From contig CALVAM010000012.1 in the NCBI GenBank assembly GCA_944325545.1, forward strand, positions 1-64,000: a DNA stretch of 64,000 bases, in the 5' to 3' direction. This document shows, one piece after another, positions 1 through 64,000 of this stretch. The notes beneath the pieces were generated by a model. That model ran no database searches. It had not been told where the DNA came from and saw nothing but the letters and a program-made list of their open reading frames with translations. The stretch is from Candidatus Gastranaerophilales bacterium (GTDB lineage: Bacteria > Cyanobacteriota > Vampirovibrionia > Gastranaerophilales > Gastranaerophilaceae). The translations under genes were made by a program, and so were the position numbers. Position 1 is the first letter of the stretch, and each line of letters opens with the position of its first letter.

Positions 1-123
1 AAAAATCAAGATATATTTGAAACACAGCCCTATTGGTTCAAAAAAATCAAATTCCGACAATGTCTGTTCAATGGCAAAAGCTCCCCAATTAAACTTGTTA
101 ATTTCTTCACGAAACTGTTCCAC
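1..123 (-). CDS. Partial CDS, N-terminus of an unidentified protein
   Basis: Reading the minus strand from a GTG at 123 (or an in-frame TTG at 135, one codon after a TAA) gives a frame that stays open to the window edge, about 41 codons. The peptide contains KFNWGAFA near its start and ends in the hydrophobic run GLCFKYILIF. The NWGAF string resembles the beginning of short DUF2628-type membrane proteins, but the similarity then fades. No clear SD is seen. It lies directly downstream of the tRNA-Asn gene on the same strand. The gene continues outside the window, so both identity and reality are uncertain. Confidence 0.35.
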   Translation of the reverse strand, partial: MEQFREEINKFNWGAFAIEQTLSEFDFFEPIGLCFKYILIF

Positions 124-160
124 AACAAACCCCAAAAATTATATTTTTTCCAATAAAAAA

Positions 161-232
161 CTCCCCAGGTTGGACTCGAACCAACAACCTACCGGTTAAC
201 AGCCGGTTGCTCCGCCATTGAGCTACTGAGGA
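161..232 (-). tRNA. tRNA-Asn (GTT)
   Basis: The minus strand folds as a complete cloverleaf. The acceptor stem is 7 bp (TCCTCAG with CTGGGGA, one G-T pair) with discriminator G. The anticodon stem ACCGG/CCGGT holds loop CTGTTAA with anticodon GTT at 200-198. The T arm is GTTGG/CCAAC with loop TTCGAGT. CCA is not encoded. A run of six T follows the 3' end on the transcribed strand and may act as terminator. The first 13 nt of the gene plus 7 nt upstream are duplicated 103 bp further upstream (see 323-342). Confidence 0.97.
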
Positions 233-262
233 TTATCTCTTAAAACTTATTCAATTGTCAAA

Positions 263-335
263 TCCTCAATGCCGTCGCAACCGCTCCGATATCTGTAACT
301 CACGCTCGTAAACTCGCCGTGGGAGCTACTGAGGA
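263..335 (-). other. tRNA-sized element carrying a copy of the tRNA-Asn 5' end
   Basis: On the minus strand this 73-nt segment starts with the same TCCTCAGTAGCTC as tRNA-Asn and ends with TTGAGGA, which can pair with the start as a 7-bp acceptor-like stem. A D-arm-like GCTC/GAGT follows. The interior is much more GC-rich than its surroundings. No convincing anticodon arm is seen, and the T-arm equivalent (GCGG TTGCGA CGGC) has a mismatch. It could be a decayed tRNA, a tRNA-like leader cut from the tRNA-Asn precursor, or a trace of insertion or tandem duplication. A TATAAT on the minus strand just upstream (near 350-355) would place it in the same transcript as tRNA-Asn. Confidence 0.45.
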
Positions 336-342
336 TTATCTC
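323..342 (-). repeat. 20-bp direct repeat of 220-239 (tRNA-Asn 5' end)
   Basis: The 20 bases at 323-342 are identical to those at 220-239. They cover 7 nt upstream of tRNA-Asn and its first 13 nt, through the 5' strand of the D stem. The copies are 103 bp apart in the same orientation. This is seen directly in the sequence. Confidence 0.9.
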
Positions 343-396
343 CTTTATTATATTAACAAATAAATTTTTTTTGTAAAGGGGGTATTTTTTATTTTA

Positions 397-411
397 TGTT
401 AAAATTTCACT
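397..411 (+). promoter_or_regulatory. Extended -10 promoter placing the start of mrnC at +1
   Basis: TGTTAAAAT (397-405) matches an extended -10 box and is followed by exactly 6 nt before the ATG at 412. No SD precedes the ATG, so a leaderless transcript is likely. No good -35 box was found, which is usual for extended -10 promoters. Confidence 0.5.
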
Positions 412-783
412 ATGGATAAAAATCTTTTAACACTCAAAAATTATGCTCATATTGGTGATGCTATTTGGGAAGTTTTTGTTAGAGAATTCATTATTTTCAA
501 AACTTCTAATTCAAAACTAATGCACAAATTAACTACAGACAGAGTCAATGCTCATTTCCAAAAAAGCATGCTTGACAACATAACACCCTTTCTCTCTGAA
601 CAAGAACTTGAGCTTGTTAGAAGAGCCAGAAACCTTTCCATTCCTATTGCCAGAAAATCTATTCAAGCTGATTACAGACTTGCAACTGCTTTTGAAGTAC
701 TTATTGGTTTTTGGTACATTAATGATAAAAACAGACTAAATGAAATCTATAACATAATTTCTCAACTTGAACCTTTTAAATAA
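412..783 (+). CDS. mrnC: Mini-ribonuclease 3 (MrnC)
   Basis: This 123-residue protein is a stand-alone RNase III catalytic domain without the double-stranded RNA binding domain, the arrangement of Mini-III. That enzyme trims 23S rRNA precursor ends in Bacillus and occurs widely in cyanobacteria. It shows the two acidic signatures expected: HIGDAIWE near residues 13-20 (Asp16) and YRLATAFEVLIG near 88-99 (Glu95). The RRARN segment at 70-74 matches the conserved basic loop. The length is typical. There is no SD; a -10 box lies 6 nt before the ATG. Its 3' end overlaps the convergent TPR gene by 8 bp. Confidence in the family is high; the substrate is inferred from the family. Confidence 0.9.
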   Translation: MDKNLLTLKNYAHIGDAIWEVFVREFIIFKTSNSKLMHKLTTDRVNAHFQKSMLDNITPFLSEQELELVRRARNLSIPIARKSIQADYRLATAFEVLIGFWYINDKNRLNEIYNIISQLEPFK

Positions 784-1810
784 CTCCTAATTCAAGATTT
801 ATTTTTTCTTGATAAGATTTTACAATTTCATTATCAGGATGAGATTCTGACAATTTTTGTAACTCTAATTTTGCTAAAGCCAGATAACCGGTTTCATACA
901 AAATAATCGATTTTAACAAATTCCCTTCAAAAAAATCATCCATTAATTCTTCTAAAGCCTTTTTATAATGTTGTTGAGAATAATACAAATTTGCCAACGC
1001 AAAATGATAATTTTTATTATCAGGTTCTAAGGTAATTGCCATATTATAATATTTTTTTGAATATAAAATCTCACCTTCTTTAAAATATAAATTTGCTAAA
1101 TTATAATAATAAATACCCCGAGGAGATTTCTTTATTGCTTCCAAAAAACAATTCTTTGCATCTTGATAATTATTTCGATATGTTTCCACGAGCCCTCTGA
1201 AATTATATACTTCAGAATCATTTGTTTCTAAATCAAATTTTTTCAACAAATCCACACAATCATCTTTTTTATTTAAAGCATAATAAATTTTTCCTAATAA
1301 AAGAAGTCCCTTTTGATCATTCGAATACTTGCTTAAATATCTTTTAATTTCATTTTCAGCCTTTTCAAAATCTTGTTTGCAAAAATATGCATAAGCATAT
1401 TCATAAGCTATTTTTTCGGTATTTTTTATTAAATTATATTCAAAAATTTCATCATACTTACCTTGCTTATTTAATAACTTAAAAATTTCCAATAAATCAT
1501 TTTCTTTATGACTTATACAGTAAATATTTTTAGCAGTTTGTTCCGCCTCCTCTAAAGAATTCCTGTCAATAAAAATTTGTTTTAATAACTCTAAGGACCT
1601 TATATGTGTGGGATTTTTCTCTAAAATTTGTTCTATATAACTTAAAGCTTTTTCTTCATTATTAATAAGATAATATAACTCTGCAATCTCCAATAATAAT
1701 TCTATACTTGCGTTATCTTGTTCTATAGCTTTATAAAAGACTTCGATTGCTTTTTTATAAAACCCCTGTTCTTTTAAAATAAAACCCTCTTTTATCAAAT
1801 CCTTAATCAT
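776..1810 (-). CDS. Tetratricopeptide-repeat protein
   Basis: This 344-residue protein is almost entirely helical and is built of TPR-like 34-residue units, for example around KEQGFYKKAIEVFYKAIEQD near the start and FAL-ANLYYSQQHYKKALEEL near residue 270. It has no signal peptide or transmembrane segment, so a cytoplasmic scaffold role is inferred. It is translationally coupled to the upstream FtsB-like gene (8-bp overlap, 1803-1810). This may link it to cell division or envelope assembly, but its partner is unknown. The 3' end overlaps the convergent mrnC gene. Confidence 0.85.
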   Translation of the reverse strand: MIKDLIKEGFILKEQGFYKKAIEVFYKAIEQDNASIELLLEIAELYYLINNEEKALSYIEQILEKNPTHIRSLELLKQIFIDRNSLEEAEQTAKNIYCISHKENDLLEIFKLLNKQGKYDEIFEYNLIKNTEKIAYEYAYAYFCKQDFEKAENEIKRYLSKYSNDQKGLLLLGKIYYALNKKDDCVDLLKKFDLETNDSEVYNFRGLVETYRNNYQDAKNCFLEAIKKSPRGIYYYNLANLYFKEGEILYSKKYYNMAITLEPDNKNYHFALANLYYSQQHYKKALEELMDDFFEGNLLKSIILYETGYLALAKLELQKLSESHPDNEIVKSYQEKINLELGVI

Positions 1811-2228
1811 GTTTTATTAACCCGACAAATTTATTCTTCTCATTTTTTTCTTCTTCATTATCTTGAACAGAGTTTATTATAACTAAAACTTCGTCCTCGC
1901 TTGACATCTTTAAATTATTTCTTGCAATAGCTTCCAAGCCATTAGCATTTGAAAAATTCTTTATACTGTCCTTCAATTGGTCATTTAAAGCTAATGCTGC
2001 ATCTCTTGTATTTCGAATTTGAATAATTTTTGCATTATAAGAAATTATCTTAGAGATATTTAACACAGCACTTATTGTTATTTGTACTAAACACAATAAC
2101 AATATTATTGTCAAAAAAGAATAGTAAAATCCTGAATTTCCACTGTTTTTCTTTGTATCTTTTACTTCTTTTGAAATACTTTTTTTATTTTTTTTAGAAT
2201 ATCTATTCTTCTCTATTCTCTTTATCAT
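1803..2228 (-). CDS. FtsB/DivIC-type septum formation initiator
   Basis: The 141-residue protein has a basic cytoplasmic N-terminus (residues 1-33), one transmembrane helix (about 34-58), then a short coiled coil. It ends in the family signature, here EAIARNNLKMSSEDEVLVII. This is the layout of FtsB/DivIC/FtsL divisome proteins, which bind FtsQ/DivIB and help switch on septal peptidoglycan synthesis. The acidic, Lys-rich tail is longer than in E. coli FtsB. A TATAAT lies 9 nt before the ATG and there is no SD. It heads an operon with the TPR gene. FtsL and FtsB cannot be separated on sequence alone, so no symbol is given. Confidence 0.8.
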   Translation of the reverse strand: MIKRIEKNRYSKKNKKSISKEVKDTKKNSGNSGFYYSFLTIILLLCLVQITISAVLNISKIISYNAKIIQIRNTRDAALALNDQLKDSIKNFSNANGLEAIARNNLKMSSEDEVLVIINSVQDNEEEKNEKNKFVGLIKHD

Positions 2229-2260
2229 AACAAATCAATTATATATAATTTTAAGAATAT

Positions 2261-2974
2261 TTACAACTTAAACCCGGTTGTAAAACTTACAGCAGAACTC
2301 TGTCTTCCATTAGCGTAATAAGATTGTGCCAATCCTAATTCAAATTTTAAAGATTCTGCATATTTTTTTAATGAAGGACAATAAACCAATGTTATCTCAT
2401 TCTTATTTTTAGTAGCATTAACATAATTTGTAAATGTATCTTTTACCGTTAATTTATCAGTAATATGCCATTCAGGAATTATTTTTGTTGTTCCATACAA
2501 AGAACCCACGTCCTGAGAAGCTGATTGCTGAAAAATTGTTGAAATTGAAAAATTTTTAGGAGCATCATATCTTACAAACACTCCTGTTGAAGCTTCCATC
2601 TGTGACAACGATAATTCCTCTCCCCAAAGAGTTCCATAGGTAAACCCCTTAAACTGTTCCGAAAGACTCGCACTTAAAGGCAAAATATCTTTCAAATTAT
2701 TTCTATTTACTGACGCCCTTGCAAGGGCACTCCTGGGAGTGTTGGTATTTGTCATTATGTTTAAAACTCCAACTGGTAAAGTTAAAGATCTTTGTGGAAT
2801 ATTAACTTTCGGTTTTTCTATATCTTCATCCAAATATATTGTTTCTACCGGATTATCATCATATTCTACTTGACCATTTAATTTATATGTTTCTTTTATC
2901 TGTTCCTCTGAAAAACAAACAGATGATGAAAAACTAAACAATATTAATGACAATACAAAAAATACTTTTTTCAT
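2261..2974 (-). CDS. Secreted, probably outer-membrane protein of unknown function
   Basis: The 237-residue product has a clear signal peptide (MKK, hydrophobic core to about residue 20, cleavage near CFS-EEQ). An acidic, Pro-rich linker follows. From about residue 100 the second half has alternating polar/hydrophobic strands and ends in TGFKL, as in beta-barrel outer membrane proteins. No named family is recognised. It is divergent from the Skp-like chaperone gene at 3091, which would suit an outer-membrane client. A promoter TTGAAA-17-TAAAAT lies 6 nt before the ATG, so its mRNA is probably leaderless. Confidence 0.75.
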   Translation of the reverse strand: MKKVFFVLSLILFSFSSSVCFSEEQIKETYKLNGQVEYDDNPVETIYLDEDIEKPKVNIPQRSLTLPVGVLNIMTNTNTPRSALARASVNRNNLKDILPLSASLSEQFKGFTYGTLWGEELSLSQMEASTGVFVRYDAPKNFSISTIFQQSASQDVGSLYGTTKIIPEWHITDKLTVKDTFTNYVNATKNKNEITLVYCPSLKKYAESLKFELGLAQSYYANGRQSSAVSFTTGFKL

Positions 2975-2980
2975 AGCTAC

Positions 2981-3009
2981 ATTTTAAATTAAATTAACTT
3001 ATATTTCAA
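2981..3009 (-). promoter_or_regulatory. Promoter of the 2261-2974 gene (leaderless layout)
   Basis: On the minus strand, TTGAAA (3009-3004) and TAAAAT (2986-2981) are separated by 17 bp, and the ATG starts 6 nt after the -10 box. There is no SD in between. Confidence 0.55.
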
Positions 3010-3090
3010 TGAATTTTTCTCCAGTTAGCGAATGTTTTTTTTATTACTCCAAATTATAAATTTATAGTGAAATTTATTATGAGGTATATT

Positions 3091-3522
3091 ATGAAAAAAA
3101 ATTTTTTAATTCCAATTTTATGCTTAATTTGTACGACTAATTTTGTAAAAGCAGCCGATTCCATTGCAGTTGTTGATTTACAAAAAATCGTTTCTAACTC
3201 AGCACAAGTTAAAGCATTAAAACAAGAACATTCTAAAAAAATGGATGAATTAAATAAAATAATTATTAATGCAAGAGGTGCGATTGCAAACGAAACAGAC
3301 AGTGCGAAAATTTTACAACTGGAAGATAAATATACAAAAGAATTTAATGCAAAGAAAACTGCTCTAGAAAATGACTACAACAATCGACTTAATGCAATAG
3401 AAAAAAATATTAAAGACGAAATCAACAAAAAAGCACAAAAAGATAAATATGATTACGTATTTGCCAAAAGCGTTGTTCTATATGGCGGCAAAGATATAAC
3501 AAATGAAATTAATGTAAAATAG
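3091..3522 (+). CDS. OmpH/Skp family periplasmic chaperone
   Basis: With the start at ATG 3091 (GAGG SD 7 nt upstream, preferred over the upstream GTG at 3067) the protein has 143 residues. A signal peptide of about 22 residues ends at VKA-ADS. Next comes the conserved IAVVDLQKIVSNSAQVK strand and helix, a long charged coiled coil, and a return segment with YDYVFAKSVVLYGG and DITNEI. That is the full Skp/OmpH pattern. Skp trimers hold unfolded outer-membrane proteins in the periplasm. The gene is divergent from a probable outer-membrane protein and upstream of another secreted protein, so the region looks like an envelope cluster. Confidence 0.88.
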   Translation: MKKNFLIPILCLICTTNFVKAADSIAVVDLQKIVSNSAQVKALKQEHSKKMDELNKIIINARGAIANETDSAKILQLEDKYTKEFNAKKTALENDYNNRLNAIEKNIKDEINKKAQKDKYDYVFAKSVVLYGGKDITNEINVK

Positions 3523-3593
3523 CAATCCTATTTATATTCTTCTACAAATGTTGTATAATATTATAAAAGATAGTTTTAAAAGGAGAATATGTT

Positions 3594-4031
3594 ATGTTAA
3601 AAAAAATACTGTTTTCATTATCAATTGCATTAATCGCAAATTCAGCAATGGCAAATACAACAATTTATACAGATGATTTAGGAAGAATGCATTTCCTAGG
3701 TAAAGATGCTGCTTCTGTAATGCAAACTTCCAGAATGGAAATGCTTCAAAAAGAAAAAAATGAATTATCTGACATTATATATAAAAATGAACAGCCTGCA
3801 GAAACTTCTACAGCAGAAAAAACAGTAACACCTCCTGAAGAAGTTAAAGTAAACGCTAAAGAACAACATACAAACAAATCAAAAGGCTCATTTACATTTA
3901 ATAAAGGTGCAATGGATGCTTCAGACCCTTATACTTATGGAGAAACAAATATCGCACCTAAACAAATTGACCCTAAGACTGAACAAAAAGAACTTGATAA
4001 AAAACGTTTTTGGGACAATTGGTTACAATAA
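3594..4031 (+). CDS. Secreted protein of unknown function
   Basis: This 145-residue protein has a strong AAGGAG SD about 9 nt before the ATG. The signal peptide is cleaved after SAMA (about residue 20). The mature part begins NTTIYTDDLGRMHFLGKD, which resembles the short periplasmic leader of lineage-specific envelope proteins. A Thr/Glu/Lys-rich disordered linker follows, and the C-terminus ends in KKRFWDNWLQ. It follows the Skp-like gene by 71 bp and ends at a bidirectional terminator. No known domain is recognised. Confidence 0.8.
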   Translation: MLKKILFSLSIALIANSAMANTTIYTDDLGRMHFLGKDAASVMQTSRMEMLQKEKNELSDIIYKNEQPAETSTAEKTVTPPEEVKVNAKEQHTNKSKGSFTFNKGAMDASDPYTYGETNIAPKQIDPKTEQKELDKKRFWDNWLQ

Positions 4032-4050
4032 ATTGTTAAATTAAATTAAA

Positions 4051-4079
4051 AAGCCTTCTCAAGTGAGAAGGCTTTTGTT
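4051..4079. terminator. Bidirectional intrinsic terminator
   Basis: A perfect 10-bp stem AAGCCTTCTC / GAGAAGGCTT with loop AAGT lies at 4051-4074 and is followed by T-rich sequence. It separates the convergent genes ending at 4031 (+) and 4081 (-). Confidence 0.85.
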
Positions 4080-4080
4080 G

Positions 4081-5601
4081 TTATTTTGAATTTTTAAAAC
4101 CAACAGGTTTTCTTTGAGCTATTTGTTTACTAGCACAAAAATCGTTTATTACTTTATCAAAATCTTCCTGCTGAATTTTAAACTCTTCTAAATCTGAACT
4201 GTGAAGAGTTTTATCTTCCATTTTTTTAAAAATGCCAGCTCTTTCATATCCGTTATTATGAGCTTCATTTATTATATATTTAATATCCGCACCACTTGCT
4301 TTTAATTCAAACAATTTATTTATAAGATTTTCTTTAGATATTGAAGCATCTAATGGTTTATTTTTAGAATGAATATCAAAAATCTTGGAAACTCCATCTT
4401 TATCAGGAAGAGCGACTTCTAAATGTTTTCCGAACCTGCCGGAACGAGTAATTGCAGAATCTAATGCTTTAAAATTATTTGTAGCTCCAATAACAAAAAT
4501 ATTATCCGCATCATTATCAATATCAGTCATTAAAGTTAGAATCTGATTAACAACTTTATTACCATATTCATCATGACTATCTCTGCTTCTTGCAACAGCA
4601 TCGAACTCATCTATAAAAATAATCGTAGGCTGATTAGCTTTAGCTTCTGCAAAAAGATTTCTCCAATTTGCCTCAGATTCCCCAACCCATTTTGACTCTA
4701 AATCTAAACCATTAAGACTAATAAAATTAGCATCTGCTTCATTTGCCAAAGCTCTAGCAATATGAGTCTTTCCTGTTCCAGGTGGTCCATATAAAATAAA
4801 TCCGTGATTAACATCCATATTTGCATATCCATCAGGATATCTTAAAGGATAAATAATACTCTTTTTCATTTCATTAATCAACTTGTCTTGTCCACCAACA
4901 TCCGCAAATGTAACTTTAGAAACACGTTTTTTTTCATCTACGGTTAAACTTGATATAGATTTTTTATTAATCTTATCAATATCAGGTTTTACTTGATTTT
5001 CAAAGTCAAAAGCTCTCGCAAAACTTTTTCTAAAAAAACTTAAATCTCTATGTGGTTCATTTTTTATTGGTAATAAAAAACCATTTATTTCAATATTATC
5101 ACCTTCTATTACATAAAAACTTTCATCCGGCTTTAATTCATAAACCTTATTTTCAGATATTAACTTAATATTATCCTTATTTAAATTTATAACTTCATTA
5201 TCTCCAGAAAGACTTTTTGCAAAACCTAAATACCCTTTTATATCATTATCTTCGAGAAAAAATGCCCTTTTAATAACATTTTTTATAACACCGGTTGCTT
5301 GATACATAGACTTCTTTGCTTCTTTCAAATTTTCACCAATCAATATCAAATCTCCGGTTTTAAAATTTTGAAAAAGAGATGCTAACCTTTCTTCTAAAGG
5401 TATTTTCTTTAAAACCTCTAATGTAGTATTTTGAGTACCTTTAAAATTTATTCCTACATTATTATAATTCTTGTTTAATAAATTCAAATCCATAGATTTA
5501 TAAGCTTGGGAATGAGTTTTGACATTAGAATAGTTATGCATAACTTCTTTGTTAGAAGTTTTAGTCAAAGTTGTTTGATAATTGATTGGATTAATTCTCA
5601 T
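4081..5601 (-). CDS. AAA+ ATPase, single Cdc48/FtsH-like module, no protease or membrane domain
   Basis: The 506-residue protein has one classical AAA module in its second half. Walker A is GPPGTGKT (272-279), the pore-loop-like KWVGESE is at 304-310, Walker B IIFIDE (327-332), sensor-1 GATN (372-375) and RSGRF with arginine-finger character at 386-390. The VTFADVGGQ entry at about 230-238 is typical of Cdc48/FtsH/katanin-type AAA proteins. The N-terminal half is unfamiliar: about 55 disordered residues containing GINFKG, then a roughly 130-residue domain with short beta strands. There is no FtsH zinc protease and no transmembrane helix. It has an AGGAGGG SD. The function (unfoldase or remodelling) is inferred from the module; the substrate is unknown. 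Confidence 0.85.
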   Translation of the reverse strand: MRINPINYQTTLTKTSNKEVMHNYSNVKTHSQAYKSMDLNLLNKNYNNVGINFKGTQNTTLEVLKKIPLEERLASLFQNFKTGDLILIGENLKEAKKSMYQATGVIKNVIKRAFFLEDNDIKGYLGFAKSLSGDNEVINLNKDNIKLISENKVYELKPDESFYVIEGDNIEINGFLLPIKNEPHRDLSFFRKSFARAFDFENQVKPDIDKINKKSISSLTVDEKKRVSKVTFADVGGQDKLINEMKKSIIYPLRYPDGYANMDVNHGFILYGPPGTGKTHIARALANEADANFISLNGLDLESKWVGESEANWRNLFAEAKANQPTIIFIDEFDAVARSRDSHDEYGNKVVNQILTLMTDIDNDADNIFVIGATNNFKALDSAITRSGRFGKHLEVALPDKDGVSKIFDIHSKNKPLDASISKENLINKLFELKASGADIKYIINEAHNNGYERAGIFKKMEDKTLHSSDLEEFKIQQEDFDKVINDFCASKQIAQRKPVGFKNSK

Positions 5602-5935
5602 TTTTCCCTCCTATAATACCTATGTACAAAATTAAAGGCTTGTAATTTCTAGTGTGAATTTACAAGCCTCTTTAAAATATTACACTTCTACTTTATAAAT
5701 TCACACAAAATTTCCCACAAAAACCACCGAAAACAAATGTTTTCGAACGACAATACATAAATTAAGCATTAATAAGTACCAATTTTTAATCATTAACTAT
5801 TTCCATTTAAACAATTGTATTTTTTACACTTTTTGTACTATATAGTATTTTTTAAAATCTGTCAACCCTCCTTCTATATAATCATTTATTTTTATAAAAA
5901 ATATGTTATAATGAGTTTTTAAAATAGGAGGATAT
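5602..5935. promoter_or_regulatory. Divergent intergenic region with three dyad symmetries
   Basis: No gene is seen in these 334 bp between the divergent AAA+ and rubrerythrin genes. A 10-bp stem AGGCTTGTAA/TTACAAGCCT with a 14-nt loop lies at 5636-5669, in the leader of the AAA+ gene. An 8-bp near-palindrome CGAAAACA-AA-TGTTTTCG lies at 5728-5745. A perfect 12-bp palindrome TACTATATAGTA lies at 5836-5847, and TATAAT at 5907-5912 is the likely rubrerythrin -10 box. The palindromes are candidate operators, for example for a peroxide or iron sensor, since rubrerythrins are often PerR-controlled; the regulator is a guess. Confidence 0.45.
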
Positions 5936-6475
5936 ATGGAATTAAAAGGAAGTAGAACGGAGAAAAATTTACAAAAAGCATTTGAAGGTGAATCTCAAGC
6001 AAGAAATAAATACACTTATTATGCTTCTCAAGCAAAAAAAGAAGGTTTTGTACAAATATCAAAAATATTTGAGGAAACTGCAAACAATGAAAAAGAACAC
6101 GCTAAAATTTGGTTTAAATTATTACACGGCTCAAAAATCCCTGATACATTAACAAACCTAAAAGACGCAGCTGATGGCGAAAATTATGAATGGACAGACA
6201 TGTATGCAACTTTTGCAAAAGAAGCTAGAGAAGAAGGTTTTGAAGAAATTGCATTTTTATTTGAAAAAGTTGCTCAAATAGAAAAAGACCACGAAGAAAG
6301 ATACAGAAAATTATTCAACAATATAACTGAAAATAAAGTCTTTGAAAAATCAGAAAAAGTAACTTGGGAATGCTCAAATTGCGGATTTAGCTTTGAAGGA
6401 GAAGCAGCTCCTGAAAAATGTCCGGTTTGTGCTCACCCTAAAGCATATTTTTTAATAAAATCTAAAAATTACTAA
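5936..6475 (+). CDS. rbr: Rubrerythrin
   Basis: The 179-residue protein has a ferritin-like four-helix domain followed by a rubredoxin-like domain. The first half shows the diiron ligand motifs [20 protein letters not shown] and [14 protein letters not shown]. The C-terminus has two CxxC knuckles (CSNC and CPVC) that bind the mononuclear iron. Rubrerythrins reduce hydrogen peroxide with electrons from rubredoxin or NAD(P)H-linked reductases and are typical of anaerobes. AGGAGG precedes the ATG, TATAAT lies at 5907-5912, and a strong terminator follows, so the gene is monocistronic. Length is normal for the short rubrerythrin class. Confidence 0.96.
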
Positions 6476-6482
6476 AAAAATT

Positions 6483-6512
6483 AGAGGATATCAAAAGATA
6501 TCCTCTTTTTTT
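6483..6512 (+). terminator. Intrinsic terminator after rubrerythrin
   Basis: A 10-bp perfect stem AGAGGATATC / GATATCCTCT with loop AAAA (6483-6506) is followed by six more T. Confidence 0.92.
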
Positions 6513-6549
6513 AGCAAAAAAAATCTTTACACATTTTTATAAAAGTATT

Positions 6550-7842
6550 ATGAAAATTGCTAATACTAATTTTGTACAAATAAACATCAATAAAAATTAC
6601 AATAATAAAAATTTATACAAAAAAGATACAAATTATTATTTTAATAATAATTTAAATCCTATAAATAACCAACAAAATATAAATTTTAAAGGTAATTTAA
6701 ATAAAAACTTTTTTATCAAACTTTTTAATTTAGATCCTATCTACAACTTTAAAAAATTCAGCAAAAAAGAATTTTTAAATTTATCAAACATTCAAAAACA
6801 TGAATTAAGAGCAGAGTATCTGGTTTTAGAAAAAAATCTACCTGCAAAAATGCGTTCCATCGGAGAAATTCATGACTTTGCATCTGAGTGTATAAAAAAA
6901 GTTTTTGATGAAAGATTTGGAGAAAATAATTATGTTGTTTTACCTATTGGACGATCTTTATCAAGTATTTGTAAAGCATTAGCAATAAAAATAGGAGAAG
7001 AAAATGTTATTAATATTCCTATGAGTAATGCTAAAAGATTTTTTACGGAACCTTATCTAACTGAAAACTATAACTTATGTATTAACAATATCAAAAAAAG
7101 TTCCGGCTATAGGACCTTCAAAAACTTTTTATCTTCAAAAAATTTAAGTAAAAAAGATGTTAAAAACTCCAACAAAAATTATATTTTATTAGACTATTGT
7201 TGTTCGGGTTATTCTTTAAGAGGGGCAGAACAATTATTTAAATCTAATATTATATGGGGAAATAAAAAAAATATTTACGCAGCTGACTTTATTAAAATTC
7301 TAGAAAACTTTGAAAATAATAATTCAAATATAAAAGCAATATCGGAATTAAAAAATATACTTTTAAACTCCAGCTATAAAGATTTTTCATTTGTAGGTGC
7401 GTCAGAAAAACTTAAAGATACTAAAAAGGCTTATAAAAATCCAAATATTATTTTGGGTAGAATTACCAAATTAATCTGGTTTCATATACTTGATACAGTT
7501 ATTTCCAAAAAAAACAACTTTAATACAACATTAAAAATCTTACCTAAAAAACAATTTGAATTACCAATCCCAAATCAAAAGGTTGAGTTATGGCAAAATT
7601 CGAAATCTCAATTTAAAAGTGATATTACAAACAATTTGAACGAACTTAATAAAATTTTATCAAATCAAAAAACTGAATTTAATCATAACGAAAACGACAT
7701 TAATAAAGTTTATAAATTTTTAAGTGAATGTTATAAAGCTCCTACGTATGAAAATATGCACTACTACTATCAAATAAAAAATGATATAGAAAAAATAATA
7801 AACTTCAAAAATACTCTTAAAACTATAGATTCAATAATTTAA
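6550..7842 (+). CDS. Unknown protein with a possible phosphoribosyltransferase-like core
   Basis: The 430-residue protein starts with an Asn-rich disordered segment that ends in QNINFKGN (about residues 41-48), the lineage-type N-terminal motif. Two segments suggest a Rossmann-like PRTase fold: YVVLPIGRSLSSICKAL and ILLDYCCSGYSLRGAEQLF. The second sits where PRTases have the acidic-acidic PRPP loop followed by TG, but here the canonical residues are replaced (DYCCSGYS). The rest is Lys/Asn-rich helix. There is no SD; TATAAA lies 6 nt before the ATG. The 3' end overlaps the convergent GNAT gene by 20 bp. The enzyme assignment is weak and may be a non-catalytic relative. Confidence 0.6.
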   Translation: MKIANTNFVQININKNYNNKNLYKKDTNYYFNNNLNPINNQQNINFKGNLNKNFFIKLFNLDPIYNFKKFSKKEFLNLSNIQKHELRAEYLVLEKNLPAKMRSIGEIHDFASECIKKVFDERFGENNYVVLPIGRSLSSICKALAIKIGEENVINIPMSNAKRFFTEPYLTENYNLCINNIKKSSGYRTFKNFLSSKNLSKKDVKNSNKNYILLDYCCSGYSLRGAEQLFKSNIIWGNKKNIYAADFIKILENFENNNSNIKAISELKNILLNSSYKDFSFVGASEKLKDTKKAYKNPNIILGRITKLIWFHILDTVISKKNNFNTTLKILPKKQFELPIPNQKVELWQNSKSQFKSDITNNLNELNKILSNQKTEFNHNENDINKVYKFLSECYKAPTYENMHYYYQIKNDIEKIINFKNTLKTIDSII

Positions 7843-8494
7843 TAATATTTTCCTCAGGAAGATACATAAGTCCTTTGCTAATTGAAGAATCTAATTTTGT
7901 ACTTTTATCTTTTGATAAAGAAAAATATTCTTCCATTAAACTGTTTTTATTTTCATCCAAAAATCGAAAACCTAATTTATAATAAAAAGGAGTCGGAGGT
8001 TTTGAATCATATGCCATTAAAAAAAGCCTTCCATCAAAACCACTTCTCTTACTTTCTAAAACAGCTTCTTTTAATAAAGTAGTTCCAATACCTTTGTATC
8101 TTGAAGCCTTATTGCCATTATTAATTGTTTCAATAGAAACCAATTCCGGAGCCACATAAACTTTATTTTTAAAAATATTTCTATCAGATTTTTGTAAAAC
8201 TGCAAACCCTAAAGATTCCGAATTTAAATTTTTAATATCAAAAAATTTCTTATCATTTTTAGAAACCATAGTTAATTTAACAGGAATTGTCTCTCCGCTA
8301 TTTCTTTCAATAACAAAACGTTTTGATATATTTGTATTTAATTGAAAAATATCTTGTTTTAATCTATTAATTTTCAAATTTTCATTTCTAAAAAAAGAAT
8401 TAAAAAAACGCACTCCTTTATTAGAAGTTAAATTCTTATTTTGCATTAATCTAAAATCATATCTTATATTTTTCAAATTCATAATTGCTACCAT
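7823..8494 (-). CDS. GNAT-family N-acetyltransferase
   Basis: The 223-residue protein carries the acetyl-CoA binding motif A as RYKGIGTTLLKEAVLESKRSG, with the R-x-x-G-x-G pyrophosphate loop. Motif B follows around FYYKLGFRFLDE, the usual C-terminal GNAT signature. The first 100 residues are variable and lysine-rich. The substrate cannot be predicted. The ATG overlaps the stop of the upstream calpain-like gene by 7 bp, so the two are translationally coupled. This suggests a shared target or a modification/processing pair, as inference. Confidence 0.82.
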   Translation of the reverse strand: MVAIMNLKNIRYDFRLMQNKNLTSNKGVRFFNSFFRNENLKINRLKQDIFQLNTNISKRFVIERNSGETIPVKLTMVSKNDKKFFDIKNLNSESLGFAVLQKSDRNIFKNKVYVAPELVSIETINNGNKASRYKGIGTTLLKEAVLESKRSGFDGRLFLMAYDSKPPTPFYYKLGFRFLDENKNSLMEEYFSLSKDKSTKLDSSISKGLMYLPEENIIKLLNL

Positions 8495-9318
8495 TTAATT
8501 CCCACTATAGCTTTAAAATTATTCATAAATTCATCAAAAGAAATTTTAGTAATTTTATTCGTTCTTTTATTTATAATCTCAATAGTTTTATCACTTAAAT
8601 TTACCGAATTAATAGGAACAGTATGCCAAGGAGAAATTTCTTTAATCTTTTTTAAGCCTGTTACTGCGACAAAACTATAATCTTTACTTTTAGAATTGCC
8701 TATTTTATTTAAAATATCGAGAACCTCTTCTTTATTTTTCTTAAGATTAAGATTAAAAGAATCTTCTCCAATTGAAATAGGATTAATTCCTGTAAACCAT
8801 TTAAAAGCATTAGACGGTTTATTATACTCGCAATTTCTGTTTACAATAGCCGGAAACATATACAATCTTGTTAAAATAGGTTTCATCAAAGGATGCTTAC
8901 TTATAAATTTAGATATCGCGATATTTACCCCAAGTCCTAATTTGGAATTAGAATAATCAAAAGAAGCAAGACCTTCCGGACTATCGGAGTATTCTCTATA
9001 AAGCTTGAAATATCCGCCATAATAATCAAGAGGGGTAGCTTTATAAATTTCTTTCTTATTTTCATCTACATTAACCTGAATTTTATAAGCCGGATCTATG
9101 CTTGCATTTTTTTGAATTTTAAATCTTTTTCTTAATAATTCTCTGCCTTTATCAGATTTAATAAGAGCATATCTTGTCGCATCTTCGAAACAATTTGCGA
9201 TTACTTGATAATCTTTTAAAGAACGTTCAAATTCGTCATCAGTAAGTGAACGCCATTTTATATTCTTCTGATTAAAATTCAAATAAGGGTAAATTTTTCT
9301 TAAAATAGAAATTTTCAT
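8488..9318 (-). CDS. Possible calpain/papain-fold cysteine peptidase
   Basis: The 276-residue protein has no signal peptide. ANCFEDATRYAL (Cys43) resembles the GDCWLLAAL active-site helix of calpains. Near the C-terminus, SPWHTVPINSVNLSDKTIEI (His232) resembles the calpain His strand. IINKRTNKITKISFDEFMNNF (Asn250) resembles the N-P-W-G strand followed by the conserved 'F' helix. The spacing of Cys, His and Asn fits a C2-like fold, but the canonical residues around Cys are degenerate. It is coupled to the downstream GNAT gene. No SD is apparent. Catalytic activity is uncertain; a fold-level relation is the most that can be claimed. Confidence 0.45.
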   Translation of the reverse strand: MKISILRKIYPYLNFNQKNIKWRSLTDDEFERSLKDYQVIANCFEDATRYALIKSDKGRELLRKRFKIQKNASIDPAYKIQVNVDENKKEIYKATPLDYYGGYFKLYREYSDSPEGLASFDYSNSKLGLGVNIAISKFISKHPLMKPILTRLYMFPAIVNRNCEYNKPSNAFKWFTGINPISIGEDSFNLNLKKNKEEVLDILNKIGNSKSKDYSFVAVTGLKKIKEISPWHTVPINSVNLSDKTIEIINKRTNKITKISFDEFMNNFKAIVGIKW

Positions 9319-9467
9319 AATAATACAAAACCTGAAAAATAAAAATTTGCTACAAAATAGCGATACAATTTAAAAAAAAATTTTTTTATAGTATAATTTT
9401 CAATTAGGGAATTACTTTCAAAACATTCATAAATTCCTAGAGTTATGAAGAAAAAGGAAAAAGATTT

Positions 9468-10793
9468 TTGAAACAAAAAAATTTGACAATAGCAATATTT
9501 TTAGCATTAGTATTCGGGATATTATTTGGCATATTTTTTCGTGATTATGCAGTAAAAATGCATGTATTAGCAGAAATATTTTTACGAATGGTAAAAATGA
9601 TTATAGCTCCCCTGCTTTTTGCAACTCTTGTTGTTGGAATAGCGGGACACGGAGATGTAAAAAGTTTAGGTCGCCTAGGTATAAAAACTATTGTTTATTT
9701 TGAAATTGTAACAACATTAGCTTTATTTATAGGTTTAGGATTTGCAAATTTCTTTAAACCAGGTATTGGAATGGAAAATATTGCTTCTGCTCAAACAGGT
9801 TTAACAAGAATTGTTGAAATGGCATCGACTACACATCATAATTCTTTTGGAGATTTATTATTAAGTCTTTGTCCAACAAGTATTTTCCAAGCAATGGCAG
9901 AAGGAAATTTATTACAAATTGTTGTATTCTGTATATTCTTTTCAATAGCAATATGTGCAGTCGGCAAAAAAGCACAACCGGTTGTTGACATACTAAATTC
10001 TGTTGCCACAATAATGTTTAAATTTACTGAATATGTTATGTTTTTTGCTCCAGTCGGGATATTTGGTGCAATTGCATACACAGTTGGAACAAATGGCATC
10101 AGAATTTTATGTAATTATGGAAAAATAATTTTATCATTATATACAGCACTTGCTGTTTTTGTAATTTTAGTATTATTCATTGCTTGTAAAATTGTAAGAA
10201 TATCGCTTAGAGGACTAATAAAAGCAATACAAGAGCCTGCATTATTAACTTTTACAACAGCAAGCTCAGAAGCGGCTTTACCAAAAGCAATGGCTATTAT
10301 GGAAAAATTTGGAGTTCCTAAGTCCATCGTAAGTTTTGTAATGCCTACAGGGTATACATTTAATTTAGACGGTTCAACTCTATATCTTGCAATGGGAGTA
10401 ATTTTTTCTACTCAGCTTGTTGGACATCCACTTTCATTTGAGCAACAGCTTGTAATAATGTTTGCATTGATGCTCACAAGTAAAGGTGTTGCAGGTGTTC
10501 CAAGAGCATCTTTAATAGTGTTAGCAGGAACTCTTACAAGCTTTGGAATTCCAATTTTAGGTGTAGCAGTTCTTTTAGGAATTGACCAAATTTTAGATAT
10601 GGGAAGAACTACCGTCAATTTAATCGGAAACTGTGTTGCTACAGTTGTTGTTGCAAGATGGGAAAACGCTTTTGATTACGACAAAATGGCTGAATTTATT
10701 AAAATGAAGAGTTTAAAAACTAATACACTTAGAAAAATTCAGCATAATGTAAGCTTCCAAAAAGATTTTACCAATGATAAAGTAGAAGTGTAG
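9468..10793 (+). CDS. Dicarboxylate/amino acid:cation symporter (DAACS family)
   Basis: The 441-residue membrane protein starts with TTG at 9468 after an AAGGA SD. It shows the GltP/DctA family signatures: the Ser-rich re-entrant loop TTASSEAALPKAM, the NLDGSTLYLAMG motif in TM7 and the GVAGVPRASLIVLAGTL re-entrant loop 2. Next come DQILDMGRTTVNLIGNC in TM8, whose Asp and Asn bind substrate and cation. About eight transmembrane helices are present. The transported substrate is glutamate/aspartate or a C4-dicarboxylate; the Arg in DMGRTTVN favours an acidic amino acid or dicarboxylate. The gene is single, followed by a long hairpin. Confidence 0.92.
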   Translation: MKQKNLTIAIFLALVFGILFGIFFRDYAVKMHVLAEIFLRMVKMIIAPLLFATLVVGIAGHGDVKSLGRLGIKTIVYFEIVTTLALFIGLGFANFFKPGIGMENIASAQTGLTRIVEMASTTHHNSFGDLLLSLCPTSIFQAMAEGNLLQIVVFCIFFSIAICAVGKKAQPVVDILNSVATIMFKFTEYVMFFAPVGIFGAIAYTVGTNGIRILCNYGKIILSLYTALAVFVILVLFIACKIVRISLRGLIKAIQEPALLTFTTASSEAALPKAMAIMEKFGVPKSIVSFVMPTGYTFNLDGSTLYLAMGVIFSTQLVGHPLSFEQQLVIMFALMLTSKGVAGVPRASLIVLAGTLTSFGIPILGVAVLLGIDQILDMGRTTVNLIGNCVATVVVARWENAFDYDKMAEFIKMKSLKTNTLRKIQHNVSFQKDFTNDKVEV

Positions 10794-10812
10794 AATTAGT
10801 ATGATTTATTAG

Positions 10813-10856
10813 TTATATAAACCGGTCGAAAATCTTCTTTTGACCGGTTTATATAA
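10813..10856. terminator. Long inverted repeat between convergent genes
   Basis: A perfect 15-bp stem (TTATATAAACCGGTC with GACCGGTTTATATAA) has a 14-nt loop. It lies between the symporter and the small gene at 10869. There is no T tract, so it may act as a bidirectional weak terminator or 3' stabilising hairpin. Confidence 0.65.
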
Positions 10857-10868
10857 AATCTTAAGGAG

Positions 10869-11075
10869 TTATCCCCAAAAGCTTGGTTTATTAATGTTTG
10901 TATCGACTTGCTCTTTTGCACCGGCATTGGGATCGTAAGCGTTGTTTACGTTTTTATCCACTATTTTCTTTGCCTCTTCTTCTCCAGCTTTAACAATATC
11001 TTCTAAGCGATGATTTTGGGGATTTCTTAATGCTTTAAGCCCCATTCTAAATGCCGGATTAATGTTCATACCCAT
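10869..11075 (-). CDS. Small protein of unknown function (68 aa)
   Basis: The product begins MGMNINPAFRMGLKALRNPQ, continues with a Lys/Glu helix (VKAGEEEAKKIVDKNVNN) and ends in Lys-Pro-Ser-Phe-Trp-Gly. An AAAGGAAA SD lies about 10 nt before the ATG. The codon use matches the neighbourhood and the frame is preceded by a proper intergenic region, so the gene looks real. It resembles in size and context the other free-standing small genes at 39682 and 63708, all in single transcription units beside terminators. No domain is recognised. Confidence 0.65.
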   Translation of the reverse strand: MGMNINPAFRMGLKALRNPQNHRLEDIVKAGEEEAKKIVDKNVNNAYDPNAGAKEQVDTNINKPSFWG

Positions 11076-11304
11076 AATAATTGTTTCCTTTCTGTTTTTA
11101 GTCTGCTACAGTACGGTTTTGAGAAATTCCTCTTTAAGAATTGTGCACATTTATATTAACGGCATTTTTTTATAAAACTTTAGGGATTTTTGTTATATTG
11201 TTACAATTTTTTACATCTACTATTTTTAAATTATAAAAGGATTTATACCCAAATATGTATTAATATAAATTGCAATGCGTTGTATATTATACAATATTCT
11301 GTCA

Positions 11305-11339
11305 TAGAAAATTGAGTTATATATAGTTAATATTTGTAT
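11305..11339 (+). promoter_or_regulatory. Promoter in leaderless position before the XRE gene
   Basis: TAATAT (11328-11333) is preceded at 17 bp by TAGAAA (11305-11310) and followed by 6 nt to the ATG at 11340. No SD is seen. The rest of 11076-11304 is AT-rich and shows no gene. Confidence 0.4.
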
Positions 11340-11687
11340 ATGAAAAGTATTAAAACGAAATGCTTGCAAACTACAAAACATATTGCAGATAAAATTCTAT
11401 TACTAAGAAGAGCCAGTAAATTGACTCAGGAGGAATTTGCCGAAAAAGTAGGCTTAGACAGGCGTACTGTTGCAAGGGCAGAGGACGGAAAACATAGACC
11501 GTCACCGGAAACATTAGAAATGATTGCTTCGGTATATGCAATTCCTATTAGTTATTTTTATGACTCGTCAGTCTACCGACCAGATATTGCCAAAGCAGCT
11601 TTAATTTATGAAATTAATACTAAATTAAATATTCTTTCAAAGAAAAACTTATCTAAAATAATGAGTTTTATTGATATTATAGACTAG
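11340..11687 (+). CDS. XRE-family helix-turn-helix regulator
   Basis: From ATG 11340 the protein has 115 residues. The HTH spans about residues 20-70: LLRRASKLTQEEFAEKVGLD, then RRTVARAEDGKHRPSPETLE, then MIASVYAIPISYFYDSS. This is the standard Cro/C1 pattern with Gln in the first helix and the conserved P-x-x-x-L-E-x-I-A linker. The C-terminal 40 residues (helical, INTKLNILSKKNLSKIMSFIDII) may dimerise. It lies alone between the small gene and ileS. Its target is unknown; autoregulation is possible because the -10 box is only 6 nt from the ATG. Confidence 0.9.
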   Translation: MKSIKTKCLQTTKHIADKILLLRRASKLTQEEFAEKVGLDRRTVARAEDGKHRPSPETLEMIASVYAIPISYFYDSSVYRPDIAKAALIYEINTKLNILSKKNLSKIMSFIDIID

Positions 11688-11806
11688 AAGCCATTTTGTT
11701 TATATTTTTATAAAAAAATCTTAATTACAACTTAAAAAATGTTTCAGATTTTCTTTGTTTATGCTATTTTTAAGAGGAATAAGATAGTATACAAAAGGAT
11801 TAAAAC

Positions 11807-14626
11807 ATGGAATACAAAGAAACACTTAATTTGCCCTCTACCACATTAGAAATGAGAGCAAACGCTACAAAAAAAGAACCAGAAACTCAAAAATATTGGG
11901 AAGAAATAAATGTTTATCAAAAGAATCTTGAGCAACGCGATAAAACAAATTCTTTTGTACTACACGATGGACCACCATATTTGAGTTCAGAAAAAATCCA
12001 CGTTGGTACAGCTTTAAACAAAATTTTAAAAGATATTTTAATAAAGTATAAATCAATGAAAGGATACTATGCTCCTTATGTTCCAGGATATGACGGACAC
12101 GGACTTCCGATTGAAAATGCTGTTGTAAAAAACATAAAAGGCGGAAGAGAAGCTCTTACTCCGGCAGAACTTAGAGCAAAATGCAGAGAATTTGCTCATA
12201 AAAATTTAAAAGGCCAAGAAGGAGAATTCAAACGTCTTGGGGTTTGGGGAGATTGGGAACATCCTTATTTAACGATTAATCCTGAGTTTGAAGCTGAACA
12301 AGTTAGAGTTTTTGGTGAAATGTATAAAAAAGGATACATCGAAAAAGGACTTAAGCCTGTCTATTGGTGTGCTTCTTGTGAAACAGCATTAGCTGAAGCC
12401 GAAGTAGAATATGCTGATCATACATCAACTTCTATTTATGTAAGATTCAAATTTGATGATGATGGGGTAAATAAAATAAGTAAACTTGTAGATCTTCCAA
12501 GTAAAAATGTTTATGCAGTTATTTGGACAACTACTCCTTGGACTATTCCATCAAATATGGCAATAAGTATGCACCCTAGATTTGAATACACATTCTTTGA
12601 GTACAATAATGATATTTACGTTGTGGCTCAAGGTCTTTTAGCTTCATTCTTAGAAGGTGTTGCTTGGGAAGAAAAAGATATCAATGTAATCGGTTCTTGC
12701 AAAGGCGAAGATTTAGAATTATTAAATACAAAACATCCTTTATATGATAGAAAATCACCTATCATTTTAGGCGAACACGTAACATTAGATGCAGGAACAG
12801 GTTCTGTACACACTGCTCCGGGACACGGTCTTGAAGACTATGAAGTAGGTTGCAAATACAATATTGAAGTATTCTCACCACTTGATAGTAAAGGGGTTTG
12901 GACTGAAATAGTTGGTGATAAAGACTTAGAAGGGATTCCTTATTATAAAGGAAATAAAATTGTTATAGAAAAATTGGAAAACTGCGAAGCATTGCTTGCA
13001 AAAGCTGATATCAATCACAGTTATCCACATTGTTGGAGATGTAAAAATCCTGTTATTTATAGAGCAACTCCTCAATGGTTTGTAAAAGTTGATAAATTCC
13101 GCAGCACAACATTAGATGCAATTAAAAACGTAAAATGGATACCTGCAAGCGGGGAAAATAGAATTTCAAACATGGTAGAAAGCCGTGCTGATTGGTGTAT
13201 TTCTCGTCAGAGAGCTTGGGGAGTTCCTATTCCTGTATTTTATTGTGAAGAATGCGGAGAACCAATTGTTACAGATGAAACTATCGAAAATATCGCTAAA
13301 ATTTTTGAAAAAGAAAGCTCTGATGCTTGGGTTAAATATTCAGCAGAAGAACTACTTCCTCAAGGATTTAAATGTCCTAAATGCGGAAAAGAACACTGCT
13401 TCAAAAAAGAAACAGATATTATGGATGTTTGGTTTGATTCAGGTGTTACTTGGAGAGCTGTTGTTGAAAAACGTTCAGAAGAATTAGGACACATTCCTGT
13501 TGATATGTATTTAGAAGGTTCTGACCAACATAGAGGCTGGTTCCAATCATCTCTTCTAACTGCTATTGCTACAGAAGGAAAAGCTCCTTATAAATCAGTG
13601 CTAACACACGGGTTTGTATTCGGAGAAGATGGCAGAAAAATGTCTAAATCTTTAGGTAACTATATTAGACCTGATGATATTATTAAAAACTATGGTGCTG
13701 ATATTCTAAGACTTTGGGCTGCTTCTGTTGATTATAGAAACGATACAAAAATAGGCGATAATATAATTAAACAGCTTGCTGAAATATTTAAAAAGACAAG
13801 AAACACTGCAAGATTCTTATTAGGTAACATTCACGACTTTAATCCAAAAAAAGATTATGTACAGTATGAAGATTTAAAGCCTATTGATAAATTCGCTCTA
13901 CATAAGCTTAATAAAGTTGTTGAAGAGGTAACTGTAGCATTTGAAAATTATGAGTTCTACAAATATTTCCAATGCTTACAAAACTTTGCGGCAGTAGATT
14001 TAAGTTCTTTCTACTTGGATATCGTAAAAGACAGATTATATACAGCAGGCAAAAAATCTTTATCAAGAAGAGCTTGTCAGACTGTTTTATATGAAACATT
14101 ACAAGTTTTAGTAAGAATTTTAACTCCTGTAATGCCTCACCAAGCAGAAGATATTTGGAGAAATACTCCTGAAGATAAACGTGGAGGACTAGAAAGTATC
14201 CTCCTTGCTGACTGGGTTAAAGTAAATGAAAAATGGAATAATCCACAACTTGAAGAAGATTTTACAAAAATCCTTAAAACAAGAGAGGTCGTAACCAGAG
14301 CAATTGAGCCTTTAAGAGCAGATAAAAAAGTTGGCAGCTCTTTAGAGGTAGCAGTTTATGTAAAATCAGAAGATAGTGCGGTATTAAAAGCAAACGAAAA
14401 TGACTTAGCTGACATATTTATCACTTCTCAAGCATATATTACTGATAATGCACCATCAGAAGTCTTAAACGAATACACTGAAAATGGAATTACTGTTTGG
14501 GTAGTAAAAGCTGAAGGTGAAAAATGTGAACGCTGTTGGAAATACAGAAAACTTGGAGAACATTCAGGATATGAAACTATTTGTTCTGATTGTTATGAAG
14601 CTGTAACAGAAACTATTAAAGTATAA
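11807..14626 (+). CDS. ileS: Isoleucyl-tRNA synthetase, with an altered HIGH motif
   Basis: The 939-residue class I synthetase charges tRNA-Ile. Domain landmarks are in order: the N-terminal catalytic half with DGPPY, the editing-domain Thr-rich peptide WTTTPWTIPSNMA, LEGSDQHRGWFQSSL, KMSKS intact at 611-615, the anticodon-binding helical domain and a C-terminal zinc knuckle (CERCW...CSDC). The first signature is unusual. Where the family has PYANGxxHIGHALN, this protein has PYLSSEKIHVGTALN, so HIGH becomes HVGT (residues 65-68, bases 11999-12010). AAAGGA precedes the ATG and a strong terminator follows. No T-box fits in the 120-bp leader. Identity is certain; the effect of the change is not. 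Confidence 0.98.
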   Translation: MEYKETLNLPSTTLEMRANATKKEPETQKYWEEINVYQKNLEQRDKTNSFVLHDGPPYLSSEKIHVGTALNKILKDILIKYKSMKGYYAPYVPGYDGHGLPIENAVVKNIKGGREALTPAELRAKCREFAHKNLKGQEGEFKRLGVWGDWEHPYLTINPEFEAEQVRVFGEMYKKGYIEKGLKPVYWCASCETALAEAEVEYADHTSTSIYVRFKFDDDGVNKISKLVDLPSKNVYAVIWTTTPWTIPSNMAISMHPRFEYTFFEYNNDIYVVAQGLLASFLEGVAWEEKDINVIGSCKGEDLELLNTKHPLYDRKSPIILGEHVTLDAGTGSVHTAPGHGLEDYEVGCKYNIEVFSPLDSKGVWTEIVGDKDLEGIPYYKGNKIVIEKLENCEALLAKADINHSYPHCWRCKNPVIYRATPQWFVKVDKFRSTTLDAIKNVKWIPASGENRISNMVESRADWCISRQRAWGVPIPVFYCEECGEPIVTDETIENIAKIFEKESSDAWVKYSAEELLPQGFKCPKCGKEHCFKKETDIMDVWFDSGVTWRAVVEKRSEELGHIPVDMYLEGSDQHRGWFQSSLLTAIATEGKAPYKSVLTHGFVFGEDGRKMSKSLGNYIRPDDIIKNYGADILRLWAASVDYRNDTKIGDNIIKQLAEIFKKTRNTARFLLGNIHDFNPKKDYVQYEDLKPIDKFALHKLNKVVEEVTVAFENYEFYKYFQCLQNFAAVDLSSFYLDIVKDRLYTAGKKSLSRRACQTVLYETLQVLVRILTPVMPHQAEDIWRNTPEDKRGGLESILLADWVKVNEKWNNPQLEEDFTKILKTREVVTRAIEPLRADKKVGSSLEVAVYVKSEDSAVLKANENDLADIFITSQAYITDNAPSEVLNEYTENGITVWVVKAEGEKCERCWKYRKLGEHSGYETICSDCYEAVTETIKV

Positions 14627-14660
14627 ATTTATATATTTTAAAGTATAATGAGAGCTTTTT

Positions 14661-14689
14661 AAGACGGAATTAAAATCCGTCTTTTTTTT
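14661..14689 (+). terminator. Intrinsic terminator after ileS
   Basis: An 8-bp stem AAGACGGA / TCCGTCTT (14661-14683) is followed by six T. Confidence 0.9.
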
Positions 14690-14691
14690 AT

Positions 14692-14726
14692 TTGATATCA
14701 AAGTAAAATTGATGTATTATAGGCAT
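14692..14726 (+). promoter_or_regulatory. Promoter of the GH38 gene, leaderless layout
   Basis: TTGATA (14692-14697) and TATTAT (14715-14720) are 17 bp apart, and the ATG of the mannosidase at 14727 begins 6 nt after the -10 box. An alternative upstream ATG at 14712 would fall before the -10 box, which argues for 14727. Confidence 0.55.
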
Positions 14727-16829
14727 ATGACAAAAGAAGTGATTGCTTACTTACATTCCCACTGGGATAGAGAATGGTATAGAGAATTTGAAATTTTTAG
14801 GATGCGTTTATTGAGAGTTTTTGATAACGTATTGGATTTATTGCAAAAAAATAAAATTCCTTGTTTCTATTTTGATGGTCAAACCGCTGCTTTAGAAGAT
14901 TATTTAGAATTAAGACCAGAAAATAAAGATTTAATAATATCCCTTATCAAAAGAAAAAAACTTTTTATAGGTCCTTTTTATTGTTTAATAGATGAGTTTT
15001 TAACTGATGAAACTTGTTTTAGAAAAAATTTAGAAATCGGACTTAAATATTCTCAAGAGTTAGGTTGTGAAGATTTTATCGGGTATTTACCTGATACATT
15101 TGGTCATAGCCAAAATGTCGTAGATATTCTTAGAGACTTTAATATTGATAAAGCTATTGTTTGGAGAGGATGTGGAGACTTCCCTAGTGAATTCTCATGG
15201 TGCGGTATGGATACCGTGCAACTTGTTAGAGGATATTTTAATGATACTTTTTCTTTAGACTTACCTATTGAGAAAAAAGCTGAAATACTTAAACAAAATT
15301 TGGATTTAATTGCAGAAAAATCTAAAGATACCATTCTTTTACCAATAGGAGCGGATCATTTAGGTATTCCGATTGATATTAAAGAACAAATTGAGAGCAT
15401 AAATGAAATTTTAAAAGAAGAATATCATATAAAATTAAGCTCACCTTTTGAATACTTAAAAAAAGTTGAAAACAATTTTAAAGATTTCTATTGGAATAAT
15501 GAATTAAGAGATAATTCTAAAACATTTGTGCTGCAAGGCTGCTATTCTTCAAGGTTGGATTTAAAAAAAGAAAACGTAGAATGTACATATTTATTAGATT
15601 TAGCAAATCGTTTTCTTAAAGTCGAAAAAGAAAACAAATATAACACAATCATAGAATATGCTTACAAATTATTACTGCAAAATCAAGCACACGACAGTAT
15701 TTGCGGATGTTCTACAGATGATGTACACAAAGAAAATTTAATCAGATATAAAAAAATTAAACAAATTGCTAATACTATAATTGATGAATTAAAATTTAAA
15801 AATAATTTTCAAGAAAAGAAAATAATAAATTTATCAAATAGTACATTTTCAGGCATTGTAGAATTTACAACAACACAAAAACTTGAAGGATATGAAAAAA
15901 TTTCATACAAAAAAGGTTTTGACAATTATCTTTTGACTGATACAAATAGAATTCCTGTAACAGAAGATTACACAAATATCTATACATATTTAACAGAAAT
16001 CGAAAACCTAAAAAACAATGAAATTGAATATTTATTACCAATAATTTCGCACTCCGACTTAAAAATTGCCACAGACTACATTAAAAATAAGTATATAAAT
16101 TTAAAAATTCTAAACAATAAAATTTTAATAAATAAAATTCCATTTACTTTAATAGACTTTGTTGATCAGGGGGACAGTTACAATCATGGACCCAAAATAA
16201 ACGATACGGGAAGTGAATTTAAAATTACCAGAACCAAAATAATATTGAATACTCCTCTTAGAGTTTCTTTAAGAGTCGATCTTGAAAATAATTGGGATGT
16301 TATCCCTTTAATTATTAGTCTTGACAATAATTCAAATTATTTAAAATTTGAATTCAGTTGGAATAATTCACAAAAAAACCATCTTCTAGAAGCAAAATTT
16401 GAACTTCCAAGTCCTATAAAAGAAGTTTTTTCAGAAGATATGAATACATTAATCAAAAGAAATTTTGATCCGAATTACGATATAAGAAAAAATTTACCTG
16501 ATAAAAAAGGAATAGAAGCAAAAACAAATACAGCACCTATGCAAAGAGGCCTATTAATTGACGAAAAAGAAAATAATATTGGAATAATAACAAAGGGGTT
16601 AACCCAGTATGAAATCTTCCAAAATAATCTATACATTCCGATACTAAGAGCGACCGGAGTAATTTCTAACCCGCTAAACCCTGCACGTTCAACTCCTGCC
16701 GGACCTCCAATAGAAGTTAAATCTTTACAAATGATTGGAGGAAATAGGGCTGAATTTTATGTATTTTTTGGAAATGAAAATGATTTTTACAATGTTTTAA
16801 ATCAAGTTTATAACTATATTATTTTATAG
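14727..16829 (+). CDS. Glycoside hydrolase family 38 alpha-mannosidase
   Basis: From ATG 14727 the protein has 700 residues and no signal peptide. The GH38 zinc site begins with HSHWDREW (His12, Asp14). The catalytic nucleophile lies in YLPDTFGHS (Asp123), and the late metal/His motif is NQAHDSICGCSTDDVH. The C-terminal half is a beta-rich domain with GPPIEVKSLQ. GH38 enzymes cleave alpha-mannosyl linkages; cytoplasmic bacterial members often act on mannosyl oligosaccharides or mannosylglycerate-type compounds. The start choice rests on the promoter position. The 3' end overlaps the convergent gene by 11 bp. Confidence 0.92.
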   Translation: MTKEVIAYLHSHWDREWYREFEIFRMRLLRVFDNVLDLLQKNKIPCFYFDGQTAALEDYLELRPENKDLIISLIKRKKLFIGPFYCLIDEFLTDETCFRKNLEIGLKYSQELGCEDFIGYLPDTFGHSQNVVDILRDFNIDKAIVWRGCGDFPSEFSWCGMDTVQLVRGYFNDTFSLDLPIEKKAEILKQNLDLIAEKSKDTILLPIGADHLGIPIDIKEQIESINEILKEEYHIKLSSPFEYLKKVENNFKDFYWNNELRDNSKTFVLQGCYSSRLDLKKENVECTYLLDLANRFLKVEKENKYNTIIEYAYKLLLQNQAHDSICGCSTDDVHKENLIRYKKIKQIANTIIDELKFKNNFQEKKIINLSNSTFSGIVEFTTTQKLEGYEKISYKKGFDNYLLTDTNRIPVTEDYTNIYTYLTEIENLKNNEIEYLLPIISHSDLKIATDYIKNKYINLKILNNKILINKIPFTLIDFVDQGDSYNHGPKINDTGSEFKITRTKIILNTPLRVSLRVDLENNWDVIPLIISLDNNSNYLKFEFSWNNSQKNHLLEAKFELPSPIKEVFSEDMNTLIKRNFDPNYDIRKNLPDKKGIEAKTNTAPMQRGLLIDEKENNIGIITKGLTQYEIFQNNLYIPILRATGVISNPLNPARSTPAGPPIEVKSLQMIGGNRAEFYVFFGNENDFYNVLNQVYNYIIL

Positions 16830-17805
16830 GCTCTATTAATTTAACATCCTTAAAATCAAAACCACTGGTTTTAAGAGTATCAATAACTTCTGTGGCATAA
16901 GAATCAAAAACTGAATTATAATTTTTTAAAGCAATTTCTATAGCTCTTTGATTTTCTAATTCTGTTAACTGAATCTCCCCTGATTTTAATTTATCAATAG
17001 TTTGCGGCACTGTTTTATAATTTGCACGACCAAACTTAATTTCTGCAACAGCTTTTGCATATTTCATCTTCAAACATAATAAACCGACTTCAATTCCTAA
17101 TTTATCATTCTTAGAACATTCATCTCTTAAAGCTTTTGGAGATAATTTATTTAACACAAAATTTCCTTGTTCATCTTTTATAAAATCACCATTTTCATCT
17201 TTTTTATACAAAATACTATTTAATAAATCATTGTCTAAATTCTTATATACACCATTCCAACTACCTTTTGCATTAGGAAAAAAATCCTGTATTGTAATCG
17301 TAGTAACTTGCATAGGTCCTGATCCCGTTGAAGAATTTAAATTTCTTCTAAAACTACCGTTTGTTTCTTTAGCGATAACTGATATCAACAATGTTGGCTG
17401 TATATTATATTCTTCCGATATTGAAAAAATTTTATCAGCCCAATAATCCAAATCAGCTTTTGACAAGTTTATCTGTTTTTTCATCGCTTCTTGCTGAACT
17501 TTTAAAGATATTAACTTCAACTGTTCTTCTTTTAAATATTCTCTTGAATTCTTTATATCTTTAACTTCAGGTTTTCTGTCTATAAAATTAGGATAATGTA
17601 TTTCCTTATTATCATCTTTAAATATAGAAATTTCACTCTTTTTGTCCCCTAAACCCTCCTCATAAGAATCATTCATTTTATTAAAAACACTTATTTCATC
17701 ATAATCTTCTGTTTTATCTAAAAAACCATTACGATCTTTATCTGCCAACTTAGCAAATAATAATTTCATACCTGTTAATTTGCTATAATCAAACCCATTT
17801 GACAT
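16819..17805 (-). CDS. EF-hand plus lytic-transglycosylase-like protein
   Basis: The 328-residue protein has a canonical EF-hand loop near its start (Asp22 to Glu33, DKDRNGFLDKTE). A charged helix follows, then a lysozyme-like segment with LLISVIAKETNG (putative catalytic Glu147) and GSGPMQVT (163-168), the SLT/transglycosylase hallmark. The C-terminal part has long insertions compared with Slt domains. There is no classical signal peptide, so export by another route or a role as virion/flagellar-type muramidase is open. GGAG precedes the ATG. Family confidence is moderate; enzymatic action on peptidoglycan is inferred from motifs. Confidence 0.75.
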   Translation of the reverse strand: MSNGFDYSKLTGMKLLFAKLADKDRNGFLDKTEDYDEISVFNKMNDSYEEGLGDKKSEISIFKDDNKEIHYPNFIDRKPEVKDIKNSREYLKEEQLKLISLKVQQEAMKKQINLSKADLDYWADKIFSISEEYNIQPTLLISVIAKETNGSFRRNLNSSTGSGPMQVTTITIQDFFPNAKGSWNGVYKNLDNDLLNSILYKKDENGDFIKDEQGNFVLNKLSPKALRDECSKNDKLGIEVGLLCLKMKYAKAVAEIKFGRANYKTVPQTIDKLKSGEIQLTELENQRAIEIALKNYNSVFDSYATEVIDTLKTSGFDFKDVKLIEPIK

Positions 17806-17948
17806 ACTATATCTCCAAATAAAATAACGGCATTTTAAACAATAACTTTAATATTTTTTACAAATATTTACAAACAAAACAAAATAACCTCATTTTTAAA
17901 TTATCTTTAGATTATAATACATATATTACAGCTTATAAGGAGAAAACT

Positions 17949-18788
17949 ATGTTAACAGGACCATTTTTAGACAGAAACTGGATGGGAGAAAATAAAAACT
18001 ACGAAAAATCAAACATCATTATGTTAGGAATGCCATTTGACGGAACAGTTTCATACCGTCCGGGATCAAGATTTGCTCCGGAGCAAATTCGCCTTGCAAG
18101 CTGGGGTTTAGAAGAATATTCTCCTTATTTTGACAAACACTTAGAAGATTGTAATTTTCATGATGCCGGAGATTTAGAATTCCCTCTTGGAAATACAAAA
18201 GCTTCTTTAGATTTAATACAAAAAAACGTTGAAGAAATCTATAAAGACAAAAAACGTGTTTTTGGAATCGGTGGCGAACATTTGGTAACACTACCTGAAA
18301 TCAAGGCTATATCCAAATATGTTGATAATATTGCAATAGTTCATTTTGATGCTCACACTGATTTAAGAGAAGAATATATGGGAGAAGCTCTTTCGCATTC
18401 TGCAGTAATACAACATTCAGGGAAAATTGTAGGATTTGAAAATATTAAACAAATCGGTATTCGCTCCGGAATGAAAGAAGAATTTGAACTTATGAAAAAA
18501 TATAATACATTAATTCATAATTACTCAGAACTTGATTGTCTAAAAAATAAAAATATATTTATAACTGTTGATTTAGATGTATTAGACACCTCTATCATGC
18601 CTGGAACAGGAACACCGGAAGTTGGGGGATTAACATTTAATGAACTTATTGGTTGGTTTAAATACTTATCAAACTTTAATATCATAGGAGCAGATGTCGT
18701 AGAATTAGCTCCTGATTATGATTCAAGCGGTGCTTCTACTGCTGTTGCCACAAAAGTTATCCGAGAACTTTTAATGACAATGACTTAA
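17949..18788 (+). CDS. speB: Agmatinase
   Basis: The 279-residue ureohydrolase converts agmatine to putrescine and urea. All manganese ligands are visible: GGEH (His111), HFDAHTDLR (Asp134, His136, Asp138) and VDLDVLD (Asp208, Asp210). The segment SYRPGSRFAPEQIR near residue 35-48 and GTGTPEVGG are typical of SpeB. AAGGAG precedes the ATG. It is monocistronic and overlaps the end of the convergent envelope gene by 4 bp. Arginase and related ureohydrolases share the metal site; agmatinase is favoured by overall length and by the GTPEVGG loop. Confidence 0.92.
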   Translation: MLTGPFLDRNWMGENKNYEKSNIIMLGMPFDGTVSYRPGSRFAPEQIRLASWGLEEYSPYFDKHLEDCNFHDAGDLEFPLGNTKASLDLIQKNVEEIYKDKKRVFGIGGEHLVTLPEIKAISKYVDNIAIVHFDAHTDLREEYMGEALSHSAVIQHSGKIVGFENIKQIGIRSGMKEEFELMKKYNTLIHNYSELDCLKNKNIFITVDLDVLDTSIMPGTGTPEVGGLTFNELIGWFKYLSNFNIIGADVVELAPDYDSSGASTAVATKVIRELLMTMT

Positions 18789-19897
18789 TTATAATCCCTT
18801 AAAGCCGGACGAGAATTATCAATATCGCTATATAAATTATTCTTTTTGCTTTTTTGAATATTTATAGGCTCATATGTTGTTTCAATATCATTAACTTTTT
18901 TTCCAACAGGCTTTTTATAATTTATATTTTGTATATTATTTTCAATATCAGAGGTTGAACCAACTGACTCTTTAACATTATCGATAACAGGTTCCGCTTT
19001 TACATCTAATTGTTTTTGCATAGCTTTTTCTTCAACTCTTTGCTTTCTTTCTTCTTTTAATTGATTATACTTATCTTTCACATCGCTAATCTTTGCATCA
19101 ACACGTGTTTTAGCCGCATTATAATTCTTTTGCCCTTCCTTATTCCATCTCCTGTATTTTTTTGTAAATACATTATCAAAATTGCCCATATCATAATAAA
19201 TTTTATTTTGTTCCTTATCATATTCATCAGGTAAAAGAATACTTTTTTGAACATTCTGAGCAATTTCAGGACAAATCATCCTTGAATAATCCCTAATTTT
19301 TTGTAACTGTTCAGTTTGAGGAGAAGGACCTCTTGTAATTATTCTATTTTCTACAACACTTATAGTTTTATAAAAAGTATTTGACCATAAAGCTGTATTT
19401 GTGTATGTATCAACTAAAACAGCATAAGTTGAAATTTTATAAGCCGGATCAACAACTGTAGCTCCCGGAATATTAAGAAAATCCCAAACAGTTCGCCTTA
19501 AGATATAATTTTCTGAATCTATCGCAGAAGTGATTAACAAAACATATCTTGCCTTTGATTTATTTGCCACTTTTCTTAATTGCGGATAATCAATATTATA
19601 AGTTGTTCTAAATCTATTAGTTAAATTTCTTGCAGGAACCATGCAAGAAGCATCACTTTTTAAAATTTTTCTCTGATCACTTACTGTAGGAGATTTTATA
19701 TAAGTAGTTCCATTTAAAATATTTACAACTTCATTTGCAAAAAACTCTGAAGTCGCATTATAAATATAAGAATCTATTGCAATATTTTCTGTAACAATAT
19801 TATCAGGAATAACTAAAACCTTATAAGGCTCAGCTTTTACAAGCGGAGCAACTAAAAATACTATCCCAACTACCAATATTTTAAATAAATCTCTCAC
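18785..19897 (-). CDS. Exported protein of unknown function
   Basis: The 370-residue product starts at GTG 19897, which sits 6 nt after an extended -10 box (TGTTATAAT, 19912-19904). It has a signal peptide (to VKA-EPY, about residue 22). Its N-terminal domain has alternating strands such as YKVLVIPDNIVTENI and ARYVLLITSAIDS, like CsgG/TolB-type periplasmic domains. Near residue 245 begins a long Lys/Arg/Glu coiled coil, and the tail is disordered. No named family is certain. It is divergent from the AsmA-like gene at 20016, another envelope protein, and the two promoters share the intergenic gap. Confidence 0.78.
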   Translation of the reverse strand: MRDLFKILVVGIVFLVAPLVKAEPYKVLVIPDNIVTENIAIDSYIYNATSEFFANEVVNILNGTTYIKSPTVSDQRKILKSDASCMVPARNLTNRFRTTYNIDYPQLRKVANKSKARYVLLITSAIDSENYILRRTVWDFLNIPGATVVDPAYKISTYAVLVDTYTNTALWSNTFYKTISVVENRIITRGPSPQTEQLQKIRDYSRMICPEIAQNVQKSILLPDEYDKEQNKIYYDMGNFDNVFTKKYRRWNKEGQKNYNAAKTRVDAKISDVKDKYNQLKEERKQRVEEKAMQKQLDVKAEPVIDNVKESVGSTSDIENNIQNINYKKPVGKKVNDIETTYEPINIQKSKKNNLYSDIDNSRPALRDYN

Positions 19898-19912
19898 AAA
19901 AAAATTATAACA
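19898..19912 (-). promoter_or_regulatory. Extended -10 promoter fixing a GTG start
   Basis: On the minus strand TGTTATAAT (19912-19904) is followed by exactly six T and then GTG at 19897-19895. No SD is present. This supports both the GTG start and a leaderless mRNA. Confidence 0.6.
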
Positions 19913-19980
19913 TAATTTTATATAAACAACAAAACTTTAAATAAAGCTATTGGACTATTTTTTTCTAATCCACTTGTTAG

Positions 19981-20015
19981 TTGATACTTTTACTGATATC
20001 ATATTAATAATTAAA
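19981..20015 (+). promoter_or_regulatory. Promoter of the AsmA-like gene, leaderless layout
   Basis: TTGATA (19981-19986), a 17-bp spacer and TTAATA (20004-20009) end 6 nt before the ATG at 20016. The -10 box is weaker than at other sites here. Confidence 0.4.
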
Positions 20016-23000
20016 ATGAATAAAATTTTAAATAAATATATAATAATTTTAATATTTTTTTATACGTTTTGGTTAATAGGCTTACCTTTGATATTTTCCA
20101 AAACAGTTCTTGTAGTTTGTGAAAATCTATCCGCAAACACAAATTATAATATTCAAATAACAGAACCAAAATTAAGATTAAATGTTATTCCTACTGCAAA
20201 AATCTCTGCAAATAAAATTGAAATCACAGAAAAAAAATCAAACGATAAAATCTTACTAAACAATTTTGAAATTACCACAAGAATATTACCTCTTATATCA
20301 GGTAAATTTCACATTAATAATATCAAAATTTCTAATCTACACATAAATGCTAGTATAAAAAAAGATATTGAACTTGATAAAAACTTTTTCAAAAATTTCT
20401 CTAAAACAAAGGTTAAATGTGACAGTTTTAATCTAAAAGAATTTTCTATCTCTTTATGGGAAAAAGATATCAAAACTCCAATCATATATACCGGAAAAAA
20501 TTTGCTATTCGAAAATACAAGCAGAAATTTCAAACTAAATTTAGAAAGCAAAATTGATATTAATAATTCAGTTTCAAGTGCAAAAGCTAACTTATACTTG
20601 CCTAAAAACAACAATGTTCAAAAAAGTTCCATTGATGTTCATATTAAAAATTTTAATATAAATCCATTAGGAGAATATTTAAAACAATATTTACCTTTAG
20701 AAATAAAAGAATTAAACGGAATAATTAATTTAGACATAAATAATTCATACTTAAATGCGACAGTTGAAAATTTTTCAGCCATTTCAAAAGATGACGCAAA
20801 ATCAATAAAATTTCCAAATAAACTAGAAATAAAATCTCAATTTAATATAACAAGTAAAATTATAAATTTTGAAAATATTGATATAAAATCAAATAATATT
20901 CACACAATCTTAAAAGGAAAAATCTATAATTTTTTAGAAACAACCTTAACAACCTTAGATTTAAATGTACAAATTAACAAATCAAAAGTAGAAGATATTA
21001 TCTCAATGCTTCCGGCATTAAACGTAGAAGAATTCAATTTATATAAGCTAAAAAAATATAAATTCTACGGCAATGTTATCGGGAACTTTTCAATAACCGG
21101 AAATATAAATGAACCCGACATACTAGGAGATGTTTATATTGATAACGGAATTTTAATAAAACCTATAAAAAATGCAAGCGGAGCAATTATAAAACTTAAT
21201 TTCACAGGAAAATATCTAAATTTTGATGTAACAGTTCCTGCAGGCGAACTTGAACGAGTTTGGGTAAAGGGCGGAGTAGAATTATATAATGTAAAATATT
21301 CCGATATGCGAATTTGGAGTACTAAAAATGTCGATTTACAACTTGCAGAAGAAAAAGTTGTTCCAATCCACGAAATTCTAAACTTCGTAATAGGTCCGGT
21401 TCCGATAATGGATGTAAAAGGTAGGGGTAATATTGATATTACCGTAAAAGGTAACAGGGCAAATCCTCACGTATGGGGTTATTTAAACTTCTATAATGTA
21501 ACAACCTATTTCCTTGAAATGCCTAATTTAATACTTCAAAATGCAGAGGCGAAACTAACTTTTAATGATGAAATTGCTGTTTTTAAAACCATAAAAGGAT
21601 TTGTTAATAACCAACCTTTTAGTATTAATGGAACTTGCACTCTTCAGGGCAAATTCGACTTTGATGTAAACTCTAAAAATCAAGACACAAACAAACTCTA
21701 TCTAGCAATAAAAAACTCTACAATGATACCTGAAATTCAAAAAATTCTACCAAAACTTGACATTTGTAAAGGAATTTCAAATATAAATTTAAAAGTATTC
21801 GGAGAAGTAAAGTATATAGAAGATTTAAAATTCAATAAAAACTTTTCAACTAAAGGAACTTTAGAATTAATAAATAACACATTCGGCCAACAAGGTATTA
21901 ATATACGTAATGCCAACGGAAAAATAAATTTAGACGGCTTAAATGCTGATGCCAATATAACATCCTATATCGGAAATTCAAAACTAACAGCACAAGGTGA
22001 AATAAAAAATAATATCGCAAACTTTAACATTAACATCCCAAATCTAAACCTATTTGACATAATACCAAATTCTCAAAATTACAATTACGAAATTGGAAAA
22101 ATAAATTTAAAAGTAGATTCTAAATATAATGGTAAAGTAGACAACATAGAATACGATAAAATAAATTTTGTTGCCAAAATACTAAATACTCCAAATAATA
22201 AATTAAATTTATCAAATGGTGAAATAAAACTTAAAAATAACAAGCTTGAGATCATCAATTTAAAAGGGAATTATCTTGACGGTAAAAATTCATTCAATAT
22301 AAACCTGGAAGCCGATGATATAATTTCTAAGAAACCTCAAATTAACGGAAATATTCAACTTAAAGAATTCAATCTAGAAAATATAAATTCACTTTCAAAT
22401 CTTTCTATTATTCCGAAAGAAATAAAAAAATATTTAAAACAAATCACATTTGAGAGAGGAAAAATAAATTTAAATTGTCGAATAAATAACAATAGAATAA
22501 ATGCATACACAGATTTAGGCGGGATTTGGTTTAGATATAATCCCTTAAATCTTCCAATAAAAATAGTAAATGGTAGTTTAATAATTAGAAGTAATAATTT
22601 AAGATTAAACAAAATAAACATACTTGCAGATGAAATGCCAATATTAATAGATGGGGAAATCTACGATATATTTAAAACACAAAAATTCGATTTATATTTC
22701 AATTCAAAACCAAAACAAGAATTCATAGATAAATATATAAACAAAAATCAAATTTATCCGGTAAAAATAAAAGGAGATATCGTATATTCAGCCAATATAA
22801 AAGGGGAAAAAGATAACTTTAATCTAAAAGCAAATGCACAAATGGCAAAAGATTCAAGTATATATCATCTTGGAGCGACAGTAGGAGATATAGAAAATTC
22901 TATAGTCTTAAATCTTGATACCAAAATTATTAAACAAAATTTAGTTCGCATAAAAGAATTTTCATATGATAAAATTATCACTTCTCAAAGTGGTAAACAA

Positions 23001-24362
23001 ACACATTTAAATATGCTTAAAGCAAAAGGCGGAATTGACGTTTATAAAGACGATTTAACATTCCACGACTTATACATAAAAACAAATACACCAACTGACG
23101 CAAGAATATTTAACATAATTTTTAGAAAACCAAATATTAAACAAGGGCAATTTACATCAGATTTAAAATTTAATGGAACATTATCAAATCCAAAATTATT
23201 AGGAAGTTTTCATATTTTTGAAACAAATATTCCATTTTTAGATACAACAATGAAAAATATAACATTAGATTTTAAAGAAAAAAATATCGAAATATCAACA
23301 CTTGGAGAAATTCTGGGTAACGATATTTTAATGAAAGGAACAATAAAAAACAAACTAACCGCTCCATATTACGTAGAAAAAATTTATCTTACAACAAATT
23401 TATTAGATATAAATTATATTATAAATAAGTTAAAACTCTCTCAAGTAGATAATATTAAAACATTTGAAAGCTTTGAAGGATTTGATTTAGGTACAATTAT
23501 AATAAAAAATTTAGAACTAAATGCAGATAGCATACACTTAAAAAATATCATAGCAGAAAACTTTAAAGCCAATATCTCATTAAATGAAAAACAAATTTTT
23601 AATGTCAACAACTTCAGATTTAACCTAGCAAACGGAAATTTAAACGGAAAATTATCTTATAATTTAAAAAATTACAATACTACTCTAAATCTTAAAGCAA
23701 AAGAAATAGATGCAAACGCCCTCAGTTATACATTATTTGAACTAAATAATCAAATTTATGGTGATTTAACAGGAAATATCAATTTAAATTGTAATGGTCT
23801 TAATTTTGACAAATGTATGCAGACATTAGATGGGAAATTAACCTTTGATGCAGCAGATGGAAGAATGCCAAAACTGGGTTCTTTGGAATATTTATTAAGA
23901 GCTGGTAACCTTATAAAAAGTGGAATTACAGGAATTTCAATTAATAACGTCATTGATATAATCACCCCAATGAAAACAGGAGATTTTTCTAAAATTCATG
24001 GAGATATAGACATAAGAAAGGGTATTGCAGAAAATATTGAAATTACAACACAAGGAGAAAATTTAAATCTATTTATAAACGGAAAATATAATTTTTCGAC
24101 ATCAGATGCTAAAATGGAAGTCTTCGGGTTATTATCAAAGAAAATATCAACAATGTTTGGTCCGATTGGAAATTTATCGTTAAACTCACTATTTAATTCA
24201 ATACCTGGAGTTGATTTATCAAAAGATTCTCCTGTATTAGAAAACATAAATAAAATTCCTGGAATTGAATTATCCAGCAAGGCATATAGAAAATTCATTG
24301 CAGAAATTAGTGGTAATATAAACGGAGAAGACTATGTAACCAGCTTTAAATGGGTTAATTAA
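20016..24362 (+). CDS. AsmA/TamB-like large envelope protein
   Basis: With ATG 20016 as start (the upstream TTG at 19950 lies before the promoter) the protein has 1448 residues. An uncleaved N-terminal membrane anchor (about 6-30) is followed by long runs of Asn/Ile/Lys-rich beta strands. Their repeating G-x-(I/L)-x-x-x-(D/N)-G pattern is typical of AsmA, YhdP and TamB repeating beta-groove proteins. The C-terminal 200 residues (LTFDAADGRMPKLGSLEYLL, TQGENLNLFINGKYN, VFGLLSKKI) match the AsmA-like C-terminal domain. Such proteins bridge inner and outer membranes and carry phospholipid. The gene supports a diderm envelope. Which of the AsmA clan members it is cannot be resolved. Confidence 0.87.
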   Translation: MNKILNKYIIILIFFYTFWLIGLPLIFSKTVLVVCENLSANTNYNIQITEPKLRLNVIPTAKISANKIEITEKKSNDKILLNNFEITTRILPLISGKFHINNIKISNLHINASIKKDIELDKNFFKNFSKTKVKCDSFNLKEFSISLWEKDIKTPIIYTGKNLLFENTSRNFKLNLESKIDINNSVSSAKANLYLPKNNNVQKSSIDVHIKNFNINPLGEYLKQYLPLEIKELNGIINLDINNSYLNATVENFSAISKDDAKSIKFPNKLEIKSQFNITSKIINFENIDIKSNNIHTILKGKIYNFLETTLTTLDLNVQINKSKVEDIISMLPALNVEEFNLYKLKKYKFYGNVIGNFSITGNINEPDILGDVYIDNGILIKPIKNASGAIIKLNFTGKYLNFDVTVPAGELERVWVKGGVELYNVKYSDMRIWSTKNVDLQLAEEKVVPIHEILNFVIGPVPIMDVKGRGNIDITVKGNRANPHVWGYLNFYNVTTYFLEMPNLILQNAEAKLTFNDEIAVFKTIKGFVNNQPFSINGTCTLQGKFDFDVNSKNQDTNKLYLAIKNSTMIPEIQKILPKLDICKGISNINLKVFGEVKYIEDLKFNKNFSTKGTLELINNTFGQQGINIRNANGKINLDGLNADANITSYIGNSKLTAQGEIKNNIANFNINIPNLNLFDIIPNSQNYNYEIGKINLKVDSKYNGKVDNIEYDKINFVAKILNTPNNKLNLSNGEIKLKNNKLEIINLKGNYLDGKNSFNINLEADDIISKKPQINGNIQLKEFNLENINSLSNLSIIPKEIKKYLKQITFERGKINLNCRINNNRINAYTDLGGIWFRYNPLNLPIKIVNGSLIIRSNNLRLNKINILADEMPILIDGEIYDIFKTQKFDLYFNSKPKQEFIDKYINKNQIYPVKIKGDIVYSANIKGEKDNFNLKANAQMAKDSSIYHLGATVGDIENSIVLNLDTKIIKQNLVRIKEFSYDKIITSQSGKQTHLNMLKAKGGIDVYKDDLTFHDLYIKTNTPTDARIFNIIFRKPNIKQGQFTSDLKFNGTLSNPKLLGSFHIFETNIPFLDTTMKNITLDFKEKNIEISTLGEILGNDILMKGTIKNKLTAPYYVEKIYLTTNLLDINYIINKLKLSQVDNIKTFESFEGFDLGTIIIKNLELNADSIHLKNIIAENFKANISLNEKQIFNVNNFRFNLANGNLNGKLSYNLKNYNTTLNLKAKEIDANALSYTLFELNNQIYGDLTGNINLNCNGLNFDKCMQTLDGKLTFDAADGRMPKLGSLEYLLRAGNLIKSGITGISINNVIDIITPMKTGDFSKIHGDIDIRKGIAENIEITTQGENLNLFINGKYNFSTSDAKMEVFGLLSKKISTMFGPIGNLSLNSLFNSIPGVDLSKDSPVLENINKIPGIELSSKAYRKFIAEISGNINGEDYVTSFKWVN

Positions 24363-24381
24363 TATTATTATTTATAAAAAC

Positions 24382-25542
24382 CTATTTTGTTAAGAAATCA
24401 TAATAAGTCTTTAAATTTTTAAATAAAGCAGCTTGTCCGTTTTCAAGAGCAAAGGCCGTAGAAATAATTTCTTCACCAGTTATAGCATTTTTATTATCTT
24501 TAGCTTGAGCATTAGTTAATAAATATGCAGCCGCTTCATCGGTTGAAATGCTAAAATCTTTATCTTGATCTAAAGTAGAAATTTTAACTGCAACAGCAGA
24601 TAGTAATTCCGCTTCTTCAGAATCATCTAATTCCCAAGAATCAAATTTTGATAATTCAAAATTTTTATATTTTTCAGTTGCTTCAATTGCTTTTTTACGT
24701 GCTTCTGTTTTATTCATTCCATTTCCGGTATAAAAATCTACTAATGAACTATAAAACATTTCATGTAAATTTACGTTTTTATCTTTAGATGCTGAATCAT
24801 TGATCCCATCCTGATCATAATATTCAACAAAAGTATCACCAAAATTTTTATAAGCTTCTTTCATTTCATCAAGATTTTTAAAACCTGCCTTACAATGTTC
24901 ATCATATTTTAAAGTTAAATCTCCGGTTTTGACAACATCTTTTTCAAATCTAGAATATTTCCAACCTTTTACATAATTAGAAAGTCTTGTTTGAATTTCT
25001 TCTGTTGTTAATTCTTGCCCGTTTGCTTTAGCTACTGCCATCATTGTATTATACTTAGAAACTACATCTGCTTGTAAATCATCATTTTCTTGTTCTAAAT
25101 TAATACCTGCATTTTGAAGAATTGTCTTCACTTTTTCTTCAGGAGATTGCTCAGCTTTTTCTTCACTACTATTAGAAGGAGTTATTACAACTTCATCTAA
25201 CATATTAACCGTTTCAGATTCTTTAGAAGAAACATCTTTTCCATATAATCTTTCAACATTAGATTTTGCAATTTCTAAAATTTGATTCCAAGCATTTTTA
25301 GTAATTTGATAAGCTTGTCCAGCATTTACAACAAAATTATTACCCTTTGTTATGTCTGTATCATCACCACGATATTGTTTTTTACCAACTGCAGAATCAT
25401 TTTTAACAATATCAAAAACAGACTGCCATTCACGTAAATTTAAATTTACATCCTTGCCAAGTTCACTATCTAATTGCTTATCAATAGTATATGATAAACT
25501 TCTTTCTATATTTAAATTTATATTATCATTACTTACACTCAT
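24382..25542 (-). CDS. EF-hand protein of unknown function
   Basis: From the ATG at 25542 the protein has 386 residues. The upstream in-frame start at 25572 would place AT-rich promoter-like sequence inside the gene. A canonical EF-hand loop lies at Asp325-Glu336 (DQDKDFSISTDE). A second, irregular acidic loop is near 243-260, and the C-terminal region is helical like calmodulin-type pairs. The middle (about 115-140) is a Ser/Glu-rich linker. No signal peptide or enzyme domain is seen. Together with the EF-hand protein at 16819 it makes two calcium-binding proteins within 8 kb. Function unknown. Confidence 0.75.
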   Translation of the reverse strand: MSVSNDNINLNIERSLSYTIDKQLDSELGKDVNLNLREWQSVFDIVKNDSAVGKKQYRGDDTDITKGNNFVVNAGQAYQITKNAWNQILEIAKSNVERLYGKDVSSKESETVNMLDEVVITPSNSSEEKAEQSPEEKVKTILQNAGINLEQENDDLQADVVSKYNTMMAVAKANGQELTTEEIQTRLSNYVKGWKYSRFEKDVVKTGDLTLKYDEHCKAGFKNLDEMKEAYKNFGDTFVEYYDQDGINDSASKDKNVNLHEMFYSSLVDFYTGNGMNKTEARKKAIEATEKYKNFELSKFDSWELDDSEEAELLSAVAVKISTLDQDKDFSISTDEAAAYLLTNAQAKDNKNAITGEEIISTAFALENGQAALFKNLKTYYDFLTK

Positions 25543-25686
25543 ATTTATATAAAGTATATATACAAATAGCAATTTCGAAAAATTTTAATGTTGTAACAAA
25601 AGTTAATAAAAAATAATATAAATTTGCTAATAATAAATTTTATGAGTATAATAAGTGTAAAAAATACAATAGAATGAGGAATATAG

Positions 25687-26565
25687 ATGGCTTTAAATTT
25701 TCAAGATTTAATATTGAACTTATCAAGATTTTGGTCAGACTATGGCTGTATAATTCAACAGCCGTATGACATAGAAAAAGGGGCTTCAACAATGAACCCT
25801 GCTACTTTTTTAAGAGCACTAGGTCCAGAACCTTGGTCGACAGCAATGGTAGAACCTTGCAGACGTCCGACAGACGCAAGATACGGAGAAAACCCTAATC
25901 GTCTAGGACATTATTTTCAATATCAAGTAATTTTAAAACCATCACCGGATAACGCTCAAGAATTATATTTAAAAAGTCTTGAAGCAATGGGGATTGATTT
26001 GTCTAAACACGATGTAAGATTTGTAGAAGATAACTGGGAATCTCCGACTCTTGGAGCCGCAGGTGTTGGCTGGGAAGTATGGTTAGATGGGATGGAAATT
26101 ACTCAATTTACATATTTCCAACAAGTAGGTGGTTTAGAAGTTAAGCCTGTAGCTTTAGAAATAACTTATGGTTTAGAAAGAATTGCTATGTATATCCAAA
26201 ACAAAGAATCTGTTTTTGATATTATGTGGAACAATGAATTAAAATATGGTGATATTTACCTTCAAAATGAAATCGAACAATCTAAATATAATTTTGAATA
26301 TTCAGATGCCGACAGATTGTTCAGTTTATTTGACGCTTATCAAAAAGAAGTTGATAATTGTATAAATGCAGAGCTTGTGTTACCTGCTTATGATTATGTA
26401 TTAAAATGTTCACATACTTTTAATCTTCTTGATGCAAGAGGAGTTATCAGTAAAGATGAAAGAATTAATTTCATAAATCGAGTGCGTACAATGGCATCTG
26501 CAGTTGCAAAACTATATGTTCAACAAAGGGAAAAATTAGGATTCCCTTTAATAAAAAATAAATAA
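25687..26565 (+). CDS. glyQ: Glycyl-tRNA synthetase alpha subunit
   Basis: The 292-residue protein is the catalytic alpha chain of the bacterial alpha2-beta2 GlyRS. It shows the nearly invariant starting region with [28 protein letters not shown], the [15 protein letters not shown] class II motif 2 region and LERIAMYIQ motif 3. GAGGA precedes the ATG. The beta subunit gene glyS does not follow; the next gene is an amino-acid permease. Separate glyQ and glyS genes are common in cyanobacteria, and this fits the lineage suggested for the window. Confidence 0.97.
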
Positions 26566-26622
26566 ATTACTTATCTAAAAACAGAACATTGATAAGAGCA
26601 AGTAAAAGAAAGGTAAATTTAG

Positions 26623-28251
26623 ATGGCAAAAATTAATTTCACCTCTCCGTTATCACAAGTGCTAAAAAAAATGATAACAAGAAAAAATCCAGATGATGCT
26701 TTAGCAAAAGCTGAATCCGGAGGTCTAGAAAAAACTCTTGGAGTTTGGGATTTAATAATACTTGGAGTAGGTGCAATTATTGGCTCGGGAATTTTTGCTG
26801 TTGTTGGAATCGCAGCTGCCGGTAGTCCTGACGGAACAAGCCCTGGAGCTGGCCCTGCTTTAATTATATCAATGGTTGTTGCAGCCATAGCTTGCGTATT
26901 TTCTGCCTTATGTTACAGTGAATTTGCAACAATGATTCCTGTTGCTGGCGGAGCTTATACATATACATTTGCTACATTAGGAGAATTTGCAGCTTGGATT
27001 GTTGGCTGGATTTTAATGTTAGAATACGCAATAGGATTTATTGCTGTTGCTTGTGCTTGGACAAATCACTTTTTACAATTTATCAAAGGTTTTTCAAATA
27101 TACTTCCGGCTTGGTTTGTAAATCCTCCTTTATGGCTTGTTAACGACTTTAGATCGGCGGTTAAAGCTTATTCTGCTCAAGGAATTGATTACCATTCTGT
27201 AATTCCTTCTATTGCTGGAATACCAATTTGCGTAAACTTACCTGCTATTATTATGATAGGAATTACTACTTTAATACTGGTAAAAGGAACAAAAGATTCT
27301 GCTAAAATGGCAGGTTTAATGGTTGCTGTAAAATTAGGAGTTATAGCTTTATTTGTTCTTGCCGGAATGTTTTATGTAAAACCTGAAAACTGGACACCTT
27401 TTGCACCAAACAGTTTAGAAGGTGTATTTATGGGTGCTTTTATTATATTTTTTGCATATATAGGATTTGATGCTCTGGCTACCGCTGCTGAAGAATGCAA
27501 AAATCCTCAAAAAGATTTACCTATTGGAATTTTAGGTTCTTTAATTGTTACAACTGTTGTTTATGTATTAGTTGCATTGGTATTAACAGGAATGCAGCCA
27601 ACAAGCGGAGTTGCAATTCCTGAAGGAATATTCAAAGCTCCAATGGCATATGCAATGAGTGCGGTTCATCAAAATTGGGTTGCAGGACTTATTTCAATAG
27701 GATCTCTTGCAGGATTAACTTCTGTATTAATTGTTATGCATATGGCTTCTACAAGAGTTTTATTTGCAATGAGCAGAGATAACTTTTTACCGAAAGTATT
27801 CCAAAAAATTCATCCTAAATTTAATACTCCTCATATTCTTACAATAACAGTAGGTATTGTTGGTATTTTAGGGACATTAATTTTAGATTTAAATGTTGCA
27901 GCATCATTATGCAACTTCGGAACATTTACTTCATTTATCATCGTATGTGTTGCAATATTAATATTAAGAAAAGTGGATCCTGACCGTCCAAGACCTTTCA
28001 AAGTTCCATTTTGTCCATTTTTACCAATCCTTGGAATTTTATGTTGCGGAGGTTTAATGATATTTTCTATGGTTATTGCAAAAGGTGATTCTGCAATATT
28101 ATCAACAGAAATGTTCATAGTATGGGTAATTATGGGTGCATTAATATATGGAACATATGGCTATCAAAGTAACAGAAAAGCCGAAATACTAGTTGAAAAT
28201 AATGAAAAGATAGCAGGAAAAAATGAACAAATTGAAGCAGGTATTAAATAA
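26623..28251 (+). CDS. APC-superfamily amino acid permease (CAT-like), first of a pair
   Basis: The 542-residue membrane protein has about twelve or more helices. It begins with the typical APC entry LGVWDLIILGVGAIIGSGIFAV, in which G-x-I-I-G-S-G-I-F lines the substrate site, and has SEFATMIPVAGGAYTY and FFAYIGFDALATAAEE. These match the cationic amino acid transporter (CAT/YfnA) family. A roughly 50-residue external loop follows TM4. The C-terminus is long and charged. Its 3' end overlaps the start of a paralogous permease by 29 bp, so the two are co-translated. Substrate specificity is not evident from the sequence. Confidence 0.92.
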   Translation: MAKINFTSPLSQVLKKMITRKNPDDALAKAESGGLEKTLGVWDLIILGVGAIIGSGIFAVVGIAAAGSPDGTSPGAGPALIISMVVAAIACVFSALCYSEFATMIPVAGGAYTYTFATLGEFAAWIVGWILMLEYAIGFIAVACAWTNHFLQFIKGFSNILPAWFVNPPLWLVNDFRSAVKAYSAQGIDYHSVIPSIAGIPICVNLPAIIMIGITTLILVKGTKDSAKMAGLMVAVKLGVIALFVLAGMFYVKPENWTPFAPNSLEGVFMGAFIIFFAYIGFDALATAAEECKNPQKDLPIGILGSLIVTTVVYVLVALVLTGMQPTSGVAIPEGIFKAPMAYAMSAVHQNWVAGLISIGSLAGLTSVLIVMHMASTRVLFAMSRDNFLPKVFQKIHPKFNTPHILTITVGIVGILGTLILDLNVAASLCNFGTFTSFIIVCVAILILRKVDPDRPRPFKVPFCPFLPILGILCCGGLMIFSMVIAKGDSAILSTEMFIVWVIMGALIYGTYGYQSNRKAEILVENNEKIAGKNEQIEAGIK

Positions 28252-29743
28252 TTTATTAGAATGTAAAAGCCCACAAGAATTAATTAATGAAGGTTCTAAT
28301 TCCGAATTAAAGAAAACTTTAAATGTATTTGACTTAATAGTACTTGGAATAGGTGCTGTTGTTGGTACCGGTATTTTTACAATTATAGGAAGTGCAATAG
28401 TTGGAAGCTCAGATGGTGCCGGAGCCGGTTCAGCCGTAATAATTTCAATGATATTAGCTGCTATCGCAAGTGTTTTTTCAGCTTTATCATACTCAGAAAT
28501 AGCATCAATGATACCCGTTGCAGGAAGTGCTTATACATACACTTATGCAACAATGGGCGAATTTATGGCTTGGATGGTTGGTTGGATTCTTATGCTTGAA
28601 TATGCTATTGGAAATATCACTGTTGCAAGTGCTTGGACCGGATATTTTGTTCAATTCTTAAAAGGATTCAAACATATTTTACCTTCCTTTATTGTAAATT
28701 GCCCGCTGTGGCTTAGGAATGATTATAGAACAATGTATGAAATTTGTAATAAATATGGTTGGAATGTTCATGATAAAATGCCGTTTTTGCAATTACCTTT
28801 TGGATTTGAAATCCCTATAGCAGTTAATTTTCCTGCAATAGCAATTGTTCTCATTTTAACTATTTTATTAATACGCGGAGTTAAAGAATCTACGAAAGTT
28901 GCAACAATAATGGTTGGAGTTAATATGACAATAATATTATCGTTCATTGTCATTGGAGCCTTTTACATTAAACCTGAAAACTGGACACCTTTTGCTCCAA
29001 ACGGATTAGAAGGAATTTTTACGGGAGCTTTTGTTATTTTCTTTGCATATATTGGTTTTGATGCAATCTCTACTGCTGCAGAAGAAACTAAAAATCCTCA
29101 AAGAGATTTACCTATTGCAATTATGGGAACTTTAATTTTATGTACTATTTTATATATACTGGTAGCTTTAGTTCTTACTGGAATCGTTCCTTTTAATGCT
29201 ATTGATACTCAAGCTCCTTTAGCTCACGCCATGAGATTTATTAATATAAATTGGTATGCCGGATTAATTTCTATGGGGGCCTTATGTGCACTTACTTCCG
29301 TTCTGCTGATTTATCAATTAGGAACGACAAGAATTCTTTTTGCAATGAGCAGAGATAAATTTTTACCAAAGTCTTTAACAACAATTCACAAAAAGTTTAA
29401 AACTCCACACATTTTAACTTGGATTTCCGGCTTAATCGTAATTATTTGTGCTTTATTTATGGATTTAAATATCTCTGCAGAATTATGTAACTTTGGGACT
29501 TTTACTTCGTTTATAATCATATGTATCGCAGTGTTAATTTTAAGAAAAACAGAACCGAATAGACCAAGACCTTTCAAAGTTCCATTCTGCCCTTGGTTCC
29601 CAATCCTTGGTATTATAACTTGTCTTGGTTTAATGTATTGTAAATTTAGTGCCAAAGCAACTTCTTCATTATATTTTATAGTTTGGTTGATAATAGGAAT
29701 TATCATCTATGCAAGCTATAGCTATAAATCAAAAAGAAATTAA
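28223..29743 (+). CDS. APC-superfamily amino acid permease (CAT-like), second of a pair
   Basis: The 506-residue paralogue of the preceding gene has the same signatures: LNVFDLIVLGIGAVVGTGIF, SEIASMIPVAGSAYTY and FFAYIGFDAISTAAEE. The C-terminal half, with FNTPHILT-like and RPRPFKVPFCPW segments, is nearly the same in both. The pair most likely arose by tandem duplication and may form a two-specificity system. The ATG at 28223 lies inside the end of the upstream gene and is preceded by AGGAAAAA. The C-terminus is shorter than in its partner. It ends before a promoter for the HD-GYP gene. Confidence 0.92.
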   Translation: MNKLKQVLNNLLECKSPQELINEGSNSELKKTLNVFDLIVLGIGAVVGTGIFTIIGSAIVGSSDGAGAGSAVIISMILAAIASVFSALSYSEIASMIPVAGSAYTYTYATMGEFMAWMVGWILMLEYAIGNITVASAWTGYFVQFLKGFKHILPSFIVNCPLWLRNDYRTMYEICNKYGWNVHDKMPFLQLPFGFEIPIAVNFPAIAIVLILTILLIRGVKESTKVATIMVGVNMTIILSFIVIGAFYIKPENWTPFAPNGLEGIFTGAFVIFFAYIGFDAISTAAEETKNPQRDLPIAIMGTLILCTILYILVALVLTGIVPFNAIDTQAPLAHAMRFININWYAGLISMGALCALTSVLLIYQLGTTRILFAMSRDKFLPKSLTTIHKKFKTPHILTWISGLIVIICALFMDLNISAELCNFGTFTSFIIICIAVLILRKTEPNRPRPFKVPFCPWFPILGIITCLGLMYCKFSAKATSSLYFIVWLIIGIIIYASYSYKSKRN

Positions 29744-29790
29744 AATTTATAGAAAATAAAACAAATATAGTATGACTTTTTGACATTAAA

Positions 29791-29806
29791 TGATATAATT
29801 CCTAGT
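29791..29806 (+). promoter_or_regulatory. Extended -10 promoter of the HD-GYP gene
   Basis: TGATATAAT (29791-29799) is an extended -10 box, 7 nt before the ATG at 29807. The upstream frame from 29780 would overlap the promoter, so ATG 29807 is preferred. No SD is present. Confidence 0.55.
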
Positions 29807-30805
29807 ATGAGAATTGTTACCAACAAAGAACTTAGTACATATAAAGTTTTGCCTTTTGATTTATATACAGAAAACAAAGGCAAAATTTTTGAAGCAGGAG
29901 AAGTTTTAACCCCAGGGAAACTTATAATGCTTAAAAACTACGTTAAAATCTATACAGAAGATTTTAATGAAGCAGAAAGTTCTGACAATATTCTTAATAG
30001 TGAAAAAAATAATAAAGATGGTAATATTATCCAAAATTTTTCATATGAAAGTCTTGATGCAAATGATTTTGAAACCGTTATAAATAAGGATGCTTATGTT
30101 AAAATGGAAACCCAGGTAAAAATCAAATATTTTTATAAAAAAATATTAGATTTGCTTATCCAAGGATACTATGAAGAAGGATTACTAAAATTAAATACGC
30201 TCATTGGAATTATCAAAAACGAAATATACAAACACCTTACTCGCTCAAGTAAAGGCTCAAAATTAAGATTTCTTGGAGAATATGAGATATGCCATCCGCT
30301 TAATGTTGCAATTATTTCGGGATTAATCGCTCAAAAACTTGATTTTTCAGCACTTAATGTTGATCAAGTTATATTATCAGCTCTTTTACACGATATCGGA
30401 AAATTAAAAATAGACTTAACTGATTCAGAAGCATTACTAACAATGAATGAAGAAGAGGTAAAAAGGCATCCAATTATTGGCTACAAATTAATCAAAGAAA
30501 AGTTTGAATTACCGGAAGAAATTGCAAAAGTAGCTCTTGAACATCACGAAAATAATGACGGTTCAGGTTATCCACAAGGACTATCAAGTGACTACATTTC
30601 AGAATACAGCCAAATTATAAATGTTGCAAATTATTATGATAATCTGGCTTTCAACAGAACACATACACAAATCCAAAATAACAAAGAAGCTTTAAGAACA
30701 ATGTTAGAAGTCGGCACAAAAAGATTTTCGGCAAAGATGCTATACACATTCATACATATGTTTAACTATGATGATATAAAAGATTTCAATGATATGGTTG
30801 TATAA
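29807..30805 (+). CDS. HD-GYP domain protein (cyclic di-GMP phosphodiesterase family)
   Basis: From ATG 29807 the protein has 332 residues. The first 50 residues (YKVLPFDLYTENKGKIFEAG and LKNYVKIYTEDF) match the DUF3391-like N-terminal region common in HD-GYP proteins. The HD domain follows with HPLNVAIISG, LLHDIGKL (metal His/Asp), HPIIGYKLIKEKFEL and HHENNDGSGYP, in which GSGYP stands for the GYP loop. Such enzymes hydrolyse cyclic di-GMP and often control motility. Its position immediately before the fliN/fliM/fliL genes (convergent) fits that role, as inference. Confidence 0.87.
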   Translation: MRIVTNKELSTYKVLPFDLYTENKGKIFEAGEVLTPGKLIMLKNYVKIYTEDFNEAESSDNILNSEKNNKDGNIIQNFSYESLDANDFETVINKDAYVKMETQVKIKYFYKKILDLLIQGYYEEGLLKLNTLIGIIKNEIYKHLTRSSKGSKLRFLGEYEICHPLNVAIISGLIAQKLDFSALNVDQVILSALLHDIGKLKIDLTDSEALLTMNEEEVKRHPIIGYKLIKEKFELPEEIAKVALEHHENNDGSGYPQGLSSDYISEYSQIINVANYYDNLAFNRTHTQIQNNKEALRTMLEVGTKRFSAKMLYTFIHMFNYDDIKDFNDMVV

Positions 30806-30815
30806 ACAAATAAAA

Positions 30816-31310
30816 TTACTCTGCCTCTTTATTATTTACATTTGAACTTAAAGAATTCAGCCTTCTTGCAGGATCTGTAATATGTGTAATTCTTAAACCA
30901 AAATTGTCTTCTATAACAACAACTTCACCGTATGCTATTAATTTTCCATTTGCGTACAATTCGACAGGTTCTCCTGCAGCTTTATTAAGTGTTACAATAG
31001 AACCTTTGGTCAATTCCAGCACTTTTTTAATAGGCAATTCAGTTTTTCCAAGTTCTACCGTTAATTGTAACTTTACATCCAAAAGAATATTTAAATTTTG
31101 ATTAGCAGGTCCTTTGACTTGCTCCAAATCCTCGAAAGATGCAAATTTAACCGGTTGAACAGTAACGGTTTTATCATGAGATTCTGAAGTATCGACATCA
31201 TCATTGTTTTCAAGATTTTGTACAGGATTTTCAGTATCCGCACTGCTTGAAAAATTATCATTATCATTCTCTTCCGGATTATTACTTATTAAATCTTCAT
31301 CCTCAAACAT
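30816..31310 (-). CDS. fliN: Flagellar motor switch protein FliN
   Basis: The 164-residue protein has an acidic, Ser/Asn-rich N-terminal extension of about 85 residues. A SpoA domain follows: LNILLDVKLQLTVELGKTEL, IKKVLELTKGSIVTLNK, ELYANGKLIAYGEVVVI and NFGLRITHI, all classic FliN motifs. FliN forms the lower C-ring with FliM. No CheC/FliY-type domain or EIDALL-like peptide is present in the extension. It is the last gene of a fliL-fliM-fliN operon (14-bp gap to fliM). Confidence 0.95.
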   Translation of the reverse strand: MFEDEDLISNNPEENDNDNFSSSADTENPVQNLENNDDVDTSESHDKTVTVQPVKFASFEDLEQVKGPANQNLNILLDVKLQLTVELGKTELPIKKVLELTKGSIVTLNKAAGEPVELYANGKLIAYGEVVVIEDNFGLRITHITDPARRLNSLSSNVNNKEAE

Positions 31311-31324
31311 TTATAAAACCCTTT

Positions 31325-32296
31325 CTAAAAATAATTCCTTAATAATTCGTGCATTTCATCATACACATCTGTTATTTTAACACAAATTTTGTCTTTTAAC
31401 GTACCCGGACGAGCAAAAAACTTCTTTTCACCATTTACTTTTACAATCAAATCATCTTGGACTTTATTATCCAATTTAATTATATCTCCTTCTGATAGCT
31501 GTAAAAAATCATCCAAAGTTATACTACATTGTCCGAATTGAACTCTTAAGTCAACGTTAGAAGTATTAATTTTTGAAATCATTTTCATCTTTTCATCATT
31601 GGAAGCTACCAAACCTTTTGTCTGGAAAATATGCTGCGTACTCAAATGTCCCAAAACGGTTTCCAAAACAGGATAAGGGAAACACAAACTGAATAATCCA
31701 AAATGTTTGCCTGAAATCTGCACTTCAAATGTTAACAAAGCTACAATTTCACCAGCTGTTGCAACTTGAATGGACTGATAATTATCATCTAAACTTATAA
31801 ATTTTCCGGAAACCGGAATAATAGTATTCCAAGCATCTTCCAAAGATTTAATTATAATATTAATAACTTTCTTAGCTAAAGCCTTTTCAATATCGGTTAA
31901 TTCTCTGGACTGAGTATCAATCGTACCAATTCCACCTAGCATTCTGTTTACAATACAAGAAATTACTTCAAAACTAACTCCCAGTAAAATCTGCCCTGAA
32001 AGAGGTTCAAATTCAAATACCCCTACACTAATAGGAGAAGGCATAGAACGGACAAATTCCTCATATGTAAGTTGATCAACTGAAACAATTTCGATTTCAA
32101 CTCGCATTCTTAAATATCCACTTAAAACAAGTGAAATAGCTTTAGAAAATTCTCTATGAATGTCTCTTAAAGCTCGTAAATTATCTTTTGAGAACTTATC
32201 CGGACGTCTAAAATTATATAATTTATAACTTTTATGACCGGAATCCTCAAAAACTTCTTCTACATCATCAATAATAATATTATTTTCTTCTGTCAT
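31325..32296 (-). CDS. fliM: Flagellar motor switch protein FliM
   Basis: The 323-residue protein has the FliM core: YKLYNFRRPDKFSKDNLRAL, the middle CheC-like domain with NRMLGGIG, and a C-terminal SpoA-like domain (LQLSEGDIIKLDNK and VKVNGEKKFFARPG). FliM joins the C-ring to the rotor and normally binds CheY-P through an N-terminal LSQ-x-EIDALL peptide. Here the first 25 residues (MTEENNIIIDDVEEVFEDSG) are acidic and lack that peptide. The ATG is 6 bp after fliL. Identity is certain; the missing peptide is discussed in the findings. Confidence 0.96.
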   Translation of the reverse strand: MTEENNIIIDDVEEVFEDSGHKSYKLYNFRRPDKFSKDNLRALRDIHREFSKAISLVLSGYLRMRVEIEIVSVDQLTYEEFVRSMPSPISVGVFEFEPLSGQILLGVSFEVISCIVNRMLGGIGTIDTQSRELTDIEKALAKKVINIIIKSLEDAWNTIIPVSGKFISLDDNYQSIQVATAGEIVALLTFEVQISGKHFGLFSLCFPYPVLETVLGHLSTQHIFQTKGLVASNDEKMKMISKINTSNVDLRVQFGQCSITLDDFLQLSEGDIIKLDNKVQDDLIVKVNGEKKFFARPGTLKDKICVKITDVYDEMHELLRNYF

Positions 32297-32302
32297 ATCA
32301 TC

Positions 32303-32908
32303 CTATTGAATAATGAATTGTCCAAAACTAACTCTTAAGACTTCTCTTTCACCTGCTAAAATTGCATTTATATCATTAGCTATCTGCTCTTTTGCTAATT
32401 CTTTCCCCGCAGTAGTTGCAAGCTCAGCTGATGTTTTACTTGAAAGGTTCGTAATCACAGCATCTCTTATAGCCGGTTTATACTGATTCATCTCTTTTTG
32501 AATAGCTTCCATCGGGTCTACTGCGGCAGGAGCACTTCCGTGACCGCCATGTCCACCACCACTTTTTGTTTCCTCAGCGGCAGGGAAATCTGTATCCTTT
32601 TGAGAAACTTCTATTGCAACATTTACTTTTAAATATTTCTTTTGAGCTTCATCGCACAAATTCAAGATAAAATCACCCAAATCTACTATAATACCTTTTT
32701 GTATTTCATCCCCATCAGCTTCTTCTTCTCCCATATCTTCTTTAGTCAAAGACAATGTATTTATTTTCTGTGTAATAAGATTTTCCATTATAACATAATT
32801 AACACCTGCAAAAACTACAAACATTATAATGATAGATGCCAATATTAACATTAACATCTTTGTAAGATCTTGTGATTTAGCTTCACCTAATTTATCTTTT
32901 TCAGCCAT
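32303..32908 (-). CDS. fliL: Flagellar basal body-associated protein FliL
   Basis: The 201-residue protein has a cytoplasmic N-terminus, a single membrane helix at about 15-40, and a stomatin-like periplasmic domain. The domain has DLGDFILNL, KKYLKVNVAIEV and the terminal REVLRVSFGQFIIQ, the conserved ending of FliL. A Gly/His-rich insertion of about 20 residues (SGGGHGGHGSAPAA) interrupts the domain and is not typical. FliL stabilises the stator around the motor. GGAGA precedes the ATG and the gene heads the fliLMN operon. No clear flagellar sigma promoter was identified in the 190 bp upstream. Confidence 0.93.
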   Translation of the reverse strand: MAEKDKLGEAKSQDLTKMLMLILASIIIMFVVFAGVNYVIMENLITQKINTLSLTKEDMGEEEADGDEIQKGIIVDLGDFILNLCDEAQKKYLKVNVAIEVSQKDTDFPAAEETKSGGGHGGHGSAPAAVDPMEAIQKEMNQYKPAIRDAVITNLSSKTSAELATTAGKELAKEQIANDINAILAGEREVLRVSFGQFIIQ

Positions 32909-33067
32909 ATTTCTCTCCGATTATATACAAATCAATTATAACAAAATATATAATTTAATTTCTACCATTATTTAATGTATTCTTACTATACACTATTATA
33001 CCAAGATTTTTTATTTTTGCCAAAATTAATTTCTTAATAAAATGCATAAATACTAAATATTATTAGC

Positions 33068-33098
33068 AAAAGTCCCGCTTTTAAAAAGCGGGACTTTT
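33068..33098 (-). terminator. Terminator after pheT
   Basis: A long perfect inverted repeat centred near 33083 (AAAAGTCCCGCTT / AAGCGGGACTTTT) is immediately downstream of the pheT stop codon. It is T-rich on the exit side for either strand. Confidence 0.9.
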
Positions 33099-33099
33099 G

Positions 33100-35574
33100 T
33101 TATTCTCTAAAAGAAAGTTCCGAAATATTTTTCTTTAAAACAGCTCTTACATTAGCCATTTGAGTTTCAATAATTTCATCTGTCATAGTAGAACTCGCAT
33201 CCTGCATTTTTATTCTAAACGCTACAGACTTAAATCCTTCTTGTACGTGTTCACCTTGATAAACATCAAAAACTTCACAACCATTAAAGATATTGTTCGC
33301 AACACCCTTTTTAACAACTTTTTCTAATTCATCCCAAGTTGTTTTTTGAGGAACAATAACTGCTAAATCTCTTTGTACTTCCGGGAATTGTGGTAATTTT
33401 TTATATCTTACTACACTTTCATTTACTCCAGATATTAACATATCTAAATCAAGTTTAAATACGAAAGCATTTTGATTTAATTTTAATTTTGATTTCAATT
33501 CCGGATGAATTTCTCCATAATAACCAATAATTTCAGGTTTCTTACCAAGCATTGTAAGCACTGCAGCACGATATGGATGCATGCATTTATGAGAATCTGC
33601 TAATGGAGAATCAGCTAGCAAAGCAAATTTTATTCTTCTTGCAAGACCAAATTCTTCTAAAACCTTATCTACAATACCTTTTACTGTATAAAAATCAACA
33701 TCACCTGTATTTTGCCATAAAGAATTTTGAATATTTCCGGTTATAATTCCCGCTAATACTTGAGTTTCTTTTACGCCGGAATTCTTTTCTTCAGATTCAG
33801 CGATTTTTACATAACTTCTTCCGATTTCATATCCCCAAAAATCTTTTTGACCGTTGTCATAATTATATTTCATACAATTCAGAAGACTTGGAATTAATGA
33901 CTGTCTTAGCATTGCATAATCTTCCGATGCAGGATTTTCAACATAAATTGCATTTTCTTTATCATATGGTATATTAAATTGTTTTAATAAAGGCTCACCA
34001 ATTAATGATGAAGTTTGCATTTCGTTCATACCTAACCCCATCATAATATTTCTAATTTTTGCGATAACTCTTTCTGCAAGAGAGATTTCCGCAACACCTG
34101 AACGATCAGGAAGAGTCGGAGTAATTTTATCATACCCATTAATTCTTGCAATTTCTTCTATCAAATCAGATTCTCTTGTAACATCATCAGCTCTGAATGA
34201 TGGAACTTTAACTTTACAAGCTATTTCATTTTTACCCAAAATTTCAAATCCCAATTTTTCTAATATTGAAATACATTTTTGAGCTTCAATTTCACATCCT
34301 AAAATTCTCTTAATTTGAGGATATCTTAATGTAATTTCTATAGGTTCCAACTTATTATTTCCTGCCTCAACTACTCCTTCAAATTTAGCATCCGCATATT
34401 GTTCTAAAAGTTCAACAGCTCTTAATAAACCTGGTCTTACAGCTTCTATATCAATACCCCTTTCAAATCTTGCACAAGCATCAGATTTATACCCAACACT
34501 TCTTGAACTTTTTCTGTTAGCTTTTGGAGTAAAATAAGCAGCCTCTAAAGCAATATTTTTTGTATTGTCGTCAATTTCAGAATTAGCACCTCCAAAAACT
34601 CCTCCCAAACATACAGGCTCTTTTTCGATTGCAATAACTACTGAATCATTTGTTAATTCTCTTTCTACTTCATCTAAAGTAACTAATTTTTCTCCCTCTT
34701 TTGCACGTCTTACGCATAAATATCCATTTAATTTATCAAAATCAAATGCATGAAGAGGAGTACCATATTCAAGCATTACATAATTAGTAATATCAACTAC
34801 GTTATTAATAGCTCTTACTCCTGAAGCAACGAGTCTTTTTTGCATCCAATCAGGAGAAGACTTAATCACAACATCTTTTAAAACCCCAATTGAATAATAT
34901 TTACAAACATCATTATCTTTAATTTCGACCTTAAAATCAGCATCTTCTGTTTCTCTTTTTGCATATTCAAATTTTAATGGTCTATCAAATAAAGCTGATA
35001 ATTCTCTTGCAATCCCGATAACAGATACTTGATCTCCACGATTTGCAGTAGGTGCAGTATGTAAAATGAAATCTTTTTCAAAACCTAACACATTCTCTAC
35101 ATCCAAACCTAAACCTACATTCGGGAAAATTCTGTTTAAAATAAGAATACCATCTTCTTCTTGATAATTTCTATCACTTACACCCAATTCATCAGCGGAA
35201 CATAACATACCTTGAGATTCAACTCCTCTAATAGTTGCTGGTGTAAGTTCAAACTGTTCTCCGGTTTTTCTATCCAATACCTTAGAACCAACAGAGGCAT
35301 AAGGAATTACTTGACCTACTTCGATATTTTGAGCACCACAAACTACAGTCTTAATTTCACTACCTGTATTTACAGTAACTAAATGAAGCCTATCTGAATT
35401 AGGATGGTTATCTATTTTTTCAATTTTTGCAGTGATTATATTTGTAAACTGAGGTTTTAATTCTTCAACCTCTTCAACCTCTAACCCACTCATTGTAAGC
35501 TCATGAGCGATTTGATTAACATCTATATCTTTCAAATCTACTAATTCATTCAACCATTTTAATGAAACTTGCAT
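33100..35574 (-). CDS. pheT: Phenylalanyl-tRNA synthetase beta subunit
   Basis: The 824-residue protein shows the full bacterial PheT layout. An N-terminal EMAP-type tRNA-binding OB domain (about 40-150, with NHPNSDRLHLVTVN) is followed by B3/4 (DVENVLGFEKDFILH to AFDFDKLNG), the B5 domain and a catalytic-like core. The FDX-ACB anticodon domain ends it (YKKLPQFPEVQRDLAVIVP). The beta subunit provides editing of mischarged Tyr-tRNA-Phe and tRNA contacts. The alpha gene pheS is not adjacent on either side. A GGAAGGA SD precedes the ATG and a strong terminator follows, so it is a single-gene unit. Confidence 0.97.
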   Translation of the reverse strand: MQVSLKWLNELVDLKDIDVNQIAHELTMSGLEVEEVEELKPQFTNIITAKIEKIDNHPNSDRLHLVTVNTGSEIKTVVCGAQNIEVGQVIPYASVGSKVLDRKTGEQFELTPATIRGVESQGMLCSADELGVSDRNYQEEDGILILNRIFPNVGLGLDVENVLGFEKDFILHTAPTANRGDQVSVIGIARELSALFDRPLKFEYAKRETEDADFKVEIKDNDVCKYYSIGVLKDVVIKSSPDWMQKRLVASGVRAINNVVDITNYVMLEYGTPLHAFDFDKLNGYLCVRRAKEGEKLVTLDEVERELTNDSVVIAIEKEPVCLGGVFGGANSEIDDNTKNIALEAAYFTPKANRKSSRSVGYKSDACARFERGIDIEAVRPGLLRAVELLEQYADAKFEGVVEAGNNKLEPIEITLRYPQIKRILGCEIEAQKCISILEKLGFEILGKNEIACKVKVPSFRADDVTRESDLIEEIARINGYDKITPTLPDRSGVAEISLAERVIAKIRNIMMGLGMNEMQTSSLIGEPLLKQFNIPYDKENAIYVENPASEDYAMLRQSLIPSLLNCMKYNYDNGQKDFWGYEIGRSYVKIAESEEKNSGVKETQVLAGIITGNIQNSLWQNTGDVDFYTVKGIVDKVLEEFGLARRIKFALLADSPLADSHKCMHPYRAAVLTMLGKKPEIIGYYGEIHPELKSKLKLNQNAFVFKLDLDMLISGVNESVVRYKKLPQFPEVQRDLAVIVPQKTTWDELEKVVKKGVANNIFNGCEVFDVYQGEHVQEGFKSVAFRIKMQDASSTMTDEIIETQMANVRAVLKKNISELSFRE

Positions 35575-35678
35575 ACATTCCTTCCTCTCTATTTTTTACT
35601 ATTATACAACATAAAAAAATAGAGAAAATATATACAAATATTCAACTTAATTTTTCATCTTAAATAAAAATACAAACT

Positions 35679-36446
35679 TTATTTATCAAACTTTTCAGCA
35701 TATTTTACCAAAGCATTATACACCTCCGGTAAAATTTTACCTTCACGCACTTCTCTATACAAAATAAGTAACGCTTCAACCCTGCTAAGTTTTCTTCTGT
35801 ATACTCTTGCTTCTCTTAAAGCACTATACTTATCAGCAATAGAAACTATCTGCACTCCGATCGCAGAAGGTAAATTATTTTCATCCAAATCCGGATAACC
35901 GGAATGCTTCATATTTTGATGATGATATTTTATAAGCTCAAGGGTCTTTTCCGAAATCTTTTGTGTCTTTAAAAGTTCATACCCCAAAACTGAATGAATA
36001 TTCATTATCTCGCGTTCTTTAACATTTAATTTAGCCGGCTTATTCAAAATTTTAGACGGTATCAAAACCTTACCTAAATCATGTAACATCGAAGCTTCTT
36101 TAATAACAGACATTTCAAGTCCATCTTTTACAGATTCCGATAAAATCGAATAAACTCCAAGAGCAATCTTACAGGTTTCATTCATATGGCCACCCGTCAA
36201 CTCCTGTAAAGTTTTTGTATCAACACTTGGTTTTATTCTATAACGTTTTAATAAACTTGAAATTTCAGGATTTAATTTTACCATTCGTTTTAAAACGTAT
36301 TTATGAGATTTTTTATCTTTAGGAGCTCTCAAAAAAGTTTTTCCTGTTTCATCTTCCCTATAGACAAAAAAACTGTTACAACTTATCTGAACAGCACCTT
36401 TTAAACTAACTTTTTTCTTCTCTCTCTTTGGGTAAACTAAAAACAT
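35679..36446 (-). CDS. HD-domain protein, paralogue of the 56072 gene
   Basis: The 255-residue protein has HD-GYP-like motifs in the middle: MLHDLGKVLIPSKILNKPAKL, IMNIHSVLGYELLKTQKIS, IKYHHQNMKHSGYPD and IVSIADKYSALREARVY. The metal His/Asp pair and the HH motif are intact. The N-terminal 60 residues are basic and have no recognised domain. It is closely similar in its HD part to the 250-residue protein encoded at 56072-56824, so the two are paralogues. The canonical GYP is present as SGYP. Phosphodiesterase activity is likely but the nucleotide substrate is not proven. Confidence 0.85.
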   Translation of the reverse strand: MFLVYPKREKKKVSLKGAVQISCNSFFVYREDETGKTFLRAPKDKKSHKYVLKRMVKLNPEISSLLKRYRIKPSVDTKTLQELTGGHMNETCKIALGVYSILSESVKDGLEMSVIKEASMLHDLGKVLIPSKILNKPAKLNVKEREIMNIHSVLGYELLKTQKISEKTLELIKYHHQNMKHSGYPDLDENNLPSAIGVQIVSIADKYSALREARVYRRKLSRVEALLILYREVREGKILPEVYNALVKYAEKFDK

Positions 36447-36577
36447 TTTTCTTCTTTTTATTATAACTTAATATAAGTTTACAATAATTTCTAAAATATA
36501 TCAATAGTTTTTAATCAGTTGAGGGATAAAATTTTTTCAAAACATACATATGATTAAACTTGAAAAGGAGAAATCAT

Positions 36578-37111
36578 ATGAGTGAAAAACATTTTTTAAA
36601 TTTTATACTTACAGAAGGAATATTACTTTCAATTTTAGGCATAACAATGTTAATTTTACCCAAAATAACATCATTAACACTAGGAATAATGTTATGTATA
36701 ACTTTAATGATTTATGGAGGTTATAAAGCAATAAATGCATTTTTAACAAGAAATTACTTAAGACATTACATCCTAAATATACTTTTAGGAATATTAATAT
36801 TTGCACTCGGTTTGATATTATTTATGTCCCCAATGTTCAACCTAATAATTTTAACAGGTCTAATTGGTATATATTTCTTAATGGAAAGTATTTCATCAAC
36901 AGCATTTGGAGTCCAAAACAGAAAAACCCTTTATTTTTGGTGGGCAAATATTTTTGTTGGAATAATTCAATTTTTACTTGGACTAATAATTATATTAGGA
37001 CTTCCATCAACCTCTATTTGGGTAATAGGAACTCTTGTAGGAATAAACTTTTTAATCTCAGGAATGATAATGATTAGCATGTTCATTTCAACCAAATACA
37101 TATATAACTAA
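36578..37111 (+). CDS. DUF308/HdeD-like membrane protein
   Basis: With the ATG at 36578 (AAGGAG SD 9 nt upstream) the protein has 177 residues. It has six hydrophobic helices in three similar pairs: ILLSILGITMLILPKITS, YILNILLGILIFALGLIL and FVGIIQFLLGLIIILGLP. This is the pattern of HdeD/DUF308 proteins, in which each pair ends in a G-L-x-x-P-like turn. E. coli HdeD is tied to acid resistance, but function outside enterics is unknown. The downstream rhodanese gene starts 13 bp later, so they are probably co-transcribed. Confidence 0.82.
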   Translation: MSEKHFLNFILTEGILLSILGITMLILPKITSLTLGIMLCITLMIYGGYKAINAFLTRNYLRHYILNILLGILIFALGLILFMSPMFNLIILTGLIGIYFLMESISSTAFGVQNRKTLYFWWANIFVGIIQFLLGLIIILGLPSTSIWVIGTLVGINFLISGMIMISMFISTKYIYN

Positions 37112-37123
37112 GGAGAAATTACT

Positions 37124-37513
37124 ATGACTGATGAAAAAATTTTAAATATCAGAAACAACTCTGAAGAAGCTGCCAACTATTTTTCAAAAAAACTAGCCTT
37201 CACGCTGGGCCCAGTTGAGCTTAAAGAATTAAGTGAAGAAGACAAAAATATCAAAATCATAGATGTTCGATTAAACTCTGATTATCAAGTAGGGCATATT
37301 CCTGGAGCTATTTCAATACCATATGAAGAATTATCAGAAAAACTGAAAGATTTAAACAAAGAAGATTTACACATAGTATACTGTTATAACAATTACTGCC
37401 ATTTAGGAGCAAGAGCAGCATATCTGCTTGCCCAAAATACATTCTCAGTAATGGAACTTGAAGGAGGATTCAAAACTTGGGCAGAAGACTTTAGATTTGC
37501 AATTGTTCAATAA
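37124..37513 (+). CDS. Rhodanese-like sulfurtransferase domain protein
   Basis: The 129-residue protein has a single rhodanese domain: IIDVRLNSDYQVGHIPGAIS (entry motif), then YCYNNYCHLGARAAYLL containing the active-site loop, and EGGFKTW at the end. The loop has Cys-x4-Cys-x4-Arg rather than the compact Cys-x4-Arg of simple rhodaneses; similar CxxxxC-HLxxRAA loops are common in one rhodanese subfamily. It probably carries persulfide sulfur or senses redox. GGAGAA precedes the ATG. It follows the DUF308 gene in one operon and ends at a terminator. Confidence 0.88.
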   Translation: MTDEKILNIRNNSEEAANYFSKKLAFTLGPVELKELSEEDKNIKIIDVRLNSDYQVGHIPGAISIPYEELSEKLKDLNKEDLHIVYCYNNYCHLGARAAYLLAQNTFSVMELEGGFKTWAEDFRFAIVQ

Positions 37514-37520
37514 TAAATTA

Positions 37521-37546
37521 AAAGCTCTAGATTACTAGAGCTTTTT
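37521..37546. terminator. Bidirectional terminator
   Basis: A 10-bp stem AAAGCTCTAG / CTAGAGCTTT with loop ATTA and T-rich flanks lies between the rhodanese and the convergent amylase gene. Confidence 0.87.
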
Positions 37547-37548
37547 AA

Positions 37549-39576
37549 TTATAATTTTAACCAAACTACTCCATAAGGTTGTATTCTCAAATGCATTGTT
37601 CTATTTTTAAGCGAAATATCAACACTTACATCATCATCGTTTACAAGATTTTTTAAATGATCAATATGCCCATCAGATTTTAAAACAACATCCACAGGGA
37701 TTGTTATCTCCGCAATTAATTTCTCATCAGATAAGTTATTAATTACCAATATCTTTTCATCTTTATAACTTCTTATATATGCAAAATTATGAGGCGAAGA
37801 TGTTTTTAACAAAGTAAAATCGCCCCTCGACATTGATGGTAAACTTTTTCTTAAAGCAATCAGATTTTTTACTTTTTTATAGACTTTACTATTAAATTCA
37901 TAATAATCTTTAGATGCTCCATAGAATAATTTTGCAGGCACCGCACCTCTATTAATATCTCTGCTGTCAAAATAACTTAAAAGCTTAAATTTGCTTTTCT
38001 TGTGCTTAATAATTCTTTCCTTTTCATTTTTTCTTGCATTCGCAAAATTATTTCTAACCCCAACTTCATCACCATAATAAATAATAGGAATCCCCGGCAT
38101 AGACATTAAAATAGAAAATGCCATCTCAATTCTATCAGGATCATTATCTAAAAAGTTAGCCAACCTTCCACTTACACCAAGCCCCTTTCTAAATTCAGCC
38201 CCCTTAGAAACCAATGCATTATAAATAATTTCTCTTGTCTGAACATCAATCATCTCAAGAGTAAGTTCATCATGTACTCTTAAAAATACTCCCCAAGCAG
38301 CAGTTGAAGGTATTTGCGGAGTATCCTTATATGCGTTAATAAAATGTTGCTTATCTCCCGTAATTAAAGCAGCCCAAATAGCAGGCATGTATGGGAAATG
38401 ATACGCAATTTGAAACTCATCAGTTCTTTTTATTTCTTTTTCCTGACCGTTTATTGTTGTTTTGAATTTTCTTTCTTTACCAAAATAAGGTAAAATGTCC
38501 TTCGGATACTGACAAGCTTCTGCCTGAATTACCGTTCTTGGAGAAGTCATTTGAATATAATTACTTAATAACTTTACAATCGCGTGTGTTTTAGGTAAAT
38601 TTTCCGCATTTGTACCATCTTCCTTTGACAAATAAGGAATAGCATCCATTCTAAAAATATCAATACCAATATTTGTCCAATAATTGATAGTATCCAACCA
38701 ATAATAAAGAACTTCCGGATTTTCCCAGTTTATGTCCAACTGAAACGGATAAAATGTATGATAAAAATAATAATCTTCGCCGTTTAAAACAACTTTTCTA
38801 TAATGATTTTCTGTTATTTCAGGAAAAATCAAACGCCTTTTAGAAATCTTTCCATGCCCGTCATTATATTCAACAACAGTTCCAATTTTTTCATCCACAT
38901 ATTTCTTATATTCAGGCATTTTATCCTTAACAACAAAATAATCTTTTTTAGAAACATCTCCTTTCAAAAAACTCTGAAACCATTCATGCTCATCAGAAAC
39001 ATGATTTAAAACTAAATCAGATTTTATTTTAAACCCATTTTTTTTAGCTTCTACAACAAATTCTTTAAACTGAGTTTTTCCACCTAAATCAGCACGAATA
39101 TTTTGAGGATTTTTAACATCAAACCCTGCATCTGACATAGGAGAATCCGCAAAAGGAAGCAAATAAAGAGTTGTCACTCCTAAATCTTTCAAATAATCAA
39201 ACATAGCAGAAGTATCTCTAAAAGTATTAGGCTTTTCAGGAGTAACTACACCAAATTGATCAACATAAAACATATAAATAATTTCATCTTTATACCAATC
39301 ATCAGCTCTTGTTAAATCTTCATTTTTTAGAGTTTCAGAACGTTTATCAATTGATTCTTTTGCAATCTGCATCACTCTTTCATAAATTTCTTTAGCTCGC
39401 TTTTCACCATAAACTTGAACTATAGAAGCAAATATTTCATTTTCAATTTTTTTAGGAACAACTATTTCTTCTGTAGTATTAGTTTGCTCTTCTGCAAAAA
39501 CTAAATTTTGAGCTAATAATATATTTGAACTTAATAAACTTGCTAACAATAAGGTTGATAAGATTTTTTTATTCAT
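37549..39576 (-). CDS. Secreted GH13 alpha-amylase-family protein (trehalose synthase-like)
   Basis: The 675-residue enzyme has a signal peptide of about 28 residues and a short helical linker, then the (beta/alpha)8 GH13 domain. Conserved regions are DLVLNHVSDEHEWF (region I), GIDIFRMDAIPYL (nucleophile Asp), VIQAEACQY (acid/base Glu) and RVHDELTLEM (third Asp). The order DEIIYMFYVDQFGV and NWENPEVLYYWLDT resembles trehalose synthase/maltose glucosyltransferase GH13_16-type enzymes rather than plain amylases. It is exported, which is unusual for that subgroup. The C-terminal beta domain has HNFAYIRSYKDEKILVINN. GAGGAG precedes the ATG. It probably acts on alpha-glucans or maltose outside the inner membrane. 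Confidence 0.85.
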   Translation of the reverse strand: MNKKILSTLLLASLLSSNILLAQNLVFAEEQTNTTEEIVVPKKIENEIFASIVQVYGEKRAKEIYERVMQIAKESIDKRSETLKNEDLTRADDWYKDEIIYMFYVDQFGVVTPEKPNTFRDTSAMFDYLKDLGVTTLYLLPFADSPMSDAGFDVKNPQNIRADLGGKTQFKEFVVEAKKNGFKIKSDLVLNHVSDEHEWFQSFLKGDVSKKDYFVVKDKMPEYKKYVDEKIGTVVEYNDGHGKISKRRLIFPEITENHYRKVVLNGEDYYFYHTFYPFQLDINWENPEVLYYWLDTINYWTNIGIDIFRMDAIPYLSKEDGTNAENLPKTHAIVKLLSNYIQMTSPRTVIQAEACQYPKDILPYFGKERKFKTTINGQEKEIKRTDEFQIAYHFPYMPAIWAALITGDKQHFINAYKDTPQIPSTAAWGVFLRVHDELTLEMIDVQTREIIYNALVSKGAEFRKGLGVSGRLANFLDNDPDRIEMAFSILMSMPGIPIIYYGDEVGVRNNFANARKNEKERIIKHKKSKFKLLSYFDSRDINRGAVPAKLFYGASKDYYEFNSKVYKKVKNLIALRKSLPSMSRGDFTLLKTSSPHNFAYIRSYKDEKILVINNLSDEKLIAEITIPVDVVLKSDGHIDHLKNLVNDDDVSVDISLKNRTMHLRIQPYGVVWLKL

Positions 39577-39625
39577 AAAATACTCCTCAAGCCCATTTTA
39601 TCATAAAATCCGAATTAAAACTAAA

Positions 39626-39650
39626 AAGCTGTACGTATATTGTACAGCTT
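39626..39650 (-). terminator. Terminator after the small NPF protein gene
   Basis: AAGCTGTAC / GTACAGCTT forms a 9-bp stem with a 7-nt loop. On the minus strand it is followed by TTTTAGTTTT. Confidence 0.8.
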
Positions 39651-39681
39651 AAATTTGGGGTAATAAGGTATACCTTCGAGT

Positions 39682-39936
39682 CTATACCTCAATAAAAAGT
39701 CTTCTTCCGACAATATTAGGTTGATTATTATAATATCCTGCAAAATAACCGCCTGCTACAGGTCGATTTTGACCGTAAGTTGCAAAAGGATTAGAATTTT
39801 TTGGAGTAACAAAAGGATTTCCATTTGTAGACTGAGCAAAAGGATTAGAACCGCTTGTTCTAGTAATTCCACCCATTTGAGCAATATTCGGATTTGCTGT
39901 TAATACTCTTGATAATAAATTTACAATTTCTGCCAT
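39682..39936 (-). CDS. Small protein with three NPF motifs
   Basis: The 84-residue product starts with a helix (MAEIVNLLSRVLTANPNIAQ). Then come three near-repeats containing the tripeptide Asn-Pro-Phe: SNPFAQS, GNPFVTP, SNPFATY. An aromatic Gly/Tyr segment (YFAGYYNNQPN) and a short basic end follow. No signal peptide is seen. The start has only weak SD-like sequence (GAGAGG about 10 nt upstream). A terminator lies right after the gene, so it is a genuine transcription unit. Function unknown; the NPF spacing (about 11 residues) suggests a repeated binding motif. Confidence 0.65.
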   Translation of the reverse strand: MAEIVNLLSRVLTANPNIAQMGGITRTSGSNPFAQSTNGNPFVTPKNSNPFATYGQNRPVAGGYFAGYYNNQPNIVGRRLFIEV

Positions 39937-40115
39937 ATTAGTTAAACCTCTCTATATGGTTTTAATGATTTATTCTCTTAAGTCAATTATTACTTCGTCA
40001 TTCTAAACAAAAACTTTACATAATTTTATAAAACATCAACTAAAAGTATTAAATTTTGTAACAAAAAAGCAATTTTATAATAGATATATACTTTATATAT
40101 ACAAAAGGAGAGAAT

Positions 40116-40844
40116 ATGCCAAGTCCGTTTGAACAATTTATAGATATAGCAAAAGAAAATAATGTTGATGAAACTTTATTAAAATCAAATCTTAGTCAAG
40201 CAGCACTTAATAAACTTGAAGTAATCGGAGAAAACTTAGGTGAAAAGGCACAAGAATGGATTAAAAAAGGTCCTAAAAAACCAAATGGACCAACCCCAAC
40301 TTTAGAAGAATCCGCATTTCCACCAAAACATAAAAACGAAACCAGTTTATATCAAGTAACAAACAGAGAAAACGAAGTTCCCTTTGTCGAAAAAACTTCA
40401 AAACTATTCAAGAACTTAAATTACAAAGTACAAGGCTTTAATGTAAAGGCTTCTTTAACAAAAGAAAATAAAGAATATTCTGTTTTAGCCGGTGAAAAAA
40501 TGGGAATAGGCTTTGAAAAAAAAGAAGGAAGTTCAAAAAGGAGCTTACAAGGATATTTCAATGTAGGAAACGACAAATTAGCTATTGAATATAATTCACA
40601 AACAGCCGCAAACTCTTATAAAGTATCAGTTTTTAGTCAAAGAAAAAATATCGGATTATGTGCAAGTTATCACAATAAAGAAGGCTTAAATTCTGCATTT
40701 GCAGTAGATAACAATAGTGCCTCAATCAGTTGCAGTTATGATAAAAATTACAAACGCTGTAAATTAAATGTTGGCGGATACGCAACAACAGGTGACAATT
40801 ATTCAAATCCTTTTATCGGAGTTAATGGCAGAATTACTTTTTAA
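40116..40844 (+). CDS. Protein of unknown function with a beta-rich C-terminus
   Basis: The 242-residue protein has an AAAGGAG SD 6 nt before the ATG. The N-terminal 60 residues are helical and end in a Pro/Lys-rich stretch (KKGPKKPNGPTPT). From residue 100 to the end the sequence alternates short strands with Gly/Asn turns, ending in NGRITF. That resembles an outer-membrane barrel terminus, but there is no signal peptide. It is followed by a terminator-like hairpin and then the 105-bp repeat array. Function cannot be assigned. Confidence 0.7.
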   Translation: MPSPFEQFIDIAKENNVDETLLKSNLSQAALNKLEVIGENLGEKAQEWIKKGPKKPNGPTPTLEESAFPPKHKNETSLYQVTNRENEVPFVEKTSKLFKNLNYKVQGFNVKASLTKENKEYSVLAGEKMGIGFEKKEGSSKRSLQGYFNVGNDKLAIEYNSQTAANSYKVSVFSQRKNIGLCASYHNKEGLNSAFAVDNNSASISCSYDKNYKRCKLNVGGYATTGDNYSNPFIGVNGRITF

Positions 40845-40850
40845 AAATAA

Positions 40851-40876
40851 AAAGGAATTAAAACTTTAATTCCTTT
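40851..40876 (+). terminator. Terminator-like inverted repeat
   Basis: AAAGGAATTAAA and TTTAATTCCTTT form a nearly gapless dyad just after the stop codon at 40844. It has a T-rich side but few GC pairs. Confidence 0.6.
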
Positions 40877-40956
40877 ATAAAACGGAGTTTAACTAATTCT
40901 TTTAATTGTCTTATTAACTTAATATAAACCTTAAGCCGATTTTTTATATATTTACC
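40877..40956. other. Intergenic stretch before the repeat array
   Basis: About 80 bp of AT-rich sequence follows the terminator-like hairpin and leads into the 105-bp array. With the array it makes the 500-bp gap between convergent genes. No gene, promoter or further dyad is supported here. Confidence 0.5.
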
Positions 40957-41339
40957 CCTGACTTGATATTTATATTTCCGCTTATAGTCTTAACTTATGT
41001 CACCCGACCATTTGTCTACGTGCGGGGGTGGGGTAAACATAAATTTAGGTTTTGATTTTGAGGGTGACTTGGAGTTTGATTTTTACTTGTAGTCTTAACT
41101 TATGTCACCCGACCATTTGTCTACGTGCGGGGGTGGGGTAAACATAAATTTAGGTTTTGATTTTGAGGGTGACTTGGAGTTTGATTTTTACTTGTAGTCT
41201 TAACTTATGTCACCCGACCATTTGTCTACGTGCGGTTTAAATAAATACCAATTTAGAGTTTTGTCTTAGAGGGTGACTTGATGTTTATATTTCCGCTTGT
41301 AGTCTTAACTTATGTCACCCGACCATTTGTCTACGTGCG
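40957..41339. repeat. Array of four 105-bp repeats with a 39-bp invariant core
   Basis: The 39-bp core is identical at 40986-41024, 41091-41129, 41196-41234 and 41301-41339, each exactly 105 bp apart. The first two 66-bp spacers are identical; the third has diverged but keeps the same length. A half-unit lacking the core precedes the array at about 40957-40985. Each core contains GTCACCC, which pairs with GGGTGAC in the preceding spacer (41062-41068, 41167-41173, 41271-41277), giving a 7-bp stem with a 35-36 nt loop. No frame is open through a unit. The last core ends 6 bp from the stop codon of the hook-basal-body gene at 41346. Seen directly; its role is unknown. Confidence 0.95.
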
Positions 41340-41345
41340 TAGCAC

Positions 41346-42182
41346 CTATTGAGTTGCCATTTCCATTGCTGATTGCAGCAAATCTTTGTTTGACTTAATC
41401 AAAGCATTAACAAGTTCCATTTGAACCTTAGCCTGTTGATAATCAGACATATTGGCTTTAAAATCAGTATTTGCTTGTTCTAATAAACCTGAACGAATTT
41501 CCCCGCGACCAACTACAGGTTTACCTGATTCAGGAGTTTCAACAAAAACACCTTCTTTAACTTCATATAATCCATTCGGGTTATGAAAGTTTGCCGTTGC
41601 TATTTTATATAAAGGTACAGAACGATTACCACCATCGGCTTTTCCATAGATAGTACCGTCATTTTTTATTTCATATTCATCATATTTACCTAAAAATTTA
41701 CCATTATTTGGATCAATCCAAAGTTTTATATTCGTAGTAGGTACACTCAAAGCCCCACCTTTTAAAGCCGTTTCTTCGTACAAATCAGCACTAAGCGATT
41801 TAGTTCCGGACATTATTTCACCTTTATCATTTAATATATATCCTTGAACAGTAGCACCGCTTTTAGCTCTATAAACACCTTCAGAATCAAAAGTAAATTC
41901 ACCTAAACGGGTATAAGAAACATTCCCTTCAGGAGTTCTTAATACAAAATAACCTGTACCTTCAAAAAACAAGTTTTCATTAGAAGTCCCTGGAATAGAT
42001 TTACCCTGTCCTAGGTTTTTAACATTATTATCAATAACCGCACCTCCGAGAAAAGTTTTAAATGTAACTTTATTTTCTCTATACCCTGGAGTATAAACAT
42101 TTGTTAAGTTTTCTGCTAACACATCCATCCATTGAACAGTGGCTTTTTGTGTGTTAATTGCCGTTGTGTATAAATCATTCAT
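41346..42182 (-). CDS. Flagellar hook-basal body protein (FlgG/FlgF family)
   Basis: The 278-residue protein has the rod/hook N-terminal signature (MNDLYTTAINTQKATVQWMDVLAENLTNVYTPGYRENKVTF), a middle GTGYFVLRTPEGNVSYTRLGEFTFDSEG and the C-terminal RSGLLEQANTDFKANMSDYQQAKVQM helix. These define the FlgE/F/G family, and its length is close to FlgG and FlgF. The Asn-Val-x-x-x-Gly-Tyr hook signature is slightly altered. It is the last gene of a minus-strand operon behind a FliK-like and a FliJ-like gene, with an 8-bp overlap to the FliK-like gene. FlgF versus FlgG cannot be settled by eye. Confidence 0.88.
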   Translation of the reverse strand: MNDLYTTAINTQKATVQWMDVLAENLTNVYTPGYRENKVTFKTFLGGAVIDNNVKNLGQGKSIPGTSNENLFFEGTGYFVLRTPEGNVSYTRLGEFTFDSEGVYRAKSGATVQGYILNDKGEIMSGTKSLSADLYEETALKGGALSVPTTNIKLWIDPNNGKFLGKYDEYEIKNDGTIYGKADGGNRSVPLYKIATANFHNPNGLYEVKEGVFVETPESGKPVVGRGEIRSGLLEQANTDFKANMSDYQQAKVQMELVNALIKSNKDLLQSAMEMATQ

Positions 42183-43326
42183 CTTTGCGGCCCTTCTTTC
42201 TATTATCTTTGTCTTCTTGTCTTTGCTTTCTTTGATTTAATTCGTCATATTGAATATTATTTTCATCAAATCTTTGTTTTAAAAGAGGTAAATTTTCTTT
42301 TAAATAAGCTTCTGCAATTTGTGAACTTGGAAGAAAATCTGCAGAAATCTTTCCTTCCTTACTTACTTTTATAATGACAGAAATATTATTGTCAAAATCT
42401 ATTCTAATAGGTTGATTATCCTTCATAGATTTAGCTAACATATCAGCTAATGTTTTCGAAACCTGAACAGATTTTTGAGTCTGTTTAACATTTTCAGACA
42501 TATCAACAGAACCATTTTCAACTAATTTTGAAAACAAATCGACATCAGCTTCATTCATTATTAAATTATCATATTTAACAACAGTTTCTATGGTTACATT
42601 AGATTTTTTATCAACTTTTTTTATACCTTCGCTATCGGATACCGTTTTCACTTTTGAAGCAAACGGATTTCTGTTTTCATTAATATTATCATTTTCTTTA
42701 ACAGAATTTTCATTCAAAATCTTATTTCTATTAGCAATTGCAATATTTTCACTCATAGTAGAAAGAATAGCTTGTTCTTCCAATAAATCTTTTTCATTTA
42801 ATAGCAATTGACCATTTTCTTTATTAGGGTTCATAAACTCATTAAAAGGTTTACCTTCACTATTAAAATTCATGTTTAAATTCATATTCAAATTCATCTG
42901 AGCATCTTGCTTATCTTGAATATTAAAATCATTATTTATCAAGCTGTTATCCTCTTTCTTGTTAGAGATATCGGAATTTAAAATCACATCCTTTAAAGAA
43001 CCTTCAGAATTTTCATCTTTCTGATTTAGATTTTGAATTTCTTCAACAGTTTCTTCTAATCCAGAAATAACATCATCAATAGGCTTTTCTTCATCTTCCT
43101 CTGAAATAGTTTCTTCTTTATCTACATCTTTTTCATCAACCTTATTTTTTTTATCTTCTTCAACTCTTTTAGAATCTTCTTCTTTTTTACTAACATCTCG
43201 ACCGGAATTCAATTCTTCTGCAAAAGAAGTTCCACCTACACTGTCCTTTCTGGAATTAGAACGAACATTTGAAGAATTATTTACCTTATTAACGTCAATA
43301 GATTTATTTTCAATATTCATTTTCAT
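42175..43326 (-). CDS. FliK-like hook-length control protein
   Basis: The 383-residue protein has a long, highly acidic, disordered N-terminal part (Glu/Asp/Lys and Asn repeats such as MNLNMNLNMNFN near residue 145). The compact C-terminal domain starts around PIRIDFDNNISVIIKVS and continues KISADFLPSSQIAEAYLKENLPLLKQRFDENNI. The pattern of strands and the Leu-x-x-x-Leu helix match the FliK C-domain, which switches export specificity when the hook reaches length. The C-terminus ends in a basic tail. It lies between FliJ-like and hook genes. Another FliK is encoded at 46535; this copy is more divergent. Confidence 0.72.
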   Translation of the reverse strand: MKMNIENKSIDVNKVNNSSNVRSNSRKDSVGGTSFAEELNSGRDVSKKEEDSKRVEEDKKNKVDEKDVDKEETISEEDEEKPIDDVISGLEETVEEIQNLNQKDENSEGSLKDVILNSDISNKKEDNSLINNDFNIQDKQDAQMNLNMNLNMNFNSEGKPFNEFMNPNKENGQLLLNEKDLLEEQAILSTMSENIAIANRNKILNENSVKENDNINENRNPFASKVKTVSDSEGIKKVDKKSNVTIETVVKYDNLIMNEADVDLFSKLVENGSVDMSENVKQTQKSVQVSKTLADMLAKSMKDNQPIRIDFDNNISVIIKVSKEGKISADFLPSSQIAEAYLKENLPLLKQRFDENNIQYDELNQRKQRQEDKDNRKKGRKDE

Positions 43327-43801
43327 TTTCCATTTCTATACTTTTCAATTGTTCTTCTAACTCTTCAGCTTGTTCTCTGGAATGAATAAAAAACCTTTGA
43401 ACACCAATTTCTGAAAATTGTTTTAACTCAATCGCTTTTTGTTCTTCTAAATAAGCTTCTTTTTGTTTTTCCTTATGTTTTTCAACAACTTTTACGGCTT
43501 GCTCTAACTTAACCAACTTTTGTTTTTCTTCTTCGAGAACATTTAACAATCTCTGTAACTCTTGATTAAGCAAATCAGCCTTATCCCAGAGATGATGCAA
43601 ATATTTATCATAATATTCCATCATCCTGAAATCAGCAGTTTTTTTATTCAAAATTGTTTGTTGGATTTCTGCATCATTTTGTCTAATTTTTTCCTCTTGT
43701 ATATATACCTCTTGCTGAGCTTTTTGAACAACTAATAACTGTTCTTCTTTTTTCCTTATTCTAAAATCTAAAACTTTCTGCAATCTATAAACAAAGGGCA
43801 T
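43310..43801 (-). CDS. FliJ-like flagellar export coiled-coil protein
   Basis: Starting at ATG 43801 (MPFVYRLQKVLDFRIRKKEE) the protein has 163 residues. This resembles the FliJ opening FxFRLQxVLDxRxxxE. The rest is a long coiled coil rich in Glu, Gln, Lys and Leu with no other domain. FliJ binds the export chaperone-substrate complexes at the flagellar ATPase FliI. It is the first gene of the minus-strand operon and overlaps the FliK-like gene by 17 bp. A GTG/ATG further upstream at 43855 is open but lacks the FliJ start. A second FliJ is at 46090. Confidence 0.82.
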   Translation of the reverse strand: MPFVYRLQKVLDFRIRKKEEQLLVVQKAQQEVYIQEEKIRQNDAEIQQTILNKKTADFRMMEYYDKYLHHLWDKADLLNQELQRLLNVLEEEKQKLVKLEQAVKVVEKHKEKQKEAYLEEQKAIELKQFSEIGVQRFFIHSREQAEELEEQLKSIEMENENEY

Positions 43802-43984
43802 GACATATATTCTCTCAATGTGCATTTTGACATGTTTTAAGCAAATATAACACATCTATTTAGATGATTAATTACAAATTTCTAAAAGTCAAAATGAATA
43901 AATTATACCTAAGAAGTATTTACTTAAACAAGAACATGAGTTAAAATATAAAGGTAGATATTAAAAGAAAGTGTGTGTGAGAAG

Positions 43985-44419
43985 ATGATTCAACCTGTTA
44001 GTGCCTTATCCCCTAAGGTATCATATAGGGGAAGTAATTATGCAAATGGAAATCCAATTAACCGAAGAATGGAGCGAAGACTTGCCATCCTTAATGCAGG
44101 AGGAATTTCAACAGTTGTAGGAGCTTTAACAACAGCCATAGCAAGAAGCTACACAGCATCTTGGAAAAGTGCCGGCATATTTGGTTTAGGAGCCGGAGCT
44201 ATCACAATGCTATTTATATGTCCAAGATTCTTATATAAATCCGGGGTAAAAGCATATAAAAAAGAAAAAGAGCTTGATGTTTTCACTAAAGAAAAAGAAA
44301 TTCAAAAAAGACTCCTAACAGATGTACAAGAAGCTATAGATAACAATCAAGACAATTTAAATACAAAACTAGAAAATTATTCAAAAACACAACATACAGA
44401 GATAAAATTTAATCCATAG
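43985..44419 (+). CDS. Membrane protein of unknown function with the VSYRG N-terminal motif
   Basis: From ATG 43985 (144 residues; GTG at 43973 is also possible) the protein begins MIQPVSALSPKVSYRGSN. This has the lineage-type hydrophobic-aromatic-basic-Gly motif. A hydrophobic segment of two helices follows (ISTVVGALTTAIA and AGIFGLGAGAITMLFI), then a Lys/Glu-rich coiled coil. The N-terminal Arg-rich stretch NRRMERRL before the helices suggests a cytoplasmic N-terminus. The 3' end overlaps the convergent gene at 44409 by 11 bp. It sits between the two flagellar gene sets but shares no motif with them. Confidence 0.68.
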   Translation: MIQPVSALSPKVSYRGSNYANGNPINRRMERRLAILNAGGISTVVGALTTAIARSYTASWKSAGIFGLGAGAITMLFICPRFLYKSGVKAYKKEKELDVFTKEKEIQKRLLTDVQEAIDNNQDNLNTKLENYSKTQHTEIKFNP

Positions 44420-44846
44420 GTGTATTTTTGCCGAGTCCAAAACCTTCTCTAGCAACAGTTAGTAAACCATAGGCAGCTAATCCCCACGCTCCTACTTTAG
44501 CAAGGGTGCCTTTAGCAGCCAGTGCTAATGAAGCTAGAGAAACTGGTATAATATTATCACCTAAAGAACTAATAAATCCGGAAACAAAGCCTTTTATAGA
44601 TCCATATACAGGTACAATTGAATTATCTGTTCTAAAACTTGCAATTTTATTTTGAATAGCGTTATTAACCTGACTTTCTGTATTTAGAGTTCTAGTTCCT
44701 GCATGCACTCTTTGCAAATAATTAGCAGTAACCACCTGCGATTGACGTTTTGAATTATCTTTCGCAAGAGAATAAGCATCATACACCGCCAAACTCATAC
44801 CGGCAATTCCAGCTGTCTTACATACTATGTTTGCCAAAGTTCCCAT
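44409..44846 (-). CDS. Small hydrophobic protein of unknown function
   Basis: The 145-residue protein has hydrophobic segments at the N-terminus (ANIVCKTAGIAGMSLAVYDA) and in the second half (VPVYGSIKGFVSGFISSLGD, PVSLASLALAAKG, AWGLAAYGLLTV), separated by a polar stretch. It may be a membrane protein with two to three helices. It starts at 44846, exactly where the upstream HEAT-like gene ends (1-nt overlap), so both are in one operon. No family is recognised. It is convergent with the 43985 gene. Confidence 0.68.
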   Translation of the reverse strand: MGTLANIVCKTAGIAGMSLAVYDAYSLAKDNSKRQSQVVTANYLQRVHAGTRTLNTESQVNNAIQNKIASFRTDNSIVPVYGSIKGFVSGFISSLGDNIIPVSLASLALAAKGTLAKVGAWGLAAYGLLTVAREGFGLGKNTPMD

Positions 44847-45874
44847 TATTTTTGTTCCTTAGAATTATCTTCTTTTACAGCAGGATTTGGAATATTTTTT
44901 ATCTCGCTTCCTGCTGACATTTTTAACAAAATATCCGCTGCCTGTAAAACATCTTCTTTATCAGCACTTGGATTAGTTTGTATTGTTTGTAACAATTTTA
45001 TCGTATAATCATTTCCGCTAGCTAATCCGGAATTAAACGCACTTAAAGAAGCAATTCTTATAACTTTAGACGGATCTTGCATCATTTTATTCAATAAAGC
45101 ATTTAAAGCCGCATCATCATAACGACTCTTATCTTCATCCAATCTTGTTAAAATCTCCTTTGACGCCATAAGTCTAATTTCATCATTTGGATTATTCAGA
45201 TAATTTTCTAATGATTTAATATATTCATCAGTCAAAGCAACAACTCTTTGCTCTTTAGAATTTTCTTTTTCTGCATTTATTGCAGCATTTCTTGCATCCA
45301 AATCGCTTATAATATTTTGGGATTTAGTCATATCTTCTTCTTGAGGAGCTTTTACCGGATATTCTTTTTGAATATAATCATTTTCTTTAACATTTTCTTC
45401 CACAGGTAAACTATTCAATTTATCTGCCAAACCCATCTTATCAGAAGCACCATCTTTATTTGCTGTAATTCCTTGAGAAGAATTATCCTTAGGCATTGAA
45501 TTATTTAACTTTTCTAAATCTTTAGCAATCTTATCAACTTTTTCATTATCGCCATTTGCTTGTAAATTATAATTATTTAAATAATACTGCGGAGGATAGA
45601 CCGGTAATTGTCTAAGCTCTTGTGAATTATACGTTTCTTGTGGCAAATTAACTGGCTTTTTAGAAGTAATCTGCTCTGAATTCAAATTTGGGACTTGCAA
45701 ATAATCGGCATAAGGCACTGCATTAAAAACATGAGCCTGAGGATTTGTAGCATAAGGATTATACATACAATACCCGTCATTATTTCTATTCTGCCCAACA
45801 TTTACTGCAGGATTAGAAATTTGTATTGTCACTCCTGAATAATTTGGTTGAGTACTAAACATAGGATTTGTCAT
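44846..45874 (-). CDS. Protein with disordered N-terminus and HEAT-like C-terminal repeats
   Basis: The 342-residue protein starts with about 100 residues rich in Asn, Pro, Tyr and Gln. A charged linker follows. From about residue 215 there is an alpha-solenoid: YIKSLENYLNNPNDEIRLMA, LNALLNKMMQDPSKVIRIAS, LLQTIQTNPSADKEDVLQAA. The D-x-x-(V/I)-R-x-x-A pattern is that of HEAT repeats. No signal peptide or enzyme motif is present. It is divergent from the fliJ-fliK-flgD-flgE operon and shares the 215-bp promoter region, which may imply a link to hook assembly (inference only). Confidence 0.72.
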   Translation of the reverse strand: MTNPMFSTQPNYSGVTIQISNPAVNVGQNRNNDGYCMYNPYATNPQAHVFNAVPYADYLQVPNLNSEQITSKKPVNLPQETYNSQELRQLPVYPPQYYLNNYNLQANGDNEKVDKIAKDLEKLNNSMPKDNSSQGITANKDGASDKMGLADKLNSLPVEENVKENDYIQKEYPVKAPQEEDMTKSQNIISDLDARNAAINAEKENSKEQRVVALTDEYIKSLENYLNNPNDEIRLMASKEILTRLDEDKSRYDDAALNALLNKMMQDPSKVIRIASLSAFNSGLASGNDYTIKLLQTIQTNPSADKEDVLQAADILLKMSAGSEIKNIPNPAVKEDNSKEQK

Positions 45875-46059
45875 AACTTAATCTACCTTCTTTACACAAC
45901 TACTTAGTAATATAAAGTTACAAAAACACAAAAAATTGCCTAGTTTAAGAAAATTATTACAAAATATTTACAAAAAAATAAACTTTAACCATTTTAATAT
46001 AAATCCACTAAATATATGATGGGAGTCATGGAAAAATCGTGTAAAGTATAAGAGGTACA

Positions 46060-46071
46060 GATAGTACTATC
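46060..46071. promoter_or_regulatory. 12-bp palindrome before fliJ
   Basis: GATAGTACTATC is a perfect dyad, 19 nt upstream of the TTG start of fliJ and between the divergent genes (45874 and 46090). It could be an operator. No convincing flagellar sigma-factor promoter was found in this gap. Confidence 0.4.
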
Positions 46072-46089
46072 TTGGTGAGGTAGGTAAAA

Positions 46090-46533
46090 TTGAAGAAATT
46101 CAAGTTTCGGCTGCAAGTAATGTTAGACTTGCGTGAAAAAGAACTTGAGCAGAGGCAAATGGAAATGGCAAAAATAGTTGCAGCATTAAATGAGCAACAA
46201 GCAAAACTTCAAAATATCTTTCTTGCTCAAGAAAATAATACAAAGCAATTAGAAGCTCTTTACACTTCAGAAGAACTTAACATAATGCAAATTGAAAACC
46301 ACAGAAGTTATTCCATAAAATTGGTAACAGATGCAAATAACCAAGAAAGAATAATAAACAACACAAAATCAATTCTTGCATATAAACAAAAAGAAGTAAA
46401 AGAAGCATATCAAAAAGTTGAGGTATTAAAAAAATTAAAAGAAAAACAAGAAAAAGAATATTATAAAAATTTTCTAGCTCTTGAAACTAAAGAAATTGAT
46501 GATATAACATCAGCGAGGTTCAAAACAAACTAA
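46090..46533 (+). CDS. fliJ: Flagellar export protein FliJ
   Basis: The 147-residue protein starts at TTG 46090, with the typical FliJ start KKFKFRLQVMLDLREKELEQ, and an SD of GAGGTAGG. The whole protein is a coiled coil (MEMAKIVAALNEQQAKLQ and so on) ending near EIDDITSARFKTN. FliJ couples the FliI ATPase to the export gate. It is the first gene of a four-gene operon with fliK (1 nt after its stop), flgD and flgE. A related but distinct FliJ-like protein is encoded at 43310. Confidence 0.88.
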   Translation: MKKFKFRLQVMLDLREKELEQRQMEMAKIVAALNEQQAKLQNIFLAQENNTKQLEALYTSEELNIMQIENHRSYSIKLVTDANNQERIINNTKSILAYKQKEVKEAYQKVEVLKKLKEKQEKEYYKNFLALETKEIDDITSARFKTN

Positions 46534-46534
46534 A

Positions 46535-47902
46535 ATGACACAAGCTTTATCAAATACAATTAACAATTCCCAATTCTTATCAGAAAAAAACATGAATAAA
46601 AATTTTATTTCTGATACTAAAAATAATTTTGAAAGCCTTTTTGAAAAAACGAAAAATGACTTATCCCAAAAAGAAACAGAAAAAGATATCACCAACGAAA
46701 GCCATAATGAAAATAAAACCTTAGAAGATAATACTTCTCAAAAAAAAGATATAAGAGAAGACAATCATACTAAGGAAAACTCTATGAAAGAATCTTCAAA
46801 TACTGAAGAAAATATCCAAACACAAAAAGAAGATACTAACTCAAATTCAGAAAATAACCTAATTGAAGAAATTCAAAATACAATAGAAGAAATTATCCCC
46901 GAAAACAGTAACGACACAGAAAACAAAAATCTAACAACGGAAGAAAATACAGATATGAATATCACAAATACAGAAGAAAACCCTAGTATTATTAACAATA
47001 TTATAAATACTTCACAAGCAATAGTAAATACTATTAATGAAACAGCTGCCAGTACATCAAAAACAGATACAGAAAATGAAAATGAAACTGAAGAAGATGA
47101 TTTAAATGTAACTTTAAATGGAAAAAGTCTAAATACAATATTTGATAACATTGATTCAAACAATACTACAGAAGAAACAACTTCAAACAACATAGTAAAT
47201 TTAAATAAAAAAGAAACAAATACAATAGAAGAAACTGATGTAAAAAATATCGAAGAAATCGTAGATGAAGAAGTTTTAAAAGATTTAAAAATCGAATCCA
47301 TTGAATCCGAAACAACGAGTGATAATTCTTCAGAAAACCCAGATTTAATGCAAAATCAAAGTGCAGAAGAACAAGGTATAAAAGCAATGTTCCAAACAGA
47401 AGGGGACTTTGCAGATGTTAAATTAGACAACACATTAAAACCTACACAAAATATTCAAACAAATAAAACAAATACAACAACTGATATAGGTCCAAGTAAG
47501 ATAGTAGAACAAATTTCAAAACAATTGGAAGGATTACATAATAATTCAAAAGTGAATATTGTCCTAAATCCTGAATCATTAGGAAAAGTTTCAGTTCAAT
47601 TGATTAATACAAAAGAAGGTTTATCTGCACAATTCACAGTAGCAACTCAAGAAGCAAGAAATCTAATCATGAAGGGTATAGATGGACTTAAAGACACATT
47701 AATGGCTCACGGAGTAAGTGTAGATAATGTAACCGTAAAAATGAATGAAACACAGGAAAGTAGTTATCAAGCAGACTGGACAGAACAAGAAGGTTCGCGA
47801 GGTGGAAATAAAGAACAAAATTCAAAACGCGAAGAAGAAAACAAACAAAAATTTGCAGAAACAATGTTCACAATAGAAAATGAAAAAAATGGTAATGTAT
47901 AA
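46535..47902 (+). CDS. fliK: Flagellar hook-length control protein FliK
   Basis: The 455-residue protein is disordered and Glu/Asn/Thr-rich over the first 300 residues, as in many FliK proteins where this ruler region scales with hook length. The C-terminal domain is recognisable: KVNIVLNPESLGKVSVQLIN, EGLSAQFTVATQEARNLIMK and LKDTLMAHGVSVDNVTVKMN. The NPESLGKV segment is the FliK hallmark. It starts one base after fliJ and is followed by flgD. The repetitive acidic region is long relative to enteric FliK and may evolve fast. Confidence 0.93.
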   Translation: MTQALSNTINNSQFLSEKNMNKNFISDTKNNFESLFEKTKNDLSQKETEKDITNESHNENKTLEDNTSQKKDIREDNHTKENSMKESSNTEENIQTQKEDTNSNSENNLIEEIQNTIEEIIPENSNDTENKNLTTEENTDMNITNTEENPSIINNIINTSQAIVNTINETAASTSKTDTENENETEEDDLNVTLNGKSLNTIFDNIDSNNTTEETTSNNIVNLNKKETNTIEETDVKNIEEIVDEEVLKDLKIESIESETTSDNSSENPDLMQNQSAEEQGIKAMFQTEGDFADVKLDNTLKPTQNIQTNKTNTTTDIGPSKIVEQISKQLEGLHNNSKVNIVLNPESLGKVSVQLINTKEGLSAQFTVATQEARNLIMKGIDGLKDTLMAHGVSVDNVTVKMNETQESSYQADWTEQEGSRGGNKEQNSKREEENKQKFAETMFTIENEKNGNV

Positions 47903-47921
47903 ATAAAAATGGGAGAAGGCT

Positions 47922-48449
47922 ATGAGTGTAATATCAAGTGAAATTACAAATCTACAGAATACAACTGCATATAACAACGCAACATCTACGGATACAAAAA
48001 AAACAGATGAAAATGATAGCAACATGTTCTTAACATTGATGCTAGAGCAGCTAAAAAGTCAGGACCCAACACAACCAACTGACAACACAGAATGGTTATC
48101 ACAATTAGCTCAATATTCATCATTAGAGCAAATGACACAAATGAATGAAGGCTTAGAAGGCTGTATGAACTATATCGCCGCACTTTATTCAGATATGGCA
48201 GCCAATGCAGAAGTAACTCAAACCCTCTCAATGATAGGAAAAGATGTAACAATATCAATAGAGGATCCAGATAACAAAGATAAAACCATCGAAATAACAG
48301 GAACTGTAACAGAAGCAAGTTTTGAAGATGGAACAGGAAAAGTCAAAGTTAACGGAGAATACTACTCAATAGCAAATATCATCTCCATAAGAGAAAAAGG
48401 AGAGAGTAGTTCTACAGAAGAAAATACAACAACAGCACAAAACAAATAA
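47922..48449 (+). CDS. flgD: Flagellar hook capping protein FlgD
   Basis: The 175-residue protein has the conserved FlgD N-terminal half: NMFLTLMLEQLKSQDPTQPTDNTEWLSQLAQYSSLEQMTQMN. A short C-terminal part follows with TQTLSMIGKDVTISIED, VTEASFEDGTGKVKVNGEYY and SIANIISIRE. It caps the growing hook while FlgE is added. A GGAGAAGG SD precedes the ATG. The C-terminal part is shorter than in FlgD with a fibronectin-like domain and ends with a Thr/Ser/Glu-rich tail. It lies between fliK and flgE as in many flagellar operons. Confidence 0.95.
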   Translation: MSVISSEITNLQNTTAYNNATSTDTKKTDENDSNMFLTLMLEQLKSQDPTQPTDNTEWLSQLAQYSSLEQMTQMNEGLEGCMNYIAALYSDMAANAEVTQTLSMIGKDVTISIEDPDNKDKTIEITGTVTEASFEDGTGKVKVNGEYYSIANIISIREKGESSSTEENTTTAQNK

Positions 48450-48467
48450 TTATATTGGGAGGAAATA

Positions 48468-49778
48468 ATGTCACAAGCACTTTACACATCAAGCACCGGA
48501 ATAAATGCCGGCCAACAGCAAATCAATGTAGTAGCAAACAATGTTGCTAACATCAATACAACAGCATATAAATCAGCCAATATGACATTTGAAACACTGT
48601 ATTCAAATACAATATCATATGGTAGTGCTGCAACAAAAGACGGCGGAGGAACAAACCCTAAACAAATAGGTCTTGGTGTAAAAGTTGGCGGAATCACAAG
48701 AGATTTTACATCCGGAAGTTTTATTAATACCGGCCGCGACATGGATTTAATGATCTCAGGCAACGGCTACTTTGTTGTACAAGATGCGGAAGGTAAATTA
48801 TATTACACAAGAGATGGAATATTTACAACAGATTCAGATGGAAATATCGTTAACCAATCAGGAATGAAAGTTGTCGCAGCCAAAACACCTTATTCAAATT
48901 CAAGTTCAGGAGAAACAGTCAAAGTTCCTAAAAATTTAAGTGCAACAATAAGCGGTGATCAAAATATAGGAAATAAAAAAATTAGCGAATTAAATAATGC
49001 AAGTATTACAACAGGAGATGTTTCTGCAACAATCAATGGTCAAGCAGTTACATTAACAGTACCTGATGGAGATCCTACAATAAATGAAATCATTGCATCA
49101 TTCAATCAAACACTTGAAGACCAAGGTATTGATGATGTTGAATTCTCAGTAGCTAACGGATGCATATCATACACAGAAGGTGCAGATATTACATTTAATC
49201 CTTCTGAAAGTAATTTCATAGGTCAAACAGGGCTCAGTAACGGTAATACTTCTAAACAACTTAATCAAACCGTTTTACTACAGGAAATGGTAAATTACAA
49301 TGATCAAAACGGAATAACACTTATGTCTACAACCGTAGATGAAAATGGCATAATAGCAGCCACATATAGTGACGGATCTATTCTTACACAATATGTAGAT
49401 GATAATTATGCTGTTCAATGGAAATACATAACACCTGAGGGAGTGACTGTAACAGGCGGAGATGTACAAGCAGTAGGCTCTTCTATAGAAAACTCAAACT
49501 TCGTAATAGAACTTGCAACAATGGTAAACGAAGAAGGACTTGTATCTATAAATAATAACTTATGGGAATGGGGTGCTGATGTCGGTGAAGTTTACTATGG
49601 TATGGCAGGAGAAGTATCTTTTGGAGCAATAGAATCAGGAGGTTATGAAGGTTCTAATGTTGATATCGCAGCAGAACTTACAAACATGATATCAGCTCAA
49701 AGAATGATTCAAATGAACTCAAGGGTTTTCTCCACTGCAAGTAGTGTTATGGAAACACTAAGCTACTTAGGACAATAA
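48468..49778 (+). CDS. flgE: Flagellar hook protein FlgE
   Basis: The 436-residue protein has the N-terminal D0 helix and signature (STGINAGQQQINVVANNVANINTTAYKSANMTF), hook domains with ISGNGYFVVQDAEG and YYTRDGIFTTDSDG, and the C-terminal GYEGSNVDIAAELTNMISAQ RMIQMNSRVFSTASSVMETL helix. Middle domains around residues 155-380 are lineage-specific. FlgE polymerises into the hook. GGAGGA precedes the ATG. It is the last gene of the plus-strand hook operon and is followed by a terminator-like palindrome. Confidence 0.96.
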   Translation: MSQALYTSSTGINAGQQQINVVANNVANINTTAYKSANMTFETLYSNTISYGSAATKDGGGTNPKQIGLGVKVGGITRDFTSGSFINTGRDMDLMISGNGYFVVQDAEGKLYYTRDGIFTTDSDGNIVNQSGMKVVAAKTPYSNSSSGETVKVPKNLSATISGDQNIGNKKISELNNASITTGDVSATINGQAVTLTVPDGDPTINEIIASFNQTLEDQGIDDVEFSVANGCISYTEGADITFNPSESNFIGQTGLSNGNTSKQLNQTVLLQEMVNYNDQNGITLMSTTVDENGIIAATYSDGSILTQYVDDNYAVQWKYITPEGVTVTGGDVQAVGSSIENSNFVIELATMVNEEGLVSINNNLWEWGADVGEVYYGMAGEVSFGAIESGGYEGSNVDIAAELTNMISAQRMIQMNSRVFSTASSVMETLSYLGQ

Positions 49779-49825
49779 TAAATAGTAACTCGTAATTTTA
49801 CTATATTCTTATGTTCAAGTAACTA

Positions 49826-49843
49826 AAAAAGGCATGCCTTTTT
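49826..49843 (+). terminator. Palindromic terminator after flgE
   Basis: AAAAAGG-CATG-CCTTTTT forms a short hairpin with a 3' T run, 48 bp after the flgE stop. Weak stem but good placement. Confidence 0.65.
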
Positions 49844-49911
49844 AAGAAAAAAATGTAAAATTTTTGTCAAATTCTTAACAAAACATTGATAACTTAACAA
49901 AACTTAACAAA

Positions 49912-49960
49912 TTAGACATGGTCGAAATCCATGCAAATCATGGGTTTCGGCATGTTCTAA
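49912..49960. other. Long imperfect hairpin upstream of yggS
   Basis: Arms of about 22 nt (TTAGACATG...CCATG and CATGGGTTTCGGCATG...) pair with three small mismatches or bulges around loop CAAAT. It follows the flgE terminator palindrome and lies 30 bp before the yggS -35 box. There is no T tract on the plus strand. A noncoding structured RNA, a binding site, or a remnant repeat are all possible. Confidence 0.6.
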
Positions 49961-49990
49961 AAAACAAGAAAAGTTGTTACATATACACTC

Positions 49991-50020
49991 TTGTACAAGG
50001 CATGTTTTCTGGTATATAAT
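49991..50020 (+). promoter_or_regulatory. Promoter of yggS-sepF
   Basis: TTGTAC (49991-49996) and TATAAT (50015-50020) are separated by 18 bp. The transcript would start near 50027 and have a short leader with purine-rich SD before ATG 50043. Confidence 0.65.
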
Positions 50021-50042
50021 AAAATAGAGGTTGAGAGAGGAA

Positions 50043-50747
50043 ATGTTGATACCAACTAAAGACTGGGGTGAGGATTTAAAAATAAATGCTCAAGCGGTTA
50101 AAGCAAATCTTCAAGAAATTCAACAAAAAGTTGCACATTCAAAAGTAAAAATAATCGCAGTTACGAAATATTTCGGACGAGATGGCATTATAAAGGGATA
50201 TGAAGCAGGAATTAGGGATTTTGGAGAATCAAGAGCTATTGATGCTATAAAAAAAATAGAATCATTGCCAAAAGAAATAAAAGAAAATTCAACGTTCCAC
50301 TTTATTGGTCATTTACAATCAAACAAAGTTTCAAAAGTATTACAGTATTTTGATGTTATACATTCTGTTGATTCATTAAAACTGGCAAATACAATTTCCC
50401 AAGTTGCTTGTGATTTAAATAAAAGAGAGAGAATTTTATTACAAGTAAATAATGCAGGCGAAGCTCAAAAATTTGGATATTCTAAAGAAAATTTATTAAA
50501 TGATTTTCCGGAAATATTAAAATTAAAAAATATTGAAGTTATCGGCTTAATGAATATTGCACCACTTGAAGCAAGTCCAAAAGAATTAGAAATGTTGTTT
50601 AGAGATATTCGACAATTCAGAAATATTTTAGAACAAAAATTTAATGTAAAATTACCTGAGCTATCTATGGGGATGAGTAATGATTATGAGATTGCGGTTA
50701 AAGAAGGAGCAACAATAATTAGAATTGGTAGAAAATTATTTAAGTAA
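50043..50747 (+). CDS. yggS: YggS-family PLP homeostasis protein
   Basis: The 234-residue protein (ATG 50043; TTG 50031 is an alternative) is the single-domain PLP-binding TIM barrel of YggS/PROSC. It has IIAVTKYFGRDGIIKGYEAG (PLP Lys within AVTK), the HFIGHLQSNKV motif, VIHSVDS, IGLMNIAP and LSMGMSNDYEIAVKEGATIIRIGR. It buffers pyridoxal phosphate and affects amino acid pools. The end (RIGRKLFK) departs from the usual RIGxxIFG. The sepF gene follows by 18 bp; yggS-sepF adjacency is common in cyanobacteria and Firmicutes. Confidence 0.92.
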   Translation: MLIPTKDWGEDLKINAQAVKANLQEIQQKVAHSKVKIIAVTKYFGRDGIIKGYEAGIRDFGESRAIDAIKKIESLPKEIKENSTFHFIGHLQSNKVSKVLQYFDVIHSVDSLKLANTISQVACDLNKRERILLQVNNAGEAQKFGYSKENLLNDFPEILKLKNIEVIGLMNIAPLEASPKELEMLFRDIRQFRNILEQKFNVKLPELSMGMSNDYEIAVKEGATIIRIGRKLFK

Positions 50748-50765
50748 AAGTATATTGGAGGAGAA

Positions 50766-51278
50766 ATGACATTATCAGAAGGATTAAAAGGGTTTGTAAA
50801 CTTTTTCACAAAAAGTTTTAATGATGAAAGTGATGAAGGAGCTTTCATGGATTTAGTAGATCGAGATAACGACTATGCAACAGACGGACAATTAGCATTG
50901 GACACTATGTATGGAACTAGAGTAAGCAGCAGACCTGAACGTTCTTTTGAAAGAGAATCAAAAGTTGTTTCTCACCCTAACTCATACAAATCAGGGGAAG
51001 TTACAGTTATCGAGCCACGTTCTTTCTCAGAAGCAGCTCAAATTGTTAAAAAATTAATCGATAAGAAAACTGTTATTTTACACCTTGATTTGTTAGATAA
51101 AGAACAATCTCAAAGAACAATTGACTTCGTCTGCGGTGCAGCTCACGCATTAAATGGTACTGCACAAAAAATTAGTGATATGGTATTCATTTTCACACCA
51201 AGCAATGTTTCTTTATCTGTTGAAAATGGTACTGTTCAAAATAAATTTGCAGAATCTTTATGGAATAAACCTCTATAA
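50766..51278 (+). CDS. sepF: Cell division protein SepF
   Basis: The 170-residue protein begins with a short amphipathic membrane-targeting helix region (LSEGLKGFVNFF). A disordered Arg/Ser/Glu-rich linker follows, then the SepF domain: EVTVIEPRSFSEAAQIVKKL, TVILHLDLLDKEQSQRTIDF, VCGAAHALNGTAQKISDMVF, IFTPSNVSLS. SepF tethers FtsZ to the membrane and replaces or supplements FtsA in cyanobacteria and Gram-positives. It has an excellent GGAGGAG SD. It shares an operon with yggS and ends before a terminator. Confidence 0.94.
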   Translation: MTLSEGLKGFVNFFTKSFNDESDEGAFMDLVDRDNDYATDGQLALDTMYGTRVSSRPERSFERESKVVSHPNSYKSGEVTVIEPRSFSEAAQIVKKLIDKKTVILHLDLLDKEQSQRTIDFVCGAAHALNGTAQKISDMVFIFTPSNVSLSVENGTVQNKFAESLWNKPL

Positions 51279-51377
51279 GATTAAAAAAGACTTGATAATT
51301 GCAGGTATGCTAAAACCTCGTTTATGAAGTATGAAAAACTTAAAATAATATATTGATTTGTGATAGTTGGATTTTCA

Positions 51378-51398
51378 GGGTGCATTTGCACCCTTTTT
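51378..51398 (+). terminator. Terminator after sepF
   Basis: GGGTGC and GCACCC pair around a 4-nt loop (51378-51393), followed by TTTTT. It faces the convergent csaB-like gene. Confidence 0.88.
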
Positions 51399-51414
51399 AT
51401 TATCAAGAAATTTT

Positions 51415-52404
51415 TCAAATATTTGCCGGAGTTATACCTTGCTTAATAAGTTCATCAAATTGTTTTGAAAAATCATATTCATTTAATTCTAATAAAGGTA
51501 AATGAAATTCTTCAGCTAATTTCTTAACCTTTATATCATAATCAATAGCTAAAGTTTTAACACCAGCTTTTATGCCGACTACATTTGCATGAAACCTCAT
51601 TGCAATTAAATATTCCAACATGGAAATCTTATCAAAAACTTCATTAATTGAAAGATTTCTATAAACCTCAACATTAACCAAACCTTTTTTATTTAAAAGT
51701 CTTTTAAAATCTTCACAAACACTTAAATCAATGCTATCTTGAAATGAATAAATTTCAATTCTTTTATCAGAAAAATTTTTAACAATTTCATCTGCTAAAC
51801 TAGTTAAAAATTTGTCTGAAAGAGTAGGAAATCTTCTCAATTGAACTCCCACAATACCCTTTTGATTTTTATTTGGAACATCAATTTCCAAAATCGGATC
51901 TTTTACTAAAGAAGCATTTATGTGCCAATTATTCAACAAATTTAGAGATTTTTCATCTCTTACTGAAATTTTATAGCAATTTTTCAATGCAAACTTCGTT
52001 AAAAATTTTCCAATGGTTGAATTTATAGGCCCAATACCTTGAGAAAAAATAACAACTTTCTTCCTCAAAATAATTCCCAAATAAATAATTCCCAAATAAT
52101 AGAATAAACTTTTTTTACTTGTTACATCTTGTAAAAGACTTCCCCCACCAGAAATCAAAACATCAGAATTGATTAATGGTTTAAAAAATTCCAACATTTT
52201 ACAAGAATCGACACAATACAAAGAAGAAGTTTTTTCAGGATTAGAAGAAATCAACGTAATAAACTTTTCTTCATTATCACTTGATACGATCCCATATTCA
52301 TCATCAAAATTACCTGAAAGAATCTTCTCAACTAAAGCTTTTGCAATAGCTTCATCACCAAAATTATCAAAACCGATATAACCTGAGACTAAATATTTTG
52401 TCAC
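51415..52404 (-). CDS. csaB: CsaB-family polysaccharide pyruvyl transferase
   Basis: The 329-residue protein starts at GTG sharing one base with the stop of the upstream kinase. It has YLVSGYIGFDNFGDEAIAKA at the start, VLISGGGSLLQDVTSKKSLF, VVIFSQGIGPI and ISVRDEKSLNLL, the defining motifs of CsaB. That enzyme adds pyruvyl groups to secondary cell-wall polymers that hold S-layer proteins in Bacillus and cyanobacteria. AMRFHANVVGIKAGVK is the conserved C-terminal motif. It is the third gene of a tight operon with KDPG aldolase and a PfkB kinase; the link between sugar acid metabolism and wall pyruvylation is unexplained. Confidence 0.85.
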   Translation of the reverse strand: MTKYLVSGYIGFDNFGDEAIAKALVEKILSGNFDDEYGIVSSDNEEKFITLISSNPEKTSSLYCVDSCKMLEFFKPLINSDVLISGGGSLLQDVTSKKSLFYYLGIIYLGIILRKKVVIFSQGIGPINSTIGKFLTKFALKNCYKISVRDEKSLNLLNNWHINASLVKDPILEIDVPNKNQKGIVGVQLRRFPTLSDKFLTSLADEIVKNFSDKRIEIYSFQDSIDLSVCEDFKRLLNKKGLVNVEVYRNLSINEVFDKISMLEYLIAMRFHANVVGIKAGVKTLAIDYDIKVKKLAEEFHLPLLELNEYDFSKQFDELIKQGITPANI

Positions 52405-53333
52405 TAAACTTTCTCCATAACAGCATTTAAATAAGGTATCGCCTGAATAGCACCATAATTTTGAGTTTGAATACCAGAAACAACTGATGCAAATTTTGTC
52501 GCCTCAAAAGGAGTATAACCTTTAGAAAGAGCGGTTAAAAAACCACCATTAAAAACATCACCGGAAGCAGTTGTATCAACTGCTTTTTGAGAGTTATAAA
52601 ACTCTCTAAAATTAATTTCTCCACGATACCCTGTATAATAACCATTATCAATATGAGATTTTATAACGACAATTTTAACACCTCTGTCCCACATATAATT
52701 CATTACTTTATCAACAGATTCAATATCATAAAGTTTTTGGGCATCATTTTTCAAACTAACAAATATTATATCAGTATATTCGATAATTTCTTCAAAATAT
52801 TCTTTTGTATCGGTAGAATTCATAAAACAAGAAGTATAATTAGGATCATACGCTGTTAAAACATCATTTTCTCTTGCTAATTTAAAACTTTCTCTAACAA
52901 GTTCCCTTGCACTTGCACTAATAGACTGAACAACACCTGTAGAATAAATCAATTTTATATTTTTAATAAAATCTTCTGATAAATCTTGAACAGACAATTT
53001 TGTAGCAGCCGTTTTTCTTTTATAATAAAGAACTTCTTTATTTCCCTGACAATTAGAAACAATATACATTCCATTTTGTTCATCATTTATTTTAATTAAT
53101 GATGTATCAATATTTTCCTTATTCAAACTTGATAAAATAAATTGACTAAAACCATCATTCCCTATTTGAGTAATATAAGCGACTCTGCCCCCCATTCTTG
53201 CAATAGTAACAGCAGTAGTAACAGTGTCGCCACCAAAATATTTATTAAGTGTAGAAGTATCTGCTAAAGTACCATTGGCACAAAGTTCAATAAGACACTC
53301 ACCGATAACAGCAATATCTATTTTTTGCTCCAT
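52404..53333 (-). CDS. kdgK: PfkB-family sugar kinase, probable 2-dehydro-3-deoxygluconate kinase
   Basis: The 309-residue protein has the PfkB ribokinase fold: VIGECLIELCANG, YFGGDTVTTAVTIARMGGRVAYITQIGNDGF (sugar lid and signature 1), and VDTTASGDVFNGGFLTALSKG (signature 2 with the catalytic Asp in the T-x-x-G-D loop). It is placed directly behind the KDPG aldolase gene with a 16-bp overlap. That argues for 2-keto-3-deoxygluconate as substrate, producing KDPG for the aldolase. Other PfkB specificities cannot be excluded by sequence. Confidence 0.82.
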   Translation of the reverse strand: MEQKIDIAVIGECLIELCANGTLADTSTLNKYFGGDTVTTAVTIARMGGRVAYITQIGNDGFSQFILSSLNKENIDTSLIKINDEQNGMYIVSNCQGNKEVLYYKRKTAATKLSVQDLSEDFIKNIKLIYSTGVVQSISASARELVRESFKLARENDVLTAYDPNYTSCFMNSTDTKEYFEEIIEYTDIIFVSLKNDAQKLYDIESVDKVMNYMWDRGVKIVVIKSHIDNGYYTGYRGEINFREFYNSQKAVDTTASGDVFNGGFLTALSKGYTPFEATKFASVVSGIQTQNYGAIQAIPYLNAVMEKV

Positions 53334-53947
53334 TCAGTATAATCCTTTATTTCTGCTAAAATTTCTTTAGTTCTATCAGTAATTTCTTTAGGAGTAAACC
53401 CTTGAAAGAAATCTCTACCTACCCCAACAGCAGTAGCACCTGCTTTTATATAAGTAGTTGCTTCGCTTAATTTAATATTACCCATTGGCATTAAATTAAG
53501 AAAAGGCATTTGTCTTAAAATATCTTCTATATATTGAACTCCTCCCATTGCTTCAGTAGGAAACAATTTTATAAGAGGAATTCTAGATTTCCAAGCATTA
53601 TATGCTTCATTCGCAGTAGAAGCACCTGCAATAAAAGGGACTCTCTTATTTTTAGAAATTTTAACCATATTCATCTGAAAAATTGGAGAAGAAAATAATT
53701 TAGCCCCACTTTCAAAAGCCGCATCAGCTTGAAGAGATGTTATAATACCTCCGGCACAAACATTCGCAAACCTTGAAACCTCAGAAATTGCCCCATAAAT
53801 TGAAGGATTCTCCACATTAATTTCAAGAACTCTTATCCCGCCATCTACTAAAGCCTTTGCTATTTCGACAGTTTTATCAGCATCTTTACATCTTACAATC
53901 GGATATATTTTATCCTCACTTATCATTTGAATATAATTTTCACTCAT
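53318..53947 (-). CDS. kdgA: KDPG/KHG aldolase family protein
   Basis: The 209-residue TIM-barrel protein has YPIVRCKDADKTVEIAKAL, ALVDGGIRVLEINVENPS (catalytic Glu in VLEI) and PLIKLFPTEAMGGVQYIEDI, whose Lys forms the Schiff base. The family phosphate-binding PTGGI is replaced by MPMGNI, so substrate preference may differ from classic Eda. It cleaves KDPG-like compounds to pyruvate and an aldehyde phosphate. AAGGAT precedes the ATG and the gene heads the operon with kdgK and csaB. Confidence 0.85.
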   Translation of the reverse strand: MSENYIQMISEDKIYPIVRCKDADKTVEIAKALVDGGIRVLEINVENPSIYGAISEVSRFANVCAGGIITSLQADAAFESGAKLFSSPIFQMNMVKISKNKRVPFIAGASTANEAYNAWKSRIPLIKLFPTEAMGGVQYIEDILRQMPFLNLMPMGNIKLSEATTYIKAGATAVGVGRDFFQGFTPKEITDRTKEILAEIKDYTEWSKK

Positions 53948-53989
53948 TTATATCTATCCTTTTTCCATAATTTATAATATCATAATAAT

Positions 53990-55969
53990 ATGAACAAAAT
54001 TAAATTTGCACTCTCTAGTATTATTGTCCTACTTGTATACATTTTTGTCTACTTTGTAACATATAATTTTGTAGAACCTAGAGCTTACGATTTTATGGTT
54101 AAAAATGTTTTAACTGAAAAATTACCTTTTGATAATAAAAAACAAATATATGGCAGTGGCGATATAGTTTTAGTAGTAATTGATGCCAAAACTGTTGAAA
54201 AATATCGTTGGCCGTGGAAAAGAGAACTTAATTGCAAAATTTTTGAATACTTCAACCAATATACCAAAGCAAAAGTTATAGTACACGATTCATTGATATC
54301 ATCAATGGACAAAGAAGATATTAATTCTGATAAAAAATATTTTGACACTCTGAATAAATTCAATAATTTAGTCGTAGGTTTTATGCCAAACATAAAACCT
54401 TGGGAAAACATTGAAAGAGGAGAAATTTACGACAAAAGGTTTAGTGAAAAATTTTCTATCAATGTAAAGAATGAATATAAAAAAATACCATATCTATATT
54501 CAAGTGTTCTAACTTTTCCTGTAATGTACTTTGATTCTGTAAAAAAAATCGGCTCTGTTTCTATATTACCCGGATTTATTAATGGGAAATTAACAAAATA
54601 TTCTATAGATGAAGTCTACAGAAATCAAGAATACATCATTCCATATAAAGGAAATTTTTACCCTTCTCTAGCATTAGGAGCATTTTTAATTTCTCAAAAC
54701 AACCCGGAAATAATAGTTTCAGAAAATTATATAAAAATACCAAAATTAAACTATAATATTAAACAAAGAACTTCTAAATACCAATCTATTGTACCAATAA
54801 AATATTACAAACTTTGGAATGGCTATTCTCATCCAATGATTTCAGCAGTAGACATAATGGATTCTTATGATAACCTAAAAAATGGTAAAAAAGCTATCAT
54901 AAATCCAGAAATATTCAAAAATAAAATCATTGTTATTGGTGCCAATGTTCCTGCCGGTGCAGGTTTAAACGACAATAAAAATACTCCTATTACAACAAAC
55001 CATCCAGGAGTTGATATACAAGCTACAACCATTGATAACATTGTTCATAATGATTTTTTAAAAATTGTTCCTGACTTTATTAATTTCTTTTTAATTGTAC
55101 TTGGAATAAGTCTTACTTATATATTTATAAGACTTTATGATTTAGCTAAATCAACAATTTTAACAACAACACTTTTAATAGCTTATTTAACACTCGCTAC
55201 ATTATGTTTTTACTTTGGCATAATAATTAATATCATAACACCAATCACAATGTTCATAATAACTACTATTTTCGGATATACTCATAAATTTATACTTGAA
55301 AATAGAAGTAAAGAAAAAGTAAAGTCTGCAATGGGTAAATATATGTCCGAAGATGTTATGAAAAGAGTTATCTCTAATATCGATAATCTCGGACTTGGGG
55401 GAAAAAAAGCAAATGTAACAGTTTTATTTTCAGACATAAGAGGCTTTACATCTATGTCAGAAACAATGTCAGCACAACAAGTTTCTGAAATTTTAAACGA
55501 ATATTTTACGGAAATGGAACCTATAATCACCAAATACAATGGAATAATTAACAAATTCATTGGTGACGCTGTAATGGCAATTTTTGGAGAACCTATTCAA
55601 GATAAAAATCACGCACAAAATGCTGTAAGATGCGGATATGAAATGCTTTTAAAAGTAAAAGAATTACAAAACAAGTGGATTAAAGAAGGGAAACCTAAAA
55701 TAGAAATTGGTATAGGTATTAATACAGGCGATGTTTTTGTTGGGAATATCGGTTCAGAAAACAGAATGGAATATACTGTTATTGGAGATACCGTAAATCT
55801 AGCAAGCAGACTGGAAAGTTATAATAAAGTATATAAAACTAAAATGCTAATAAGTTCTTCTACATACCAAGAAGTTAAAGGGTTTGTAGATTCAATAAAA
55901 ATATCAGATGTTGAAATTAGGGGAAAATCTCATAAGATGGATATTTATGAAATATTAAAAGTAGACTGA
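53990..55969 (+). CDS. CHASE2-domain adenylate cyclase
   Basis: The 659-residue protein has an N-terminal membrane helix (about 7-25), a large extracytoplasmic CHASE2 domain to about residue 350, three transmembrane helices (about 355-435), and a class III nucleotide cyclase domain from about 470. The cyclase core shows VTVLFSDIRGFTSMSE (metal Asp), NKFIGDAVMAIFGEP (metal Asp), and GDVFVGNIGSENRMEYTVIGDTVNLASRLE with the transition-state Asn and Arg. It makes cyclic AMP (or less likely cGMP) in response to an unknown external signal. A TATAAT lies 11 nt before the ATG and no SD is seen. It is divergent from the kdgA operon. Confidence 0.92.
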   Translation: MNKIKFALSSIIVLLVYIFVYFVTYNFVEPRAYDFMVKNVLTEKLPFDNKKQIYGSGDIVLVVIDAKTVEKYRWPWKRELNCKIFEYFNQYTKAKVIVHDSLISSMDKEDINSDKKYFDTLNKFNNLVVGFMPNIKPWENIERGEIYDKRFSEKFSINVKNEYKKIPYLYSSVLTFPVMYFDSVKKIGSVSILPGFINGKLTKYSIDEVYRNQEYIIPYKGNFYPSLALGAFLISQNNPEIIVSENYIKIPKLNYNIKQRTSKYQSIVPIKYYKLWNGYSHPMISAVDIMDSYDNLKNGKKAIINPEIFKNKIIVIGANVPAGAGLNDNKNTPITTNHPGVDIQATTIDNIVHNDFLKIVPDFINFFLIVLGISLTYIFIRLYDLAKSTILTTTLLIAYLTLATLCFYFGIIINIITPITMFIITTIFGYTHKFILENRSKEKVKSAMGKYMSEDVMKRVISNIDNLGLGGKKANVTVLFSDIRGFTSMSETMSAQQVSEILNEYFTEMEPIITKYNGIINKFIGDAVMAIFGEPIQDKNHAQNAVRCGYEMLLKVKELQNKWIKEGKPKIEIGIGINTGDVFVGNIGSENRMEYTVIGDTVNLASRLESYNKVYKTKMLISSSTYQEVKGFVDSIKISDVEIRGKSHKMDIYEILKVD

Positions 55970-56071
55970 TTAAATGTAAAATTTTGTTAACAATATTAGC
56001 CAATTGGTCAAATTGTCATTAAAAAAATACTTTACATAACTATAAGTGTTAAAAATGTGTGAAGAAAAATA

Positions 56072-56824
56072 ATGACGATTGTGTTTAATACCCCAATAAT
56101 AAACAGTATTAATGTTCCTAAAATCAATTTTAGGTCAAATGTTGCGAAACCATATATTGAAAATGATTTTCGAAAAGATTCATTTAGCACAAATCCTCTA
56201 TATGATAATTTCACGGATAAGACAAAACTATTACAAATAGCAAAATCAAATCCAGAAATCATTAAAATTTTAAAAGAAAATAAAATTCCTTTAGTAATCA
56301 ATATTCAAGAATTAGAAAAATTAAAAAAAGAACATCTTTTAGATACAAGAATTACTGCAGCAAAAATATATTCAGCATTACCTGAAGAATTAAAAAAAGA
56401 GGTCAATCTAACTGATTTACAAGAAGCTGCAATGTTACATGACTACGGTAAAGTTTTAATTCCGGAAAAAATATTAAACAAAACAAGCAAATTAACAGAA
56501 GAAGAGAAAAAAATTATGAACTTACATTCAGAATTAGGTTATGAACTTCTAAAAACTCAAGGTGTCAATGAAAATGTTTTAAATTTAGTAAAATACCATC
56601 ATCAAACTCCGACTAGAGATGGATATCCTAAAATTAATAATAATTTTGAATATACAACAACATCTCAAATATTAAGTACTGCTGATAAATATACCGCTCT
56701 TCGAGAAAAACGCAGCTATAAAGATGCCATGAGCAAAGAAGAAGCACTTAATGTTATTTCAAAAGATTTAGAAAATGGTTTAATTTCTGAAGATGTTTTT
56801 CTTGCATTGAAAAAAATTGCATAA
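56072..56824 (+). CDS. HD-domain protein, paralogue of the 35679 gene
   Basis: The 250-residue protein has MLHDYGKVLIPEKILNKTSKL, IMNLHSELGYELLKTQGVN, VKYHHQTPTRDGYPK and STADKYTALREKRSY. All HD/HDIG metal ligands are present. The N-terminal 55 residues are different from the paralogue and include INFRSN, one more instance of the short hydrophobic-Phe-basic motif. It is probably a phosphodiesterase, but substrate and partner are unknown. The 3' end is one base from the convergent OppD-like gene. No strong SD is seen (GAAGAAAAAT before ATG). Confidence 0.83.
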   Translation: MTIVFNTPIINSINVPKINFRSNVAKPYIENDFRKDSFSTNPLYDNFTDKTKLLQIAKSNPEIIKILKENKIPLVINIQELEKLKKEHLLDTRITAAKIYSALPEELKKEVNLTDLQEAAMLHDYGKVLIPEKILNKTSKLTEEEKKIMNLHSELGYELLKTQGVNENVLNLVKYHHQTPTRDGYPKINNNFEYTTTSQILSTADKYTALREKRSYKDAMSKEEALNVISKDLENGLISEDVFLALKKIA

Positions 56825-56825
56825 A

Positions 56826-57773
56826 TTATCTTTCAAAACAAGAAACAAAGTGATAAATCTCCTTTTCTACAAGTTCAGGGAGTTTCATATCACATATTCC
56901 TGACTTAAAACAATCACAACGAGGATGGAATTTACAACCAAAAATATCTTCTTGAATACTTGGAGGAGAACCTACAATCGTTTTTAACTTCAAATTTGGA
57001 TTTATAAAAGGGAGTGAATTCAATAAAGCTTCTGAATAAGGATGAATTGGCTTTTTAAAAAATATATCAGAAGGAGCTTTTTCTACAATATAGCCGGAAT
57101 ACATTACTGAAATATTATCCGCATAATTACTGACTAAAGCCAAATCGTGAGAAATTAATAAAATCGTAGTCTTAAACTCGTTTTTAATTTCACCTAACAA
57201 ATCCATAATCTGCTTTTGAATTGTAACATCTAAAGCCGTTGTCGGCTCATCGGCAATAATTAATTCTGCCTTACAAGCTAATGCCATTGCAATTATTATT
57301 CTTTGTTTCATTCCTCCAGAAAGTTCATGAGGATAATAATTTAATTTGTTATCTATATCCGGTATACTTACCAAATCTAACACTTCTTTTGCTTTCCTTA
57401 AAGCCTGTCTTTCACTTACTTTAGAATGAACTTTAATAGCTTCAACTAATTGATTTCTTACCGTATACAAAGGATTTAACGATGTCATAGGATCCTGAGG
57501 AATAAGTGCAATTTTATTACCTCGTAAACTCCTAATATCTTTTTCCCTTAAATCTAATAAATTTTGTTTATGAAATAAAATTTGTCCATTTTTAATAAAA
57601 GCAGTCTTTGGGATAAGTCGCAAAACAGCCATTGCAGTCATTGATTTACCACATCCGGATTCACCAACTAAAGCATGTAATTCACCATATTTTAAATTCA
57701 AATTTATATCATGTAATACCTGATATTTCCCAATGAACAAATCTAAATTTTTAATTTCTAAAAGATTTTCCAT
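56826..57773 (-). CDS. OppD/DppD-like ABC transporter ATP-binding protein
   Basis: The 315-residue protein is a single nucleotide-binding domain of the peptide/nickel transporter type. Walker A GESGCGKS (37-44), Q-loop IPQDPMTSLNP (Gln93), signature LSGGMKQR (151-158) and Walker B LIIADEP (171-177) are present. The C-terminal oligopeptide-transporter extension has GSPPSIQEDIFGCKFHPRCD with the Cys cluster that holds an iron-sulfur or metal site in OppD/DppD. No permease or binding-protein gene is adjacent; rpe lies upstream. The gene may pair with components elsewhere. Confidence 0.9.
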   Translation of the reverse strand: MENLLEIKNLDLFIGKYQVLHDINLNLKYGELHALVGESGCGKSMTAMAVLRLIPKTAFIKNGQILFHKQNLLDLREKDIRSLRGNKIALIPQDPMTSLNPLYTVRNQLVEAIKVHSKVSERQALRKAKEVLDLVSIPDIDNKLNYYPHELSGGMKQRIIIAMALACKAELIIADEPTTALDVTIQKQIMDLLGEIKNEFKTTILLISHDLALVSNYADNISVMYSGYIVEKAPSDIFFKKPIHPYSEALLNSLPFINPNLKLKTIVGSPPSIQEDIFGCKFHPRCDCFKSGICDMKLPELVEKEIYHFVSCFER

Positions 57774-57821
57774 ATAAGTATTCTATAATATTTTAACCAT
57801 TTTGAAAATCAGATAACAAGA

Positions 57822-58469
57822 CTAAAATAAACTCTCAATAGCCTTTTTATAATCATCACTACCATAAATATAACTACCCGCAACTAAAGAGTTAGCACCT
57901 AAAGATGTACAAATTTTAGCAGTAAGATTATTGATTCCACCATCAACTTGTATAATCAAATTATTTTTAGCTTTTTCTTTAATAGAAGGTATTTTCATTG
58001 CACAATCGTGCATAAAAATTTGCCCGCCGAATCCCGGTTCAACGGTCATAACCAAAACCAAATCTAAATAATCTAAAAACTCAAAAATACTTTCAGGTAG
58101 AGTTTTAGGCTTTATTGATAAACCGACTCTAACATCAAAACTTTTAATTAAATTAATAATCTCATAAACGTGTTTAGCATCTCTACAAGCTTCAAAATGA
58201 AAAGTTAAAATATCCGCACCCGCTTTTGCAAATGGTTCAATATATTTTTCAGGATTTTCAATCATTAAATGAGTATCCAAAACTAAATCAGTAACTTTCC
58301 TTAAAGATTTTACAACAGGTACACCTATAGAAATATTCGGCACAAAATGTCCATCCATAACATCAATATGTACCCATTGTGCTCCTGCCTTTTTAACAGC
58401 TTCGACTTCACAACCTAACTTAGTAAAATCTGCAGATAATATTGAAGGTGATATAATAATCTTTGACAT
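57822..58469 (-). CDS. rpe: Ribulose-phosphate 3-epimerase
   Basis: The 215-residue TIM barrel has IIISPSILSADFTKLG, VHIDVMDGHFVPNISIG, LDTHLMIENPEKYIEPFAKAG, VLVMTVEPGFGGQIF and VDGGINNLTA, all metal and phosphate site motifs of Rpe. It interconverts ribulose-5-P and xylulose-5-P in the pentose phosphate pathway. The ATG is preceded by TGTTAAAAT nine nt upstream and no SD, so a nearly leaderless transcript is likely. The OppD-like gene follows 48 bp later on the same strand. Confidence 0.96.
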   Translation of the reverse strand: MSKIIISPSILSADFTKLGCEVEAVKKAGAQWVHIDVMDGHFVPNISIGVPVVKSLRKVTDLVLDTHLMIENPEKYIEPFAKAGADILTFHFEACRDAKHVYEIINLIKSFDVRVGLSIKPKTLPESIFEFLDYLDLVLVMTVEPGFGGQIFMHDCAMKIPSIKEKAKNNLIIQVDGGINNLTAKICTSLGANSLVAGSYIYGSDDYKKAIESLF

Positions 58470-58486
58470 AACAAGACTATTTTAAC
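58470..58486 (-). promoter_or_regulatory. Extended -10 promoter of rpe
   Basis: TGTTAAAAT on the minus strand ends 9 nt before the ATG of rpe. No SD lies between, so the leader would be about two nucleotides or absent. Confidence 0.45.
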
Positions 58487-58559
58487 ACACTAGTATTGTT
58501 TTAAAAAGAGTAATGTATTATAATTGTGATGAAATTTTGTATAAAATAAGGACAATAAT

Positions 58560-58910
58560 ATGACAGATATTAATGCAATTATAAATTATTTCGAAAAATT
58601 ACAAAAAATAATCCTACACTATTCTGATTTAAGTTTCGGAAATAAAAAATTCATAAAAAAGAATAAAATAGACGACATTTTATGTTGCATCATTGCAAAA
58701 TTACCAGACGAATATAAAAAAACTAATATTGATAGATATAAATCTGTAAAAATATTTAAAAATTTATATAATCAGCTAAGACAGCCCTTTTTTCTCCTGC
58801 CTAGTCATTACATAATAAATTATGATAATATTAGCTTGTTAATAATGCAAATTAAAAATACCCTAGTACAAGATATTAATACAATAGAGCGAATAAACAC
58901 TACGGATTAA
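58560..58910 (+). CDS. Short paralogue of the N-terminal domain of the next gene
   Basis: The 116-residue protein has an AAGGA SD before the ATG. It aligns by eye with the start of the following protein: YFEKLQKIILHYSDLSF then IKKNKIDDILCCIIAKLPDEYKK, against the neighbour's VVKKENVTNILDKLYAALPDEIKE. It lacks the coiled-coil tail of that protein. Its own C-terminus is Leu/Ile/Asn-rich and unfamiliar. It may be a regulatory or truncated duplicate. No other domain is recognised. Confidence 0.65.
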   Translation: MTDINAIINYFEKLQKIILHYSDLSFGNKKFIKKNKIDDILCCIIAKLPDEYKKTNIDRYKSVKIFKNLYNQLRQPFFLLPSHYIINYDNISLLIMQIKNTLVQDINTIERINTTD

Positions 58911-58983
58911 AAACAATGATTGACTTTTATTGATTGGTTATTGTACAATTCTATTAACTATCATAATAAAAATGGAGTATAAA

Positions 58984-59544
58984 ATGAATTCACAACAAGA
59001 TGTTATATATGGATTAATGAACGAACTTGAAGACACTTTAGACAGAGGATTTTCTCTTTTGGCTTGTGGTTTTACCGTAGTAAAAAAAGAAAATGTAACA
59101 AACATCTTGGATAAGTTATATGCAGCATTACCTGATGAAATCAAAGAAGCTCGTTCTTTATTAAGAAGAAAAGATGAATTGCAATATGAAGCACAACAAA
59201 GAGCCGAAAAAATAATTGCTGATGCTCAAGCAGAGGCTAACAGATTATTAAGCGAATCAGATTTATTAAGAGCAGTTCAAAGAGAAGCAGAAAAAATCAA
59301 AGAGCAGGTAATTACTGATTGCGAAGAAATTAAAAGAAAAGCTTTAGATGAAGCTGAAGCAATTAGAGCACAAGCAAATGATGAAGCTGCAAGAACAAAG
59401 GATGGAGCAACTGTTTATGCAGAGCAAGTTCTTGTTAATATTGAACAGAATTTATGTCAATTACAGGAAGTTGTGAAAAACGGTCAACTTCAACTTGAGA
59501 GAAGAAGAGCAGAATCAGATGAACAAGTACCGGTAAGATATTAA
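58984..59544 (+). CDS. Coiled-coil protein of the LPxEIK family (ATP synthase b-like annotation)
   Basis: From ATG 58984 (GGAG 7 nt upstream; the frame is open further but the upstream part reads across the promoter) the protein has 186 residues. The N-terminal 45 residues contain DELEDTLDRGFSLL-like and NILDKLYAALPDEIKEARSL motifs. A long Ala/Glu/Arg-rich coiled coil follows (RAEKIIADAQAEANRLLSES, EAEAIRAQANDEAARTKDGA, YAEQVLVNIEQNL). This layout is a widespread conserved protein often labelled ATP synthase F0 subunit b-like, but without the membrane helix. Function unknown. It ends at a strong terminator. Confidence 0.75.
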   Translation: MNSQQDVIYGLMNELEDTLDRGFSLLACGFTVVKKENVTNILDKLYAALPDEIKEARSLLRRKDELQYEAQQRAEKIIADAQAEANRLLSESDLLRAVQREAEKIKEQVITDCEEIKRKALDEAEAIRAQANDEAARTKDGATVYAEQVLVNIEQNLCQLQEVVKNGQLQLERRRAESDEQVPVRY

Positions 59545-59565
59545 TTAATAATAATTATAAATAAT

Positions 59566-59595
59566 AAAAAGCCTTGGCAATAGCCAAGGCTTTTT
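59566..59595. terminator. Strong bidirectional terminator
   Basis: A 13-bp perfect stem AAAAAGCCTTGGC / GCCAAGGCTTTTT with loop AATA lies between the convergent genes ending at 59544 and 59607. Confidence 0.93.
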
Positions 59596-59606
59596 AACGA
59601 TCAATA

Positions 59607-59804
59607 TTAACCTCTTTTCACAACGTGAGCAATCAATTCTCCATAACTATTAACCGTACCATTGGTTTCTTTTATTTCATAAGAAATTTCATCATCAGAA
59701 TCTTTTTCTTTTTTAGCAAAGGCTTCTGCGGATTCTAAATCTTTAAATTCACCAACCATATCAGGTTCAAAAAATGATGGTTTATCAATATAGACTTGAT
59801 ACAT
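59607..59804 (-). CDS. Small protein of unknown function (65 aa)
   Basis: The product reads MYQVYIDKPSFFEPDMVGEF, a Lys/Asp-rich helix, then ISYEIKETNGTVNSYGELIA. A near-perfect AAAGGAGGT SD precedes the ATG, so the gene is certainly translated. It starts 20 bp after the GspE-like gene on the same strand and may belong to that operon. Strand-helix-strand pattern suggests a compact alpha/beta domain. No family is recognised. Confidence 0.8.
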   Translation of the reverse strand: MYQVYIDKPSFFEPDMVGEFKDLESAEAFAKKEKDSDDEISYEIKETNGTVNSYGELIAHVVKRG

Positions 59805-59823
59805 AATTAACCTCCTTTATATT

Positions 59824-61209
59824 TTATGCTAAATATTTTTGTAAAGTTTCTTTATCAAAAACTTCTATACTGTCTTTAGAGTGAATAAATATCAAACAAG
59901 ATATAAGAGTTTTAAAAGACTGAAAATCTTCAAACGCCAATTTTTGTCTTAAATCCGTCATATTATTAGCCATAAATTCAGTAATAACAGTTTTATCGTT
60001 ATAAAACAATTCAGATAAAAATTCAAAAGCATCACGAGTTTTAACGCCTTCCAGATAAATCAGGTCCGGAGATTGAAATTCTACATATCGAAGAGCTTTA
60101 TCCATATTAAAACCTATATTTTCGTTCAACTCACATTGATTAACACCTTTAAGCTCATACTTCGCAATGGATTCAATTGTCATAATATTTTTATTAGTTT
60201 TAGCTGCCTCCATTAACATTGAATAAATAATATGAGTTTTTCCGCTTAAAGGGGAACCACATACTAAAATTATCCCCGGATTTATTAAAGCTTGTTTTAT
60301 AATAACTTTTTGTTTCTCATCATCAATAATTTTATCTAAAGCCATAGGAGGTCTATAAATTTTCAAAGAAATTCTTTCGCCCATAATAGTTGGAAATGAA
60401 GACACCGAAGCAATCAAAATAGTATTTTCTACCTTAAAACATAATTTTCCAAGTTGAGGGATTTCACACACAGACGCATCCAAACCGGAAAGAGTCTTCA
60501 ACTTGGAGACAAAAGCTGTATTTAAAATAGAAGGCACAATTCCCTTATCGTAAACTTCACCATTTTTCTTAAAAATAACCTTAAGTCCATCTTCAACTTG
60601 TTCAAAATTCAATTCGTGGACATTTTCAATAATAGCTTGTTTTAAAATCGCTCTTATTACATGTTGAATATGTTCTTCACCAACTTCTTCAGTATGTAAT
60701 TCTTCCGTCCAATCAAAATCTTCCTCAATATCATCTGTAAAAGTAATACTATCAACTGTATCAGCGACTTTATAATATTCATCTATTTTTTTAATAATAC
60801 TTGATTCAGAGGCAATAACCGGTTCAATTGAGCATTCGGCAGATTCAATAACTTTATCTATTGCAAACAAATCCAAAGGATCCGCCATAGCTACGGTCAA
60901 CACATCTTCTATTTTAAATAAAGGAATAATTCTATATCTTCTTGCATCAACAAAAGTAACATACTTAAAACATTTTTCATCCGGTTCATAATCTTCAAGA
61001 TTAACATAAGGAATATGCAATTTCCCTTCCAAAAACTTTAGCAAAGTATCCTCTGCCAAAACTCCTGAATTTATAAGAGCTTGACCAATATTTATTCTTT
61101 GAACATTTGCTAATTCTTCAGCTTTTTCCAATGTTTCATATGAAACGATACCATCTCTTACAAGTTCATATTTTAATTTTTCTAAAGTTTTGTTTGTAAT
61201 TGTTTCCAT
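59824..61209 (-). CDS. Degenerate GspE/PilB-type ATPase
   Basis: The 461-residue protein has a GspE N-terminal domain: INIGQALINSGVLAEDTLLKF, LHIPYVNLEDYEPDEKCFKY, VTFVDARRYRIIPLF. This is followed by the N2-like region and an ATPase domain with Walker A GSPLSGKTH near residue 318. The GspE Asp box, catalytic Glu box and His box are all replaced: MTIESIAKYEL, SPDLIYLEGVKTRDAF, and EFMANN in place of HTN. The tetracysteine zinc motif of GspE is absent. It is probably a regulatory or scaffolding relative, not a motor. It lies in an operon after a histidine kinase and response regulator. Confidence 0.82.
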   Translation of the reverse strand: METITNKTLEKLKYELVRDGIVSYETLEKAEELANVQRINIGQALINSGVLAEDTLLKFLEGKLHIPYVNLEDYEPDEKCFKYVTFVDARRYRIIPLFKIEDVLTVAMADPLDLFAIDKVIESAECSIEPVIASESSIIKKIDEYYKVADTVDSITFTDDIEEDFDWTEELHTEEVGEEHIQHVIRAILKQAIIENVHELNFEQVEDGLKVIFKKNGEVYDKGIVPSILNTAFVSKLKTLSGLDASVCEIPQLGKLCFKVENTILIASVSSFPTIMGERISLKIYRPPMALDKIIDDEKQKVIIKQALINPGIILVCGSPLSGKTHIIYSMLMEAAKTNKNIMTIESIAKYELKGVNQCELNENIGFNMDKALRYVEFQSPDLIYLEGVKTRDAFEFLSELFYNDKTVITEFMANNMTDLRQKLAFEDFQSFKTLISCLIFIHSKDSIEVFDKETLQKYLA

Positions 61210-61239
61210 TATATTAACCTTCGGACAAAGTATATTTTT

Positions 61240-61608
61240 CTAATTTTCCCCTAAATATTCCTGTACCTTACTGACAATTTGATCCAATTCAAAAGGTTTC
61301 GTAATATATTCATTAACCCCTGTTTCTTCTCCGATCATTTTATCTTCCAGTTGAGAACGAGCTGTTACCATAATTATAGGAATATCTTTATATTTACTAT
61401 CATATTTAAGAAGTCTGCTTATCTTATATCCGTTAATTTTTGGCATCATAACATCCAGAATAATTAAATCCGGCAAGATTTCTTTAGCCAGCCTTAAACC
61501 GTCCTCACCGTTAAAAGCCGTATAACATGCATATCCTGAAACTTCCAAGACAAACTTAAGACTTTCTACTATATCTTGCTCATCATCAACTATAAGAATC
61601 TTTTTCAT
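61240..61608 (-). CDS. Response regulator, stand-alone receiver domain
   Basis: With the ATG at 61608 (GAAGGAGA SD) the protein has 122 residues. It shows the receiver signature KKILIVDDEQDIVESLK (acidic pair), LIILDVMMPKING (phospho-acceptor Asp52), PIIMVTARSQLEDK (Thr82) and YITKPFELDQIVSK (Lys104). No output domain is attached, as in CheY-like or phosphorelay proteins. Its start overlaps the end of the histidine kinase gene by 23 bp. Its partner output may be the GspE-like protein downstream, as inference. Confidence 0.93.
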   Translation of the reverse strand: MKKILIVDDEQDIVESLKFVLEVSGYACYTAFNGEDGLRLAKEILPDLIILDVMMPKINGYKISRLLKYDSKYKDIPIIMVTARSQLEDKMIGEETGVNEYITKPFELDQIVSKVQEYLGEN

Positions 61609-63595
61609 GCCTGTCTCCTTCAATCTCATATGAATACATTATATCACATTCTCCGTACAAATTTTTATTTTGTTCAACTACGGACTCAATTTTCTTTTTC
61701 AAAAATTCTGCAGAAGGTTTATCTCCATCTACTAAAATAAGTGATAATGTTGTCATATTTGCATCTTTTTCAATTAACGAATTCGTCATATAAGTTTTAT
61801 TTAACAAATTATTTTCACGCAACAGATTTTCAATTACATTTTCTGTTGACTTAATTTTAATAACCGCAATCGTAGAATTATTAGCACGAGCTCGTTGAAG
61901 TAACTGTTTTTTCACCATCATAAAATTACTTTTATCATTTGCAACAGGAATAACAAAATAAAATCTTGACCCCTTATTAATTTCACTATCGCACCAGATT
62001 GCACCATTATGAGATTCCATCAACTGTCTTGCAATTGGTAAACCTAAACCGGACCCACCAACTTTTCTTGAAAGCGAATTTTCTATTTGTGCAAATTTAT
62101 CAAAAACGTGATTTAAATCTTTTCTTTCAATACCGATACCGTGATCTTCTACACAAACCTGCAAATAATTTCCTTGAAGTTTTTTTATATCTTCTTCAAA
62201 GCAATTATCATATTGCAACTCTCTTGCATTAACTATCTTTGAAGAAATTTCAATTTCTCCTGCATCAGGAGTAAATTTTATCGCATTAGAAACTAAATTG
62301 GTTAAAACTTGTTCCAATCTGTTAGAATCTGCATAAATTTCAACATCTTCTCCTGATGGAACATATTTAATAACTAAATTTTTTTCTTTTGCAACTTCCG
62401 ATAAATTATTTTTTACATACTCAATAACAGGTTCAATATGAATTAACTCAAATTTAAAATCCATTTTTCCTGCTTCAATTTTAGAAATATCCAACAAATC
62501 ATTAATAATACCGGAAAGCCTTATAGCATTTCTTTTTCCCATAGAAACAAATTTTTCAATATTTTCGCTCATTTCTCCTGCTTTACCACTTAAAATAATA
62601 TCCATAGCATTTTTTATAGCAGTAAGAGGTGTTCTCAATTCATGTGAAACGATTGAAATAAATTCAGATTTTAACCTTTCAAGCTTTTCTAATTTTCTAT
62701 TCGTAGCCTTTAATTCTTGTGTAAAAGAAGCACTCTGCAAAGGTATAGCAACTTGTTGAACAAGAGTCTGAAAACAAGTTGCATCTTCTGTCGTAAAAGG
62801 TTTTTCACGATAAATTTCAGTAAAACCAAAAAACTCTTCATTCAACATAATCGGAGCAAACATATTATCATAACGTAATACTGAAAAATCATATTCTTGT
62901 ATATTATGCTTAATATTTTTTTCTATCTTCAAATTCCCGATTTTAATATCAAAAGGCGGATCGCTTAAAAGAGATTTATAACTCAAAATAGCTCTAAGTT
63001 TTAAAGCTTCTAAAAGTCTATCTGAAATCTTATTTACAGAATTAATAATAAGCACAGGTTCTCTTTCAGAGCGAAACATTAAAGTGCAAGCAAGCTCAAA
63101 GTTCAAAGACTTTTCGATACCTTCAACCATAATTTTCAAAAGCTTGTCTTTATCTAAAGAACCTGCTAATTGAGAACTTGTATTATAAAGAACATTTAAC
63201 TGATACAAACTTCTAGCCAGTTCTTGATTTGATTTTGCCATCTTTAACAAAGAATGCCTTGTTTTTAAGCTTGAATCTACGGTTGCAGAAAGCAAATTTT
63301 TATCAATAGGAGTTTTTATAAAAAGATTAGCATTATGCATAACATCTTTATTATGTTCAACTTCACCCAATATCAGTAATATAACGACAGGATATTGTTT
63401 AATTTTTCTACACAAAGGTTTCAAATCTAAGGACTTTATATCACCATCAACAATTACAATATCAGGCTCTTCTACCTTTAATACATCAAAAATAAGAGTT
63501 TGATCAACTGATACAATAACCTCATCAGAAGAAAAAACTTCCTTTACTAAAGCCTCTTTTTCGCTGTCCTCACTAATCAACAAAAACTTTGTCAT
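61586..63595 (-). CDS. Sensor histidine kinase with N-terminal receiver-like and GAF domains
   Basis: From ATG 63595 the protein has 669 residues. Residues 1-120 form a receiver-like domain (MTKFLLISEDSEKEALVKEV, IVIVDGDIKS, FIKTP). Next come a GAF domain (about 150-300), a HisKA domain with FISIVSHELRTPLTAIKNA (His318), and an HATPase domain with NLVSNAIKFTPDAGEIEI, VCVEDHGIGIE and GGSGLGLPIARQLM. After it, about 100 residues have no recognised family. No transmembrane segment is seen, so it is a cytoplasmic sensor. A -10 box TGTTATGAT lies 6 nt before the ATG. It heads a three- or four-gene operon. Confidence 0.93.
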   Translation of the reverse strand: MTKFLLISEDSEKEALVKEVFSSDEVIVSVDQTLIFDVLKVEEPDIVIVDGDIKSLDLKPLCRKIKQYPVVILLILGEVEHNKDVMHNANLFIKTPIDKNLLSATVDSSLKTRHSLLKMAKSNQELARSLYQLNVLYNTSSQLAGSLDKDKLLKIMVEGIEKSLNFELACTLMFRSEREPVLIINSVNKISDRLLEALKLRAILSYKSLLSDPPFDIKIGNLKIEKNIKHNIQEYDFSVLRYDNMFAPIMLNEEFFGFTEIYREKPFTTEDATCFQTLVQQVAIPLQSASFTQELKATNRKLEKLERLKSEFISIVSHELRTPLTAIKNAMDIILSGKAGEMSENIEKFVSMGKRNAIRLSGIINDLLDISKIEAGKMDFKFELIHIEPVIEYVKNNLSEVAKEKNLVIKYVPSGEDVEIYADSNRLEQVLTNLVSNAIKFTPDAGEIEISSKIVNARELQYDNCFEEDIKKLQGNYLQVCVEDHGIGIERKDLNHVFDKFAQIENSLSRKVGGSGLGLPIARQLMESHNGAIWCDSEINKGSRFYFVIPVANDKSNFMMVKKQLLQRARANNSTIAVIKIKSTENVIENLLRENNLLNKTYMTNSLIEKDANMTTLSLILVDGDKPSAEFLKKKIESVVEQNKNLYGECDIMYSYEIEGDRHEKDSYS

Positions 63596-63610
63596 AATAA
63601 GATCATAACA
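63596..63610 (-). promoter_or_regulatory. Extended -10 promoter of the histidine kinase operon
   Basis: On the minus strand TGTTATGAT (63610-63602) is followed by exactly 6 nt and then ATG at 63595. No SD is seen. This supports ATG 63595 over the upstream start at 63613 and suggests a leaderless mRNA. Confidence 0.55.
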
Positions 63611-63659
63611 CAAACTTAAGATATTATACTAAATCAAATAAAACAACATGTAGTAAACA

Positions 63660-63688
63660 AAAAGCGACCTTTTTTCAAGATCGCTTTT
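63660..63688 (-). terminator. Terminator after the small gene at 63708
   Basis: AAAAGCGA and TCGCTTTT form an 8-bp stem with a 13-nt T-rich loop. On the minus strand it is followed by TTGTTT. Confidence 0.75.
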
Positions 63689-63707
63689 GCTTACTACAAA
63701 TAAAACC

Positions 63708-63965
63708 TTATGCTACAAGCATAAATCCATAATCTTTAGCATCACGATGAGCTAAACCTACTCCGTCTTGACCGAGTGATATTTTGTTACCGCTTTCGTC
63801 GTTCACATATCCGATTTGTCCCGGCATAGATATTCCGGTTGTAGGTTCAACTGATGTCGCAGGGGTTACTCTTGGACCGACTGTTAAGCCGCCAAAAGGG
63901 ACTTTATTACCTTGTCCGTAAAGACCATATTGATAATTTTGTTCTAATCCTGGTACGCCACCCAT
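63708..63965 (-). CDS. Small Gly-rich protein of unknown function (85 aa)
   Basis: The product begins MGGVPGLEQNYQYGLYGQGN and is rich in Gly, Gln, Pro and Val, with the short strands KVPFGGLTVGP and QIGYVNDESGNKISL. There is no helix-forming stretch or signal peptide. GAGGAC precedes the ATG. A terminator lies just downstream. In size, low complexity and isolation it resembles the NPF protein at 39682 and the 10869 protein. Function unknown; a surface or scaffold role would be only a guess. Confidence 0.65.
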   Translation of the reverse strand: MGGVPGLEQNYQYGLYGQGNKVPFGGLTVGPRVTPATSVEPTTGISMPGQIGYVNDESGNKISLGQDGVGLAHRDAKDYGFMLVA

Positions 63966-64000
63966 AGTTCTGTCCTCTTTTATGTATACACTATTATAAA

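Follow-up and report, generated by a model that had tools for sequence, protein, structure and literature searches.

Background

Mycobacterial interspersed repetitive units (MIRUs) contain reading frames and are located at TGA/ATG overlaps, and Supply et al. reportedly described them in 1997 as lying inside operons, in the direction of the genes and at stop codons. They are repeats of 40-100 bp interspersed between genes, and their tandem copy number varies between isolates (PMC2734929). GTAG REPs are short extragenic hairpins that carry GTAG motifs, occur in grouped copies and form families with compensatory changes in the stem (PMC3733652). The repeat described here is functionally closest to these two systems and is a member of neither, because the type of stop codon, the missing coding frame, the position of GTAG, the loop size and the distribution of RAYT all differ.

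The Gastranaerophilales are non-photosynthetic relatives of cyanobacteria. A tandem array was noticed at the end of a flagellar operon in the window, the whole stretch of 64,000 nucleotides that was analysed, from a genome of this order. Here we compare the array with related loci across the order and describe a family of hairpin DNA elements of about 100 bp in gut Gastranaerophilales. The family is previously undescribed; a search of the open-access literature found no account of such an element in this lineage.

Methods

All genomes compared were metagenome-assembled genomes (MAGs). The covariance model R1 was built from copies in the array's own genome (G000), and a second model, R2, was built on 62 head units. 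In a first survey of insertion sites, a stop codon was counted if it ended an ORF of at least 60 codons, or of at least 30 codons when the ORF ran off the end of the sequence. A repeat survey used covariance-model sites in five congeners (G015, G047, G053, G102 and G103) and in G238, which belongs to another genus.

Results

The 39-bp core AGTCTTAACTTATGTCACCCGACCATTTGTCTACGTGCG was found four times without mismatch, at 40986, 41091, 41196 and 41301. Direct search thus confirmed the exact 105-bp spacing and the absence of any change in 39 bp that had been claimed in the original prediction, as well as its reading of the spacers, in which 1 and 2 are identical and 3 differs. Tandem Repeats Finder placed the array at 40981-41339 (period 105, score 560), by far the strongest in the window, and reported no other strong one. 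As also foreseen, the array is richer in GC than its surroundings (39% versus 29% for the whole window) and is non-coding, with no ORF of 60 aa or more overlapping it. It is bordered on one side by a convergent plus-strand ORF and on the other by the 3' end of a minus-strand operon encoding FlgE/F/G-like, FliK-like and FliJ-like proteins. Its position right after this hook operon proved to be flush, the array ending on the base that precedes the TAG stop of the FlgE-like gene, which reads CTA on the plus strand (Table 1). The claim that a GGGTGAC arm is kept stood for units 2-4 and failed for unit 1, where the arm reads CCCTGAC. An assembly artefact, which had been named as a possible refutation, is contradicted by independently assembled relatives, in which orthologous arrays of 3, at least 2 and 5 units (G022, G043 and G051, against 4 in G000) lie at the same stop codon.

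Table 1. Coordinates in the window of the array and of the adjoining gene
Feature	Position	Strand	Remarks
Whole tandem array, four units	40954..41345	- (gene strand)	head at 41345 behind FlgE-like stop codon
Unit 4, head unit, complete element	41265..41345	-	R2 model 90.5 bits
Head hairpin GTGC-TAC-GCAC (4 bp, 3-nt loop)	41335..41345	-	covariation; outer strand retained by head unit only
Unit 4 stem arm, GTCACCC on +	41314..41320	-	pairs with 41271-41277
Unit 4 partner arm, GGGTGAC on +	41271..41277	-	pairs with 41314-41320
Unit 3	41163..41234	-	arms 41167-41173 with 41209-41215
Unit 2	41058..41129	-	arms 41062-41068 with 41104-41110
Unit 1, distal, decayed	40954..41024	-	arm 40956-40962 no longer complementary to 40999-41005
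TAG stop codon of FlgE/F/G-like hook gene	41346..41348	-	flush with array head
FlgE/F/G-like hook gene, last gene of the operon	41346..42182	-	ORF list and protein identification

In the sense direction of the adjacent gene, the element has the form GTGCTACGCACGTAGACATTTGGTCGG-NNN-AC-(35-36 nt)-GT-N'N'N'-CC-TCAAAGTAAAACTACAAG. It is about 98 bp long and has a fixed head, GTGCTACGCACGTAG, and its A-rich loop of 35-36 nt holds two (A)ACTACAAG-like boxes. Two helices are formed, a 4-bp head hairpin (GTGC/GCAC) and a 7-bp stem that closes the ~36-nt loop. Among 62 distinct heads, each admitted with at least 6 of 7 Watson-Crick pairs, 99.0% of cells pair; cells with double changes number 99, compared with 27.9 in shuffles, and the covariation score is 0.379 versus 0.089. 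Covariation was lost when the partner was shifted by 1-3 columns. The head helix has five compensated changes from G-C to A-T, and RNAalifold, unaided, predicted the same two helices. An alternative head hairpin, CTAC-GCAC-GTAG, was considered and had weaker support than GTGC-TAC-GCAC. Under a looser rule (4 of 7 pairs, with GG...CC fixed at the stem foot), perfect arms were counted in 160 of 196 unique units, with 18 distinct perfectly paired middle triplets. As judged from the aligned copies, compensatory change has kept both hairpins. Structure covariation, which had been proposed as a check, is therefore strong across the family, and it is this covariation that supports selection on the paired arms; identity inside the hook array, from which such selection had been argued, is local homogenisation. 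Mismatches on the gene strand of the 196 units, which are few and partly clustered in nifU-like arrays, were G-T in 3 and A-C in 16, which argues against a fold of the sense RNA. If the tolerated mismatches are wobbles, the folding strand would be the opposite of the gene strand, or DNA.

When the core was searched in its own genome and in related assemblies, as had been recommended, the array turned out not to be unique and to belong to a dispersed family. Related arrays or single copies in G000 lie on C14, across the end of C3 and the start of C15, on C1, and at C3:15420 and C29:10446; their arms differ from GGGTGAC/GTCACCC yet mostly stay paired. Within the genus, the R1 model matched 37 of 58 genomes; the 39 genomes searched from other genera gave no match. 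Across the order, the R2 model recovered the family in 9 of 50 genera. It is dense solely in this genus and occasional in the other eight, where G238 and G334 gave strong matches. The site in G238 is the same terminator as in a congener, and transfer or mis-binning is therefore possible. Named records that contain the 16-base end come almost entirely from Gastranaerophilales, Melainabacteria or unnamed gut MAGs. Five viral contigs matched the 16-mer end, with flanks unlike the element, and were taken as chance; the element was absent from the phage and plasmid collections searched. No match to the hairpin element was found in Rfam at gathering or relaxed thresholds.

Other Gastranaerophilales (L102, L113, L125, L153 and L162; MGG09899 and relatives) carry different repeat families of ~90 bp (GTCCTAATTCTGCACTTCC..CAAGCG..), which share only the TCTACGTGCGTAGCAC end with the hairpin element. 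CGTAGCAC itself occurs in tandem repeats in L125.

The first survey, whose loci were partly chosen by head sequence, yielded 36 heads behind an ORF stop (35 TAG and 1 TAA), with an offset of -1 or 0 in 31 cases, and 18 further heads flush behind the T-tract of a terminator. The repeat survey (n = 39) placed 19 heads behind a stop (15 TAG, 4 TAA, 0 TGA), 9 behind T-tracts and 11 elsewhere. Stop usage with the element was 19 TAG to 3 TAA, versus 57 TAG, 123 TAA and 39 TGA without it, TAG ending 57 of 219 long ORFs in the element-free background. For the most part, the element prefers TAG stops, and terminator T-tracts are a second, smaller class. The head usually lies 0 or -1 nt from the stop (UAG^ or UA^G, the caret marking the junction), and orientation was uniform at the gene sites examined, with the head facing the stop and the element reading with the upstream gene. 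A complete intrinsic terminator precedes about a quarter of the heads. The host genes, named mostly from reading translations and not from profile searches, are about 22 unrelated ones, including those for the hook protein, a nifU-like protein, fructose-bisphosphate aldolase, S8, L6, S14 and ATP synthase c, together with ssb, secD, ferritin, ybaB, nuoH, fliF and others. Many sites are intercistronic in ribosomal, ATP-synthase and flagellar operons. A readthrough or recoding element after UAG was rejected: the downstream frame differs between offset 0 and offset -1 sites, and the proteins end at normal C-termini.

The 16-base end was also seen inside genes for type IV pilin-like proteins (L117, L124, L145, L163, L166 and others), where it is read in frame as GATHVD and either directly precedes duplicated FTLAE leader sequences or lies inside them. 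A leader segment of ~60 bp is tandemly repeated in L145. Such insertions would fall in the cleaved leader.

Filled and empty sites were compared using one genome per species. Besides the hook-gene arrays given above, several congeners have one or more units at this position, some copies are decayed and about nine genomes are empty; in two congeners, an unrelated GGGGGTAAAT repeat occupies the same point. The same mosaic of filled and empty sites is found at the rpsH and rplF stops, and no constant target duplication was seen in comparisons at these three genes. The 92 sites hold 1-5 units each and 49 of them single units, numbers that may be underestimates because several arrays end at contig ends. 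These 92 arrays fall into 44 flank clusters. Most arrays keep one unit spacing throughout, but loci differ (88-114 bp, apart from a single gap of 139); arm types are mixed in 18 of 43 arrays, and the median similarity of adjacent units is 93%. Outside its own array, a unit has its closest match at the same site in another genome about as often as at a different site. In internal units the GTGCTA stretch of the head is usually missing, which fits a duplicated segment that starts inside the head. The nifU-like site keeps GGGGAAC arms throughout the genus, so that some insertions are, to judge by these arms, old and vertically inherited.

Contigs end inside arrays at the end of G000:C3 and start of C15, in G022:C3, in G043:C2 and C11, and in G044:C17 and C22; the repeats therefore break short-read assemblies of the genus.

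Further repeats were observed near these genes. A third repeat, GGGGGTAAATAAGGGGGAAAATCC..., takes the place of the element behind the hook-gene stop in G003 and G044 (L199 and L202). A second, structured-looking repeat of ~165 nt (..GCCGGTGTGAAGTCCGAATTTGGCGGCGG..CACAGGCGG) lies directly behind rpsH/rplF stops (L253, L254, L255, L256 and L270); it matched no Rfam family at the gathering threshold, and similar TAGGTGCTACGC copies lie on either side of it in L253. Repeated palindromes of typical REP shape, GTAGGGTGCAATTTTTTGCACC, are present in L015 (G000:C29), and this genome has two RAYT-sized Y1_Tnp genes. A Cas9-like protein of 1037 aa (HNH_4, RuvC_III, Cas9_RuvC) is encoded at L131:3541-6651 (G029:C76), with the rpsH-rplF region and a decayed element copy close by.

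Discussion

We consider it probable (at about 0.6) that the array arose by tandem amplification of a short, non-autonomous, site-preferring mobile DNA element of Gastranaerophilales. Among the roles first offered for the array, a mobile palindromic repeat was the best fit. Dispersed sites, presence and absence among genomes, single orientation, an exact end and tandem homogenisation together point to a small mobile element. A putative enzyme supplied in trans would recognise a folded single strand by its shape and its repeated CTAC/GTAG motifs, the folded DNA strand being the likely substrate, and insertion would take place at the 3' ends of genes or transcription units. Arrays may then gain and lose units by unequal recombination or slippage that begins within the head, and this would explain why the head hairpin of internal units lacks its outer strand. 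For the host, any consequence would be secondary, because insertion behind a stop codon or terminator is harmless. Selection for harmless sites must contribute to the site pattern; selection alone would not be expected to fix one end to the base or to produce a strong preference for TAG. The unusual feature is the target, namely the base after a stop codon or T-tract. No autonomous copy was found, and 84 ORFs near heads, inspected by eye and only in part by profile, contained no recurring transposase. Candidate mobilising enzymes (Y1/RAYT, RVT_1 and integron integrase) all failed to fit by co-occurrence.

The main rival is a cis-acting RNA element at mRNA 3' ends or between cistrons, selected for stabilisation, processing or translation termination and copied between genes. 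Its orientation with the upstream gene, its many intercistronic sites in ribosomal, ATP-synthase and flagellar operons, the recovery of both hairpins by RNAalifold and the conservation of the nifU-like and hook-gene sites across species would all agree with such a role, which we nevertheless regard as unlikely: little transcript is expected at the quarter or so of heads past a complete intrinsic terminator, G-U intermediates on the gene strand are nearly absent, and many congeners have no element at the same genes. The terminator-distal copies and the mismatch pattern thus make an mRNA role the less likely one. The tandem terminator that had been suggested fares no better, as no terminator-like site was found inside the array, where terminator and promoter scans stayed near chance level, and a complete terminator already stands upstream of many copies. 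The placement of heads at UA^G or UAG^, or right after T-tracts, could also mean that an unknown system senses the ends of genes or transcripts, through ribosomes terminating at UAG or released 3' ends, with insertion coupled to termination and the strict Watson-Crick hairpin as substrate; this we think quite doubtful. Helically phased tandem sites that bind a nucleoid, partition or regulatory protein would account for the exact 105-bp spacing in the hook array and for the repeated ACTACAAG boxes within each unit. The element is dispersed and often absent, however, and more than half of its sites hold a single unit; the phasing over ten helical turns once proposed fails because unit length is locus-specific (88-114 bp), and nothing was found to favour nucleoid or partition roles as such. 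We judge this reading very improbable.

A REP-like element mobilised by a RAYT/Y1 transposase would be in keeping with the recurring GTAG/CTAC motifs of every unit, with stems of 6-9 bp whose compensatory changes are typical of GTAG REPs (PMC3733652), and with RAYT-sized Y1_Tnp genes in 36 of 65 genomes of the genus. It is an improbable explanation, as 16 of 37 element-bearing genomes have no Y1_Tnp match, including the near-complete and element-rich G047, G053 and G054, and the foot of the stem, which begins 25 nt from the head end, has no GTAG next to it, the nearest one being elsewhere. The hairpin family resembles GTAG REPs, BIMEs and REPINs in its compensatory stem families, grouping and GTAG motifs, and differs in its single orientation, ~98-bp length, 36-nt loop and head locked to a stop or T-tract.

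Group IIC introns insert just behind the T-tracts of intrinsic terminators, and a retroelement or group II intron derivative placed at terminators by a reverse transcriptase would share this flush insertion and the one fixed end. We give the least credence to such an origin, since just 15 of the 65 genomes from the genus carry RVT_1, which is sporadic and does not track the elements, and stop-codon sites outnumber T-tract sites. The element is only ~98 bp long, with no intron RNA and no reverse transcriptase, and no match to group II intron domain V was obtained in Rfam.

MIRUs, compared by description, share the dispersed intergenic unit and the variable tandem number (here 1-5 units over 92 sites; 3, 4 and 5 at the hook site). 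The hairpin family differs from them in preferring TAG as well as terminators, with no TGA among its flush stops, in being non-coding, with no ORF in the array, and in its covarying stem. Integron attC sites and CALINs are likewise folded recombination sites immediately behind stop codons, whereas the hosts here are conserved operon genes; none of 65 genomes had an integron integrase above the TIGR02249 cut-off, and attC boxes (RYYYAAC...GTTRRRY) were not seen at the ends of the 62-sequence consensus. Rickettsia palindromic elements, also compared by description, are small repeats tolerated in many genes; the pilin-leader copies with the same head resemble them in being in frame, while the hairpin family itself is intergenic. 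The head GTGCTACG and tail ACTACAAG are not complementary, so that the terminal inverted repeats of a classical MITE are lacking.

Conclusions

The element is probably a novel form of small non-autonomous mobile repeat, a dispersed one with a single orientation and with insertion points set almost to the nucleotide by the ends of genes. A structure kept by compensation, together with defined sites, makes its target choice and mechanism directly testable. The family helps to account for breaks at such sites in short-read assemblies of these bacteria, and its arrays offer ready VNTR markers for an uncultured gut lineage.
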